A DNA stretch of 43,249 nucleotides from Kribbella turkmenica (lineage in GTDB: Bacteria; Actinomycetota; Actinomycetes; Propionibacteriales; Kribbellaceae): assembly GCF_004348725.1 (NCBI RefSeq), contig NZ_SMKR01000047.1, forward strand, positions 1 to 43,249, given 5' to 3'. Within the stretch, counting starts at the first letter, position 1, and every line of letters begins with the position of its first letter. Shown here one piece after another: positions 1-43,249 of this stretch. The position numbers and the translations under genes were made by a program. Under the pieces are notes generated by a model. It saw only the letters and a program-made list of their open reading frames with translations. It was not told where the DNA came from and did not search any database.

Positions 1-192
1 CTGGTGGTGGGTTGGTGAACGGCCGCCGCCACAGGCCAGCGTCCCGGTCTTACCAGAGGCCTCTCAGAACCCGAAACGTGTCAGGGATCCACTCCCCGCG
101 CCAGCGACCGTTCGGATGTCATTAGGGAAACGTACCGATGGGAACTGGTCGAGAATCCCGTCATCAGCCGAGCCGCAGAGGAGATCTGTTTC

Positions 193-798
193 GTGAAGCT
201 CTATTCGGACGTGGGCGGCCAGCGGTTCGGGCAGTTGGTCGGCGATCTGATGCTGGCCGGCTGGATCTGGCTGTGCGTGGAGCTCGGGCGGTTGGTGTTC
301 CGGATCACCAACGCGCTGGGTGCGCCGGGACGCAAGACGGCCGAGGCGGGCGACGGGCTGGCGAACGACCTGCGGAAGTTGTCCGAGCCGATCGGTAAGG
401 TGCCCGCGCTCGGGGACGAGTTGCGGTCGCCGGTCGACGGCGCCGCGGCGGCGGCCGGACGGATGGCACAGGCCGGCCGGGACCAGGCGCACGCGGTCGA
501 GCAGTTGGCGTACGTGCTGGCGGGGGTGACGATCGGGCTGCCGGTGTTGTTCGCGATGCTGATCTGGCTGCCGCGGCGGATCCGGTTCTCCCGGCGGGCG
601 ACGGCGGCGCAGAAGTTCATCGACAGCGCCGCGGATCTGGACCTGTTCGCGCTCCGGGCGATGGCGAGCCAGCCGATGCACCGGCTGGCGACGATCTCCG
701 ACGACCCGGTCGGCGCCTGGCGCGACGGCGACACCGAGGTCATCACCAGACTCGCGGACCTGGAGCTCCGCAGCACCGGCTTGCGTGCACCGTCGTGA
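193..798 (+). CDS. Hypothetical two-TM membrane protein
   Basis: A 201-aa protein of no family I can name. Hydrophobic segments at about residues 16-37 and 105-126 look like two membrane helices. The stretch between them (about 45-100) is rich in Ala, Asp and Arg and probably helical, and the C-terminal 75 residues are soluble and charged. The GTG start at 193 is chosen because GAGGAGA lies about 9 bases upstream (178-184). Bases 1-192 hold no gene I can support; frame 1 closes at a TGA at 16-18 and could be the tail of an upstream gene. The gene stands alone and converges on the M36 protease across a strong hairpin. Codon use resembles the neighbours, so it is probably real; the function is unknown. 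Confidence 0.7.
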   Translation: MKLYSDVGGQRFGQLVGDLMLAGWIWLCVELGRLVFRITNALGAPGRKTAEAGDGLANDLRKLSEPIGKVPALGDELRSPVDGAAAAAGRMAQAGRDQAHAVEQLAYVLAGVTIGLPVLFAMLIWLPRRIRFSRRATAAQKFIDSAADLDLFALRAMASQPMHRLATISDDPVGAWRDGDTEVITRLADLELRSTGLRAPS

Positions 799-881
799 GT
801 ACGCTCGTCGGGTGGCGCGGGTGCTGCTGGTCGAGGAGGACGCGCTCGGACGTCGCCGCCGGTTCGGACGAGCGATCCGGT

Positions 882-912
882 CGGCGGCGCGGGTTGTTCG
901 CCCGCGCCGCCG
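882..912. terminator. Bidirectional terminator hairpin
   Basis: Perfect 12-bp GC-rich stem (882-893 pairing with 901-912) around the 7-base loop TTGTTCG. It lies between the convergent genes ending at 798 (+) and 924 (-), so it can serve both. There is no long U-tract, as is common in high-GC actinobacteria. Confidence 0.75.
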
Positions 913-923
913 TCCGGTCCGAC

Positions 924-3900
924 CTACTGGGTGTCGGTGATGGTCAGGGTTACTGGCAAGGCGGCGCCGAGGTACAGGTGGGTGACGACGTACTTGGCGT
1001 TGGAGGGTATGACACCGGTCTCGTCGGGCGCCGCGGTGGCGACCTGGCCGAGGAGCTGGCAGGACGAGCTGTAGAAGTAGACGTCCAGGTCCCAGGTGCC
1101 GATACCTGAGCCCTTGACCGAGATGGCATGGGCGCCGTCACCGGACTCGCCGGAGAGGGTGGTCACATGGCCGTCGACGTCCTGGCTGGCCGGCGGAGCC
1201 ATGCAGGTATTGACGAACTCCGTTCCCGTCACGCCGGGATCGACGACGTTGGCGGGCTCGCCGGCCTTGATGGTGAAGGTCTCGGTGACCGGCGCGTCCG
1301 GCGGCGTGGGCGGCAGCGGCTCGACCTGCTTCACCGTGCCGGAGAAGACCTGCAGGTCACCGGTCTGGACGTTCGTCTTGGTGTCTCCCATCGCCTCGTC
1401 GGTCCAGAACCGCAGGTACGACGCGGTGACCGGCTTGGCGAGGGTGAACGTCTTGTAGTGCACGTCCGGCAGCACCGGCCGGGGAGCCTGGTACGAGAAC
1501 GCGTTCTTGCCGAACGCCGGGACGGTCGTCCAGTTCACCCCGTCGTTGCTGGTCTGCAGCGTGAACGACTTGAGCGCCTCGAACCGGGACGACGTGTAGG
1601 CCGACACCTGTACGGCCGAGATCGCGGCCGGTTGGGCCAGCTTGACCACCGCGTTCCCGGTGCCGGCGGCGGCTGAGAAGGTCGTGCCCTCGGTGTCGTC
1701 GATCAGCGGCTTGGCGCCGTCCGGGTTCGTGGTGGAGACGATGCTCGCGCCGTTCGCCGCCGACGCGAGGTTCGGCGCCAGCACGAACTTCTTCGCCGTG
1801 GTCCCTCCCGCCTTCACCTGCAGGCCGGTGAAGGTCTGGGCTCCGAAGCCCGGCGCCTGGATCGTGACCGGATAGGTCCCCGCGACGGCAGGTACGGCGA
1901 ACGCGCCGGCCGGTCCGGTCTTCGCCGCCGGGCTGACCTTCGCCTCGAACATGCCGAGGATGACCTTGGCACCGGCCACGGGCTTGCCTGTCGACGCGTT
2001 CAGCACGACACCGTTGAGGCTGCCGTTGAGTGCCGGGTTGCGGTGCTCGAAACCCGGCACCGGGTCGATGTCGTTCGCCCCGGTGGGGTCGTCGTCGGTC
2101 GTGTGGTTGCTCGCCGACGTACCCATCCCCCGCTGCGCGAAAGCGGTGTAGACGAGGTCGATCAGCTCACCGGCGTCCGGCCGCGAGTGGTATCTGTTGT
2201 CCAAGGCAACGATCATCGCGTCGCGGACGTCCAGCATCGACGGGTCGTTGGGGGACAGCGGCATCGCGTCGGTGACCGCGCGGGCGGCGATCTCCGAGCC
2301 GAGTGCCTGCCCGTACTTCGCCACCAGGGCCTTGCGCAGCTGCCACAGGGTCGCCGTCCAGATCTCCCCGTCGGCGTGCACCTCCGGTCCGGTCAGGTCG
2401 TACCCGATGTCGCCGAAAGTCGTCGGGTTCTGGTCGTACGGCCAGTTCCGGATCGCCCGGAACGTGTTGCCGGTCGCGTACGCGCCGAGCTCGGAAGTGG
2501 TCTGCAGGCCTTCACGGTGCAGGTAGTCCAGGCCGTACCAGTCACCCCAGCCTTCACCCATCGAGCCGGACTGGTGACCGCCGAGCGCGCCGTCCTCGGT
2601 GCCGACGTAGCGGTTCGACAGACCGTGGGAGTACTCGTGCTGGATGACGCCGGCGTCGAAGTCGCCGTCACGGCACTTGCCCTCGAACGCGTCGTTGATC
2701 GGTTCCCAGAGGAACATTCCGCTCCACGGTGCGATGCCGTCCGGCAGCGTAAGCATGTAGGCGTTGTCGCGCCCGGTGTACGTCGGGGCGCCGCCGGACA
2801 CCGCGCCCGCCTGGGCCAGGCCCTGGATCGCGTCACCGCCCAGACCGCCCTTGCCGAAGTTGTCGATCTGGAAGTTCCCGGCCGACTCCGTGAATCCGAG
2901 GTCGTAGTACTCGTCGTGGATGCGGTTGTGGTGGTAGAAGAGGTTGGTCGCCGACGGATCGATGTCGTGGCTGTACGACGGGACGGCGCACTGCTGCTCG
3001 CCCCACTGGTCGGTGAACACGTAGTTGAACTTGCCCTGCGGATCGGCCGGGCGTGGACCGGGGTCGATCGGGCCGATGAAGTTCGACCAGTTCGCATGCG
3101 CGTTGGCGTTGTTGCCGAAGGTGGTGACGCCGGTTCCGGTCAGGCCGAGCGGGTCCACCCAGCCGTTCGGTGACTCCGGCGTCCGCCCGAACGACACTCG
3201 TTCCGGCGTACCACCGGCGGGCGCGCCCGGGTAGTTGCGGTAGACGGTTCCCTCGGGGTCGAGCGGCCCTTCGTGCTGGACGAGGCTGCGCCGGTACAGC
3301 ACCTCGCCGGACCTGGCGTCCACGAGCACGTCGTACGCCTCGTCCTGAGCTTTGACGAAGAGCACCTGGTACGCCGCGCGGCCGCCTTCAGCGGTGCCGA
3401 AGGTGGTCTTTCGCAGGTACGAGTTCGCGGCGAAGGGGCCCCTGGCAACGACCTGGTAGCCGGCCTGGCTCGCACCGGTGAGGGACGGTTCGTACTTCAC
3501 CTGCGGGGCCAGTGCGGCGGCCACCTTCGTCAGTGCGACCTGTGGGGAGAGGTCGAACGAGCCGACCAGGGCGTTGCTGCGGCTGGTGGAGCCGGTGTAG
3601 CTCAGCACCCGGCCGTCAGCCGCGACGAGAACGCCGACCGAACCACCGCGTGCGGCGGGGATACCGCCGAACGTCTGGGTCAGGTTGACCACCCTGGACC
3701 CGGTGCCGGGCAGCGAATGGTCGCGGCGGACGGCCATTGCGGCGATGTCGGCAGCGCTGAGGCCGAGCACCGCCCGGTTCTCGGTCAGCCAAGCCCTGGC
3801 GACGTCGACGGCCGAGCCGGGCCGTGGTCCGGACAGTGCCTCGCCGACATCCGGTCTGATGGTGCGGGGCGTGCCGTAGCGCGGATCCCAGGTGACGCGG

Positions 3901-4112
3901 GCGCCGGCACCGGCACCGGCAAGGATCGCCGCGACGGCGTCGACCTGGCTGGTGGTAGGACGGACCAGCGAGGCGACGCGGCTGTCGGCTACCACGCCGG
4001 CCGGGGACGGATCGACCAGCGCCTGTGCGCCGGTAGTTGCGCCGAAGGCGCCTATCAGGGCTGATCCCGCGGCCAGCAGTGCCAGGGATCTCACAACGAG
4101 CGGATTGCGCAT
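924..4112 (-). CDS. Secreted M36 (fungalysin-type) zinc metalloprotease
   Basis: A 1062-aa exported protease. Order: signal peptide (about 1-35, two Arg then a hydrophobic Leu/Ala core), FTP/PepSY-like propeptide (about 60-270), then the M36 catalytic domain with the zinc site HEYSH at 492-496 and the third ligand Glu520 in GEGWGD. These match the fungalysin signatures HEYTHG and GEGWSD. After it come a carboxypeptidase-regulatory-like beta domain (starting NGVVLNASTGKPVAGAKV), an F5/8 type C (discoidin-like) module and a proline-linked C-terminal beta domain. The extra modules probably bind polymer or cell surface. The frame stays open upstream to 4667, but ATG at 4112 has GAGGTG about 8 bases upstream and starts a proper signal peptide. 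Monocistronic. Expected role: extracellular protein degradation. Confidence 0.93.
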   Translation of the reverse strand: MRNPLVVRSLALLAAGSALIGAFGATTGAQALVDPSPAGVVADSRVASLVRPTTSQVDAVAAILAGAGAGARVTWDPRYGTPRTIRPDVGEALSGPRPGSAVDVARAWLTENRAVLGLSAADIAAMAVRRDHSLPGTGSRVVNLTQTFGGIPAARGGSVGVLVAADGRVLSYTGSTSRSNALVGSFDLSPQVALTKVAAALAPQVKYEPSLTGASQAGYQVVARGPFAANSYLRKTTFGTAEGGRAAYQVLFVKAQDEAYDVLVDARSGEVLYRRSLVQHEGPLDPEGTVYRNYPGAPAGGTPERVSFGRTPESPNGWVDPLGLTGTGVTTFGNNANAHANWSNFIGPIDPGPRPADPQGKFNYVFTDQWGEQQCAVPSYSHDIDPSATNLFYHHNRIHDEYYDLGFTESAGNFQIDNFGKGGLGGDAIQGLAQAGAVSGGAPTYTGRDNAYMLTLPDGIAPWSGMFLWEPINDAFEGKCRDGDFDAGVIQHEYSHGLSNRYVGTEDGALGGHQSGSMGEGWGDWYGLDYLHREGLQTTSELGAYATGNTFRAIRNWPYDQNPTTFGDIGYDLTGPEVHADGEIWTATLWQLRKALVAKYGQALGSEIAARAVTDAMPLSPNDPSMLDVRDAMIVALDNRYHSRPDAGELIDLVYTAFAQRGMGTSASNHTTDDDPTGANDIDPVPGFEHRNPALNGSLNGVVLNASTGKPVAGAKVILGMFEAKVSPAAKTGPAGAFAVPAVAGTYPVTIQAPGFGAQTFTGLQVKAGGTTAKKFVLAPNLASAANGASIVSTTNPDGAKPLIDDTEGTTFSAAAGTGNAVVKLAQPAAISAVQVSAYTSSRFEALKSFTLQTSNDGVNWTTVPAFGKNAFSYQAPRPVLPDVHYKTFTLAKPVTASYLRFWTDEAMGDTKTNVQTGDLQVFSGTVKQVEPLPPTPPDAPVTETFTIKAGEPANVVDPGVTGTEFVNTCMAPPASQDVDGHVTTLSGESGDGAHAISVKGSGIGTWDLDVYFYSSSCQLLGQVATAAPDETGVIPSNAKYVVTHLYLGAALPVTLTITDTQ

Positions 4113-4162
4113 GGCGGAACACCTCACAGTTCCTCGCTCCGCAGAGCGTGTTCGATTCGGGC

Positions 4163-4190
4163 GGTGAATCTGAGTGCTCAACGATTCACC
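4163..4190. promoter_or_regulatory. Dyad upstream of the M36 protease
   Basis: GGTGAATC (4163-4170) and GATTCACC (4183-4190) are perfect 8-bp inverted arms. The 12-base centre contains a smaller dyad, TGAGTGCTCA. The site is 51-78 bases upstream of the protease start, where a repressor or activator could act. It lies in the 328-base gap 4113-4440 between divergent genes. In the rest of that gap I see only a weak GGAACC/GGTTCC dyad near 4230-4275 and the ribosome site of the next gene. The regulator is unknown. Confidence 0.4.
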
Positions 4191-4440
4191 AGGGTCGGGG
4201 TTACGCCGTTCTTTCGAGGGTCGTGGTCGGGAACCTTGGACGTGAATTCCCCTCATTTCCTGGGGTTCCGAGGCCCGCTGGGTCGCCGAGACAGCCGGGC
4301 CGGATGACCATCGGACGCAACGAGATCGCGCTCGCCCTTGCCGCGCCGTGACCCGGTCGGCCGGGTTCGGCGAGATACGCGTCACCGTCCATGGACGCGG
4401 CTCGTCCGCTGTGCGAATCTGCTCGAGGGAGGGGCGGCCA

Positions 4441-4839
4441 ATGGACAACGAACTTCGGGTGCAGGTGCTGGTTCCCCGCGAAGCGGTCCAGGAGTTGCGG
4501 CAGGCCGGCGACGTGCAGGTGAGCGAGCCGACGGCGGTCCGGCCCGACCGGGCGCTGGCCGACGGCGGTTTCGTCGAGTTCGTCGTCATCGGGCTGGTCG
4601 GTCTGGCCGGTGCGGTGATCTCGCGGCTGGTCCGGTTGCACGAACGCAACACCGAGTCGGGCGTCATCCTGGATCTCGGGACGGATCCGCCGTCGATCAG
4701 CTACGTCGCGCGGGTTCCGCACGGCACGCTGATCGTGCGCGAGCCGAACCGGCCGGCGCAGGTCCACAGCCTGCAGGGCAAGGATCCGGTGGAGGTCCAG
4801 CAGTTGTTCGACGTGCTGGTGGCGGCTGCCGGCGGCTGA
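4441..4839 (+). CDS. Small one-TM protein, possibly EACC1-like
   Basis: A 132-aa protein. An N-terminal charged segment (1-40) is followed by a hydrophobic helix at about residues 42-62 (FVEFVVIGLVGLAGAVI) and a C-terminal soluble part with alternating beta-type residues and a terminal helix (PVEVQQLFDVLVAAA). The layout recalls the actinobacterial effector-associated constant component EACC1 family known beside conflict-system peptidases, but I cannot confirm homology by eye. The frame is open from 4348; ATG at 4441 is chosen for the strong GAGGGAGGGG 7-16 bases upstream. The stop is one base before the next start, so the two genes are almost certainly cotranscribed and translationally coupled. 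Confidence 0.7.
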   Translation: MDNELRVQVLVPREAVQELRQAGDVQVSEPTAVRPDRALADGGFVEFVVIGLVGLAGAVISRLVRLHERNTESGVILDLGTDPPSISYVARVPHGTLIVREPNRPAQVHSLQGKDPVEVQQLFDVLVAAAGG

Positions 4840-4840
4840 C

Positions 4841-6046
4841 GTGAACAGCCGGTTCGACTTCCTCACCGGGATCGTGCACGTCGATGCCGACGCCCCGGCC
4901 GACTGGGTCGAGGAGCCGGTCCTGCCCGTCTGGGCCAGGCTGAACGACCCGGCCTGGGGCGACCGCCTGCCCCGGCTGCTGATTCACGAGACCGTGCACT
5001 TCTGGCAGTTGCTCGGCTCTGGTTACCTGACGCGGTTGGTGGCCGACGAATGGCAGCGGCTGCTCGCGCTCGAGGCCGACGGCACGCTGCTGGCCGAGTC
5101 CGCGCGGGTCGCCGCGCATCGCGATCCGACCGCCGTACCGTTCGCGGCCGACGAGCTCGTCGAAGCCTGGTGCCGCTACTGGGACGTCCACATCCGGGGG
5201 CCGTTGCGGGTGATGGCCGAGGAGCACCTCGAGCGTCCGGAAGGACCGACCAGGCCTGAGGCGTACTCCCACACCGACTACGACTTCGTGATGACGCATG
5301 GTCCGTTGGAGCAGTTGTACGCCCGGCCGTACCGCTGGCTGCTCGACCGGACCGGCGGCGATTCCTTGATCTGCAACGCGCTCTTCCCGTTCGTGGTCTT
5401 CACGGCGTTCGCCTCCGACGAGCCGGTGACGTTCGTCCGCGAGGCGATGGGCAGGCTGCTGACCGACGACGTGATCGCCTTCGTGCGGCGCGCCGCGGCG
5501 GAGCAGCGGTACCTGATCAACCAGGTCTGGCTCGCGATCGCCGAAACGGTGCTTCAACAGCACCTCGGACCGCTCCTGGTCGAGCTCAGCGGACCGTCGC
5601 TGATGGTCGGTTCCGAACTCGTCTGCGAGCCGCCGCTGTCCGTTCATCCGCTGCTCGGTCCCTACGCCGTCAAGGCCGCCAAGTCGAACTTCGGGCTGTG
5701 GGCGGCGTACTTCTACCCGGCCGGCGCCGGCGACAGCCCGGCGTACGCGTCGGAGCTGAGCCGGCTCGCCCGGGAAGGGCCGGTCATCGCCCAGCTCTGC
5801 ATGCCCGGCCAGCCGTGGTACCGGCTGACGCTCGGCGCGCTCGTCCCGCCGCCGGTCATCCGGTTCCGCAACCTGACGTGGTCGGCGCCGGTCGAGCTGG
5901 AGGTCGGCATCCCGCACGGCTACCGCGCGAAGGACGGCGAAACCTTCGCCCCGGCGGTCGAGGCGCTCGAACGCCGCGCGCGGTACTTCCGCTACGCCCA
6001 GGAGGAGGTCGCCCTCGGCCTCCCCATCGGCACCTTCCCCCGCTGA
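4841..6046 (+). CDS. Uncharacterised protein with HExxH zincin-like motif
   Basis: A 401-aa protein with no signal peptide or clear TM segment. Near residues 51-56 it carries IHETVH, the HExxH zinc-binding form, and an Asp-Glu pair about 17 residues after the second His could supply a third ligand as in gluzincins. The rest is mixed helix with many Trp and Tyr and matches no family I recognise. The GTG start at 4841 follows the upstream stop by one base, so translation is coupled. Seen: motif and pairing. Inferred: a metalloprotease or metal-dependent effector whose activity or location is linked to the small membrane partner. The motif could be fortuitous; the catalytic assignment is weak. 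Confidence 0.72.
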   Translation: MNSRFDFLTGIVHVDADAPADWVEEPVLPVWARLNDPAWGDRLPRLLIHETVHFWQLLGSGYLTRLVADEWQRLLALEADGTLLAESARVAAHRDPTAVPFAADELVEAWCRYWDVHIRGPLRVMAEEHLERPEGPTRPEAYSHTDYDFVMTHGPLEQLYARPYRWLLDRTGGDSLICNALFPFVVFTAFASDEPVTFVREAMGRLLTDDVIAFVRRAAAEQRYLINQVWLAIAETVLQQHLGPLLVELSGPSLMVGSELVCEPPLSVHPLLGPYAVKAAKSNFGLWAAYFYPAGAGDSPAYASELSRLAREGPVIAQLCMPGQPWYRLTLGALVPPPVIRFRNLTWSAPVELEVGIPHGYRAKDGETFAPAVEALERRARYFRYAQEEVALGLPIGTFPR

Positions 6047-6048
6047 GC

Positions 6049-6168
6049 TCAGCTCTCGCCGCGGCCGGACAAGATCTGCGGGAGGAACAGGACGACGTTC
6101 AGGACGTCGAGGAAGATCGACGCGGCCGGCAGCGGTGCCGAGTCCGTCGCCGGCCGATCCGGAGGTCT
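6049..6168 (-). pseudogene. C-terminal remnant of a BI-1-like membrane protein
   Basis: A reverse-strand open stretch of 39 codons ends in a TGA at 6051-6049. Its last part reads SIFLDVLNVVLFLPQIL followed by a short charged tail, which resembles the last helix of Bax inhibitor-1/TMBIM family proteins (LDxxNxFLxLL). No ATG, GTG or TTG lies between this tail and the in-frame stop upstream, so only the 3' end of a gene survives. It lies 3 bases past the stop of the HExxH gene, suggesting a rearrangement breakpoint near here. The family match is by eye and tentative. Confidence 0.35.
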
Positions 6169-6176
6169 TCACATTT

Positions 6177-6191
6177 GTTGCCAATGGCAAC
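6177..6191. promoter_or_regulatory. Candidate MarR operator
   Basis: GTTGCC-AAT-GGCAAC, perfect 6-bp arms around 3 bases, 60 bases upstream of a marR-type gene. MarR dimers commonly bind TTGC-N-GCAA dyads of this size, so autoregulation is plausible. Confidence 0.5.
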
Positions 6192-6250
6192 TTCAAGGGA
6201 TCGGCCGGTCGCTGGGCCGGGTCGCGGGCCGGGCGTGCGACGATGCGGTC

Positions 6251-6709
6251 ATGGCTGATGTACCGGGGCGCCCGCAGCCGCCCGCGATGCTGGGGAACCT
6301 GACGTTCGTGCTGGCGATGGCGGGCGGTTCGGCGCGGGTGCGCGTCGAAGAGGTGCTGTCCGCGTTCGGGATCGGCCTGCGGGGACTCGGCATCCTGGCC
6401 CATCTCGCGGTCGAGCCCGACCTGTCGTACTCCGCGCTGGCCCGCCGGTCGAACGTCACCGTCCAGACCATGACGGCGTCGATCAAAGCACTGCAGACCA
6501 GCGGGTTCATCGCCCCCCGGGACCCCACTCGCGCCGGACGGGCGGCGCGATTGCTGCTGACCGAGTACGGGCGGCAGACCCTGGCCGCCGTCGACGAGGC
6601 GGTCGCCGCGATGTCCGACGACTGGCTTCCGCTCGACGCCGCCGAGCGGAAGATCCTGGCCGCGCTGCTCGCGAAGGTCGTGCGCGCGACCGTCGAGCGC
6701 AGTACCTGA
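6251..6709 (+). CDS. MarR family transcriptional regulator
   Basis: A 152-aa winged-helix regulator of normal MarR length. The DNA-binding part lies at about residues 45-105 (LSYSALARRSNVTVQTMTAS as helix-turn-helix, then a basic wing around RDPTRAGRAARLLLT), with dimerisation helices at both ends. There is no good Shine-Dalgarno before ATG 6251. GACGAT 6 bases before it could be a -10 box of a leaderless transcript. A GTTGCC/GGCAAC dyad upstream is the likely autoregulatory site. The peroxidase gene starts 33 bases downstream on the same strand but has its own palindrome, so control of that gene by this MarR is possible but not shown. Ligand unknown. Confidence 0.85.
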   Translation: MADVPGRPQPPAMLGNLTFVLAMAGGSARVRVEEVLSAFGIGLRGLGILAHLAVEPDLSYSALARRSNVTVQTMTASIKALQTSGFIAPRDPTRAGRAARLLLTEYGRQTLAAVDEAVAAMSDDWLPLDAAERKILAALLAKVVRATVERST

Positions 6710-6713
6710 CCGT

Positions 6714-6736
6714 AACCTACAGGGACCCTGTAGGTT
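6714..6736. promoter_or_regulatory. Perfect palindrome over the DyP promoter, iron-box-like
   Basis: AACCTACAGGG (6714-6724) and CCCTGTAGGTT (6726-6736) are perfect 11-bp arms around one base, ending 6 bases before the peroxidase ATG. TAGGTT (6731-6736) would serve as -10 of a leaderless transcript, so a bound protein would block initiation. TAGGTTAGG (6731-6739) equals one half of the IdeR/DtxR iron box and GTAACCTAC (6712-6720) nearly equals the other half. Iron control fits a DyP/EfeB-type gene but is inference. Confidence 0.55.
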
Positions 6737-6742
6737 AGGTCC

Positions 6743-8116
6743 ATGTCATCCGATCCGGACTTCTCCGCGCCTACCGTCCGTCCCTCCCGTCGCGCCGTTC
6801 TCACGCACGGCGCCGCTGCGGCCACCGCGGCGGCCGTCGGTGTCGCCGCGGGTACGCAGCTCGATTCCGCGGACGCCGCCCCGCCCAGCCCGGTGGTGCC
6901 GTTCTACGGCGAACACCAGGCAGGCATCGTCACCGAGCAGCAGTCGAACGTCGTCCTCGCGGCCTTCGACGTCACCGCCGGCAGGGCCGGTCTGCGTCGG
7001 CTGCTGGACGACTGGACAGCCCTCGGTGCCGCGTTGAGCGAGGGCCGGCCCGCTCCGGCGCGCAAGCAGCAACCCGCCGGACTGGCGGCCGACTCGGCGA
7101 TCGCGTCCGGGCTCGATCCGGCCCGGTTCACGATGACCGTCGGGCTCGGGCCCGGGCTCTTCGACCGCCGGTTCGGCCTGGCCGCGCGGCGACCGGCGAA
7201 GCTCGACCCGTTGCCGTCGTTCCCGGGAGACGATGCGCTCGACGAGGTGCGCAGCGGCGGCGACCTGATTGTGCAGTTGTGCGCGGACGACCCGCAGGTG
7301 CTGAGTCACGCCTTCCTGCAGGTCCGCGCGACGGCTCCCGGCCTGGCACGTCTGCGCTGGTCGGACACGGGGTTCATCAGCCGGCCCTCGAACGGGCACG
7401 CGCCACGCAACCTGCTGGGCCAGCAGGACGGTACGGCGAATCCGGCGCCGGGCCCTGATCGTGATCGACTGGTGTGGGTCGACAAGTCCGCCGAACCGGC
7501 GTGGATGCACGGTGGGACCTACCTGGTGTTCCGGCGCATCAGATTGCGCCTGCCGGACTGGTCGCTGACCCCCGTGGCCAAGCAGGACCAGGCGATCGGG
7601 CGGCGGGTCGACGGGTCACCGCTCTCGGCGCCGGCCGGTGCGGACCCGTCCACGCCGCTCGACCTCGACGCGAAGGACGCCACGGGTGGCCCGGCCATCC
7701 CGGCCAGGGCGCACGTCCGGCAGATGCACCGCTTCGAGATGTACCGCCGCTCGTACAACTACGACCGCGGCTTCGATCCCCACGCGGCGCCGGGCCACGG
7801 CGCGGACGGGCACGCCTCGGCGGGACACGGGCACGGCCATGGTCATGGGCATGGTGATGGGCATGGTGATGGGCATGGTGATGGGCATCGTCATGGGCAT
7901 GGTGATGGTGATGGTCATGTGGGACACGACTCGTACGACGCCGGCCTGTTGTTCCTGACGTACACCCAGGATCCGGCCCGCCAGTTCGTCCCGGCGCAGC
8001 ATGTCCTCGCCACCGTCGACGACCTGAACCGCTTCCTCCAGACGACCGGCAGCGGCATCTTCGCCGTCCCGCCGGGTCTCCGCCCCGGCCGTTCGTTAGC
8101 GGCAGGGCTCGTATAG
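6743..8116 (+). CDS. Tat-exported DyP-type haem peroxidase with His-rich insert
   Basis: A 457-aa DyP-type peroxidase of the EfeB-like branch. The N-terminus has a Tat-type signal (SRRAVLTHGAAAATAAAVG, then an Ala-rich stretch) ending near residue 45, so it is exported folded with haem. The GxxDG signature is GQQDG with distal Asp229. Near 315-340 the segment AHVRQMHRFEMYRRSYNYDRG matches the proximal His and YNY region of EfeB-like enzymes. Between about residues 348 and 397 there is an insert with 15 His in about 50 residues, rich in Gly and Asp, that family members normally lack. The family takes electrons from substrates using H2O2, and EfeB members are tied to iron or haem handling. No efeU or efeO lies beside it. 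Confidence 0.92.
   Translation: MSSDPDFSAPTVRPSRRAVLTHGAAAATAAAVGVAAGTQLDSADAAPPSPVVPFYGEHQAGIVTEQQSNVVLAAFDVTAGRAGLRRLLDDWTALGAALSEGRPAPARKQQPAGLAADSAIASGLDPARFTMTVGLGPGLFDRRFGLAARRPAKLDPLPSFPGDDALDEVRSGGDLIVQLCADDPQVLSHAFLQVRATAPGLARLRWSDTGFISRPSNGHAPRNLLGQQDGTANPAPGPDRDRLVWVDKSAEPAWMHGGTYLVFRRIRLRLPDWSLTPVAKQDQAIGRRVDGSPLSAPAGADPSTPLDLDAKDATGGPAIPARAHVRQMHRFEMYRRSYNYDRGFDPHAAPGHGADGHASAGHGHGHGHGHGDGHGDGHGDGHRHGHGDGDGHVGHDSYDAGLLFLTYTQDPARQFVPAQHVLATVDDLNRFLQTTGSGIFAVPPGLRPGRSLAAGLV
7847..7906 (+). repeat. 12-bp in-frame tandem repeat (Gly-His-Gly-Asp)
   Basis: Five units of GGGCATGGTGAT: copies 1-3 and 5 are identical, copy 4 (7883-7894) is GGGCATCGTCAT. Degenerate units continue on both sides (about 7826-7918). 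It encodes the GHGD repeats of the peroxidase insert. Unit length is a multiple of three, so copy number can vary without frameshift. Confidence 0.9.
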
Positions 8117-8143
8117 ATGCTCTGGTGGGCGGCGTCTCGCCGT

Positions 8144-8376
8144 TCAGTGACGGGCGGTCCGGCCGCGAAGGAAATGGATGACAGCGGCGACCGGTCCGCA
8201 CACCAGTCCGGTGCCCGCGCCGGTGAAGAGACTGCCGATGCTCATCGCGCCACGCAGGAAGGCCTCCTCGGCGCCCGCGGACAGCGTGCCCTGCAGATCG
8301 CCGAGACTTGGGGTCACGGTGGTGAAGACCCGGTTCCAGAACAGGTCGTGCCCGATCGCCAGGATGGCGCCGTCGC
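8144..8376 (-). pseudogene. Short hydrophobic coding stretch, possible gene remnant
   Basis: Directly downstream of the APH-like gene, in another frame, about 77 codons read like real protein (GAILAIGHDLFWNRVF, then two Ala/Gly-rich hydrophobic segments near the end, and FLRGRTARH before the stop). The frame remains open upstream to an ATG at 8494, but that part is a Arg/Pro-rich shadow of the kinase gene. Internal start choices are poor; a GTG at 8317 would give 57 aa. I read it as a truncated membrane-protein tail, though a small real gene coupled to the kinase stop is possible. Confidence 0.3.
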
Positions 8377-9234
8377 TCAGTTGGGGGTGAACAACCAGTC
8401 GACGGCGGCGAGCGACTTGTCGAGGTACGGCGTGCGGCCGGTCTCGAGGCCGAACCGGAGGTCTTCGAGCAGGGAGCAGCGGGCGTAGAACCACGCGCGC
8501 TCCCGGAGCTCGTCCCCGGCCGGGTACCGGTCGAGCGCCGCGTCGAAGGCGGCCGGTCCCAGGTCACGCAGGATCAGGCCGAAGTCGCGGGCCGGGTCGC
8601 AGCGGGCGGCGTCCGACCAGTCGATGACGCCGGTGATCTTCTCGGTGCCCGGGGCAACGAGGACGTGTTCGATGCCAAGGTCGTTGTGGGAGAAGACGAG
8701 CTCGGGCGCCGGGTCGGGGAGCGGCCGGAGCAGGAACTCTTCGACCGCGCGGTGGTTGGCCGGTGGCAACGCCTGCCCGACGTCCGCGTACTGCTCGGCC
8801 GCCTCGTCGCGCCAGTCGGCCAATGGTTCCTCGTCGCGGTCGACCAGGCCGGTCCATCGGCCAGGGTCCGACCTGTGCAGTACGGCGAGGAACGCACCCA
8901 GTTCGGCGCCGATCGTCACGGCGTGCGTCGTCCGGTCGGCGATCGGGATGTCGATCAGCGGCGTACCCGTGAGCTTCCGGTAGGCCAGGCAGTCGTGCTC
9001 GGCGAGCGCGAAAACCGGTGCCGGAACCGGCAACGGGCTGACCTCACCGACCCTGCCGAGCAGCGCCTCCTCCCGGCTGACCGAGCCCGGCTCGCGGGCG
9101 ATCCGGACCACGAGTTCGTCGTTCACCGCGAACGCCACGTTGTCCAGCCCCGCGCCCAGCCGCACCACCCGCCGGACGTCGTACCCCGGCAACCCGATTC
9201 CCACCAGCCGTCGAACCTCCCCTTCGGTCACCAC
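8377..9234 (-). CDS. APH-family phosphotransferase
   Basis: A kinase of the aminoglycoside/macrolide phosphotransferase and choline kinase superfamily, 285 aa from GTG 9234. The N-lobe holds LGAGLDNVAFAVNDELVVRIAR (nucleotide loop and Lys-like position). The catalytic loop is HNDLGIEHVL, in which the usual metal-binding Asn of the HxDxxxxN pattern is His. The metal motif is DWSDAARCDPARDFG. Substrate is unknown; such genes phosphorylate antibiotics, sugars or small amines, and resistance should not be assumed. The frame is open to 9318, but residues before the GTG look non-coding. TAGGCT 7 bases before GTG suggests a leaderless mRNA. Divergent from the methyltransferase. Confidence 0.85.
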   Translation of the reverse strand: MVTEGEVRRLVGIGLPGYDVRRVVRLGAGLDNVAFAVNDELVVRIAREPGSVSREEALLGRVGEVSPLPVPAPVFALAEHDCLAYRKLTGTPLIDIPIADRTTHAVTIGAELGAFLAVLHRSDPGRWTGLVDRDEEPLADWRDEAAEQYADVGQALPPANHRAVEEFLLRPLPDPAPELVFSHNDLGIEHVLVAPGTEKITGVIDWSDAARCDPARDFGLILRDLGPAAFDAALDRYPAGDELRERAWFYARCSLLEDLRFGLETGRTPYLDKSLAAVDWLFTPN

Positions 9235-9268
9235 ATCCGGGAGCCTAGTAGACGAGTCGTCGCCTGGA

Positions 9269-9286
9269 CGGACGGCAGACCGTCCG
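9269..9286. promoter_or_regulatory. Dyad between kinase and methyltransferase genes
   Basis: CGGACGG-CAGA-CCGTCCG, perfect 7-bp arms, 35 bases upstream of the kinase GTG. A second dyad, CGCGAC-TGGC-GTCGCG (9369-9384), sits right after TTGACC (9364-9369), which could be a -35 for the methyltransferase. Either could be an operator. Confidence 0.35.
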
Positions 9287-9450
9287 ATGGTCGCACCTCG
9301 GCATGGTCGGCTCACCACCCGTCACCGGGCGCTTGCCTGATCCTTACGGTGTTTCGGCCTCCCTTGACCGCGACTGGCGTCGCGACGGCAATGGAAGAAC
9401 GCGGTCCGGCGCAGATTCGCTGGACGATCGACCAGGGGAGGACAGCAAGG

Positions 9451-10506
9451 ATGGCTATCGACGAGGGAAAACTGAATGAACTGCTGGGACAGTTCGTGAC
9501 CGACTTAGGTGGGGCATTCCACGCGGTCAGTGCGGTGATCGGAGACCGGCTCGGTCTCTACCGTGCGCTGCAGGCCACCATGCCCGCGACGCCTGCCGAG
9601 GTCGCGTCTGCCGCCGGGGCGGGGGAGCGCTATGTACGCGAGTGGTTGTCCGGGCAGGCGGCCGGAGGCTACGTCAGCTACGACCCGCGGGCCGATCGCT
9701 TCCATCTCACCGAGGAACAGGAGTTCGCGCTGGCGTGGCCGGACGGGATGCAGACCGCGGCCGCGTTCCACATCCCGGTAGCCGTGGCGAGGAACGTCGA
9801 CGCGGTCACCGAGGCCATCCGCACCGGACGTGGGTTCGGCTGGCACGAGCACGACACCAGCCTGTACGAGGGCACCGAACGGTTCTTCCGCCCGGGCTAC
9901 GTGGCCAACTTGTTGTCGTCGTGGATCCCGGCCCTGGACGGCGTCGAGGAGCGGCTCCGGGCCGGCGCCAAGGTCGCGGATGTCGGCTGCGGGCACGGGG
10001 CGTCGACCCTCCTGATCGCGGAGTCCTATCCAGAGTCCGACGTGATCGGGTTCGACTACCACGGGCCTTCGATCGAACAGGCGCGCAAGCGCGCCTCGGA
10101 GGCGGGCCTGGGAACGCGGGTGTCGTTCGAGGTTGCGAGTGCGGCCGGATTCCCGGGCACCGGCTACGACCTGGTCGCCATCTTCGACGCGCTGCACGAC
10201 ATGCCGGACCCGCTGGGTGCTGCGAAGCACATCCGCGCCGCGCTGAGGCCGGATGGGACCTTCCTGCTCGTGGAGCCGTTCGCGAACGACCGTCTGGAGG
10301 ACAACCTGAATCCGGTCGGGCGGCTGTACTACGGCGCATCGACCACGGTGTGCGTAGCGCACTCGATGACCGCGGAGCCGCGTACGGCGCTCGGCGCACA
10401 GGCCGGCGAGGCCCGGCTGACCGAACTCCTGCGCGAAGCCGGCTTCACCCGCGTCCGTCGAGCCACCGAGACCCCGTTCAACATCATCCTCGAGGCCCGG
10501 CCGTGA
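9451..10506 (+). CDS. SAM-dependent methyltransferase with N-terminal winged helix (Rv2258c-like)
   Basis: A 351-aa protein. Residues 1-95 form an O-methyltransferase-type winged-helix dimerisation region (ALQATMPATPAEVASAAG as helix pair). Residues about 170-290 are the class I Rossmann fold with SAM motif I VADVGCGHG starting at Val175, the acidic FDYHGPS after strand 2, and DALHDMPDP at motif IV. Domain order and length match the mycobacterial Rv2258c type, whose substrate is not known. The start ATG 9451 has GGGAGGA 9 bases upstream; the frame stays open far upstream as a shadow of the kinase gene and is not used. Followed by a strong terminator shared with the converging reductase. Confidence 0.88.
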   Translation: MAIDEGKLNELLGQFVTDLGGAFHAVSAVIGDRLGLYRALQATMPATPAEVASAAGAGERYVREWLSGQAAGGYVSYDPRADRFHLTEEQEFALAWPDGMQTAAAFHIPVAVARNVDAVTEAIRTGRGFGWHEHDTSLYEGTERFFRPGYVANLLSSWIPALDGVEERLRAGAKVADVGCGHGASTLLIAESYPESDVIGFDYHGPSIEQARKRASEAGLGTRVSFEVASAAGFPGTGYDLVAIFDALHDMPDPLGAAKHIRAALRPDGTFLLVEPFANDRLEDNLNPVGRLYYGASTTVCVAHSMTAEPRTALGAQAGEARLTELLREAGFTRVRRATETPFNIILEARP

Positions 10507-10507
10507 C

Positions 10508-10534
10508 GGGCGGATCGGTTGCGCCGATCCGCCC
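10508..10534. terminator. Bidirectional terminator hairpin
   Basis: Perfect 11-bp stem GGGCGGATCGG / CCGATCCGCCC with loop TTGCG, starting 2 bases after the methyltransferase stop and ending 6 bases before the stop of the convergent reductase. It can end both transcripts. Confidence 0.85.
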
Positions 10535-10540
10535 CACGAC

Positions 10541-11509
10541 CTACGTCGTACGGATGGCGTCCTTGTGCGCGGCCAGCCAGTCTGCGAAGGACTGCAGTTC
10601 GGGGTTGAGGTCGCGGACGTTGTCGAGGTCGCGGTCGCCGGTGAAGACCTCGTGGTTCTCGGCGTAGTACTGGAACATGTTGCTGAACTCGACGGCGTAC
10701 GGGAAGTCGAGAGCGCGGTACCGCTCCCACGGCAGTGGGCGGTAGGCGACCTTCTCGCCGAGGGCCTCGGTCAGGGCGGCCGCGTACTGGTCGCCGGTCA
10801 GGTGGTCGCCCGCGATGCTGATCGTCGCGCCGATCAGGCCGGGGCGCTTGAAGACCGCCCGGGCGGCCTTGCCGATGTCCTCGGAGGCGATGCCGGACAG
10901 CGGCTTGTCGGCCATCGGCATCGAGATGGTCAGCGTGCCGTCCTCGGCGCGGACCGGCTCCATCCCGCTGACGAACGCGTCGAAGTAGAACGTGGTCCGC
11001 AGGTTCGTCGTCGGTACGCCGTACTTCGTGAACAGCTCGTCCGCCTCGGCCTTGGCGTCGAAGTGCGGGACGGTGTAGCGGCCGTCGTCCAGTCGCGGAA
11101 CGTCGTCGCGGCCGTCGAAGAACGGGCGGGTGTCGTCGAGCGTCGACCAGATCAGGTGCGCCACCCCGGCGTCGCGAGCGGCCCGGGCGGCGGTCTCGGC
11201 GTGGGCCAGTTCCATCTCGGCGGCGGTGCGCCCGGCCTCCTCCTCGGGGCTGCGCTGAGCCCAGTAGTTGGTCACCACGAACGCGCCGTACGCACCGTCG
11301 AAGGCAGACCGCACGCTCGGTTCGTCGTCGAGGTCGGCAGCGACCACCTCGGCGCCCGCGGCGGCGAGGGCCTTCGCCTTGGCGGACTCCGGGTCGCGGG
11401 TCAGCGCCCGGACGGCGAACTCGCCGGACGAGTCCGCGAGGATCGCGCGGACCAGGCCGCCGCCCTGGGCCCCGGTAGCGCCGACGACCGCGATCAGCTT
11501 CGTGCTCAT
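10541..11509 (-). CDS. NmrA-like NAD(P)-binding protein
   Basis: A 322-aa Rossmann-fold protein of the atypical SDR NmrA/HSCARG type. The dinucleotide site is VVGATGAQGGGLVRAIL at residues 7-23, followed by ALTRDPESAKAKAL with the Arg typical of NADP binding. The Tyr-xxx-Lys catalytic pair of classical SDRs is not evident, as usual for NmrA-like redox sensors. It may sense NADP state or act as a reductase on small quinone or aldehyde substrates; which is unknown. ATG 11509 has AAGGAG 9 bases upstream. The divergent MarR gene and two identical operators in the shared promoter make it a clear target of that regulator, a common arrangement for stress-inducible reductases. Confidence 0.9.
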   Translation of the reverse strand: MSTKLIAVVGATGAQGGGLVRAILADSSGEFAVRALTRDPESAKAKALAAAGAEVVAADLDDEPSVRSAFDGAYGAFVVTNYWAQRSPEEEAGRTAAEMELAHAETAARAARDAGVAHLIWSTLDDTRPFFDGRDDVPRLDDGRYTVPHFDAKAEADELFTKYGVPTTNLRTTFYFDAFVSGMEPVRAEDGTLTISMPMADKPLSGIASEDIGKAARAVFKRPGLIGATISIAGDHLTGDQYAAALTEALGEKVAYRPLPWERYRALDFPYAVEFSNMFQYYAENHEVFTGDRDLDNVRDLNPELQSFADWLAAHKDAIRTT

Positions 11510-11523
11510 ATGGGTGGACTCCT

Positions 11524-11541
11524 TAGGTTGATGCGTCAACC
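11524..11541. promoter_or_regulatory. MarR operator 1
   Basis: TAGGTTGATGCGTCAACC. The core GGTTGA-TGCG-TCAACC has perfect 6-bp arms. It overlaps the likely start of nmrA-type transcription, just downstream of its -10. Identical to operator 2, 35 bases away. Confidence 0.85.
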
Positions 11542-11546
11542 AAGCC

Positions 11547-11574
11547 AGCATAGCGCGCTAGGTTGATGCGTCAA
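11547..11574 (-). promoter_or_regulatory. Promoter of the NmrA-like gene
   Basis: On the reverse strand, -35 TTGACG (11574-11569) and -10 TATGCT (11552-11547) are separated by 16 bases, a good housekeeping promoter. The -35 lies inside operator 2, and operator 1 covers the start region. Confidence 0.7.
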
Positions 11575-11576
11575 CC
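11559..11576. promoter_or_regulatory. MarR operator 2
   Basis: Exact second copy of TAGGTTGATGCGTCAACC. It overlaps the -35 elements of both divergent promoters, so one bound dimer could repress both genes. Confidence 0.85.
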
Positions 11577-11590
11577 CGGTCCGGTAGGAT
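11563..11590 (+). promoter_or_regulatory. Promoter of the marR gene
   Basis: -35 TTGATG (11563-11568), 16-base spacer, -10 TAGGAT (11585-11590). A start 7-8 bases later falls on the GTG at 11598, so the mRNA may be leaderless. Confidence 0.55.
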
Positions 11591-11597
11591 GGGGGAC

Positions 11598-12089
11598 GTG
11601 GGCAAGGGACCGTGGCTCGACGACGACGAGCAGGCCGCGTGGCGCAGCTATCTGCTGATGAACAAGACGCTGGCGACACACCTGGAGCGACACCTCCAGC
11701 GGGAGTTCGGCATGTCCAACTCGGACTTCGAGATCCTGGTGAACCTGTCCGAGTCGGAGCACGGCCGGATGCGCGCCTTCGAGCTCGGCCGGGCGACGCA
11801 GTGGGAGAAGAGCCGGATGTCGCACCACCTGAGCCGGATGGAGAAGCGCGGCCTGATCCGCAAGGAGGCCTGCGAGTCCCGCTACCCCGAGATCGTCATC
11901 ACCGAGAAGGGGCTGGCCGCGATCAGGGCCTGCGCGCCGGCGCACGCCGCCCGGGTCCGCGAGTTCTTCGTCGACGTCCTCGGCACCGACCGGATGATCG
12001 CCCTCGGCCAGGCGTCGGACGAGATCGTCGACACCATCGGCAAGCACTGCGAGAGCGACTGCCCGCCGGAGGTCAGCGGTCTGGGCTGA
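11598..12089 (+). CDS. MarR family repressor, autoregulated
   Basis: A 163-aa MarR protein. Winged helix at about residues 40-105: SNSDFEILVNLSE, recognition region ATQWEKSRMSHHLSRMEKRGLI, and wing KEACESRYPEIVITEKG. Helices at both ends form the dimer. Two Cys near the C-terminus (HCESDC) and one in the wing (EACES) could be redox sensors, as in OhrR/HypR-type MarR proteins, but no known Cys pattern is matched exactly. GTG 11598 is preferred (AGGA 8 bases upstream, or leaderless); ATG 11589 is the alternative. Two perfect operators in the divergent promoter suggest it represses itself and the NmrA-like gene, released by oxidant or a phenolic ligand (inference). Confidence 0.88.
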   Translation: MGKGPWLDDDEQAAWRSYLLMNKTLATHLERHLQREFGMSNSDFEILVNLSESEHGRMRAFELGRATQWEKSRMSHHLSRMEKRGLIRKEACESRYPEIVITEKGLAAIRACAPAHAARVREFFVDVLGTDRMIALGQASDEIVDTIGKHCESDCPPEVSGLG

Positions 12090-12115
12090 GCTGGGGACGC
12101 GGTCCCGGACAGCTC
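12088..12115 (+). terminator. Hairpin overlapping the marR stop
   Basis: GAGCTG-GGGAC-GCG-GTCCC-GGA-CAGCTC: an 11-bp stem with a 3-base bulge and a 3-base loop, beginning within the stop codon. No U-tract. Probable terminator. Confidence 0.45.
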
Positions 12116-12294
12116 TCAGCAGAACTTCGCAGCCGTCAGATCACCGCCGGTGAGCTGGTGCATGCGCGCCGCGCAGTACTGGCCTGCCGGCTCCGGCACA
12201 CCGTCTCGACCCGGTTGTGAAAGGTGATGAATCAGGCGTCGGACAGGCCCGTCCCGACAGCACACCAGTGACAAAGGTGGACTAGTCTCTGAGT

Positions 12295-12316
12295 GACGGC
12301 ACAATGTCGTGCCGTC
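12295..12316 (+). promoter_or_regulatory. Hairpin in the gdh leader
   Basis: GACGGCAC-AATGTC-GTGCCGTC, a perfect 8-bp stem with a 6-base loop, 42 bases before the gdh start. TAGTCT (12283-12288) just upstream looks like a -10, so the hairpin would lie near the 5' end of the mRNA or act as an operator dyad at the start site. Confidence 0.45.
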
Positions 12317-12358
12317 CGGTGCGGAGCGCGCCGGTGGCACGCGTGGAGACGGTGGGGA

Positions 12359-15300
12359 ATGCAGAGCAAGCTGGACGTCCAGAAGGCGGATGTGCTCGCC
12401 AAGGCGGTGGCTGCGGGAACACAGGGGCACGACAAGTCGATCGATCCGGCCAAGCTGAAGACCTTCCTCGAGCGGTACTACCGCCACGTTGCCGCCGAGG
12501 ACGTCGCCGAACGGGAGCCGACCGACTGCCTGGGCGCCGCGAAGCACCACTACAAGTCCGCGACGTCACGGCCGCAGGGGACCGCCAAGGTCCACGTGTT
12601 CACCCCGACCCCCGAGGACCACGGCTGGTCCGCGAACGGCCGGACCGTGGTGGAGATCGTCGTCGACGACATGCCGTTCCTGGTGGACAGCGCGTCGATG
12701 GTGATCAACGAGCACAACCTCGAGCTGCAACTGCTCGTGCACCCGCAGTTCGTCGTCCGGCGGGACATGGCCGGCACGCTGCAGGAGGTGCTGGACGACA
12801 ACGTCACCTCGGACGAGCACGACCTCGTCCGGGAGAGCTGGATGCACCTGGAGATCGAGCGGATCCCCGACGTCGCCGAGCAGCGGGCGCTGGAGCAGAC
12901 GCTGCAGCGGGTGCTCCAGGACGTCCGGGTGGCGGTCGAGGACTGGCCGAAGATGCACGAGAAGGCCGTCACCATCGCCGAGGGCCTGGACGCGTCCCGG
13001 CTGCCGGTCGGCGAGAACGAGGTGGAGGAGGCCCGGGAGCTGCTCGAGTGGCTCGCCGACGAACACTTCACCTTCCTCGGCTACCGCGAGTACGACTTCA
13101 CCATGGAGGGCGAGCAGGGCATCCTGCGCGGCCGGCCGGGCTCCGGCCTGGGCATCCTCCGGGCCGACCCGAAGCCGAACTCGGGCAAGCTCCCGCCCGA
13201 GGTGAGCGCGAAGGCGCAGGAGCGCAAGCTGCTCATCCTGACCAAGGCGAACTCCCGGTCGACCGTGCACCGGTCGGCGTACCTGGACTACGTCGGGATC
13301 AAGCAGTTCGACGACAGCGGCGAGCCGGTCGCGGAGTGCCGGTTCATCGGTCTGCTGTCGTCGACGGCGTACACCGAGAGCGTCATGCAGGTGCCGGTGC
13401 TGCGGCGCAAGGCGCTGGAGCTGTTCCGGCTGACCGGATTCGACCCGAACAGCCACAGCGGCAAAGGTCTGCTCGACGTGCTGGAGACCTACCCGCGCGA
13501 CGAGCTGCTGCAGGCGCCGGTGGAGGACCTGCTGCCGATCGTGCAGTCGGTGCTGCACATGCAGGAGCGCCGCGCCGTCAAGCTGTTCGTCCGGCGGGAC
13601 GTCTACAACCGCTACCTCTCCTGCCTGGTCTACCTTCCGCGTGACCGCTACACCACCGCTGTCCGGCTGAAGATGCAGCAGATCCTCAAGGACGCGATCG
13701 GCGCCGAGACGGTCACGTACGCCGCCTACGTCACCGAGTCCGTGCTGGCCCGCGTGCACTTCGTCGTCCGGATGAAGCAGGGCGAGACGGTCGGCGAGTA
13801 CGACGCCGAGTTGCTCGAGCAGAAGGTGATCGAGGCGACCCGCGCCTGGGTGGACGACTTCACCGCCGCGCTGCACGCCAAGGGCGGCGACGTCGCGGTC
13901 ACCCAGCTGTCCCGCAAGTACGCCGACGCGTTCCCGGAGGCGTACAAGGAGGACTTCGACGCCCGGGTCGCGGTGAACGACGTCAACGTGCTCGAGGGCC
14001 TGCCGGCCGAGAACGGGCTGGCCATGTCGCTGTACACCCCGATCGACGAGGAGTGGGCGGGTGAGCGGCGGTTCAAGGTCTACCGGACCGGCTCGCCACT
14101 GTCGCTGTCCCAGGTGCTGCCGCACCTGACCCACATGGGCGTCGAGGTGATCGACGAGCGGCCCTACGAGATCCGGCCCGTCGGCACCACGGCGTACATC
14201 TACGACTTCGGGCTCAAGGTGCCGACCGACCTCGAGGAGCGGCCGGAGCTGCGCAAGCTGTTCTCCGACACCTTCCACGCCGTCTGGGAGGGCCGGGCCG
14301 AGTCCGACAAGCTGAACGCGCTGGTCCTCAGGGGCAACCTCACCTGGCGCCAGGTGTCCGTCCTGCGGGCCTACCAGAAGTACATCCGCCAGGGCGGTAC
14401 GCCGTTCAGCCAGAACTACATCGAGAACACCTTCCTGAACCACGTGGACGTCGCGAGCCTGCTGGTGCAGCTGTTCGAGACCAGCTTCGACCCGGCCCGC
14501 GGTGCGGCCGACGACCCGGACCGGCGGTCGCTGGCCGGGCAGCTGGAGAAGGAGATCCTGGCCGCGCTGGACACGGTGAAGAGCCTGGACGAGGACCGGA
14601 TCCTGCGGTCCTACCTGACCGTGATCAAAGCGACATTGCGGACGAACTACTACCAGCCGAACGTCGCCGACGGGTCGCCGCGGCCGTACATCTCGCTGAA
14701 GCTGGAGCCGAAGGCGATCCCCGAGCTCCCGCAGCCGCGGCCGGCGTACGAGATCTTCGTGTACTCGCCGCAGGTCGAGGGTGTGCACCTGCGCTTCGGC
14801 GCGGTCGCCCGCGGCGGTCTGCGCTGGTCGGACCGGCGCGAAGACTTCCGGACCGAGGTGCTCGGCCTGGTGAAGGCCCAGATGGTGAAGAACTCGGTGA
14901 TCGTGCCGGTCGGCGCGAAGGGCGGGTTCTACGCCAAGCAGCTGCCGGACCCGGCGGCCGATCGCGACGCCTGGCTGGCCGAGGGGATCGCGTCGTACAA
15001 GACGTTCGTCTCCGGCCTGCTCGACATCACCGACAACATCGTCGCCGGCAGCATCGTCTCGCCGCGGGACGTGGTCCGGTACGACGGCGACGACGCGTAC
15101 CTCGTGGTCGCCGCGGACAAGGGCACGGCGACGTTCTCCGACATCGCGAACGGGGTCGCCAAGGAGTACGGCTTCTGGCTGGGCGACGCGTTCGCCTCCG
15201 GTGGCTCGGTCGGGTACGACCACAAGGCGATGGGCATCACCGCGCGCGGTGCGTGGGAGTCGGTCAAGCGGCACTTCCGCGAGCTCGGCCACGACTGCCA

Positions 15301-17221
15301 GAGCCAGGACTTCACCGTCGTCGGGGTCGGCGACATGTCCGGAGACGTGTTCGGCAACGGCATGCTGCTGTCGGAGCACATCCGGCTGGTGGCCGCGTTC
15401 GACCACCGGCACATCTTCCTCGACCCGTCGCCGGACGCGGCCAAGAGCTTCGCGGAACGGCGCCGGCTGTTCGAGCTGCCGCGGTCGTCGTGGGCGGACT
15501 ACGACGCCGCGCTGATCTCGGCCGGCGGCGGGGTGTTCCCGCGCACGGACAAGGCGATCCCGATCTCGGCCGAGGTGCGCGCGGTGCTCGGGATCGAGGG
15601 CGCCCCGGCGACGCTGACCCCGGCCGAGCTGATGAATGCGATCCTGAAGGCGCCGGTCGACCTGTTCTGGAACGGCGGGATCGGCACCTACGTGAAGTCG
15701 TCGGCCGAGACCCACGGGGACGTCGGCGACAAGGCGAACGACGCGATCCGGGTCAACGGCGCGGAGCTGCGCGCCCGCGCGGTCGGCGAGGGCGGCAACC
15801 TCGGCTTCACCCAGCTGGGCCGGATCGAGTACGCGATGCACGGCGGCCGGATCAACACCGACTTCATCGACAACGTGGCGGGCGTGGACACCTCCGACCA
15901 CGAGGTGAACATCAAGATCCTGCTCGACAAGGTGGTCGCCGACGGGGATCTGACCGAGAAGCAGCGCAACGACATCATCGCGTCGATGACCGACGAGGTG
16001 GCCGGGCTGGTGCTGAAGAGCAACTACCGGCAGAACATCTCGCTGGCGAACGCGACCGCGCAGGCGCCCGCCCTGATGCACGTCCACCAGGACTGGGTCC
16101 GGCGGCTGGAGAAGCAGGGTCTGCTGGACCGGGAGCTGGAGTTCCTGCCGAGCGTGGCCGAGTTCAAGCGGCGCAAGGCGGAGGGCCGTGGGCTGTCGTC
16201 GCCCGAGCTGTCGGTGCTGATCGCCTACACGAAGATCGTGCTCGAGGCGGAGCTGCTGAAGACGTCGCTGCCGGACGACCCGTTCCTGGCGGCCAAGCTG
16301 CTCAGCTACTTCCCGAAGGCGATCCAGCAACGCTTCGCCGACCAGATCCAGAGTCACCAGCTGCGCCGCGAGATCATCACCACCCAGGTGGTGAACGAGT
16401 TCGTGAACACCTCCGGCATCACCGCCTACCACCGGCTCTCGCTGGAGACCGGCGGGACGGTGGAGGACGTCGTCCGGGCGAACCTGGCCGCCTCCCGGAT
16501 CTTCGCCCAGCCCGAGCTGCTGGCCCGCAACGCCGAGCTGGACAACGTGGTCGACGCGGCGACCCAGACCCACATGCGGCTGGAGACCCGCACCCTGGTC
16601 GAGCGGGCGACGCGATGGCTGGTCAGCAACCGGCGCCCACCGGTCGACATCGAGGACCTGATCGACTTCTTCGTCCCGGGGATCTCGAAGCTCACCGCCG
16701 CGCTGCCCGACGTACTGCGTGGTCGCGAGCTGGCGCTGTTCGAGCAACGGCGGGAAGCCTTGGTGAGCACGGGGGTGCCGGCCGACTTCGCGACCAGGAT
16801 CGCCGTCCTGCCACCGGCGTACGCGGGACTGGGCATCGTCGAGACCGCGTCCCTCGGCGACCTCGACATCATGGAGGTCGCCAAGGTGCACTTCGCCCTC
16901 GGAGAGCGGCTGCAGCTCGGCCGTTTCCTCGAACGGATCATCGGCCTGCCCCGGACCGACCGCTGGCAGACGATGGCCCGGGCGGCGCTGCGCGACGACC
17001 TGCACGCCGTTCACGCCCGGCTGACCGCCCAGGTCCTGGACACGACCGACGCCTCGCTCGAGCCCGAGCAGCGTGTCATCACCTGGCAGGACCAGAACGA
17101 GGCGGCCCTGTCCCGCGCGGCCATCATGCTCGAGGAGATCGTCGAAACCGAGGGCCCGGAGCTGGCTCACCTGTCGGTGGGCCTGCGGCTGGTCCGCACC
17201 CTGCTGGCCAACCAGGCGTGA
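12359..17221 (+). CDS. gdh: NAD-dependent glutamate dehydrogenase, large (GDH180-type)
   Basis: A 1620-aa cytoplasmic enzyme converting glutamate plus NAD+ to 2-oxoglutarate, NH4+ and NADH; its size matches the large family (about 1600 aa, e.g. in mycobacteria). The N-terminal half (about 1-700) contains ACT-like regulatory segments. The catalytic domain around 730-1230 includes GGLRWSDRREDFRTEVLGL and VPVGAKGGF with substrate-binding Lys854, and a Rossmann region (VGVGDMSGDVFGNGML). A helical C-terminal domain completes it. ATG 12359 is used, with GGAG about 10 bases upstream; the upstream in-frame 22 codons are non-coding in character. It stands alone with a hairpin in its leader. In mycobacteria such GDHs are inhibited by GarA; nothing here tests that. 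Confidence 0.96.
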   Translation: MQSKLDVQKADVLAKAVAAGTQGHDKSIDPAKLKTFLERYYRHVAAEDVAEREPTDCLGAAKHHYKSATSRPQGTAKVHVFTPTPEDHGWSANGRTVVEIVVDDMPFLVDSASMVINEHNLELQLLVHPQFVVRRDMAGTLQEVLDDNVTSDEHDLVRESWMHLEIERIPDVAEQRALEQTLQRVLQDVRVAVEDWPKMHEKAVTIAEGLDASRLPVGENEVEEARELLEWLADEHFTFLGYREYDFTMEGEQGILRGRPGSGLGILRADPKPNSGKLPPEVSAKAQERKLLILTKANSRSTVHRSAYLDYVGIKQFDDSGEPVAECRFIGLLSSTAYTESVMQVPVLRRKALELFRLTGFDPNSHSGKGLLDVLETYPRDELLQAPVEDLLPIVQSVLHMQERRAVKLFVRRDVYNRYLSCLVYLPRDRYTTAVRLKMQQILKDAIGAETVTYAAYVTESVLARVHFVVRMKQGETVGEYDAELLEQKVIEATRAWVDDFTAALHAKGGDVAVTQLSRKYADAFPEAYKEDFDARVAVNDVNVLEGLPAENGLAMSLYTPIDEEWAGERRFKVYRTGSPLSLSQVLPHLTHMGVEVIDERPYEIRPVGTTAYIYDFGLKVPTDLEERPELRKLFSDTFHAVWEGRAESDKLNALVLRGNLTWRQVSVLRAYQKYIRQGGTPFSQNYIENTFLNHVDVASLLVQLFETSFDPARGAADDPDRRSLAGQLEKEILAALDTVKSLDEDRILRSYLTVIKATLRTNYYQPNVADGSPRPYISLKLEPKAIPELPQPRPAYEIFVYSPQVEGVHLRFGAVARGGLRWSDRREDFRTEVLGLVKAQMVKNSVIVPVGAKGGFYAKQLPDPAADRDAWLAEGIASYKTFVSGLLDITDNIVAGSIVSPRDVVRYDGDDAYLVVAADKGTATFSDIANGVAKEYGFWLGDAFASGGSVGYDHKAMGITARGAWESVKRHFRELGHDCQSQDFTVVGVGDMSGDVFGNGMLLSEHIRLVAAFDHRHIFLDPSPDAAKSFAERRRLFELPRSSWADYDAALISAGGGVFPRTDKAIPISAEVRAVLGIEGAPATLTPAELMNAILKAPVDLFWNGGIGTYVKSSAETHGDVGDKANDAIRVNGAELRARAVGEGGNLGFTQLGRIEYAMHGGRINTDFIDNVAGVDTSDHEVNIKILLDKVVADGDLTEKQRNDIIASMTDEVAGLVLKSNYRQNISLANATAQAPALMHVHQDWVRRLEKQGLLDRELEFLPSVAEFKRRKAEGRGLSSPELSVLIAYTKIVLEAELLKTSLPDDPFLAAKLLSYFPKAIQQRFADQIQSHQLRREIITTQVVNEFVNTSGITAYHRLSLETGGTVEDVVRANLAASRIFAQPELLARNAELDNVVDAATQTHMRLETRTLVERATRWLVSNRRPPVDIEDLIDFFVPGISKLTAALPDVLRGRELALFEQRREALVSTGVPADFATRIAVLPPAYAGLGIVETASLGDLDIMEVAKVHFALGERLQLGRFLERIIGLPRTDRWQTMARAALRDDLHAVHARLTAQVLDTTDASLEPEQRVITWQDQNEAALSRAAIMLEEIVETEGPELAHLSVGLRLVRTLLANQA

Positions 17222-17520
17222 GCCCCGCGATCACTCGAGGAGGCCGCCGGCTCGGCCGGGTGCCCGGGCCGCGGGCTGACGGCCGGGACGCCGCGGATCT
17301 TCGCGACGCGACGACCGCCAGGCCGACGTGATCATCAGCTCGGCGCGGGTGGCCCCGGGCTGCGGAGGCGCTGGTGCAGCATCCGTCGTCGTTCCTCGCG
17401 GAGTTGGCGCCGGCAACGGCTCTCACGGTGAGGACGTCCGCCGGGACGGCGGGGCTGCGGGTCGGGATGTTCGTCGTGCCGCTGGACGCGCCGAGCGCCG
17501 CCGGTGCGCTCGTGCGCTGA
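17222..17520. other. Convergent intergenic region with a coding-like fragment
   Basis: The 299 bases between gdh (+) and the GntR gene (-) hold no complete gene. From about 17334 to the TGA at 17518-17520 one forward frame reads like protein (HPSSFLAELAPATALTV, then GLRVGMFVVPLDAPSAAG). A TGA lies just upstream at about 17328, and the only start is a GTG at 17373 without a ribosome site. It may be a decayed tail of an unknown gene. An imperfect GC-rich hairpin near 17253-17272 could terminate gdh. Confidence 0.3.
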
Positions 17521-18261
17521 TCAGCGCTCGGAGACGACGACGTCGACCGAGTACTGGTCGGCGCGGTAGCAGTGGTCGCCGAACTCGACCGGCGAGCCGT
17601 CGGCGGCGTACGCCGAGCGGGTCATGGTGACCAGCGGCTCGGCCTTCGACATGTGCAGGGTACGGCGTTCGTCCGCGGTCGCGTTGCGGGCGCCGATCCG
17701 TTGCCGGGCGACCGTCGGCCGGATCCCGCGGGCCCGCAGGACGGCGTACAGGCCGGTGCTGGTGAGCTCCTCCAGGCTGAGGTCGTCGAGGGTCGGCGGC
17801 AACCAGTTGCGCATGATCGCCAGCGGCATGTCGTCGGCGTAGCGGAGCCGGACGATCGACACCAGCGGGGTGCCGGCGGGCAGCTCGAGGACGGCGGCGG
17901 CGCGGTCGTCCTGGGCGTCGCAGTCGAGTGAGAGCACCTCGGTCCGCGGCGTCCGGCCCTCGCGTTCGAGGTCGTCGTACAGGCTGGTGAGCTCGGCCTT
18001 GCGGTGCACCATCTGGTTCGCGACCGTCGTGCCGATCCCGCGCCGGCGGACCAGCAGGCCCTGGTTGACCAGCTCCGAGATGGCCCGGCGGACGGTCGGC
18101 CGGGACAGATTGAGCCGGTCGGACATGCCGATCTCGTTCTCGAACGGGTCGCCGGGCCGCAGCCGGCCCTCGGTGATCGCAGCGGTCAGCTGCTCGGCGA
18201 GCTGGTGGTACAGCGGCACCGGGCTCGACCGATCGAGCTGAATCGGCAGGGCGCCGGTCAT
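17521..18261 (-). CDS. GntR/HutC-family regulator, likely inositol regulator
   Basis: A 246-aa regulator. Residues about 10-75 form the GntR winged helix (PLYHQLAEQLTAAITEG; SRPTVRRAISELVNQGLLVRRRGIGTTV). Residues about 95-240 form the UTRA ligand-binding domain (LAIMRNWLPP; FGDHCYRADQY) that binds a sugar or sugar phosphate. ATG 18261 has GGGAGG 5 bases upstream; an earlier ATG at 18315 lies in a palindrome without a ribosome site. It is divergent from the inositol operon, so control of that operon is the natural inference; Corynebacterium iol genes are also under a GntR protein. A close paralogue lies at 40071. Repeated GGTCATG motifs in its promoter may be its own sites. Confidence 0.88.
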   Translation of the reverse strand: MTGALPIQLDRSSPVPLYHQLAEQLTAAITEGRLRPGDPFENEIGMSDRLNLSRPTVRRAISELVNQGLLVRRRGIGTTVANQMVHRKAELTSLYDDLEREGRTPRTEVLSLDCDAQDDRAAAVLELPAGTPLVSIVRLRYADDMPLAIMRNWLPPTLDDLSLEELTSTGLYAVLRARGIRPTVARQRIGARNATADERRTLHMSKAEPLVTMTRSAYAADGSPVEFGDHCYRADQYSVDVVVSER

Positions 18262-18342
18262 GGGGCCTCCCGGCCTGGACTGAGGAGCGGGGGGAGCCCG
18301 GTCATGGGGCCCCATGACCCGCCGCGCCGGAGTACGGTCATG
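18256..18342. promoter_or_regulatory. GGTCATG repeat cluster with a 20-bp perfect palindrome
   Basis: GGTCATG occurs at 18256, 18300 and 18336, with its complement CATGACC at 18313-18319. The pair at 18300-18319 forms a perfect 20-bp palindrome, GGTCATGGGG/CCCCATGACC. The first copy contains the GntR start codon. The second appears to be a partial duplication of the first (shared CCGGTCATGGGGCC). Candidate autoregulatory operators. Confidence 0.45.
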
Positions 18343-18401
18343 AGCGGATGTTACAACAGCGACGTATGTATGTCTCTACGTGAAAATGTGTTAACAAACT
18401 A

Positions 18402-18430
18402 TTGACACGTTCCCGGCGGCCCGGAAAGCT
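18402..18430 (+). promoter_or_regulatory. Promoter of the inositol operon
   Basis: -35 TTGACA (18402-18407), 17-base spacer, -10 AAAGCT (18425-18430). Upstream lies an AT-rich island (18345-18407) unlike the surrounding DNA, with the palindrome TGTTAACA (18389-18396) and an ACGTA-N10-TACGT dyad (18362-18381). These are candidate sites for the divergent GntR regulator. The leader is about 65 bases. Confidence 0.5.
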
Positions 18431-18501
18431 GGCGATCAACCAGCGCGCCGCCTCCGGGAATCGGCGCGCCCTGCCGGATGACATGGGAGAGGGCTGCGCG
18501 A

Positions 18502-19488
18502 ATGCGGATCGGGTTGGTCGGGGTCGGGCGGATCGGGGCGTTCCACGCCGCGACCCTGAAGGGGTTGCCGGCGGTGGACCAGGTGGTGGTCGCGGACGCC
18601 GACGCGACCCGCGCCGAGCTGGTCGCCAAGGACCTCGGGCTGGAGTACGCGCCGGACGTGCCCGCGCTGCTGGCGAGCGGCCTGGACGGTTTCGTGATCG
18701 CCGCCGCGACGTCGGCGCACGCGGACCTGATCGCGGCCGGGGTCGCCGCCCGGGTCCCGACGTTCTGCGAGAAGCCGGTCGCGATCGACCTGGCCGGCAC
18801 CTCGCGCGTGGTCGAGCTGGTCGAGGGTTCCGACGTACCGGTGCACATCGGTTTCCAGCGCCGGTTCGACGCCGGGTACCAGGCGGCCGCGGCCGCCGTC
18901 CGCTCCGGCGAGCTCGGCTTCGTCCACCACATCCGCGCGAACACGAACGACGCGTTCCCGCCGCCGCAGGAGTACATCCCGACCAGCGGCGGGTTCTTCC
19001 GCGACTGCACCGTGCACGACTTCGACATCATCCGGTACGTCACCGGCCGCGAGGTGGTCAGCGTGTTCGCCACCGGCGCGAACCGCGGTGAGGCCTTCTT
19101 CGGCGAGTACGGCGACGTCGACGCGGCCGCCGCGCTGCTCACGCTCGACGACAACACCTTCGTCTCGGTCAGCGGCACCCGGTACAACGCCGCCGGCCAC
19201 GACGTCCGGATGGAGGTCCTCGGTAGCCTCGGATCGCTCGCGGTCGGCCTGGACGAACACACCGCCCTCCGCTCGGCCGAGGCCGGCGTCACGTTCCCCG
19301 GCGGACAGCCGCATGCGACCTTCATGGACCGCTTCCGGCCCGCGTACGTCGCCGAGCTGACCGCCTTCACCGAGGTCGCCGCCGGCGCCCGCGAGGTCCC
19401 GTGCACCGTCCGCGACGCCTACCAGGCCTTCCGGATCGCCGACGCGTGCGAACAGTCCCGCCGCGAGAACCGGCTCGTCCACCTGTGA
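18502..19488 (+). CDS. Gfo/Idh/MocA dehydrogenase, inositol 2-dehydrogenase-like
   Basis: A 328-aa NAD(P)-dependent polyol dehydrogenase. The Rossmann start is IGLVGVGRIGAFH (residues 3-15), the catalytic motif is CEKPV with Lys near 94, and VHDFDIIRYVTG supplies the Asp/His pair of the active site. It is first in the inositol operon, so oxidation of myo-inositol or another stereoisomer (scyllo, D-chiro) is likely. It is less like Bacillus IolG than the gene at 29243, so it may be the isomer-specific enzyme. ATG 18502 has GGGAGAGGG about 8 bases upstream. The next gene begins 29 bases after its stop. Paralogues: 29243, 33744 (reverse strand), 38225. Confidence 0.88.
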   Translation: MRIGLVGVGRIGAFHAATLKGLPAVDQVVVADADATRAELVAKDLGLEYAPDVPALLASGLDGFVIAAATSAHADLIAAGVAARVPTFCEKPVAIDLAGTSRVVELVEGSDVPVHIGFQRRFDAGYQAAAAAVRSGELGFVHHIRANTNDAFPPPQEYIPTSGGFFRDCTVHDFDIIRYVTGREVVSVFATGANRGEAFFGEYGDVDAAAALLTLDDNTFVSVSGTRYNAAGHDVRMEVLGSLGSLAVGLDEHTALRSAEAGVTFPGGQPHATFMDRFRPAYVAELTAFTEVAAGAREVPCTVRDAYQAFRIADACEQSRRENRLVHL

Positions 19489-19517
19489 CCCCCACGACCG
19501 CAGAGGAGCTCAGCCCG

Positions 19518-20402
19518 ATGACTGACCTTGCACTCCGGATCGCCGGCGCCCCGATCTCGTGGGGTGTCTGCGAGGTTCCCGGCTGGGGCTGGCAGAACGA
19601 CCCGGAGACGGTGCTCGCCGAGATGCGCGACGTCGGCATCGCGGCGACCGAGTTCGGTCCGGACGGGTTCCTGCCCGAGGACCCGGCCGACAAGGCGAAG
19701 ACGCTCGCCGACCTCGGCCTCCGCGCGGTCGGCGGCTTCGTCCCCGTCGTCCTGCACGATCCCGGACACGACCCGAGTGCCGAGGTGGCCGCGGCGCTCG
19801 AGGGCTTCGTCGCCGCCGGGGCGACCACCCTGGTGCTCGCCGCGGCGACCGGCCAGGACGGGTACGACGACCGGCCGGTGCTGGACGAGACCGGCTGGAC
19901 CACGTTGCTCGCCAACCTGGACAAGTTGTCCGTACTCGCGGCCGATCGCGGGGTGCTGGCCACGATCCATCCGCACGTCGGCACGATGGTCGAGAACGCC
20001 GACGACGTCGACCGGGTACTGCGGGGGTCGTCGATCGGGCTCACCCTCGACACCGGCCACCTGCTGATCGGCGGAGTCGACCCGGTCGCGCTGACGATCG
20101 AGCACACCGCGCGGATCGAGCACACGCACCTGAAGGACGTGGACGCGGCGTGGGCCGCGAAGGTCCAGTCCGGTGAGGTGTCCTACACCGACGCCGTACG
20201 TGAGGGCATGTACCGCCCGCTGGGAGCCGGCGACATCGACCTCACCACGATCGTTCGCACGCTGGAGTCCTCCGGCTACCGCGGCTGGTACGTCCTCGAG
20301 CAGGACACCATCCTCCGGTCCCGTCCCGCCGGCGAAGGTCCGCTCACCGACGTCCGCGCGAGCATCGCGCACCTCCGGTCGATCGCGGAGACCCTCGGAT
20401 GA
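19518..20402 (+). CDS. IolE-like inosose dehydratase (TIM barrel)
   Basis: A 294-aa sugar phosphate isomerase/epimerase-type TIM barrel. Metal-site elements seen in order: EFGPDGFLPE (about 45-54), IHPHVG, LDTGHLLIGG, HTHLKDVD, and a final Glu in WYVLEQD. The C-terminal stretch GAGDIDLTTIVRTLESSGYRGW lines up well with Bacillus IolE, which dehydrates 2-keto-myo-inositol. A second IolE-like protein follows iolD at 25276, and which of the two is the true IolE, and whether the other plays an IolH or IolI role, cannot be settled by eye. ATG 19518 has GAGGAG 9 bases upstream; a GTG at 19488 overlapping the preceding stop is a less likely start. It overlaps iolC by ATGA. Confidence 0.85.
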   Translation: MTDLALRIAGAPISWGVCEVPGWGWQNDPETVLAEMRDVGIAATEFGPDGFLPEDPADKAKTLADLGLRAVGGFVPVVLHDPGHDPSAEVAAALEGFVAAGATTLVLAAATGQDGYDDRPVLDETGWTTLLANLDKLSVLAADRGVLATIHPHVGTMVENADDVDRVLRGSSIGLTLDTGHLLIGGVDPVALTIEHTARIEHTHLKDVDAAWAAKVQSGEVSYTDAVREGMYRPLGAGDIDLTTIVRTLESSGYRGWYVLEQDTILRSRPAGEGPLTDVRASIAHLRSIAETLG

Positions 20403-21409
20403 CTCCGGACGAGCTCACACCGTCGGCCGGTGGGAACGAGCGACCGGACGAGGTGCTCACCATCGGGCGGATCGGCGTCGATCTGTATCCGCTGCAGGTC
20501 GGCACGCACCTGGAGGACGTGGAGAGCTTCGGGAAGTTCCTGGGCGGGAGCGCCACGAACGTCGCGGTCGCGGCGGCCCGGCACGGGCGGCGGTCGGCGG
20601 TGATCAGCCGGACCGGGAACGATCCGTTCGGCACCTTCATCCACCGCACTTTGCGCGAGCTCGGCGTCGACGACCGGTACGTGCGCCCGGTCGACAGCCT
20701 GCCGACACCGATCACGTTCTGCGAAATCTTCCCACCGGACGACTTCCCGTTGTACTTCTACCGGTTCCCGAAGGCCCCGGATCTGGAGATCTACCCCTCC
20801 GAGCTCGACCTGACCGCGATCCGGGACGCGAGCATCTACTGGTCCACCGTCACCGGCCTGTCCGCCGAACCCAGCCGCTCGGCGCACTTCGTCGCCTGGG
20901 AGGCCCGCGAACGGCGCCCGTTCACCGTGCTCGACCTCGACTACCGGCCGATGTTCTGGGCCGACCCGAGTGAGGCGCACGAGCAGGTCAGCCGGGCGCT
21001 CGACCACTGCACGGTTGCCGTGGGCAACCGTGAGGAGTGTGAGGTGGCGGTCGGCGAGACCGATCCGGACAAGGCTGCGCAGGCCCTGCTGGACCGCGGT
21101 CTCGACTTGGCGATCGTCAAGCAGGGCCCGAAGGGCACGCTGGCCCGCACCCGCGACGAGCGGGTCGAGGTACCGCCGTTCCCGGTGGAGGTGGTGAACG
21201 GTCTCGGTGCCGGCGACGGTTTCGGCGGCGCGCTCTGCCACGGACTGCTCGCCGGCTGGCCGCTGGAGAAGGTGATCCGGTTCGCCAACACAGCCGGCGC
21301 GATCGTCGCCTCCCGCCTGGAGTGCTCGACCGCCATGCCCTCCGAAGCCGAGGTCCTGAACCTGCTGGCCGGCAGCAAGCCTGCGGAAGAGCCGGGTGAG
21401 CAAGCATGA
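20399..21409 (+). CDS. iolC: 5-dehydro-2-deoxygluconokinase IolC
   Basis: A 336-aa PfkB-family sugar kinase, phosphorylating 5-dehydro-2-deoxy-D-gluconate (DKG) with ATP. The N-terminal PfkB motif is GKFLGGSATNVAVAAARHG (about residues 46-64). The C-terminal signature NGLGAGDGFGGALCHGL carries the catalytic base Asp273. IFPPDDFPLYFYR and the downstream SIYWSTVTGLS are characteristic of IolC rather than ribokinase. Length is normal (Bacillus 325 aa). It shares ATGA with the gene before and with the gene after, so translation is coupled along the operon. The first 18 residues are a loose extension. Confidence 0.93.
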   Translation: MTPDELTPSAGGNERPDEVLTIGRIGVDLYPLQVGTHLEDVESFGKFLGGSATNVAVAAARHGRRSAVISRTGNDPFGTFIHRTLRELGVDDRYVRPVDSLPTPITFCEIFPPDDFPLYFYRFPKAPDLEIYPSELDLTAIRDASIYWSTVTGLSAEPSRSAHFVAWEARERRPFTVLDLDYRPMFWADPSEAHEQVSRALDHCTVAVGNREECEVAVGETDPDKAAQALLDRGLDLAIVKQGPKGTLARTRDERVEVPPFPVEVVNGLGAGDGFGGALCHGLLAGWPLEKVIRFANTAGAIVASRLECSTAMPSEAEVLNLLAGSKPAEEPGEQA

Positions 21410-22338
21410 GCGACACCGGGACGCGGCAGGCCGTCGAGGCGATCGAGCGCCGGGCACGGCAGCTGGACAGCCTGACCGACCTGCGGGTACGGCAGCCCGA
21501 ACGGATCAGCGAGGCCTGGCAGCAGCGGCGCCGGCGCGAGCTCGTCGGCGCGGACGGCCGGCTGCTGATCGTCGCGGCCGACCACCCGGCGCGGGGTGCG
21601 CTCGGGGTCCGCGGTGACCGGATGGCGATGGCCAGCCGCCCGGCGCTGATCGACCGGCTGATCACCGCACTGGAACGCCCGGGTGTCGACGGTGTGCTCG
21701 CGACGCCCGACGTACTCGAGGATCTGCTGCTGCTCGGGGCGCTCGAGGGCAAGGTCGTCATCGGCTCGATGAACCGCGGCGGCCTGCAGGGCGCGGCCTT
21801 CGAGCTGGACGACCGCTTCACCGCGTACCGCTCGGCCGGCGAGATCGCCGCCCGCCGGCTCGACGGCGGCAAGATGCTGACCAGGATCGACCTGGGTGAT
21901 CCGGGCACGGTGGCGACGCTGGAAAGCAGTGCCGCCGCGGTCACCGGCCTGGCCGAGCACAAGCTGATGGCGATGGTCGAGCCGTTCTGGTCGACGCGCA
22001 AGGACGGGCGGGTGACGAACCTGCTCGACCCGGACTCCGTGATCAAGTCGATCCACATCGCCTCCGGTCTCGGTGCGACCAGCGCGTACACCTGGCTCAA
22101 GCTCCCGGTCGTGGACGATCTCGAGCGAGTGATGGAGGCGACGACGCTGCCGACGCTGCTGCTCGGGGGCGACCCGACCGTCTCACCCGAGGAGACCTAC
22201 GCCTCCTGGGGCAAGGCACTCAGCCTCCCGTCCGTTCGTGGTCTCGTCGTCGGCCGGGCCCTGCTGTTCCCACCCGACGGCAACGTGTCGGCCGCCGTCG
22301 ACCGGGCCGCCGTCCTGGTTCACGGAGGTGTCGCGTGA
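21406..22338 (+). CDS. Cgl0159-family TIM-barrel aldolase, probable IolJ replacement
   Basis: A 310-aa (beta/alpha)8 protein of the Cgl0159 family (DeoC/LacD-like class I aldolase superfamily). Seen: LIVAADHPARGALGV (strand with Asp-His), GVDGVLATPDVLEDL, LMAMVEPFW, YTWLKLPVVDDL with the Lys at the Schiff-base position, TLLLGGD, and VRGLVVGRALLFP. No IolJ (class II fructose-bisphosphate-type) gene is in the window, and this family sits between kinase and isomerase genes in actinobacterial inositol clusters. The best inference is cleavage of DKG-6-phosphate to dihydroxyacetone phosphate and malonate semialdehyde. Overlaps iolC by ATGA and iolB by GTGA. Confidence 0.85.
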   Translation: MSDTGTRQAVEAIERRARQLDSLTDLRVRQPERISEAWQQRRRRELVGADGRLLIVAADHPARGALGVRGDRMAMASRPALIDRLITALERPGVDGVLATPDVLEDLLLLGALEGKVVIGSMNRGGLQGAAFELDDRFTAYRSAGEIAARRLDGGKMLTRIDLGDPGTVATLESSAAAVTGLAEHKLMAMVEPFWSTRKDGRVTNLLDPDSVIKSIHIASGLGATSAYTWLKLPVVDDLERVMEATTLPTLLLGGDPTVSPEETYASWGKALSLPSVRGLVVGRALLFPPDGNVSAAVDRAAVLVHGGVA

Positions 22339-23228
22339 CCGAGTGGTTCCGCCCGGCCGGTACGACGGCCCGCGACGGATTCGAGCTGATGGTCCGGCCG
22401 GGGGAGCAGGACTGGCATCACACCGGCCTGGCGATCAGCACCCTGCAGCCGGGTCAGTCGGTCCAGCTCGACACCGGCGACTGCGAGTACCTCGTCCTTC
22501 CGCTGAGCGGCTCGGCCGAGGTGATCGTGGACGGCGAGACCGTCCCGCTCGGTGGCCGCGCAGACGTCTTCGCCGGCCCGACCGATCTCGCCTACGTTCC
22601 CCGCGGTACGGCGTTCGCGGTCCTCAGCGCCGGTGGTGCGCGGATCGCGTTCCCGCACGCCAAGGCGGCCGCCGACCACCCGTTCCGGCGGATCGGTGTC
22701 GAGCAGGTGGAGACCGAGCTCCGCGGTGCAGGTGTCGCGTCCCGCCAGGTCCGCAACTTCGGCACGCCGGCCGTCCTCGAGGCCGACTCGATCATCGCCT
22801 GCGAGGTGCTCACCCCGGCCGGCAACTGGTCGTCGTACCCGCCGCACAAGCACGACGAGCACCGGCCGGGCGAGGAGAGTGAGCTCGAGGAGATCTACTA
22901 CTTCGAGCTGCAGCTCGCCGACGGCGCCCCGGAAGGTGTCAAGGGCAACGACCCGATCGGCTACCAGCGGGTGTACGGCACCGAGGACCGCCCGATCGAC
23001 GTGCTCGCGGAGGTCCGCAGCGGTGACCTGGTGCTGGTCCCGCATGGTTGGCATGGTCCCGCGATGGCGCCTCCCGGCTATGACATGTACTACCTGAACG
23101 TGATGGCCGGCCCCGGCGCCGAACGCGAGTGGCTGATCACCGACGACCCCCAGCACGGGTGGGTCCGCGAACTCTGGCCGACCCAGCCGATGGACCCCCG
23201 CCTCCCCCTCGGAGCCGGCCATGACTGA
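22335..23228 (+). CDS. iolB: 5-deoxy-glucuronate isomerase IolB
   Basis: A 297-aa bicupin isomerase converting 5-deoxy-D-glucuronate to 5-dehydro-2-deoxy-D-gluconate. The family's metal motif is clear in the second half: SSYPPHKHDEH, then EEIYYFEL with the Glu ligand, and later VPHGWHGPAMAPPGYDMYYLNVMAG. The N-terminal cupin (about 15-120) is degenerate, as usual. GTG 22335 overlaps the preceding stop (GTGA). The 3' end overlaps a 47-codon ORF by 8 bases instead of joining iolD directly. Confidence 0.94.
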   Translation: MTEWFRPAGTTARDGFELMVRPGEQDWHHTGLAISTLQPGQSVQLDTGDCEYLVLPLSGSAEVIVDGETVPLGGRADVFAGPTDLAYVPRGTAFAVLSAGGARIAFPHAKAAADHPFRRIGVEQVETELRGAGVASRQVRNFGTPAVLEADSIIACEVLTPAGNWSSYPPHKHDEHRPGEESELEEIYYFELQLADGAPEGVKGNDPIGYQRVYGTEDRPIDVLAEVRSGDLVLVPHGWHGPAMAPPGYDMYYLNVMAGPGAEREWLITDDPQHGWVRELWPTQPMDPRLPLGAGHD

Positions 23229-23364
23229 CTCGGCCGCCCCGAGGCGAACCATGATCAACCCGACCGCCCCGGGCCGAGCGACGCGTCGGTCGGCCGGCAC
23301 GGGAGCCACGGGTCACCCCACCGATCCGCGCTGCGGCGCAGACTTCTCCGGAGGACAGCGATGA
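23221..23364 (+). CDS. 47-aa bridging ORF between iolB and iolD
   Basis: An ATG at 23221 opens 47 codons whose TGA (23362-23364) overlaps the iolD ATG (23361) as ATGA; its own start overlaps the iolB stop by 8 bases. GGAG sits 6 bases before this ATG, inside iolB, and the iolD ribosome site (GGAGGA) lies near the ORF's end. The product is basic, rich in Arg, Pro, Gly and Thr, with no hydrophobic segment or known motif. It may be a real small protein, or a coupling ORF that carries ribosomes into iolD. An ORF of this length can arise by chance in GC-rich DNA; the overlaps at both ends are what argue for translation. Confidence 0.45.
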   Translation: MTDSAAPRRTMINPTAPGRATRRSAGTGATGHPTDPRCGADFSGGQR

Positions 23365-25274
23365 CGGTCCGTCTCACGGTCGCCCAGGCGTTGGTGCGAT
23401 TCCTGAGCGTCCAGTACTCGGAGCGCGACGGCGGACGGCAGCGCCTGTTCGCCGGCTGCCTGGGCATCTTCGGGCACGGCAACGTCGCCGGGGTCGGTCA
23501 GGCGTTGCTGCAGGCCGAGCTCGACGACCCGGACGCGCTGCCGTACATCCTGGCCCGCAACGAGCAGGCCATGGTGCACACCGCCTCCGCCTTCGCCCGC
23601 ACCCGTGACCGGCTCCAGACCTACGCCTGCACGGCAAGCATCGGCCCGGGGTCGACCAACATGGTGACCGGCGCGGCCCTGGCGACGATCAACCGGCTGC
23701 CTGTTCTCCTCCTTCCGTCGGACGTGTTCGCGACCCGGGTGGCGACTCCCGTGCTGCAGGAGCTCGAGAGCTTCGGCGCCGGCGACGTCTCCGTGAACGA
23801 CGCCTTCCGCCCGGTGTCGAAGTACTTCGACCGCATCTGGCGCCCCGAGCAGCTGCCGTCGGCCCTGCTCAACGCCATGCGCGTGCTGACAGATCCGGTC
23901 GAGACCGGCGCGGTCACCCTGGCCCTGCCGCAGGACGTCCAGGCCGAGGCCTACGACTGGCCCGGCGAGCTCTTCACGGAGCGCACCTGGGACGTCGCGA
24001 GGCCATTGCCGGAAGCATCAATTGTCGACAAGGCGGTAGATCTCCTACGGTCCGCGCAGCGGCCGCTGATCGTCGCGGGGGGCGGCGTGCACTACTCCGG
24101 CGCCGAGGACGCGCTCCGTGAGTTCGCCGAGGCGACCGGCGTCCCGGTGGCGGAATCCCAGGCGGGCAAGGGGTCCCTGCGCTACGACCACCCGCAGTCG
24201 GTCGGCGCGGTCGGCTCGACCGGGACCACGGCAGCCAACACCCTGGCCCGCGACGCCGACCTGGTGATCGGCATCGGCACCCGCTACAGCGACTTCACGA
24301 CGGCCTCGCGGACCGCCTTCCAGAACCCGCACGTGCGGTTCGTGAACATCAACGTGGCGCGTTTCGACGGTGGCAAACATGCCGGCCTTCCTCTCGTCGC
24401 GGATGCCCGGGAAGCCCTTGTCTCGTTGCGATCCGCGGTCGGTGACTGGTCCGTGAGCGACCAGTACAGGTCGTTGACCGGCATGCTCGCAACCCAGTGG
24501 GACGGGATTGTGGACAACGCCTACAACCCGCCCGCCGAGGTGACCGCGAAACTCGCCGACGGCCTGCTGACACAGGGCGAGGTGCTCGGCGCCGTGAACG
24601 AATTGTCGGCGCCGTCCGATGTGGTGGTCTGCGCGGCCGGCTCGATGCCGGGCGACCTGCACAAGTTGTGGCGGACGCGCGACCCGAAGGGGTACCACGT
24701 CGAGTACGGCTACTCCTGCATGGGCTACGAGATCGCCGGCGGGATCGGCGTCCGCCTCGGGGCGCCCGACCGCGACGTCTTCGTCATGGTCGGCGACGGG
24801 TCGTACCTGATGATGTCGTCCGAGCTGGTCACCGCGGTCCAGGAGAACGTCAAGATCGTCGTCGTCCTGGTGCAGAACCACGGCTTCGCGTCGATCGGCG
24901 CGCTGTCGGAGTCGTTGGGTTCGCAGCGGTTCGGGACGGCGTACCGGCGGCGCGGCGGCGAGGGCCGGCTCGACGGCGACTACCTGCCGGTCGACCTGGC
25001 CGCGAACGTCCGCAGCCTCGGCGTCGACGTGATCGAGGTGCACGACCGCGCCGAGCTGGAGAAGGCGATCGGTACGGCGAAGGCCGCGACCGGACCGATC
25101 GCGATCCACGTGACCACGGATCCGTTGATCGGTGCGCCGGACAGCGAGTCATGGTGGGACGTCCCGGTCAGCGAGGTGTCGGCGCTCGACACGACCCGGG
25201 CCGCGTCGGCGTCGTACCAGGAGTCCAAGAAGGACCAGCGGCCATACCTGACGCCGACCGAGGGAGATCGCTGA
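23361..25274 (+). CDS. iolD: THcHDO hydrolase IolD
   Basis: A 637-aa thiamine-diphosphate enzyme opening the ring of 3D-(3,5/4)-trihydroxycyclohexane-1,2-dione to 5-deoxy-D-glucuronate. The N-terminal Pyr domain has catalytic Glu68 (ARNEQAMVH) and the inositol-specific opening FGHGNVAGVGQAL. The central domain (about 220-350) is the usual Rossmann-like spacer. The PP domain has the ThDP/Mg motif GDGS at 478-481 and VQNHGFASIGALSESLGSQRFG about 30 residues on, which is diagnostic of IolD. GGAGGA is 6 bases before the start. One base separates its stop from the next gene. Length fits the family (about 640). Confidence 0.95.
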   Translation: MTVRLTVAQALVRFLSVQYSERDGGRQRLFAGCLGIFGHGNVAGVGQALLQAELDDPDALPYILARNEQAMVHTASAFARTRDRLQTYACTASIGPGSTNMVTGAALATINRLPVLLLPSDVFATRVATPVLQELESFGAGDVSVNDAFRPVSKYFDRIWRPEQLPSALLNAMRVLTDPVETGAVTLALPQDVQAEAYDWPGELFTERTWDVARPLPEASIVDKAVDLLRSAQRPLIVAGGGVHYSGAEDALREFAEATGVPVAESQAGKGSLRYDHPQSVGAVGSTGTTAANTLARDADLVIGIGTRYSDFTTASRTAFQNPHVRFVNINVARFDGGKHAGLPLVADAREALVSLRSAVGDWSVSDQYRSLTGMLATQWDGIVDNAYNPPAEVTAKLADGLLTQGEVLGAVNELSAPSDVVVCAAGSMPGDLHKLWRTRDPKGYHVEYGYSCMGYEIAGGIGVRLGAPDRDVFVMVGDGSYLMMSSELVTAVQENVKIVVVLVQNHGFASIGALSESLGSQRFGTAYRRRGGEGRLDGDYLPVDLAANVRSLGVDVIEVHDRAELEKAIGTAKAATGPIAIHVTTDPLIGAPDSESWWDVPVSEVSALDTTRAASASYQESKKDQRPYLTPTEGDR

Positions 25275-25275
25275 C

Positions 25276-26172
25276 ATGGGCACGGTGAAGATCGGCAGCG
25301 CGCCGGACTCGTGGGGCGTGTGGTTCGCCGACGATCCGCAGCAGACGCCGTGGGAGAGGTTCCTCGACGAGGTCGCCGCGGCCGGGTACACCCGGATCGA
25401 GCTCGGGCCGTACGGCTACCTGCCGACCGACCCGTCCCGGCTGAAGGAGGAGCTGGACAAGCGCGGCCTGACCATGACGGCCGGGACGATCTTCGAGCAC
25501 CTGCACCGGCCGGACTCCTGGGACTCGACCTGGAACGACGTCTCCAAGGCGGCCGAGCTGACCGCTGCGATGGGGGCGAAGCACCTCGTGGTGATCCCCT
25601 CGATGTGGCGGGACGGCGTCACCGGTGAGATCACCGAGCCGCGGCTCGACCGCGAGGGCCAGGCCCGGCACGGCCGGCAGGTCACCGAGCTCGGCCGCCG
25701 GATCGCCGAGGAGTTCGGGCTCAAGACGCAGTACCACCCGCATGCGGACGGCCACGTCGACACCCACGACACCGTCGAGACGTTCCTCGAGGACACCGAC
25801 GGCGCCTACGTGAACCTGTGCCTCGACACCGGCCACATCAGCTACTGCGGCGGCGACAACCTGAAGCTGATCCAGGACCACCCGGACCGGATCGGCTACG
25901 TCCACCTCAAGCAGGTGGACCCCGAGATCCTGGCCGTGGTCGAGGCCGATGGTGTCGGCTTCGGCGAGGCGGTCAGGCGCGGCGTGATGTGCGAGCCGCC
26001 CACCGGAGTGCCCGAGTTCCCGCCACTGCTGGACGCGCTGGCCGGACTCGACGTGGACCTGTTCGCGATCGTCGAGCAGGACCTGTATCCCTGCCCGCCC
26101 GACGTCCCGCTGCCGATCGCGGAGCGGACGTTGACCTATCTGAGATCCCACGGGGGTGGCGTATCGATTTGA
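25276..26172 (+). CDS. Second IolE-like TIM-barrel protein
   Basis: A 298-aa sugar phosphate isomerase/epimerase family protein, coupled to iolD (1-base gap). Motifs: IGSAPDSWGVWF at the start, IELGPYGYLPTD, QYHPHADGHV, LDTGHISYCGGDN, YVHLKQVD, and a terminal FAIVEQDLYP, covering the His/Glu/Asp metal ligands of this fold. It could be the inosose dehydratase (IolE) or an isomerase (IolI/IolH-like). The opening motif is closely related to that of the gene at 19518 (APISWGV versus APDSWGV), so the two probably act on stereoisomeric or successive ketoses. No operon gene follows closely; 83 bases separate it from the transporter. Confidence 0.85.
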   Translation: MGTVKIGSAPDSWGVWFADDPQQTPWERFLDEVAAAGYTRIELGPYGYLPTDPSRLKEELDKRGLTMTAGTIFEHLHRPDSWDSTWNDVSKAAELTAAMGAKHLVVIPSMWRDGVTGEITEPRLDREGQARHGRQVTELGRRIAEEFGLKTQYHPHADGHVDTHDTVETFLEDTDGAYVNLCLDTGHISYCGGDNLKLIQDHPDRIGYVHLKQVDPEILAVVEADGVGFGEAVRRGVMCEPPTGVPEFPPLLDALAGLDVDLFAIVEQDLYPCPPDVPLPIAERTLTYLRSHGGGVSI

Positions 26173-26180
26173 CGGCCAGC

Positions 26181-26230
26181 AGAGTGTGCACTCTCTGGTC
26201 CCTCGCAACACCGCGGAGCAAATCCCGCGG
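26181..26230. promoter_or_regulatory. Dyads upstream of the transporter genes
   Basis: AGAGTG-TG-CACTCT (26181-26194) and two CCGCGG palindromes 14 bases apart (26211-26216, 26225-26230) lie in the gap before the binding-protein gene. A weak -35 TTGACG (26169-26174) overlaps the end of the preceding gene. They may mark a separate promoter or an mRNA structure that sets transporter expression. Confidence 0.35.
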
Positions 26231-26255
26231 ATCGTCTGAAAGGCTGGTTGTAGTC

Positions 26256-27251
26256 ATGGTTCGGTGGCAGAAGAAGGCAGCGGCCGTGGGGGCTGCGCTC
26301 GTGCTGGTCGCGGCGCTGGGCGCGTGCAGCTCGTCCGGCGGCAAGCAGGAGGAGCAGAACTCCGGCGGATCGGGCGGCAACGTGGCCGACACTCCGCGCA
26401 TGAAGGTCGCGTTCATCACACACGCGGCGCCCGGTGACACCTTCTGGGACCTGGTCCGCAGAGGTGCCGAGGCCGCGGCGAAGAAGGACAACGTCGAGCT
26501 GCAGTACTCCGCCGCGCCGGAGGGGGCCGACCAGGCCAACCTGGTGCAGACCGCGATCGACTCCAAGGTCGACGGCATCGCGGTCACGCTGGCGAAGGCC
26601 GACGCGATGCAGGCCAACGTGAAGAAGGCGGCCGACGGCGGCATCCCGGTGGTGGCGCTGAACGGCGGCATCGAGGCCTGGAAGCAGACCGGCGCACTCG
26701 GCTACTTCGGCCAGGACGAGCGGATCGCGGGCCAGGCCGCCGGCGAGAAGCTGACCCAGCTCGGGGCGAAGAAGGCGGTCTGTGTCATCCAGGAGCAGGG
26801 CCACGTCGGCCTGGAGGCCCGGTGCCAGGGCGTGAAGGACAAGTTCCCGAACTCCGAGAAGATCTACATCACCGGCACCGACATGCCCGGCAGCACGACG
26901 ACCATGACCTCGAAGCTGCAGCAGGACAAGAGCATCGACTACGTGGTCACCCTCGGCGCGCCGTTCGCGATGGCCGCGGTCCAGGCGGTGAAGGACGCCG
27001 GCTCGAGCGCGAAGATCGGCACCTTCGACACCAACAAGGACCTGGTCGGCGCGATCAAGGACGGCAAGGTGCAGTGGGCCGTCGACCAGCAGCCGTACCT
27101 GCAGGGCTACCTGGCGGTGGACAGCCTGTGGCTCTACAAGACGAACGGCAACACCATCGGCGGTGGCCAGGCCACGCTGACCGGTCCGGCGTTCATCGAC
27201 AAGGACAACGTCGCGGCGGTCGAGAAGTTCGCTGCCGGCGGGACGCGCTGA
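26256..27251 (+). CDS. Sugar ABC transporter substrate-binding lipoprotein
   Basis: A 331-aa ribose-type binding protein (Peripla_BP_4). A lipoprotein signal peptide ends in the lipobox LGAC with lipidated Cys24, followed by a Ser/Gly linker. The binding core starts MKVAFITHAAPGDTFWDLVRRGAEAAA and includes VDGIAVTLAKADAM, IPVVALNGGI, DERIAGQAAG and IGTFDTN, all standard for this family. ATG 26256 is preferred because it starts the signal peptide; the nearest ribosome-site candidate, AAAGG, is about 12 bases upstream. Position between iolD/iolE-like and iolG/iolA points to inositol as ligand, comparable in role to Caulobacter IbpA (inference). Confidence 0.92.
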   Translation: MVRWQKKAAAVGAALVLVAALGACSSSGGKQEEQNSGGSGGNVADTPRMKVAFITHAAPGDTFWDLVRRGAEAAAKKDNVELQYSAAPEGADQANLVQTAIDSKVDGIAVTLAKADAMQANVKKAADGGIPVVALNGGIEAWKQTGALGYFGQDERIAGQAAGEKLTQLGAKKAVCVIQEQGHVGLEARCQGVKDKFPNSEKIYITGTDMPGSTTTMTSKLQQDKSIDYVVTLGAPFAMAAVQAVKDAGSSAKIGTFDTNKDLVGAIKDGKVQWAVDQQPYLQGYLAVDSLWLYKTNGNTIGGGQATLTGPAFIDKDNVAAVEKFAAGGTR

Positions 27252-27260
27252 GGACTCGCC

Positions 27261-28304
27261 ATGGCATCCACACTGACGGCGCCGACCGAGGTCGACGACC
27301 GCGTCGCGCGCCGATCCCTGGGGGCCCGGCTGCTCAGCCGGCCCGAGGTCGGGTCGCTGGTCGGGGCCGGAGTCATCCTGGTGTTCTTCCTGGTCATGGC
27401 CGACCCGTTCCGGAGCGCGTCCAACATCGGCACGATCGTGTACCAGGCGGCGCTGATCGGTGTGATGGCGGTGCCGGTCGCGCTGCTGATGATCGGCGGT
27501 GAGTTCGACCTGTCCGCCGGCGTCGCGGTCACGACGGCCGGCCTGACCGGCGGGTTGTTCGCCTACCAGTTCAGCGTCAACGTCTGGGTGGGCGTCCTGG
27601 TCGCGCTGGTGGTCGCGCTGGCGGTCGGTGCGTTCAACGGCTGGCTGCTGATGCGGACCGGTCTGCCGAGCTTCCTGGTGACGCTGGGCACCTTCTTCAT
27701 CCTGCAGGGCCTGAACCTGGCGATCACCCGGTTGCTGTCTGGTGCGGTCTCGTCGAACTCGATCCGTGACATGGACGGGTTCGAGCAGGCGAAGGCGGTG
27801 TTCGCGTCGGAGTTCAGGATCGGCTCGGTCAATCTCAAGATCCTGGTGCTGTGGTGGATCCTCTTCGTGGCCGTCGGCAGCTGGGTGCTGCTGAGGACGA
27901 AGGTCGGGAACTGGATCTTCGCCGTCGGCGGTGACGCGGCCGCCGCCCGGGCGGTCGGCGTCCCGGTCAAGCGGGTGAAGATCGGGCTGTTCATGGCCGT
28001 CGGCTTCTTCGCCTGGTTCTCCGGCATGCACCTGCTGTTCACGCAGAGCAGCGTGCAGTCGGGTGAAGGGGTCGGCAAGGAGTTCATCTACATCATCGCG
28101 GCCGTGGTCGGCGGCTGCCTGCTGACCGGCGGCTACGGCTCGGTGGTGGGCTCGGCGATCGGCGCCCTGATCTTCGGCATGACCCAGCTCGGCGTGGTGT
28201 ACGCCGGCTGGAACGCCGACTGGTTCAAGGCGTTCCTCGGCGTGATGTTGCTGCTCGCGACGATCGTCAACCTGATCGTGAAGAAGAGGGCGGACCTGCG
28301 ATGA
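27261..28304 (+). CDS. Sugar ABC transporter permease
   Basis: A 347-aa inner-membrane permease of the RbsC/BPD_transp_2 type with roughly nine to ten hydrophobic segments between residues 30 and 345. Family marks: DPFRSASNIGTIVYQAALIGVMAVPVALLMIGGEFDLSAG at about 48-88, and AVGGDAAAARAVGVPVKRVKIGLF, the cytoplasmic loop that contacts the ATPase. It starts 9 bases after the binding-protein stop and overlaps the ATPase gene by ATGA. It should form a homodimer in the importer. The charged N-terminal 25 residues are cytoplasmic. Confidence 0.93.
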   Translation: MASTLTAPTEVDDRVARRSLGARLLSRPEVGSLVGAGVILVFFLVMADPFRSASNIGTIVYQAALIGVMAVPVALLMIGGEFDLSAGVAVTTAGLTGGLFAYQFSVNVWVGVLVALVVALAVGAFNGWLLMRTGLPSFLVTLGTFFILQGLNLAITRLLSGAVSSNSIRDMDGFEQAKAVFASEFRIGSVNLKILVLWWILFVAVGSWVLLRTKVGNWIFAVGGDAAAARAVGVPVKRVKIGLFMAVGFFAWFSGMHLLFTQSSVQSGEGVGKEFIYIIAAVVGGCLLTGGYGSVVGSAIGALIFGMTQLGVVYAGWNADWFKAFLGVMLLLATIVNLIVKKRADLR

Positions 28305-29158
28305 CGACGACCACGAAGTTCGCGGAAGAAGCCGGCACCAGCCCGAACACCCCGGTGGTGCACCTGGACGGGGTCGGCAAGAGCTACGGCAACGTGCACG
28401 CGTTGCGCGGAGTGTCACTGACCGTCCGGCAGGGTGAGATCACCTGTGTGCTGGGCGACAACGGCGCGGGCAAGTCGACGCTGATCAAGATCATCGCCGG
28501 CCTGCACGAGCACACCGACGGGACGTTGTCGGTGAACGGCGAGGAACGCCGGTTCAGCTCGCCGCGCGAGTCGCTGGACAGCGGGATCGCCACGGTCTAC
28601 CAGGACCTGGCGCTGGCCCCGCTGATGTCGGTGTGGCGGAACTTCTTCCTCGGCAACGAGCTCACCAAGCGGCCGTTCGGCCGGCTCGACGACCGGCGGA
28701 TGAAGCGTATCGCCGACGAGGAGCTGACCAAGATGGGGATCTCGATCCCCAACCTCGAACAGCCGGTCGGCATGTTGTCCGGCGGTCAGCGGCAGTGCAT
28801 CGCGATCGCCCGGGCGATCTACTTCGGTGCCAAGGTGCTGATCCTGGACGAGCCGACCGCCGCGCTGGGCGTCAAGCAGTCCGGGGTGGTGCTGAAGTAC
28901 ATCGTGAAGGCACGGGACGCCGGGCTCGGCGTCGTGTTCATCACCCACAACCCGCACCACGCCTACCTGGTGGGCAACCACTTCGTCGTGCTCAAGCTGG
29001 GCCGGGTCGCGCTCGACACGCATCGCGCCGATCTCACGCTGTCCCAGCTCACGAACGAGATGGCCGGTGGTTCGGAGCTCGAGGCCCTGAGCCACGAGTT
29101 GCGCGGGGTCGACGCCGGGGTCGTCGCCGAGCCGCACGACCGGCCGGGTGGGATCTAG
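28301..29158 (+). CDS. Sugar ABC transporter ATPase, single domain
   Basis: A 285-aa ATPase with one complete nucleotide-binding domain: Walker A GDNGAGKST (52-60), Q-loop near YQD (100-102), signature LSGGQ (159-163), Walker B LILDEP (180-185), H-loop His216. Importers with RbsC-type permeases mostly use a double-domain ATPase of about 500 aa (RbsA, IatA); this one has a single domain, as in the FrcA type, and must dimerise. The C-terminal 40 residues are a loose, charged tail. Overlaps the permease gene by ATGA. Followed by an 84-base gap before iolG. Confidence 0.93.
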   Translation: MTTTTKFAEEAGTSPNTPVVHLDGVGKSYGNVHALRGVSLTVRQGEITCVLGDNGAGKSTLIKIIAGLHEHTDGTLSVNGEERRFSSPRESLDSGIATVYQDLALAPLMSVWRNFFLGNELTKRPFGRLDDRRMKRIADEELTKMGISIPNLEQPVGMLSGGQRQCIAIARAIYFGAKVLILDEPTAALGVKQSGVVLKYIVKARDAGLGVVFITHNPHHAYLVGNHFVVLKLGRVALDTHRADLTLSQLTNEMAGGSELEALSHELRGVDAGVVAEPHDRPGGI

Positions 29159-29242
29159 GGCTCGTCGGAGCGGTTCGTCGGGCGGAGTTCACCGGCGGAG
29201 TTCGCAGGCACAGTCGGTAGGTAGAGCAGAGAGAAGGTGGAG

Positions 29243-30253
29243 ATGCGGGATCTGAGGATCGGGGTCGTCGGGGTCGGGATGATGGGGGCGGACCACGCCG
29301 AGCGGGTGGCCCGCCGGATCTCCGGGGCCCGGCTGGTCGCGGTGTCCGACCCGGACATGGACCGGGCCGGCGCCCTGGCGGCGACGTTCGGCGACGTCCG
29401 GGCGATCGACGACCCCCTCGCGCTGATCGGCGACGCCGATGTGGACGCGGTCGTCATCGCGTCACCGGGTTTCGCGCACGCCGAGCAGTTGACGGCCTGC
29501 CTGGAGCACGCCAAGCCGGTGCTGTGCGAGAAGCCGCTGACGATGGACGCGGAGTCCTCGCTGCGGGTGGTCGAGGCAGAGCACAAGCTCGGCAAGCAGC
29601 TGATCCAGGTCGGCTTCATGCGCCGGTTCGACCCGGAGTACGCCGCGCTGAAGGAGCTGCTCGACTCGGGCGAGCTCGGCCGGACCCTGCTGCTGCACAA
29701 TGTGCACCGGAACAGGACGGTCCCGGCGACGTTCCGCAGCGAGATGATCGTCCGGGACTCGCTGGTGCACGAGGTCGACGTGGCGCGCTGGCTGTTCGGC
29801 GCGGAGATCACCCGGATCACCGTGCACGCCCCGAGACCGAGCGGTCTGGTCGGCGAGGGTGTGCAGGACCCGCAGCTCGCCGTGTTCGAGATGGCGAACG
29901 GCGCGATGGCCGACGTCGAGGTGTTCGTGAACTGCCAGGTCGGGTACGAGGTCCGCTGCGAGGCGGTCGGCGAGAAGGGCAACGCGACCATCGGCCTGGG
30001 GGTCGACGTGCTGACCAGGCGGGCCGGACACTGGGGTGGTGTGGTGCCGGACGACTTCCGGGTGCGGTTCGGGCTCGCGTACGACCTGGAGCTGCAGCGC
30101 TGGGTGGACGCGGTCGCGAAGGGCACCATCGACGGCCCGGCGGCCTGGGACGGGTACGCCGCCGCCGCGGTCTGCACGGCCGGCGTCCGGTCGCTGCAGG
30201 AGGGCCGCCCGGTGGAGGTGGAGATGGTGCCGAGGAGCGAGGTGCTCGGCTGA
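29243..30253 (+). CDS. iolG: myo-Inositol 2-dehydrogenase IolG
   Basis: A 336-aa NAD-dependent dehydrogenase oxidising myo-inositol to 2-keto-myo-inositol. Rossmann start IGVVGVGMMGADH, catalytic Lys in CEKPLTMDAE (about 97), then VGFMRRFDPEYAALKE, SLVHEVDVARWLFG, DVEVFVNCQVGYEVRCEAVGEKG and GPAAWDGYAAA. These segments match Bacillus IolG almost throughout, so this is the best candidate for the main enzyme among the four Gfo/Idh proteins here. ATG 29243 has AAGG 6 bases upstream; GTG 29237 is possible and adds two residues. Followed after 47 bases by iolA. Confidence 0.92.
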   Translation: MRDLRIGVVGVGMMGADHAERVARRISGARLVAVSDPDMDRAGALAATFGDVRAIDDPLALIGDADVDAVVIASPGFAHAEQLTACLEHAKPVLCEKPLTMDAESSLRVVEAEHKLGKQLIQVGFMRRFDPEYAALKELLDSGELGRTLLLHNVHRNRTVPATFRSEMIVRDSLVHEVDVARWLFGAEITRITVHAPRPSGLVGEGVQDPQLAVFEMANGAMADVEVFVNCQVGYEVRCEAVGEKGNATIGLGVDVLTRRAGHWGGVVPDDFRVRFGLAYDLELQRWVDAVAKGTIDGPAAWDGYAAAAVCTAGVRSLQEGRPVEVEMVPRSEVLG

Positions 30254-30300
30254 GGCCGGGCGGAGTCCAGCGGGAACGATCAACGAAAAGGGATGTAGCT

Positions 30301-31797
30301 GTGAGTACTGAGCGAATCACCCATCTGGTCGGCGGAGCGCCGTGGACAGGGGTCTCTGAACGCACCAGCAAGGTCTACAACCCGGCGACGGGCGAGGTCA
30401 CCGGTGAGCTGGACCTGGCCTCGGCGGCGACGGTCGACGAGGCGGTCAAGGTCGCCCACGACGCGTCCAGGGCCTGGGGCCGGACGTCGCTGACCAAGCG
30501 GGCCCAGGTGCTGTTCGCGTTCCGCGAGCTGCTGAACGCGAACAAGGAGAAGATCGCGGCCCTGATCACCGCCGAGCACGGCAAGGTGCTGTCCGACGCG
30601 CTCGGTGAGGTGACCCGCGGCCAGGAGGTGGCCGAGTTCGCCTGCGGCATCCCGCACCTGCTCAAGGGCGGGTTCAGCGAGAACGTGTCGACCAACGTCG
30701 ACGTGTACTCGATCCGCCAGCCGCTCGGCGCGGTCGCGGTGATCTCGCCGTTCAACTTCCCGGCCATGGTGCCGCTCTGGTTCGTTCCGATTGCCGTTGC
30801 CTGTGGCAACAGTGTGGTGATCAAGCCGTCCGAGAAGGACCCGTCCGCGGTGAACGCGGTCGCCGCGCTGTGGAAGGAGGCCGGTCTGCCCGACGGCGTG
30901 GTGAACGTCGTCCACGGTGACAAGGAGGCTGTCGACCGGCTGCTCGAGCACCCGGACATCAAGGCGGTCTCGTTCGTCGGCTCGACCCCGATCGCGAAGT
31001 ACGTCTACGAGACCGGTACGAGGAACGGCAAGCGGGTGCAGGCGCTCGGCGGGGCGAAGAACCACATGGTCGTGCTGCCCGACGCCGACCTCGACCTGAC
31101 CGCGGACGCCGCGGTGAACGCCGGCTTCGGGTCGGCCGGTGAGCGCTGCATGGCGATCTCGGCGCTGATCGCGGTCGAGCCGGTCGCCGACGACCTGATC
31201 GGCAAGATCAAGGAGCGGATGGCGCAGCTGCGCACCGGCGACGGCACCCGCGGCTGCGACATGGGCCCGCTGGTCACCGGCGAGCACCGGGACAAGGTCG
31301 TCGGGTACGTCGAGGCCGGCGTCGAAGCCGGTGCCGAGCTGGCCGTGGACGGCCGCGACGGTCCGTTCGACGGCGCCGACGACGGCTTCTGGCTCGGCCC
31401 GACGCTGTTCGACAAGGTGACCCCGGACATGTCGATCTACACCGACGAGATCTTCGGCCCGGTGTTGTCGGTCGTCCGCGTCCCGTCGTACGACGCCGCC
31501 CTCGACCTGGTGAACTCGAACCCGTACGGCAACGGGACCGCGATCTTCACCAACGACGGTGGCGCGGCCCGCCGGTACCAGACCGAGGTCGAGGTCGGGA
31601 TGGTCGGTGTCAACGTGCCGATCCCGGTGCCGATGGCGTACTACTCGTTCGGCGGCTGGAAGAACTCGCTGTTCGGCGACACCCACGCCCACGGCGCCGA
31701 GGGCGTGCACTTCTTCACCCGCGGCAAGGTCGTCACCTCCCGCTGGCTGGACCCGTCGCACGGAGGCCTGAACCTGGGTTTCCCGACCCACGACTGA
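30301..31797 (+). CDS. iolA: Methylmalonate/malonate-semialdehyde dehydrogenase (acylating) IolA
   Basis: A 498-aa CoA-dependent aldehyde dehydrogenase (MmsA type) converting malonate semialdehyde, CoA and NAD+ to acetyl-CoA, CO2 and NADH, the last step of inositol breakdown; it may also serve valine catabolism. Seen: SPFNFPAMVPLWFVPIAVACGNSVVIKPSE, SFVGSTPIAKYVYE, and GSAGERCMAIS with nucleophile Cys283. MmsA enzymes lack the general-base Glu of ordinary aldehyde dehydrogenases, and the segment LGGAKNHMVVLPDADL here agrees. GTG 30301 with AAGGGA 9 bases upstream. Length is normal. Confidence 0.95.
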   Translation: MSTERITHLVGGAPWTGVSERTSKVYNPATGEVTGELDLASAATVDEAVKVAHDASRAWGRTSLTKRAQVLFAFRELLNANKEKIAALITAEHGKVLSDALGEVTRGQEVAEFACGIPHLLKGGFSENVSTNVDVYSIRQPLGAVAVISPFNFPAMVPLWFVPIAVACGNSVVIKPSEKDPSAVNAVAALWKEAGLPDGVVNVVHGDKEAVDRLLEHPDIKAVSFVGSTPIAKYVYETGTRNGKRVQALGGAKNHMVVLPDADLDLTADAAVNAGFGSAGERCMAISALIAVEPVADDLIGKIKERMAQLRTGDGTRGCDMGPLVTGEHRDKVVGYVEAGVEAGAELAVDGRDGPFDGADDGFWLGPTLFDKVTPDMSIYTDEIFGPVLSVVRVPSYDAALDLVNSNPYGNGTAIFTNDGGAARRYQTEVEVGMVGVNVPIPVPMAYYSFGGWKNSLFGDTHAHGAEGVHFFTRGKVVTSRWLDPSHGGLNLGFPTHD

Positions 31798-31899
31798 CCC
31801 GGGCAATCGGAGCTGCTTGGGTGTAGCGTCGAAGGCAACCCCCGGGGCGCGAGGAGGACCGCGGCGAACGAAGGCCGTCGGCCTGTCCGCAGTCATCGA

Positions 31900-31917
31900 G
31901 CTGGTCGCCGGACCAGC
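31900..31917 (+). promoter_or_regulatory. Hairpin before the 37-aa gene
   Basis: GCTGGTC-GCCG-GACCAGC, a perfect 7-bp stem, ends 21 bases before the next ATG (31939), just upstream of its GGAG. It may end iolA transcription weakly or structure the leader of the small gene. Confidence 0.35.
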
Positions 31918-31938
31918 CCTCGAGCCCTGGAGTACCTC

Positions 31939-32052
31939 ATGGCCAAGAACAAGGGCGGACGCGAGGTCCGCAAGCCCAAGCAGCCCAAGAAACCGAAAAC
32001 GGTCCCGGGCGACAGCGCCATCATCCCGCCCACCAAACAGGCGCGGAAGTAG
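31939..32052 (+). CDS. 37-aa basic Lys/Pro-rich small protein
   Basis: ATG 31939, with GGAG 7 bases upstream, opens 37 codons: MAKNKGGREVRKPKQPKKPK, then a Thr/Pro tail ending TKQARK. The Lys/Arg/Pro-rich opening is one I recognise from short hypothetical proteins of many bacteria; the function is unknown to me. It is highly basic and may bind nucleic acid, but no domain is visible. A near-perfect palindrome starts 5 bases after its stop and should terminate its mRNA. Upstream, TAGCGT near 31827 may be a -10. Confidence 0.7.
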   Translation: MAKNKGGREVRKPKQPKKPKTVPGDSAIIPPTKQARK

Positions 32053-32057
32053 CCGGG

Positions 32058-32092
32058 CTCAGCCCTCGTCGAGCAGCTCGGCGAGGGCTGAG
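32058..32092. terminator. Near-perfect 35-bp palindrome, terminator inside LysR coding end
   Basis: CTCAGCCCTCG (32058-32068) pairs with CGAGGGCTGAG (32082-32092). Inside, CGAGC (32070-32074) pairs with GCTCG (32076-32080), leaving one mismatch and a one-base tip. It begins 5 bases after the 37-aa gene's stop and also encodes the last 11 codons, including the stop, of the convergent lysR gene. Confidence 0.65.
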
Positions 32093-32940
32093 GCGGCGGC
32101 CGAGTCGAGCTGCCCGTGCAGCAGTTCGACGCGGTGCACCAGCCGGGGTGAGCCGACCGGAACCTTCGCGACACCCGCCGGGACGCTGACCGACGCCGGC
32201 AGCACGGCCAGTCCGTGGCCGGCAGCAACCAGTTCGAGCAGGGTGCGGACGTCGGCGCCGGCGTACCCGAGGGCTGCCCGGAGGCTGTCGGTCTCGACGG
32301 CGGCCCGCAGGTCGTCGAGCGGAGCGCTGACCGCGGGCGCGTCGATCCAGCGGGCGTCGACCAGCGCGGCGAGGCCGAGCCGCTTGCGCCCCGCGATCGG
32401 GTGGTCCGCCGGTACGACGACCGCCAACCCCTCCTGCGCGACCGCGGAGGTTCGCAGCAGTCCGACGTCCGGAAGCCTCAGTGGATCGCTGGGTGCGGCG
32501 ATTCCGTCGACCAGTCCGAGGTGATACGCACCGGACGCGACGCCCCGGGCGACCTCGTCCCGCCGGGCGACCTCGAACGTCACGGCCAGACCGGGGCGGG
32601 TCTGCCTGAGCTGAGTCAGTGCCCGGGCTACCCGGGTCGCCGCGGCCAGGGGAGTGGTGGCGAAGACGATCTCTCCGGGTGGTTCACCGACCACGCGTCG
32701 TACGTCGGCCCTCGCCGCCTCGATCCGGAGGAGAATCGCGCCGGCGTGCTCGAGCAGGCGCTCACCGGCCGGGGTCGGCGCGACCGGCCGTCGGGTCAGC
32801 AGTGCGGTGCCGAGAGAGCTCTCGAGCGCGGCGATGTGCTGCGAGACGGCCGACTGGGTGTAGTCGAGGTCGGCCGCGGCCGCCGAGAAGGAGCCGCTCG
32901 ACGCCACCGCGACGAAGGTGCGGAGCAGATGCGTTTCCAC
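32059..32940 (-). CDS. LysR family transcriptional regulator
   Basis: A 293-aa LysR regulator. N-terminal helix-turn-helix at about 17-37 (GSFSAAAADLDYTQSAVSQHI), linker helix to about 85, then the periplasmic-binding-like effector domain starting EIVFATTPLAAATRVA, with AVVVPADHPIAG at the hinge region. The GTG start at 32940 lacks a ribosome site; AATACT about 7 bases upstream suggests a leaderless transcript. It is divergent from the GATase-like gene with 75 bases between, so it probably controls that gene. Its last codons form half of a strong palindrome. Confidence 0.9.
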   Translation of the reverse strand: METHLLRTFVAVASSGSFSAAAADLDYTQSAVSQHIAALESSLGTALLTRRPVAPTPAGERLLEHAGAILLRIEAARADVRRVVGEPPGEIVFATTPLAAATRVARALTQLRQTRPGLAVTFEVARRDEVARGVASGAYHLGLVDGIAAPSDPLRLPDVGLLRTSAVAQEGLAVVVPADHPIAGRKRLGLAALVDARWIDAPAVSAPLDDLRAAVETDSLRAALGYAGADVRTLLELVAAGHGLAVLPASVSVPAGVAKVPVGSPRLVHRVELLHGQLDSAAASALAELLDEG

Positions 32941-32944
32941 GCCG

Positions 32945-32975
32945 ATCAGTATTGCTTATCAAGTATTCAGACATC
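32945..32975. promoter_or_regulatory. AT-rich LysR-box candidate
   Basis: An AT-rich patch between divergent genes, with a T-N11-A match (32953-32965, TGCTTATCAAGTA) and a TTG/CAA half-dyad (TTG-CTTAT-CAA, 32952-32962). It overlaps the -10 region of the lysR gene on the reverse strand. Confidence 0.4.
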
Positions 32976-33015
32976 ATCGTTGGCGCTGATCTGGCTCAGC
33001 GCGCAGGATGAGGAC

Positions 33016-33789
33016 ATGAGCACTCACGCGTACTCCGCCCGGATCGCCCTAGTGGGCGATCGGTCTCCGCATGTCCGCTCGCACCAGCGCGTGCCGCAGG
33101 TACTCGACCGGATGCGTGAGCGCGAGCGCCTCGACCTGGACGTGTACTGGGTCTCCACCGACGAGGTCGGCGCGATGGACGCCTTCGACGGGATCTGGGT
33201 GCTGCCGGGGAGCCCGTACCGGAGCGAGGCCGGCGCGGTCACCGCGATCCGGACCGCACGCGAGCAGGGCATCCCGTTCCTCGGCACGTGCGGCGGGTTC
33301 CAGCACGCGATGCTCGAGTACGCACGCAACGTCTGCGGTGCGACCGGCGTACACCACGCCGAGAATACTCCCGACGCGGACGACCTGCTGATCGTCCCGC
33401 TGGCGTGCTCACTCGACGGTCACGAGGCGGCGGTCGAGGTGCGGCCGGGGACGCTGGCGGGCCGCCTGCTCGGTGCCGAGCGAACCACGGAGCGCTACCA
33501 CTGCTCGTACGGACTCGCGCCCGGCCGCCAGAGCATGCTCGAGGACCACGGCCTGGTCTTCAGCGCGTACGACGACGACGGCGCGCCGCGGGTCGCCGAG
33601 CTACCCGGGCACGCGTTCTTCCTGGTCACGCTGTTCCAGCCGGAGCTGTCCGGTGACGGCACCCGCCCGCACCCGTTCATCCAGGCCTTCGCGCACGCGG
33701 CCGCCGGACACGCCGGCTCGTCCGCGTCCGGCGTACCGGGTGGTCAGATCGTCGAGACCGGGCGCGGGGCCATCCCGGCGTCGCGGTAG
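33016..33789 (+). CDS. CTP synthase C-terminal-related glutamine amidotransferase-like protein
   Basis: A 257-aa class I GATase-fold protein, alone, without the synthetase domain of CTP synthase. It begins RIALVGDRSPHVRSHQRVPQ, has GIWVLPGSPYRSE, and the nucleophile elbow GTCGGFQHAMLEYARNV with Cys92. The family (CTP synthase C-terminal region-related) is known but uncharacterised. The usual catalytic His-x-Glu (FHPE) reads LFQPE here, so ordinary glutaminase activity is doubtful. ATG 33016 has AGGATGAGGA just upstream. The 3' end overlaps the end of the convergent Gfo/Idh gene by 46 bases. The last 30 residues are poorly conserved in character. Confidence 0.85.
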   Translation: MSTHAYSARIALVGDRSPHVRSHQRVPQVLDRMRERERLDLDVYWVSTDEVGAMDAFDGIWVLPGSPYRSEAGAVTAIRTAREQGIPFLGTCGGFQHAMLEYARNVCGATGVHHAENTPDADDLLIVPLACSLDGHEAAVEVRPGTLAGRLLGAERTTERYHCSYGLAPGRQSMLEDHGLVFSAYDDDGAPRVAELPGHAFFLVTLFQPELSGDGTRPHPFIQAFAHAAAGHAGSSASGVPGGQIVETGRGAIPASR

Positions 33790-34745
33790 CAGGCGTCGAT
33801 CAGCTCCATCGTCGCCAGCGCGTCGTCGGCGTCCGTGAGCACCGGGGCACCGTTGCGAATCGCCGACGCGAACGCTTCCAGCTGATAGGTGTACGACGAC
33901 CGCGTGCCGAGGTGCTCGACCCAGGTGTCCTCCTTGGTCGTCACGATCACCCGGTCGTCGTTGTGCGGCAGCACGAAGAACGGCGCGAACGCCTCGCCGC
34001 GCGTGCCGACGACCTTCAGGCTGAAGTCGACGCTCTCGGCCGCCATGCTGGTCCGGACCGCGCCGGTCGCACGGCTCGGGAACTCCAGGTCCGCGTTCAG
34101 CCACTCGTCCACGCCCGGCAACCGCTTGCGCTCACCGGCCCGGGCGCTCACCAGCTTCGGCGCGCCCCCGGCGTACGGCGCGAGCATCCGCTGCGCGTGG
34201 ATCGCGTAGCAGCCGACGTCCATCACCGCGCCACCGGCCAGCGGCAGCGACCAACGCGGGTCGTCGTCGGCCGGCGGGGGCATCACCATGGTCGCCTCGA
34301 CGTGCTGCAGATCGCCGAGCTCACCCTTGGCGAGCAGCTCCTGCAGCCGGCGCATCACCGGGTGGTACGCGTAGTGGAAGGCCTCCATGAAGACGACTCC
34401 GCGCTCCAGCGTGGCGGCCCGGACCTGGAGCGCCTCCTCGGCGTTGCTGGCCGAGGGCTTCTCGGTCAGCACGTGCTTGCCCGCGGCAAGTGCCCGGAGG
34501 TTCCACGGCCCGTGCAGGCCGTTGGCCAGCGGGTTGTAGACCGCCTCGACCTCGGGGTCGTCGAGCACGTCCTGGTACGACGCGTGCACCCGTTCGACCT
34601 GGTGCTCCGCCGCGAACGCCTCGGCCCGTCCGGTGTCCCGGGCGGCGACCGCGACCAGCCGGGCCCCGGTCAGCCGGGCCGGCTCGACGATCGCCCGGCC
34701 GGCGATCCGGGCAGCCCCGAGAATCCCGATGCGCAGCGGTTCCAT
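33744..34745 (-). CDS. Gfo/Idh/MocA family oxidoreductase
   Basis: A 333-aa dehydrogenase. Rossmann start IGILGAARIAGRAIVEPA, then YNPLANGLHGPW, catalytic TEKPSASNAEEA with Lys near 97, and MEAFHYAYHPVMRRL. AGGAVMDVGCYAIHAQRML and the earlier motifs are typical of the dihydrodiol/D-xylose dehydrogenase-like subgroup, distinct from IolG. Substrate unknown. ATG 34745 has GGAGAAGG directly upstream. Same strand and downstream of the PhyH-like gene, separated by 174 bases with a long hairpin. It ends inside the convergent GATase gene (46-base tail overlap). Confidence 0.88.
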   Translation of the reverse strand: MEPLRIGILGAARIAGRAIVEPARLTGARLVAVAARDTGRAEAFAAEHQVERVHASYQDVLDDPEVEAVYNPLANGLHGPWNLRALAAGKHVLTEKPSASNAEEALQVRAATLERGVVFMEAFHYAYHPVMRRLQELLAKGELGDLQHVEATMVMPPPADDDPRWSLPLAGGAVMDVGCYAIHAQRMLAPYAGGAPKLVSARAGERKRLPGVDEWLNADLEFPSRATGAVRTSMAAESVDFSLKVVGTRGEAFAPFFVLPHNDDRVIVTTKEDTWVEHLGTRSSYTYQLEAFASAIRNGAPVLTDADDALATMELIDACYRDAGMAPRPVSTI

Positions 34746-34787
34746 GCCTTCTCCTTCGATGGGCGGCCGTACAGCAGGTCGTCTGAG

Positions 34788-34839
34788 TGGCGCGTTCCGC
34801 CGGTAAGGGTAACCGGCCGGTCCGGCGGCGAACGCGCCA
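34788..34839. promoter_or_regulatory. Long hairpin between the PhyH-like and Gfo/Idh genes
   Basis: TGGCGCGTTC (34788-34797) pairs with GAACGCGCCA (34830-34839), and CGCCGG (34798-34803) with CCGGCG (34822-34827), leaving a 2-base bulge. The loop contains ACCGGCCGGT, itself self-complementary. Probable terminator or attenuator after the PhyH-like gene. Confidence 0.5.
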
Positions 34840-34919
34840 TCCTGCCTGACGATCCCCTGCCGGCGACACCACCTGCCCGTGATCCGGACTTGGTTCACCG
34901 AAGGTTCACGGATTTGCTA

Positions 34920-36053
34920 TCAGTGCGTCTGCCGGCGGCCGGTGTGCTCGGCGAGGGCCCGGTCGAGCCGGTCCGCGGTCCACGTCTCCGCGACCGCCCG
35001 GCGCAGTACGTCGGCCTGGGACTGCGGTGCGAGCCCGCCGATGGGCTGGTCACGGTCGAGGTTGGTCGGGAACGCGTAGCCCTCGGCGGTGGCGGCGATG
35101 ACGTTGCCGACGGCCACCGGGTCGTTCTGAGCGAGGTCCAGCAGGACCGGGTAGAGGGCCGAGGCCATCCGGGTCCGGTCGATGCTCTCCATCGCGCGGC
35201 CGAAGGCGGACGAGACCTGGAGCAGGTTCGCCATCCGCTTGATGTCCGTGGAGTGGTTGCCGCCGGCCGCGTGGAAGAGCGCGGGATTGAAGAAGACCGC
35301 GTCGCCCTTCTCCAGTGGCAGTTGCACATGGTGCTCGACGAAGTACTCGCAGAACTCGGGCCGCCGATAGGCCAGGTAGCCCAGCTCGTACTTCTGCGAG
35401 TGCGGCAGATACAGCGTCGGACCCGACTCGACCGGCATGTCGCAATGCGCCACCGCACCCTGCAGGGTCAGCACGGGCGACAACCGATGCACATGCGCCG
35501 GGTACTGCGCCGCGACCTCGTCGGACTGGAATCCGAGGTGGTAGTCCCGGTGGACCGTCTGCCCCTCGCCGCCCGGGTTCACCACGTTCACCTGCGAGGT
35601 CACCTGGTACGCCGGCCCGAGCCACGCCGTCGCGGCCAGCGCCAGCAGGTCGTTGGCGTAGTACGCGGCGAACACTTCGGGGGCGGCGACGGCCAGCTTC
35701 TCCAGCGCGTTCCAGACCCGGTCGTTCGCACCGGGTTTGGCGAAGTGGTCGCCGGCCGCGGTCCCGGACCGGTGCTGCTCCGCGATCAGCCGGTCGAACT
35801 CGACGCTCGCCGCGTCGACCACCTCGTTGCCAAAGGCACCCTTCAGGACGACGATGCCGGGACCCGGGCCGAACGCGGTGGCGAACTCGGACTGCACGGC
35901 CCGCGGGTCCGCGGTCCGGATCCGGGTGGCGTCGTACACCGGGACCTGCTGCTCGATCCGCTCGGCGTGCGGGTAGTCGGCGGCGTCGGTCTGCTCCTTG
36001 AGCAGGGTCAGCAGGTCGTCCAGCCGGACGTCGTCGGGGTTCAGCCAGTTCAT
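34920..36053 (-). CDS. Phytanoyl-CoA dioxygenase (PhyH)-family Fe(II)/2-oxoglutarate enzyme
   Basis: A 377-aa non-haem iron oxygenase. Iron ligands are visible as His168-x-Asp170 (TVHRDYHLGF) and a distal His at 261 or 267 (FHAAGGNHS), with Arg273 (KRM) placed to bind 2-oxoglutarate. The double-stranded beta-helix core runs about 145-290, with variable ends. Cytoplasmic. PhyH proteins hydroxylate diverse small molecules; the context of Gfo/Idh dehydrogenases and LacI regulators suggests a carbohydrate or polyol derivative. AGGAG lies 8 bases before ATG 36053. Divergent from a LacI-type gene with shared repeats between them. Confidence 0.86.
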   Translation of the reverse strand: MNWLNPDDVRLDDLLTLLKEQTDAADYPHAERIEQQVPVYDATRIRTADPRAVQSEFATAFGPGPGIVVLKGAFGNEVVDAASVEFDRLIAEQHRSGTAAGDHFAKPGANDRVWNALEKLAVAAPEVFAAYYANDLLALAATAWLGPAYQVTSQVNVVNPGGEGQTVHRDYHLGFQSDEVAAQYPAHVHRLSPVLTLQGAVAHCDMPVESGPTLYLPHSQKYELGYLAYRRPEFCEYFVEHHVQLPLEKGDAVFFNPALFHAAGGNHSTDIKRMANLLQVSSAFGRAMESIDRTRMASALYPVLLDLAQNDPVAVGNVIAATAEGYAFPTNLDRDQPIGGLAPQSQADVLRRAVAETWTADRLDRALAEHTGRRQTH

Positions 36054-36096
36054 CGGGTGGCTCCTCTCTCCTGGTTGTTCTAGCGTGGTGGCTTCC

Positions 36097-36137
36097 TGAC
36101 GGGTTCGGAATCCCCTGAATCCGTCAAAAACCCGTCA
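36097..36137. promoter_or_regulatory. Three TGACGGRTT half-sites between divergent genes
   Basis: TGACGGGTT (36097-36105) faces AATCCGTCA (36118-36126) and AACCCGTCA (36129-36137). The last two are direct repeats 11 bases apart, one helical turn. Placed between the PhyH-like gene and the LacI-type gene, they are likely operators for the latter, allowing cooperative or looping contacts. Confidence 0.55.
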
Positions 36138-36157
36138 TTCCAGCCGGGAGGACCGCG

Positions 36158-37171
36158 ATGGGCCGACAGCACCGGGTTCGCGACATCGCGGTCCAGGCCG
36201 GGCTGAGCGAGACGACCGTCGACCGGGTGCTGAACGGCCGGGCCGGGGTGAGCGCCCGCGCCCGGCGGCAGGTCGAGCAGGCCGTGCACGACCTGGATCG
36301 GCAGGCGACCCAGATCCGTCTCGGCGGCCGCACGCTGGTCGTCGACCTGGTCATGCAGGCGCCGAGCCGGTTCTCCGGCGCGGTCCGCGCGGCGCTCGAG
36401 GCCGCCCTTCCCGGTCTGCGTCCGGCGGTACTGCGGGCGCGGTTCGACCTGAGTGAGACCGCCTCCGCCGCGGAGATCGTCGCGACCCTGGACAAGGTGC
36501 GCACGCGGGGTTCACAGGGGCTGATCCTGAAGGCGCCGGACGAGCCCGAGGTGGTCGAGGCCGTCGACCGGTTGGTTGCCGCCGGCATCCCCGTCGTCAC
36601 CCTGGCCACCGATCTGCCCGGCAGCCGGCGGAGTGCGTACGTCGGCATCGACAACCGGGCCGCGGGTGCGACCGCGGCGTACTTCCTCACGCAGTGGCTC
36701 GGTGACGATCCGGGCGGTGTGCTGGTCACGTTGAGCCGTGGATCGTTCCGCGGCGAGGAGGAGCGGGAGATGGGGTTCCGCTCGACCCTCCGCCGGCTGT
36801 CGCCGGGCCGCGCGGTCGTCGAACTGGCCGAGACCGACGGCCTGGACACCACGATCCACGGCCAGGCCCTGGCCGCGTTGACGGCCGACCCGGCCATCAA
36901 CGCGGTCTACTCGATCGGCGGCGGCAATCGCGCGATCGTCCAGGCCTTCGCCGGCCTGGACCGGCCGTACCGCTGCTTCGTCGCTCACGACCTCGACGCC
37001 GACAACCTGGCTCTGCTGCGTACGGGCGCTCTGTCGGTCGTGCTGCATCACGACCTGCCCGCTGACCTTCACCGCGCGTGCCAGCACCTCCTGCACGCAC
37101 ACAAGTTGCTGCCCCACGTCCCGAGTCGGCCGAGCACCTTGCAGCCGATCACGCCGTACAACGTGCCTTAG
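36158..37171 (+). CDS. LacI-type transcriptional regulator with atypical hinge
   Basis: A 337-aa LacI-family protein. Helix-turn-helix at about 7-27 (VRDIAVQAGLSETTVDRVLNG), then a ribose-binding-like core with VDLVMQAPSRFSGAV, IPVVTLATDLPGS, YVGIDNRAAGATAAYFL, VYSIGGGNRAIVQAF and CFVAHDLDADN. Such cores bind sugars. The usual hinge (YxPN..A) is replaced by LDRQATQIRLGGR, so its operator geometry may differ from classical LacI. GGGAGG about 8 bases before ATG 36158. Its stop overlaps the stop of the next, convergent lacI gene by 4 bases. Probably controls the divergent PhyH-like gene. Confidence 0.9.
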   Translation: MGRQHRVRDIAVQAGLSETTVDRVLNGRAGVSARARRQVEQAVHDLDRQATQIRLGGRTLVVDLVMQAPSRFSGAVRAALEAALPGLRPAVLRARFDLSETASAAEIVATLDKVRTRGSQGLILKAPDEPEVVEAVDRLVAAGIPVVTLATDLPGSRRSAYVGIDNRAAGATAAYFLTQWLGDDPGGVLVTLSRGSFRGEEEREMGFRSTLRRLSPGRAVVELAETDGLDTTIHGQALAALTADPAINAVYSIGGGNRAIVQAFAGLDRPYRCFVAHDLDADNLALLRTGALSVVLHHDLPADLHRACQHLLHAHKLLPHVPSRPSTLQPITPYNVP

Positions 37172-38124
37172 GTCTTCCGGCGCACCAGGTCCGGACTGAT
37201 GACGACCTCCTGCGGACTGCGGTCCACGCAGGTGGCGAGGTCGAGTGCGGCGGCCGCCAGCCCGTGGGCGTTCTGCGCGATCGTCGACAGCTGGATGTGG
37301 TCCAGGCGGGACGGCGTGGAGTCGTCGTACCCGATGATCGAGACCTCCTCGGGGACCCGGCGGCCGCTCGCCCGGAGGGTGTGCAGGAGGCCGATCGCGC
37401 AGGCGTCGTTGAACGCGGCAACGGCTGTGATGTTCCTGGGCAGCCGGCGTGCGGCCTCGGTGCCGGCCGACTCGGTCGGCCCACCGGGGATGATGACAGG
37501 GGCTCGTCCTGCCCGCCGCATGGTCTGCACATAGGCAGTACGGCGCTCTGCCGCGCCCGGCGCACGTACGCCGTCCACATGGGCGATCTGAGTGTGGCCG
37601 AGAGACAGCAGGTGTTCCACAGCCAGGCGCGACCCGGCAGCGTCGTCAGTGCGGACCACGTGCACACCGGACGCCCGTAGCTTGCGGGCGATGACGACCG
37701 TCGGTTGAGAGTCGGCGAGTGCGGTCAGAGCCGCTGGTGGCGAAGTAGGCCCGAGCAGGATGAGTGACTCGCACCGATAGTCGAGGAGGGACTGGGCAGC
37801 GGCCGACTCGCGACGGCTGCCGGTGACCGCGCTGAGGGTCAGGTTGTAGCCGAGCGCTTCGGCCGCCGGGTAGAGCGCCTCGACCAGGTCACCATGGAAC
37901 GGGTACCGCACGTCGAAGGCCACGCCGATCAGCCGGGTGCGCTGTCTGCTGCCGAGCAGGCGGGCCCGGTGGTCGGGCCGGTAGCCGAGTGCGTCGCCGG
38001 CCGCCAGGACTCGAGCCCTTGTCTCGTCGCTCGCACCCGGCGCGTTCCGGTAGACGATCGAGACCAGGGCGCGGGACACACGGGCGCGGGCGGCGACGTC
38101 CTCCATCGTCGGTCTGGGGTTCAT
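37168..38124 (-). CDS. LacI family transcriptional regulator
   Basis: A 318-aa repressor with canonical layout: helix-turn-helix at about 6-26 (MEDVAARARVSRALVSIVYRN), hinge GYRPDHRARLL, then the sugar-binding core (IGVAFDVRYPFHGDLVEAL, LILLGPTSPP, VVRTDDAAGSRLAVEHLLSLGH, AVAAFNDACAIGLL, IIGYDDSTPSRL). Divergent from a Gfo/Idh gene, with a perfect palindrome of LacI type between them, so regulation of that gene pair is likely. Effector unknown, probably the sugar or polyol the pair acts on. Confidence 0.92.
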   Translation of the reverse strand: MNPRPTMEDVAARARVSRALVSIVYRNAPGASDETRARVLAAGDALGYRPDHRARLLGSRQRTRLIGVAFDVRYPFHGDLVEALYPAAEALGYNLTLSAVTGSRRESAAAQSLLDYRCESLILLGPTSPPAALTALADSQPTVVIARKLRASGVHVVRTDDAAGSRLAVEHLLSLGHTQIAHVDGVRAPGAAERRTAYVQTMRRAGRAPVIIPGGPTESAGTEAARRLPRNITAVAAFNDACAIGLLHTLRASGRRVPEEVSIIGYDDSTPSRLDHIQLSTIAQNAHGLAAAALDLATCVDRSPQEVVISPDLVRRKT

Positions 38125-38181
38125 CTCACCAGCTCTCGTGGGTCTTGACCGAGACCATCAAAGCAGTGTTCGCTAGCTCGT

Positions 38182-38199
38182 GACTAGAGCGCTCTAGTC
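38182..38199. promoter_or_regulatory. LacI-type operator
   Basis: GACTAGAGC/GCTCTAGTC, a perfect 18-bp palindrome with a central CG step, the form contacted by LacI-family hinge helices. It lies 58 bases upstream of the lacI start and 26 bases upstream of the Gfo/Idh start. Confidence 0.8.
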
Positions 38200-38224
38200 G
38201 AGTCGGCGGCCGGAGGGGTGGACA

Positions 38225-39253
38225 ATGCGCAACGACCACGGACTGCGGGTGGTGCGGCTCGGGCTGATCGGAGCCGGCCGGATCGGCACGATGCACGCCC
38301 GGAACGTCGCCCGCCACGTCCCGGCCGCCGAACTGGCCGCGGTCGCCGACGCCAGACCCGAAGCCGCGCAGAGACTCGCGGAGCGGTACGACGCCGACGC
38401 GCGCGACGTCGACGGCCTGGTCAAGGACCCCGAGATCGACGCCGTGCTGATCACGTCGATCCCCGCCGTGCACGAGGAACTGATCGTGCGGGCGGCCGAA
38501 GCCGGCAAGCCGGTCTGGTGCGAGAAGCCGGCGTCGCTGACGCTGGCGGAGATGGACCGGGCGATCGCCGCGACCGACCGGGCGGGGGTGCCGTTGCAGG
38601 TCGGCTTCAATCGCAGGTTCGCCCGCGACTTCGCGGCTGCCCGCCGGACGATCGACGACGGCGGCATCGGTACGCCGCAACTGATGCGCTCGATCACCCG
38701 CGACCCGGGCAGGCCGGAGGGCCTGGGGACGTCGGCCGCCGGGATCCGGCCGTGGACGATCTTCCTCGAGACGCTCATCCACGACTTCGACACGCTGCTC
38801 TGGCTCAACCCGGAGGCCCGGCCGGTCGAGGTCTACACGAAGGCGGACGCGCTGGTCGCGCCGGAGTACAAGGAGAACGGGCTGCTGGACACCGCGGTCG
38901 TGATGATCACGTTCGACAACGGTGCGATCGCGACCGCCGAGGCGAACTTCTCCGCGCTGTACGGGTACGACGTCCGCGGTGAGGTCTTCGGCAGCAAGGG
39001 CATGGTGGTCGCCGGCCGGTTGGAGAGCAGTCCGATGGTCCACTACGGTGTCGGCGGATCGCACCAGCACACTGTGCGCAGTGACGAGGAACTGTTCCGC
39101 GACGCGTACATCCAGGAGTTGGCCGACTTCACCGAGGTCGTCCGCGGGAACGCCGTACCTGCGGTGACCGGCGCGGATGCGCGCAACGCGTTGCAGGTCG
39201 CGCTCGCGGCGATGACGTCGTACCAGGAGAACCGGCCGGTGACGATCGGATGA
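38225..39253 (+). CDS. Gfo/Idh/MocA dehydrogenase, inositol dehydrogenase-like
   Basis: A 342-aa NAD(P)-dependent dehydrogenase. Rossmann start LGLIGAGRIGTMHARNVARHVPAA, catalytic WCEKPASLTLAEMD (Lys near 102), VGFNRRFARDFAAARRTI, and TLIHDFDTLLWLNPEA carrying the Asp/His pair. It is closer in pattern to the IolG-like gene at 18502 than to the one at 33744, so a cyclitol or sugar acid substrate is reasonable. AGGGG about 8-12 bases before ATG 38225. It overlaps the downstream TIM-barrel gene by ATGA and is controlled in all likelihood by the divergent LacI. Confidence 0.88.
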   Translation: MRNDHGLRVVRLGLIGAGRIGTMHARNVARHVPAAELAAVADARPEAAQRLAERYDADARDVDGLVKDPEIDAVLITSIPAVHEELIVRAAEAGKPVWCEKPASLTLAEMDRAIAATDRAGVPLQVGFNRRFARDFAAARRTIDDGGIGTPQLMRSITRDPGRPEGLGTSAAGIRPWTIFLETLIHDFDTLLWLNPEARPVEVYTKADALVAPEYKENGLLDTAVVMITFDNGAIATAEANFSALYGYDVRGEVFGSKGMVVAGRLESSPMVHYGVGGSHQHTVRSDEELFRDAYIQELADFTEVVRGNAVPAVTGADARNALQVALAAMTSYQENRPVTIG

Positions 39254-40023
39254 GGCTCGCCGTCTGTGCCGAGATGGTCTTCACCGAACTGCCGTTCGTG
39301 GAGCGGGTGGAACGCATTCATGCCGCCGGTTTCGACGTCGAGCTGTGGGACTGGACAACCAAGGACATTGCCGGACTGAAGCGGACCGGTGCCAATTTCT
39401 CGTCCATGACCGGCTATGTCGGCGGGTCGCTCACCCATGACCAGGACCGGCTGCTGGACACCGCGGAACAATCCGTTCACACCGCGCTCGAGCTCGGGAT
39501 TCCGCGGCTCAATCTGCACGGCACCGAGCTCGACGACCGCGGGCTGCCGGTGATTCCGCGGTACGACGTGACCGGCGCGGACTGGCTGACCGCCGCCCGC
39601 ACGCTGGAACGGCTGGCCGAGCTCGCGGACCGGTACGACGTGATGTTCGTGCTGGAGAACCTGAACGCCGAGGTCGACCATCCCGGCGTACCGTTCGGCA
39701 AAGCGGCGGACACGCTCGCGCTGGTGCGGGCCGTCGACCATCCGCGGCTGCGGTTGATGCTCGACCTGTACCACGCGCAGATCGGCGAGGGGAATCTGAT
39801 CGAGCTGATCGGGAAGGCGTTCCCGTATCTCGGTGAGATCCAGGTGGCCGACGTCCCCGGCCGCTGCGAACCCGGGACCGGCGAGATCAACTACCCGGCG
39901 ATCGCGGCCGCACTGCGAATGCACGATTACCACGGCACGGTCGGCCTCGAGGCGTTCGCCGCGGGCGACAGTGATCTCGCGCTCAAGCGTTTCCGGGACG
40001 CCTTCACAAAGGAAGAGATCTGA
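39250..40023 (+). CDS. Hydroxypyruvate isomerase-like TIM barrel (Hyi family)
   Basis: A 257-aa xylose-isomerase-like TIM barrel near the 258-aa length of E. coli Hyi. Seen: AVCAEMVFTELPFVERVERIHAAGFDVELWDW, LNLHGTELDDRG, VLENLNAEVDHPG, LMLDLYHAQIGEGNLIELI, EIQVADVPGRCEPGTGEINY and a terminal VGLEAFA. The Glu/Asp/His/Glu set fits the metal site of this family. Coupled to the preceding dehydrogenase (ATGA), it probably isomerises that enzyme's keto product. True hydroxypyruvate activity is not implied. Confidence 0.88.
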   Translation: MRLAVCAEMVFTELPFVERVERIHAAGFDVELWDWTTKDIAGLKRTGANFSSMTGYVGGSLTHDQDRLLDTAEQSVHTALELGIPRLNLHGTELDDRGLPVIPRYDVTGADWLTAARTLERLAELADRYDVMFVLENLNAEVDHPGVPFGKAADTLALVRAVDHPRLRLMLDLYHAQIGEGNLIELIGKAFPYLGEIQVADVPGRCEPGTGEINYPAIAAALRMHDYHGTVGLEAFAAGDSDLALKRFRDAFTKEEI

Positions 40024-40070
40024 TCAAATCACGGTGGTGGGTCGACGGATCAGGGTGAAGGCTTCAAGAT

Positions 40071-40820
40071 GTGCCCATGAGCACCGTGCAGGTCCGGGTC
40101 GATCGGAGCAGTCGTACGCCGTTGCACGTGCAGTTGGCGCAGCAACTCGAGGCGGCGATCCAGGGTGGGGAGCTGCCGGTCGGGTCGCGGCTGAGCAACG
40201 AGGTCGACCTGGCCGAGACGTACGGGCTGAGCCGGCCGACGGTGCGGCAGGCGATCGCCCGGCTGGTCGACCAGGGGCTGCTCGTCCGCAAGCGCGGCGT
40301 CGGCACCCAGGTGGTCGGCAACTCGGGTCAGGTACGGCGCTCCCTCGAGCTCACCAGCCTGTACGACGATCTCGCTGCCGCGCACCGCAAGCCGGAGACC
40401 GACGTACTGCGGTTCGGAATCGCCCCGGCGACCGCGGAGGTCGCCACTGCGCTGCAGATCGAGCAGGGCGACCGGGTGCTCAGGCTGGAGCGGTTGCGCC
40501 GGGCGGACGGTGAGCCGCTCGCCTTGATGCGCAACTGGCTGCCACCGGAACTGCTGGAGACTGATCCGGCCACGCTGGCCGAGCGCGGGCTGTACGCGTT
40601 GCTGCGGGCCGAGGGGGTGCGGCTGAAGGTCGCGCACCAGACCATCTCCGCCCTTCCGGCGACCGCCGAGCAGGCCCGGCTGCTGTCGGAGGAGCCGGGT
40701 GTTCCGCTGCTGGCGACCACCCGGATCACGTACGACGACCACGGTCAGCCGGTCGAGTACGGCTCGCACCTGTTCCGGGCGAGCCGGTACGCGTTCGAGC
40801 ACACGCTCGTCCATCGCTGA
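40071..40820 (+). CDS. GntR/HutC-family regulator, paralogue of the inositol regulator
   Basis: A 249-aa regulator: GntR winged helix at about 12-75 (PLHVQLAQQLEAAIQGG; SRPTVRQAIARLVDQGLLVRKRGVGTQV) and UTRA domain at about 95-245 (LALMRNWLPP; YGSHLFRASRYAFEH). It resembles the protein at 17521 along its whole length, including the shared ELTSLYDDL and MRNWLPP stretches. GTG 40071 has AAGG 9 bases upstream; ATG 40077 is an alternative. It starts 47 bases after the TIM-barrel gene on the same strand, so it may be cotranscribed and control that operon, or the inositol genes. Confidence 0.88.
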   Translation: MPMSTVQVRVDRSSRTPLHVQLAQQLEAAIQGGELPVGSRLSNEVDLAETYGLSRPTVRQAIARLVDQGLLVRKRGVGTQVVGNSGQVRRSLELTSLYDDLAAAHRKPETDVLRFGIAPATAEVATALQIEQGDRVLRLERLRRADGEPLALMRNWLPPELLETDPATLAERGLYALLRAEGVRLKVAHQTISALPATAEQARLLSEEPGVPLLATTRITYDDHGQPVEYGSHLFRASRYAFEHTLVHR

Positions 40821-40822
40821 CC

Positions 40823-40842
40823 GATTGCAACAAGCTGCAATC
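40823..40842. terminator. Inverted repeat after the GntR gene
   Basis: GATTGCA-ACAAGC-TGCAATC, perfect 7-bp arms, 2 bases after the gntR stop. It could be a weak terminator or, being only moderately stable, an operator for the tad genes 165 bases on. Confidence 0.4.
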
Positions 40843-41006
40843 CGGTAGATCTGGCTGTGAGCTCGCCGATACCCTCGGTGAGCCTTTCGCGGGTCATGGT
40901 TGTCCACAGATGGCCGGGACCGGGTGGCGCGGCCGCCTTCGTGATTGAAAGGATGGTCGCGCATGGTGACCGAACGGTCGCCGGACGGACACACACGGGG
41001 AGACGG

Positions 41007-42287
41007 ATGACAGCCGACAGACTCGCCGCGCGCCGGTCGGGCTGGGACGGTGCCGTCGACATCATCGACGCCCAGGTGCGCGACGTCGTCCGCCGGGAGG
41101 GCATCGATCCGCTCCGTGACCCCGGCTCGGTCAGCGCGATCGTCGCCACCGTCGTCCGGGAGTACGACGAGCGCAGTCTCACCGGCGTGGTCCCGCCGAT
41201 CGGTGACGTCGAGGCGGTCAGCCGGGAGGTGCACGACCGGGTGGCCGGCTTCGGCCCCCTGCAGCGGTACCTGGACGACCCGGCGATCGAGGAGATCTGG
41301 ATCAACGAGCCGTCGCGGGTGTTCATCGCCCGCGACGGCAGGCACGAGCTGACCACCACCGTGCTGACCGACGAAGAGGTCGGCGACCTGGTCGAGCGGA
41401 TGCTGAAGACGACCGGCCGGCGGATCGACGTCTCCCAGCCGTTCACGGACGCCCGGCTGCCGGACGGCAGCCGGGTGCACATCGTGCTCGGCGGCATCAC
41501 GCAGAAGCATGCCGCGATCAACATCCGGAAGTTCACCGTGCGGGCGACCCGGCTGAGTGACCTGGTCGCGCTCGGCTCGCTCACCCCGCACGCGGCTGCG
41601 GTGCTGGACGCGGCCGTCGCCTGCGGGCTGAACATCCTGGTCTCCGGCGGGACGCAGGCCGGCAAGACGACCATGCTGAACGCGCTCGCCGGGTCGATCC
41701 CGGGCAGCGAGCGGGTGATCAGCTGCGAGGAGGTCTTCGAGATCAAGCTGCCGATCCCCGACTGGGTGTCGATGCAGACCCGGCAGGCCGGTCTCGAAGG
41801 CACCGGCGAGGTGCGGTTGCGCGACCTGGTCAAGGAGTCGCTGCGGATGCGGCCGTCCCGCGTGATCGTCGGCGAGGTCCGGGGCGAGGAGTGCCTGGAT
41901 CTCCTGCTGGCGCTGAACAGCGGGCTCCCCGGCATGTGCACGATCCACGCGAACTCGGCCCGCGAGGCGCTGACCAAGATGTGCACGCTGCCGCTGCTCG
42001 CCGGGGAGAACATCGGCTCCCGCTTCGTGCTGCCGACGGTCGCCGGGTGCGTGGACCTCGTCGTCCACCTGGGGATCGGCGCCGACGGGCAGCGGCGGGT
42101 GCGGGAGATCGTGGCGGTCAGCGGGCGGATCGAGGAGCAGGCGATCGAGACCGAGACCTTGTTCGGCACGTACGACGGGCACCTGCGCCGGGCCGAGGGG
42201 CACCTGCCGCATCCGGAGCGCTTCCAGCAGGCCGGGTACTCCGTGACCGGCCTGCTGACCGAGCTGCCGCGAGGGGTGGTGGGCTGA
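41007..42287 (+). CDS. tadA: TadA/CpaF-type secretion ATPase
   Basis: A 426-aa hexameric ATPase that powers assembly of Flp/Tad pili. The N-terminal domain (about 1-120) includes VAGFGPLQRYLDDPAIEEIWINEPSRVFI, typical of CpaF. The RecA-like core has Walker A GGTQAGKTTM with Lys220, an acidic box ISCEEVFEIKL, Walker B VIVGEVRGEE at about 286-295, and MCTIHANSAREAL with the His box. ATG 41007 has GGGGAG 5 bases upstream; the frame is open further up but reads poorly. A 15-codon ORF (40963-41010) overlaps the start as ATGA and may couple translation. No tadZ/cpaE lies directly upstream. Confidence 0.93.
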   Translation: MTADRLAARRSGWDGAVDIIDAQVRDVVRREGIDPLRDPGSVSAIVATVVREYDERSLTGVVPPIGDVEAVSREVHDRVAGFGPLQRYLDDPAIEEIWINEPSRVFIARDGRHELTTTVLTDEEVGDLVERMLKTTGRRIDVSQPFTDARLPDGSRVHIVLGGITQKHAAINIRKFTVRATRLSDLVALGSLTPHAAAVLDAAVACGLNILVSGGTQAGKTTMLNALAGSIPGSERVISCEEVFEIKLPIPDWVSMQTRQAGLEGTGEVRLRDLVKESLRMRPSRVIVGEVRGEECLDLLLALNSGLPGMCTIHANSAREALTKMCTLPLLAGENIGSRFVLPTVAGCVDLVVHLGIGADGQRRVREIVAVSGRIEEQAIETETLFGTYDGHLRRAEGHLPHPERFQQAGYSVTGLLTELPRGVVG

Positions 42288-43147
42288 TGGGGCTGCTGCT
42301 GGGACTGTTCTTCGGGATCGGCCTGCTGCTGATCATCTGGACGTTCGTGGCGCCGGCCGAAAACGGGCCGGCGGGCGACGGGCGGCTGGTCGCGCGCAGC
42401 CGCGAGCTGCTCGCGAGCGCGGGTGTCGAGGGCGTGACGCCGGGCGCGTTCGTCGGGGCGTGCGTGATCACCGCCATCGTCGGGTTCGTGGTGATGTTCG
42501 TGGTGTCCGGTGCGTGGCCGATCGGTGGGGTGTTCGGGCTGATGGCGGGCGGGTTGCCGGTCGCCTTGCTGCGGAGCCGGGCGCGGAAGCGGCTCGCGGA
42601 GTTCCGGGAGCTGTGGCCGGACGTGGTGGACAACATCGCATCCGCGGTCCGGGCGGGGCTGTCGTTGTCGGAGGCCCTCGCCCAGGTGGGCGAGCGCGGT
42701 CCGCTGCCGTTGCGGGACCCGTTCCGCCGGTTCGGTGCGGACTACGCGTCGACCGGGCGGTTCGCCGATTCGCTCGACCGGTTGAAGGCGCGGCTCGCGG
42801 ATCCCGTCGGCGACCGGGTGGTGGAGGCGTTGCGGATCGCCCGTGAGGTCGGCGGTGGTGATCTCGGCCGGTTGCTGCGCTCGTTGTCGACCTTCCTCCG
42901 CGACGACGCACGGACGAGGTCCGAGCTCGAGTCCCGCCAGTCCTGGTCCGTCAACGGCGCCCGCGTCGCCGTCGCCGCGCCGTGGCTGGTCCTCGCGCTG
43001 CTCTCCTTCCAGGGCGACGTCATCCAGCGCTACAACTCCCCGATGGGTGCGCTGATCATCGCCATCGGTGCGGTCGTCTGCCTGATCGCGTACCGGGTCA
43101 TGCTCCGCATCGGCCGGCTCCCCGAGCCCGAGCGGGTGCTCCGATGA
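42287..43147 (+). CDS. tadB: TadB-type pilus assembly membrane protein
   Basis: A 286-aa type II secretion F-domain protein that works with TadA in the inner membrane. Hydrophobic segments: about 3-22, 48-66, 70-84 and two near the C-terminus (about 225-242, 250-270). The T2SSF domain (about 100-225) holds FRELWPDVVDNIASAVRAGLSLSEALAQVGERGP, a standard TadB/C signature. Start overlaps the tadA stop by one base (TGATG). Its stop overlaps a 24-codon ORF that leads into the next gene. Confidence 0.9.
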   Translation: MGLLLGLFFGIGLLLIIWTFVAPAENGPAGDGRLVARSRELLASAGVEGVTPGAFVGACVITAIVGFVVMFVVSGAWPIGGVFGLMAGGLPVALLRSRARKRLAEFRELWPDVVDNIASAVRAGLSLSEALAQVGERGPLPLRDPFRRFGADYASTGRFADSLDRLKARLADPVGDRVVEALRIAREVGGGDLGRLLRSLSTFLRDDARTRSELESRQSWSVNGARVAVAAPWLVLALLSFQGDVIQRYNSPMGALIIAIGAVVCLIAYRVMLRIGRLPEPERVLR

Positions 43148-43218
43148 CCCCCGAGAAGCACGCGTCCTGCCGGGGCCGGCCGGCCGGCCGGCGCGTTGAA
43201 CGGTGGCGGCCGGCATGA
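43144..43218 (+). CDS. 24-aa bridging ORF between tadB and the next gene
   Basis: ATG 43144 overlaps the tadB stop (ATGA) and the ORF's own TGA (43216-43218) overlaps the next ATG (43215) in the same way. The product is Arg-rich without known features (MTPEKHASCRGRPAGRRVER and four more residues). It has no strong ribosome site of its own. It is more likely a translational bridge than a functional protein, and could be chance. Compare 23221-23364. Confidence 0.3.
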   Translation: MTPEKHASCRGRPAGRRVERWRPA

Positions 43219-43249
43219 GTCCGATGGTGCTGGGGGCACTGCTGGGCGG
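43215..43249 (+). CDS. Start of a tadC-like gene (cut by window end)
   Basis: ATG 43215 begins MSPMVLGALLG, a hydrophobic start consistent with the first helix of TadC, the expected next gene after tadB. Only 11 codons are visible, so the identity rests on position. Confidence 0.55.
   Translation, partial: MSPMVLGALLG

What the first reader, a model, noticed from the sequence alone, without database searches (positions are those of the whole stretch)
7786..7932. His-rich repeat insert in a DyP peroxidase
About 50 residues contain 15 His, built from a 12-bp tandem unit encoding GHGD, placed just after the proximal-His region. Such inserts are known in metal-handling proteins (for example nickel or zinc chaperones) but not as a standard part of DyP enzymes. 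It may bind Fe, Cu, Ni or Zn outside the membrane or tune haem loading, and can change length by slippage.
Basis: seen in the sequence. Interest (0 to 1): 0.6.

Follow-up and report, generated by a model that had tools for sequence, protein, structure and literature searches.

The report
Peroxidase with a histidine-rich metal arm
A probably secreted bacterial haem peroxidase carries a flexible histidine-rich loop, likely a metal-binding arm, and such loops mark a small branch of the enzyme family that the papers searched do not describe.

Summary
In detail: window 6743-8116 encodes a DyP peroxidase with a 55-residue loop (residues 344-398) holding 15 His; the 12-bp GHGD array is at 7838-7919. 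The loop is not a private oddity. In 15 of 15 complete members of one DyP clade the same hairpin tip has 25-55 residues and 4-15 His; 145 of 147 other DyPs compared have at most 8 residues and one His there. Ten of 15 loops share an HxH-x6/7-HxH core, and all 15 have a His 2 or 4 residues before a fixed Asp. The window loop lacks the exact core: its middle looks expanded by tandem duplication, and the sister species has 28 residues and 6 His. The loop lies between the equivalents of DtpA Tyr374, a radical site, and its proton acceptor Asp385, both kept in 15 of 15. No EfeO/EfeU was found beside 16 clade loci. I think it is an extracytoplasmic metal-binding arm at the enzyme's electron exit; metal binding is inferred, and oxidation of the bound metal is a bolder guess. 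The extra GHGD copies may be near-neutral. The papers searched do not describe it. New variant of a known kind.

The parts
6743..8116 (+). DyP-type haem peroxidase, 457 aa, N-terminal twin-arginine (SRRAVL) export signal
   Evidence: Dyp_perox_N and _C; DyP superfamily 224.9 bits over cut-off 100.5; AlphaFold model matches DyP structures; Tat motif read by eye
7427..7429 (+). Distal Asp229 of the G-x-x-D-G motif
   Evidence: D in 15 of 15 clade members and 145 of 147 others, 2 gaps; role from family knowledge
7532..7534 (+). Distal Arg264
   Evidence: R in 15 of 15 and 145 of 147, 2 gaps; role from family knowledge
7712..7714 (+). Proximal haem-ligand His324
   Evidence: H in 15 of 15 and 145 of 147, 2 gaps; role from family knowledge
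7760..7762 (+). Tyr340, equivalent of DtpA Tyr374 (radical site)
   Evidence: DtpA Tyr374 described in PMC10646903
7772..7936 (+). His-rich hairpin-tip loop, residues 344-398, 15 His in 55
7838..7919 (+). 12-bp tandem array (CATGGTGATGGG) coding GHGD-type repeats, 56% GC in a 70% GC window, CAT/GAT/GGT codons
7916..7927 (+). His392 and His395, 7 and 4 residues before Asp399; both offsets are filled by His in 9 of 15 clade loops
7937..7939 (+). Asp399, equivalent of DtpA Asp385 (proton acceptor of Tyr374)
6251..6709 (+). MarR-type regulator directly upstream, a relative of which lies near 6 of 16 clade loci
   Evidence: Pfam MarR_2/HTH_24 over cut-off
6714..6736 (.). 23-bp palindrome AACCTACAGGG-A-CCCTGTAGGTT between regulator and peroxidase, probable operator

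Best explanation
Shown by computation: the insert is the expanded form of a His-rich arm, predicted disordered here, at the tip of one beta hairpin, and every complete member of one clade of twin-arginine-type DyP peroxidases has such an arm. The hairpin joins the equivalents of the radical-bearing Tyr374 and the proton-accepting Asp385 of Streptomyces DtpA, and the arm's commonest form is HxH-x6-HxH-xx-H-xxx-Asp (5 of 15). Inferred: outside the membrane the arm binds a divalent or redox-active transition metal. Copper is my first guess, because loop ligands are His plus Asp/Glu with at most one Met and no Cys, and because the related DtpA works in copper trafficking. The arm would place the metal beside the Tyr/Asp electron exit, so that haem compound I can oxidise the bound metal, or the metal can bring in a substrate. 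Also inferred: the extra GHGD copies in this species arose by recent in-frame tandem duplication, add capacity at most, and may be close to neutral. My rough odds: structure and clade 0.95; arm binds metal in the cell 0.6; metal is redox substrate or cofactor of the peroxidase 0.25.
For: Bimodal loop: 15 complete clade members have 25-55 residues with 4-15 His; of 147 others, 145 have 8 or fewer and 2 have 16-17, all with at most 1 His (3 of the 147 have a gap at one or both anchor residues). With the insert columns left out, the His-loop rows form one group, SH-aLRT 98, together with one contig-truncated row (quick tree). His is 74 of 478 loop residues in the 14 other members v 117 of 4838 elsewhere, Fisher P 2e-30; 33 HxH pairs in 15 loops were not reached in 20,000 within-loop shuffles, and 14 of 15 loops hold an HxH. 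A His stands 4 residues before the Asp in 12 of 15 and 2 before it in 3 of 15. The Tyr/Asp pair is kept in 15 of 15 clade members v 45 of 144 others with letters at both places. AlphaFold: hairpin strands 334-344 and 398-408, residues 353-392 pLDDT under 50. DtpA Tyr374 carries a stable radical, its change to Phe lowers substrate oxidation 200-fold (PMC10646903 Introduction), and it lies about 5 A under a surface cavity (PMC11168072 passages).
Against: No metal was shown to bind. The HxH-x6/7-HxH core is missing in 5 of 15 loops, the window and its sister among them, and one loop (L110) has no HxH at all. Copper genes (CopC, CopD, DUF1775, multicopper oxidase) were found near only 3 of 16 clade loci and none was noticed near the window gene or its sister; the look was by eye, not systematic. 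Three of 10 control DyP loci, all of the window's genus, sit near a PCuAC-type copper chaperone gene, so copper neighbours are not special to the clade. The MarR neighbour has no Cys and one His (sequence), so nothing points to a metal sensor. The sister copy has only 6 His. GHGHG stretches occur in other proteins of this genome, such as a GroEL-family ORF and a YibE/F protein.
Confidence: 0.5

Rival explanations
1. The clade motif is functional, but the long GHGD array of this species is a near-neutral microsatellite-like expansion in a disordered surface loop.
For: The array is 56% GC with CAT/GAT/GGT codons, while the rest of the gene uses CAC 7 to 1 over CAT; 6/12-bp units keep the frame; the sister species has 28 residues and 6 His; His at -7 and -4 is kept in both while the middle differs.
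Against: His is kept or gained rather than diluted in the expansion (15 of 55); 11 of the 14 other clade loops, of 31-38 residues, have no such array and still keep HxH pairs.
Confidence: 0.3
2. The arm is a passive metal sink or protector: it holds copper, zinc or nickel outside the cell, or keeps loose metal from reacting with peroxide at the haem, without entering catalysis.
For: His/Asp-rich low-complexity arms are typical of metal storage and chaperone proteins (recalled); the loop is predicted disordered; a GroEL-family ORF of the same genome carries a GHGHG stretch too.
Against: The fixed place between the redox Tyr and its Asp, and the Tyr/Asp pair kept in 15 of 15, suggest a link with catalysis; the pair is also present in 45 of 144 short-loop DyPs, so it is not proof.
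Confidence: 0.25
3. The arm acts in haem loading, export quality control, dimer contact or pH tuning, not in metal handling.
For: DtpA and DtpAa are reported as homodimers with a surface cavity, above Tyr374 in DtpA (PMC11168072 passages); His-rich loops can sense pH, and Tat exports folded, cofactor-loaded proteins (recalled).
Against: The spaced HxH pairs look like metal ligands; solved short-loop DyPs have haem and form dimers without it.
Confidence: 0.12
4. Artefact: assembly error in the repeat, or an overlapping gene on the other strand is the real one.
For: The assembly has 351 contigs; an antisense ORF 7539-8567 (-) also reads His-rich there.
Against: The array is about 80 bp; the + frame carries conserved DyP strands on both sides of the loop, and 14 other genomes have complete His loops at the same place.
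Confidence: 0.02

Closest known systems
DtpA of Streptomyces lividans/coelicolor (A-type DyP, PDB 5map, 6gzw, 4gt2)
   Same: DyP fold, twin-arginine export signal, Tyr374/Asp385 pair kept at the same places
   Different: 10 residues without a His cluster between Tyr374 and Asp385 in DtpA, 58 between Tyr340 and Asp399 here; the dtpA gene lies in the sco-ecuc-SLI_4212-dtpA operon (PMC4736821 passages), the window gene beside a MarR gene
EfeB / YwbN / DtpAa (iron uptake deferrochelatase/peroxidase, TIGR01412)
   Same: Same superfamily and domain order, twin-arginine signal; matches the TIGR01412 model
   Different: Scores 339.5 bits, under the 428 cut-off; no EfeO/EfeU found beside 16 clade loci, some cut by contig ends; no His loop in the EfeB-like loci compared
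CueO/McoA/McoP metallo-oxidases with Met-rich loops over the T1 copper
   Same: Works-like analogy: an oxidase with a flexible loop near its electron entry; for CueO the loop was claimed to add copper ligands (PMC11111587 passages)
   Different: Unrelated fold and cofactor; Met-rich rather than His-rich; uses O2 rather than H2O2 (recalled)
His-rich arms of nickel/zinc/copper proteins such as HypB, SlyD, actinobacterial GroEL1 (recalled)
   Same: Low-complexity GHGH-type stretches
   Different: There mostly at the ends of chaperones (recalled); here spliced into an enzyme hairpin

Membership tests
DyP-type peroxidase superfamily (PF04261 + PF20628, TIGR01413) | Both DyP domains over cut-off | tested here: met
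   97.3 bits v 20.4 and 99.6 v 20; TIGR01413 224.9 v 100.5
DyP-type peroxidase superfamily (PF04261 + PF20628, TIGR01413) | GxxDG Asp, distal Arg, proximal His | tested here: met
   D229, R264, H324 aligned and invariant where letters exist
DyP-type peroxidase superfamily (PF04261 + PF20628, TIGR01413) | DyP fold | tested here: met
   AlphaFold mean pLDDT 80.8; the 50 best PDB rows shown are DyPs, TM by target 0.84-0.90
DyP-type peroxidase superfamily (PF04261 + PF20628, TIGR01413) | Haem binding and H2O2-dependent activity | not testable with these tools
   needs protein
EfeB equivalog (TIGR01412) | Score over the curated cut-off 428 | tested here: not met
   339.5 bits; six other clade members 335.9-367.6; three short-loop DyPs 525.4-537.7, but a fourth short-loop one (L089) also only 356.1
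EfeB equivalog (TIGR01412) | Operon with EfeU/FTR1 and EfeO | tested here: not met
   relatives of both in 0 of 16 clade loci v 6 of 10 control loci (BLAST clustering; imelysin/EfeO-type and FTR1 named by Pfam for one control)
DtpA | Radical Tyr374 with Asp385 | tested here: met
   residues only: Tyr340/Asp399, 15 of 15 clade members; the radical itself was not tested
DtpA | Operon with the copper chaperone ECuC (PCuAC family) | tested here: not met
   the PCuAC gene of the control loci clusters with no gene of the 16 clade loci; a PCuAC gene does sit by another exported DyP of this genome (L188)
DtpA | Operon with the copper chaperone Sco | not tested
   no Sco query was run
DtpA | Short turn between Tyr374 and Asp385 | tested here: not met
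   58 residues between the equivalents here v 10 in DtpA
His-rich metal-binding arm | Conserved His spacing | tested here: inconclusive
   for: offsets 18,16,9,7,4 in 5 of 15 loops, the same core in 5 more (L111 with x7), a His at -4 or -2 in 15 of 15; against: the window and 4 others lack the core
His-rich metal-binding arm | Binds metal in the cell | not testable with these tools
   needs biochemistry

The most novel reading that the evidence does not exclude
A haem peroxidase clade that has built its metal substrate site into its own electron exit: the His arm between the radical Tyr and its proton-accepting Asp loads Cu(I), Mn(II) or Fe(II), and compound I oxidises the bound metal through the Tyr radical with H2O2, giving a haem-based counterpart of the Met-loop multicopper metallo-oxidases, with arm length evolving by in-frame repeat slippage.
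Probability: 0.22. Interest if true: 0.75.

Novelty: new variant of a known kind. Interest (0 to 1): 0.5.

Why it matters
What most DyP peroxidases do in the cell is still open. A clade with a likely metal-ligand arm spliced between the two residues that control the radical site in DtpA gives a direct, testable link between DyP chemistry and metal handling: delete the arm, change the Tyr or the Asp, and measure metal oxidation. It also gives a natural set of loops (4 to 15 His) for testing dose and slippage.

Tried and rejected
Rejected: that the insert is unique to this gene (14 other complete clade members have such a loop); that the protein is a plain EfeB (below cut-off, no EfeUO found); that copper genes are clearly linked to the clade (3 of 16 by eye, while 3 of 10 controls sit near PCuAC); that the regulator is a metal or thiol sensor (no Cys, one His in window 6251-6709, sequence); that the antisense His-rich ORF is the real gene. 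Led nowhere: plasmid tblastn gave 37 records, all under 60% identity, whose loops I did not inspect; the phylum-wide search with the clade profile gave no new member, the best other match being 348 bits; paper searches for DyP or EfeB with histidine-rich or His-rich gave nothing on topic in the listings. Not possible: strain-level repeat counts, because only one genome per species is held; distances in the model, because no coordinates are given.

Limits: only 4 candidates per genome were scored (6, up to 11), so absence is not firm; loops were read only in loci that were returned. Loci were picked by likeness to this protein, so counts describe the fetched set. Related rows are not independent, so the Fisher and shuffle values overstate. 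Neighbour genes come from my own simple gene caller; Pfam was run only on neighbours I chose; L129, L131 and L187 are cut by contig ends. The 10 controls were my choice: one has the 16-residue loop (L183), three are other DyPs of the window's genus (L188, L191, L192), six are EfeB-like. The tree is the quick method, on 67 rows: all 15 complete clade rows, 3 others (L180, L174, L167), and every third of the remaining rows in name order (49). The clade profile A1 was built from 9 of the members it was then used to score.

Full report
What is there. The ORF at 6743-8116 (+) encodes 457 residues with a twin-arginine stretch (SRRAVL, read by eye) and both DyP domains over cut-off. NCBIfam places it in the DyP superfamily (224.9 bits v 100.5) but under the EfeB equivalog cut-off (339.5 v 428). 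Between residues 344 and 398 lie 15 His, 19 Gly and 8 Asp; the rest of the mature protein (taken from residue 47) has 7 His in 356 residues. The 12-bp array at 7838-7919 is the core. It is 56% GC against 70% for the window and is written with CAT; CAT makes 9 of 15 loop His codons and 1 of 8 elsewhere in the gene. The first and last His codons of the loop are CAC, those of the array CAT, which fits an older loop with a younger duplicated middle; that last step is inference.

Where it sits. An AlphaFold model (43 sequences, mean pLDDT 80.8) shows strands 334-344 and 398-408 with residues 353-392 under pLDDT 50. The 50 best PDB rows shown are DyPs. So the insert is a probably disordered tip of a beta hairpin. 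phmmer against DtpA puts window Tyr340 on the Tyr of RRPFSY and Asp399 on the Asp of DAGLLF. The 11-residue step between them in DtpA matches the numbers Tyr374 and Asp385 given in PMC10646903 (Introduction read). In DtpA these form a hydrogen-bonded unit through a water, Tyr374 carries a stable radical, and its change to Phe lowers the substrate oxidation rate 200-fold (same section). PMC11168072 (passages) adds that Tyr374 is about 8 A from the haem, on the distal side, and about 5 A beneath a negatively charged cavity of the homodimer. The insert therefore starts four residues after the redox Tyr equivalent and ends at its proton acceptor. How near its root is to the cavity was not measured.

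Relatives. In the genus, 2 of 38 genomes match at E 1e-70 or better: this one and G009, 78% identical, whose loop is 28 residues with 6 His. Wider searches gave members with such loops in the order (391 genomes: G000, G009, G122, G280), the class (394: six more besides G000), and the families of those hits (3 of 22, 1 of 5, 3 of 150, 5 of 251); the family of G122 gave only G122 (1 of 147). That makes 16 genomes in seven family codes. Among 163 distinct DyP ORFs in the loci then held, plus the query itself (164 rows; one ORF duplicates the query), 15 loops have 25-55 residues with 4-15 His. One (L180) is cut by its contig end, two (L167, L174, one genome) have 16-17 residues without His, and 145 have 8 or fewer with at most one His (3 of these 147 non-clade rows have a gap at an anchor).

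Tree and motif. With the insert columns left out, the 15 His-loop rows plus the truncated one form one group, SH-aLRT 98 (quick tree, unrooted, 67 rows). His positions counted back from the Asp include 18, 16, 9, 7, 4 in five loops. The same HxH-x6-HxH core recurs, shifted, in L165, L113, L114 and L115, and with one more residue in L111: 10 of 15. It is missing in five: the window (17, 15, 13, 7, 4 and ten more further up), G009 (20, 13, 11, 9, 7, 4), L110, L112 and L166. His at both -7 and -4 is found in 9 of 15. A His stands at -4 in 12 of 15 and at -2 in the other 3; no within-loop shuffle of 20,000 reached this, nor the 33 HxH pairs (14 of 15 loops have an HxH, L110 has none). The 14 other loops have no more than one Cys or Met together, that one being Met, and the window loop has neither. 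The Tyr/Asp pair is present in 15 of 15 clade members against 45 of 144 others with letters at both places. Shared descent makes these tests too optimistic.

Neighbours. Relatives of EfeO and EfeU lie beside 0 of 16 clade loci and 6 of 10 control loci (Pfam names checked on one control). A related MarR-type gene lies beside or near 6 of 16 clade loci (window, G009, G612, G1122, G1197, G1421) and 0 of 10 controls; Fisher P 0.053. Between regulator and peroxidase the window has a perfect 23-bp palindrome, AACCTACAGGG-A-CCCTGTAGGTT (6714-6736). It is letter-identical in G009 and present as AACCTTCAGGGTGCCTGAAGGTT in G612; two copies with 3 mismatches lie between the MarR gene and the next gene in G1122. 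None was found in the other two MarR-linked loci (G1197, G1421) or in the 10 controls; one further 3-mismatch hit in the window at 27096 looks like chance. This is a likely operator. Copper genes occur near 3 of 16 (CopC and a multicopper oxidase in G122, a multicopper oxidase in G280, CopC-CopD and DUF1775 in G430), found by eye and not by a full scan. In this genome another exported DyP (C331) lies beside a PCu(A)C copper chaperone, so a DtpA-like copper locus exists separately.

Interpretation. The clade loop looks like a metal-ligand arm: spaced His pairs, acidic residues, flexible, outside the membrane. For the related DtpA, the authors hypothesise that it oxidises Sco-bound Cu(I), and they compare this with EfeB oxidising Fe(II) (PMC4736821 passages). 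An arm that holds the metal itself beside the Tyr/Asp exit is a natural next step, but nothing here shows binding or turnover. The window's extra GHGD copies are best read as recent in-frame expansion that may add capacity or be close to neutral. The nearest works-like case is the Met-rich loop over the T1 copper of prokaryotic metallo-oxidases (PMC11111587 passages), an analogy only.

Literature. Searches for dye-decolorizing peroxidase with histidine-rich (2 papers), DyP-type peroxidase with metal-binding and His-rich (none), EfeB with histidine-rich (4 papers) and four of five among DyP-type peroxidase, insertion, histidine residues, loop and actinobacteria (10 of 39 listed) showed nothing on this loop; I saw listings only. 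The DyP review PMC8197335 holds neither the word loop nor insert in its main text (passages). Subscription papers are mostly not held, so this is not proof of absence.

Noticed in passing
window 6714-6736; L123:8765-8787; L128:9153-9175; L181:12055 and 12083: Perfect 23-bp palindrome between a MarR-type gene and the peroxidase, identical in the sister species and, in changed form, in two members of another family (G612, G1122): a likely operator.
   Followed up: partly
L197:1423-2718, L201:1497-3020 (same genome as the window): Other GHGHG stretches in this genome: the N end of a YibE/F-like membrane protein and an ORF matching the GroEL (Cpn60) family. Actinobacterial GroEL1 is known for a His-rich tail (recalled).
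   Followed up: partly
L188:6286-8060 (G000 contig C331): Another exported DyP of the genome directly follows a PCu(A)C copper chaperone gene, a DtpA-like copper arrangement.
   Followed up: partly
L184:7291-8665: Beside one clade peroxidase lie nitrile hydratase genes, and the alpha chain begins with a His-rich stretch (HTHDHGAH).
   Followed up: no
L181:10624-12042, L182:9106-9378, L184:10855-11301: Small membrane proteins near DUF2269 and DUF3817 (below cut-off where scanned) and HD-domain-type proteins recur beside some clade peroxidases.
   Followed up: no
L167 and L174 (G1110): Two DyPs of one genome have a 16-17 residue loop without His at the same place, intermediate in length.
   Followed up: no
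window 924-4667 (-): Looks like a secreted zinc metallopeptidase (HEYSHGLSNRY); family recalled, not scanned.
   Followed up: no
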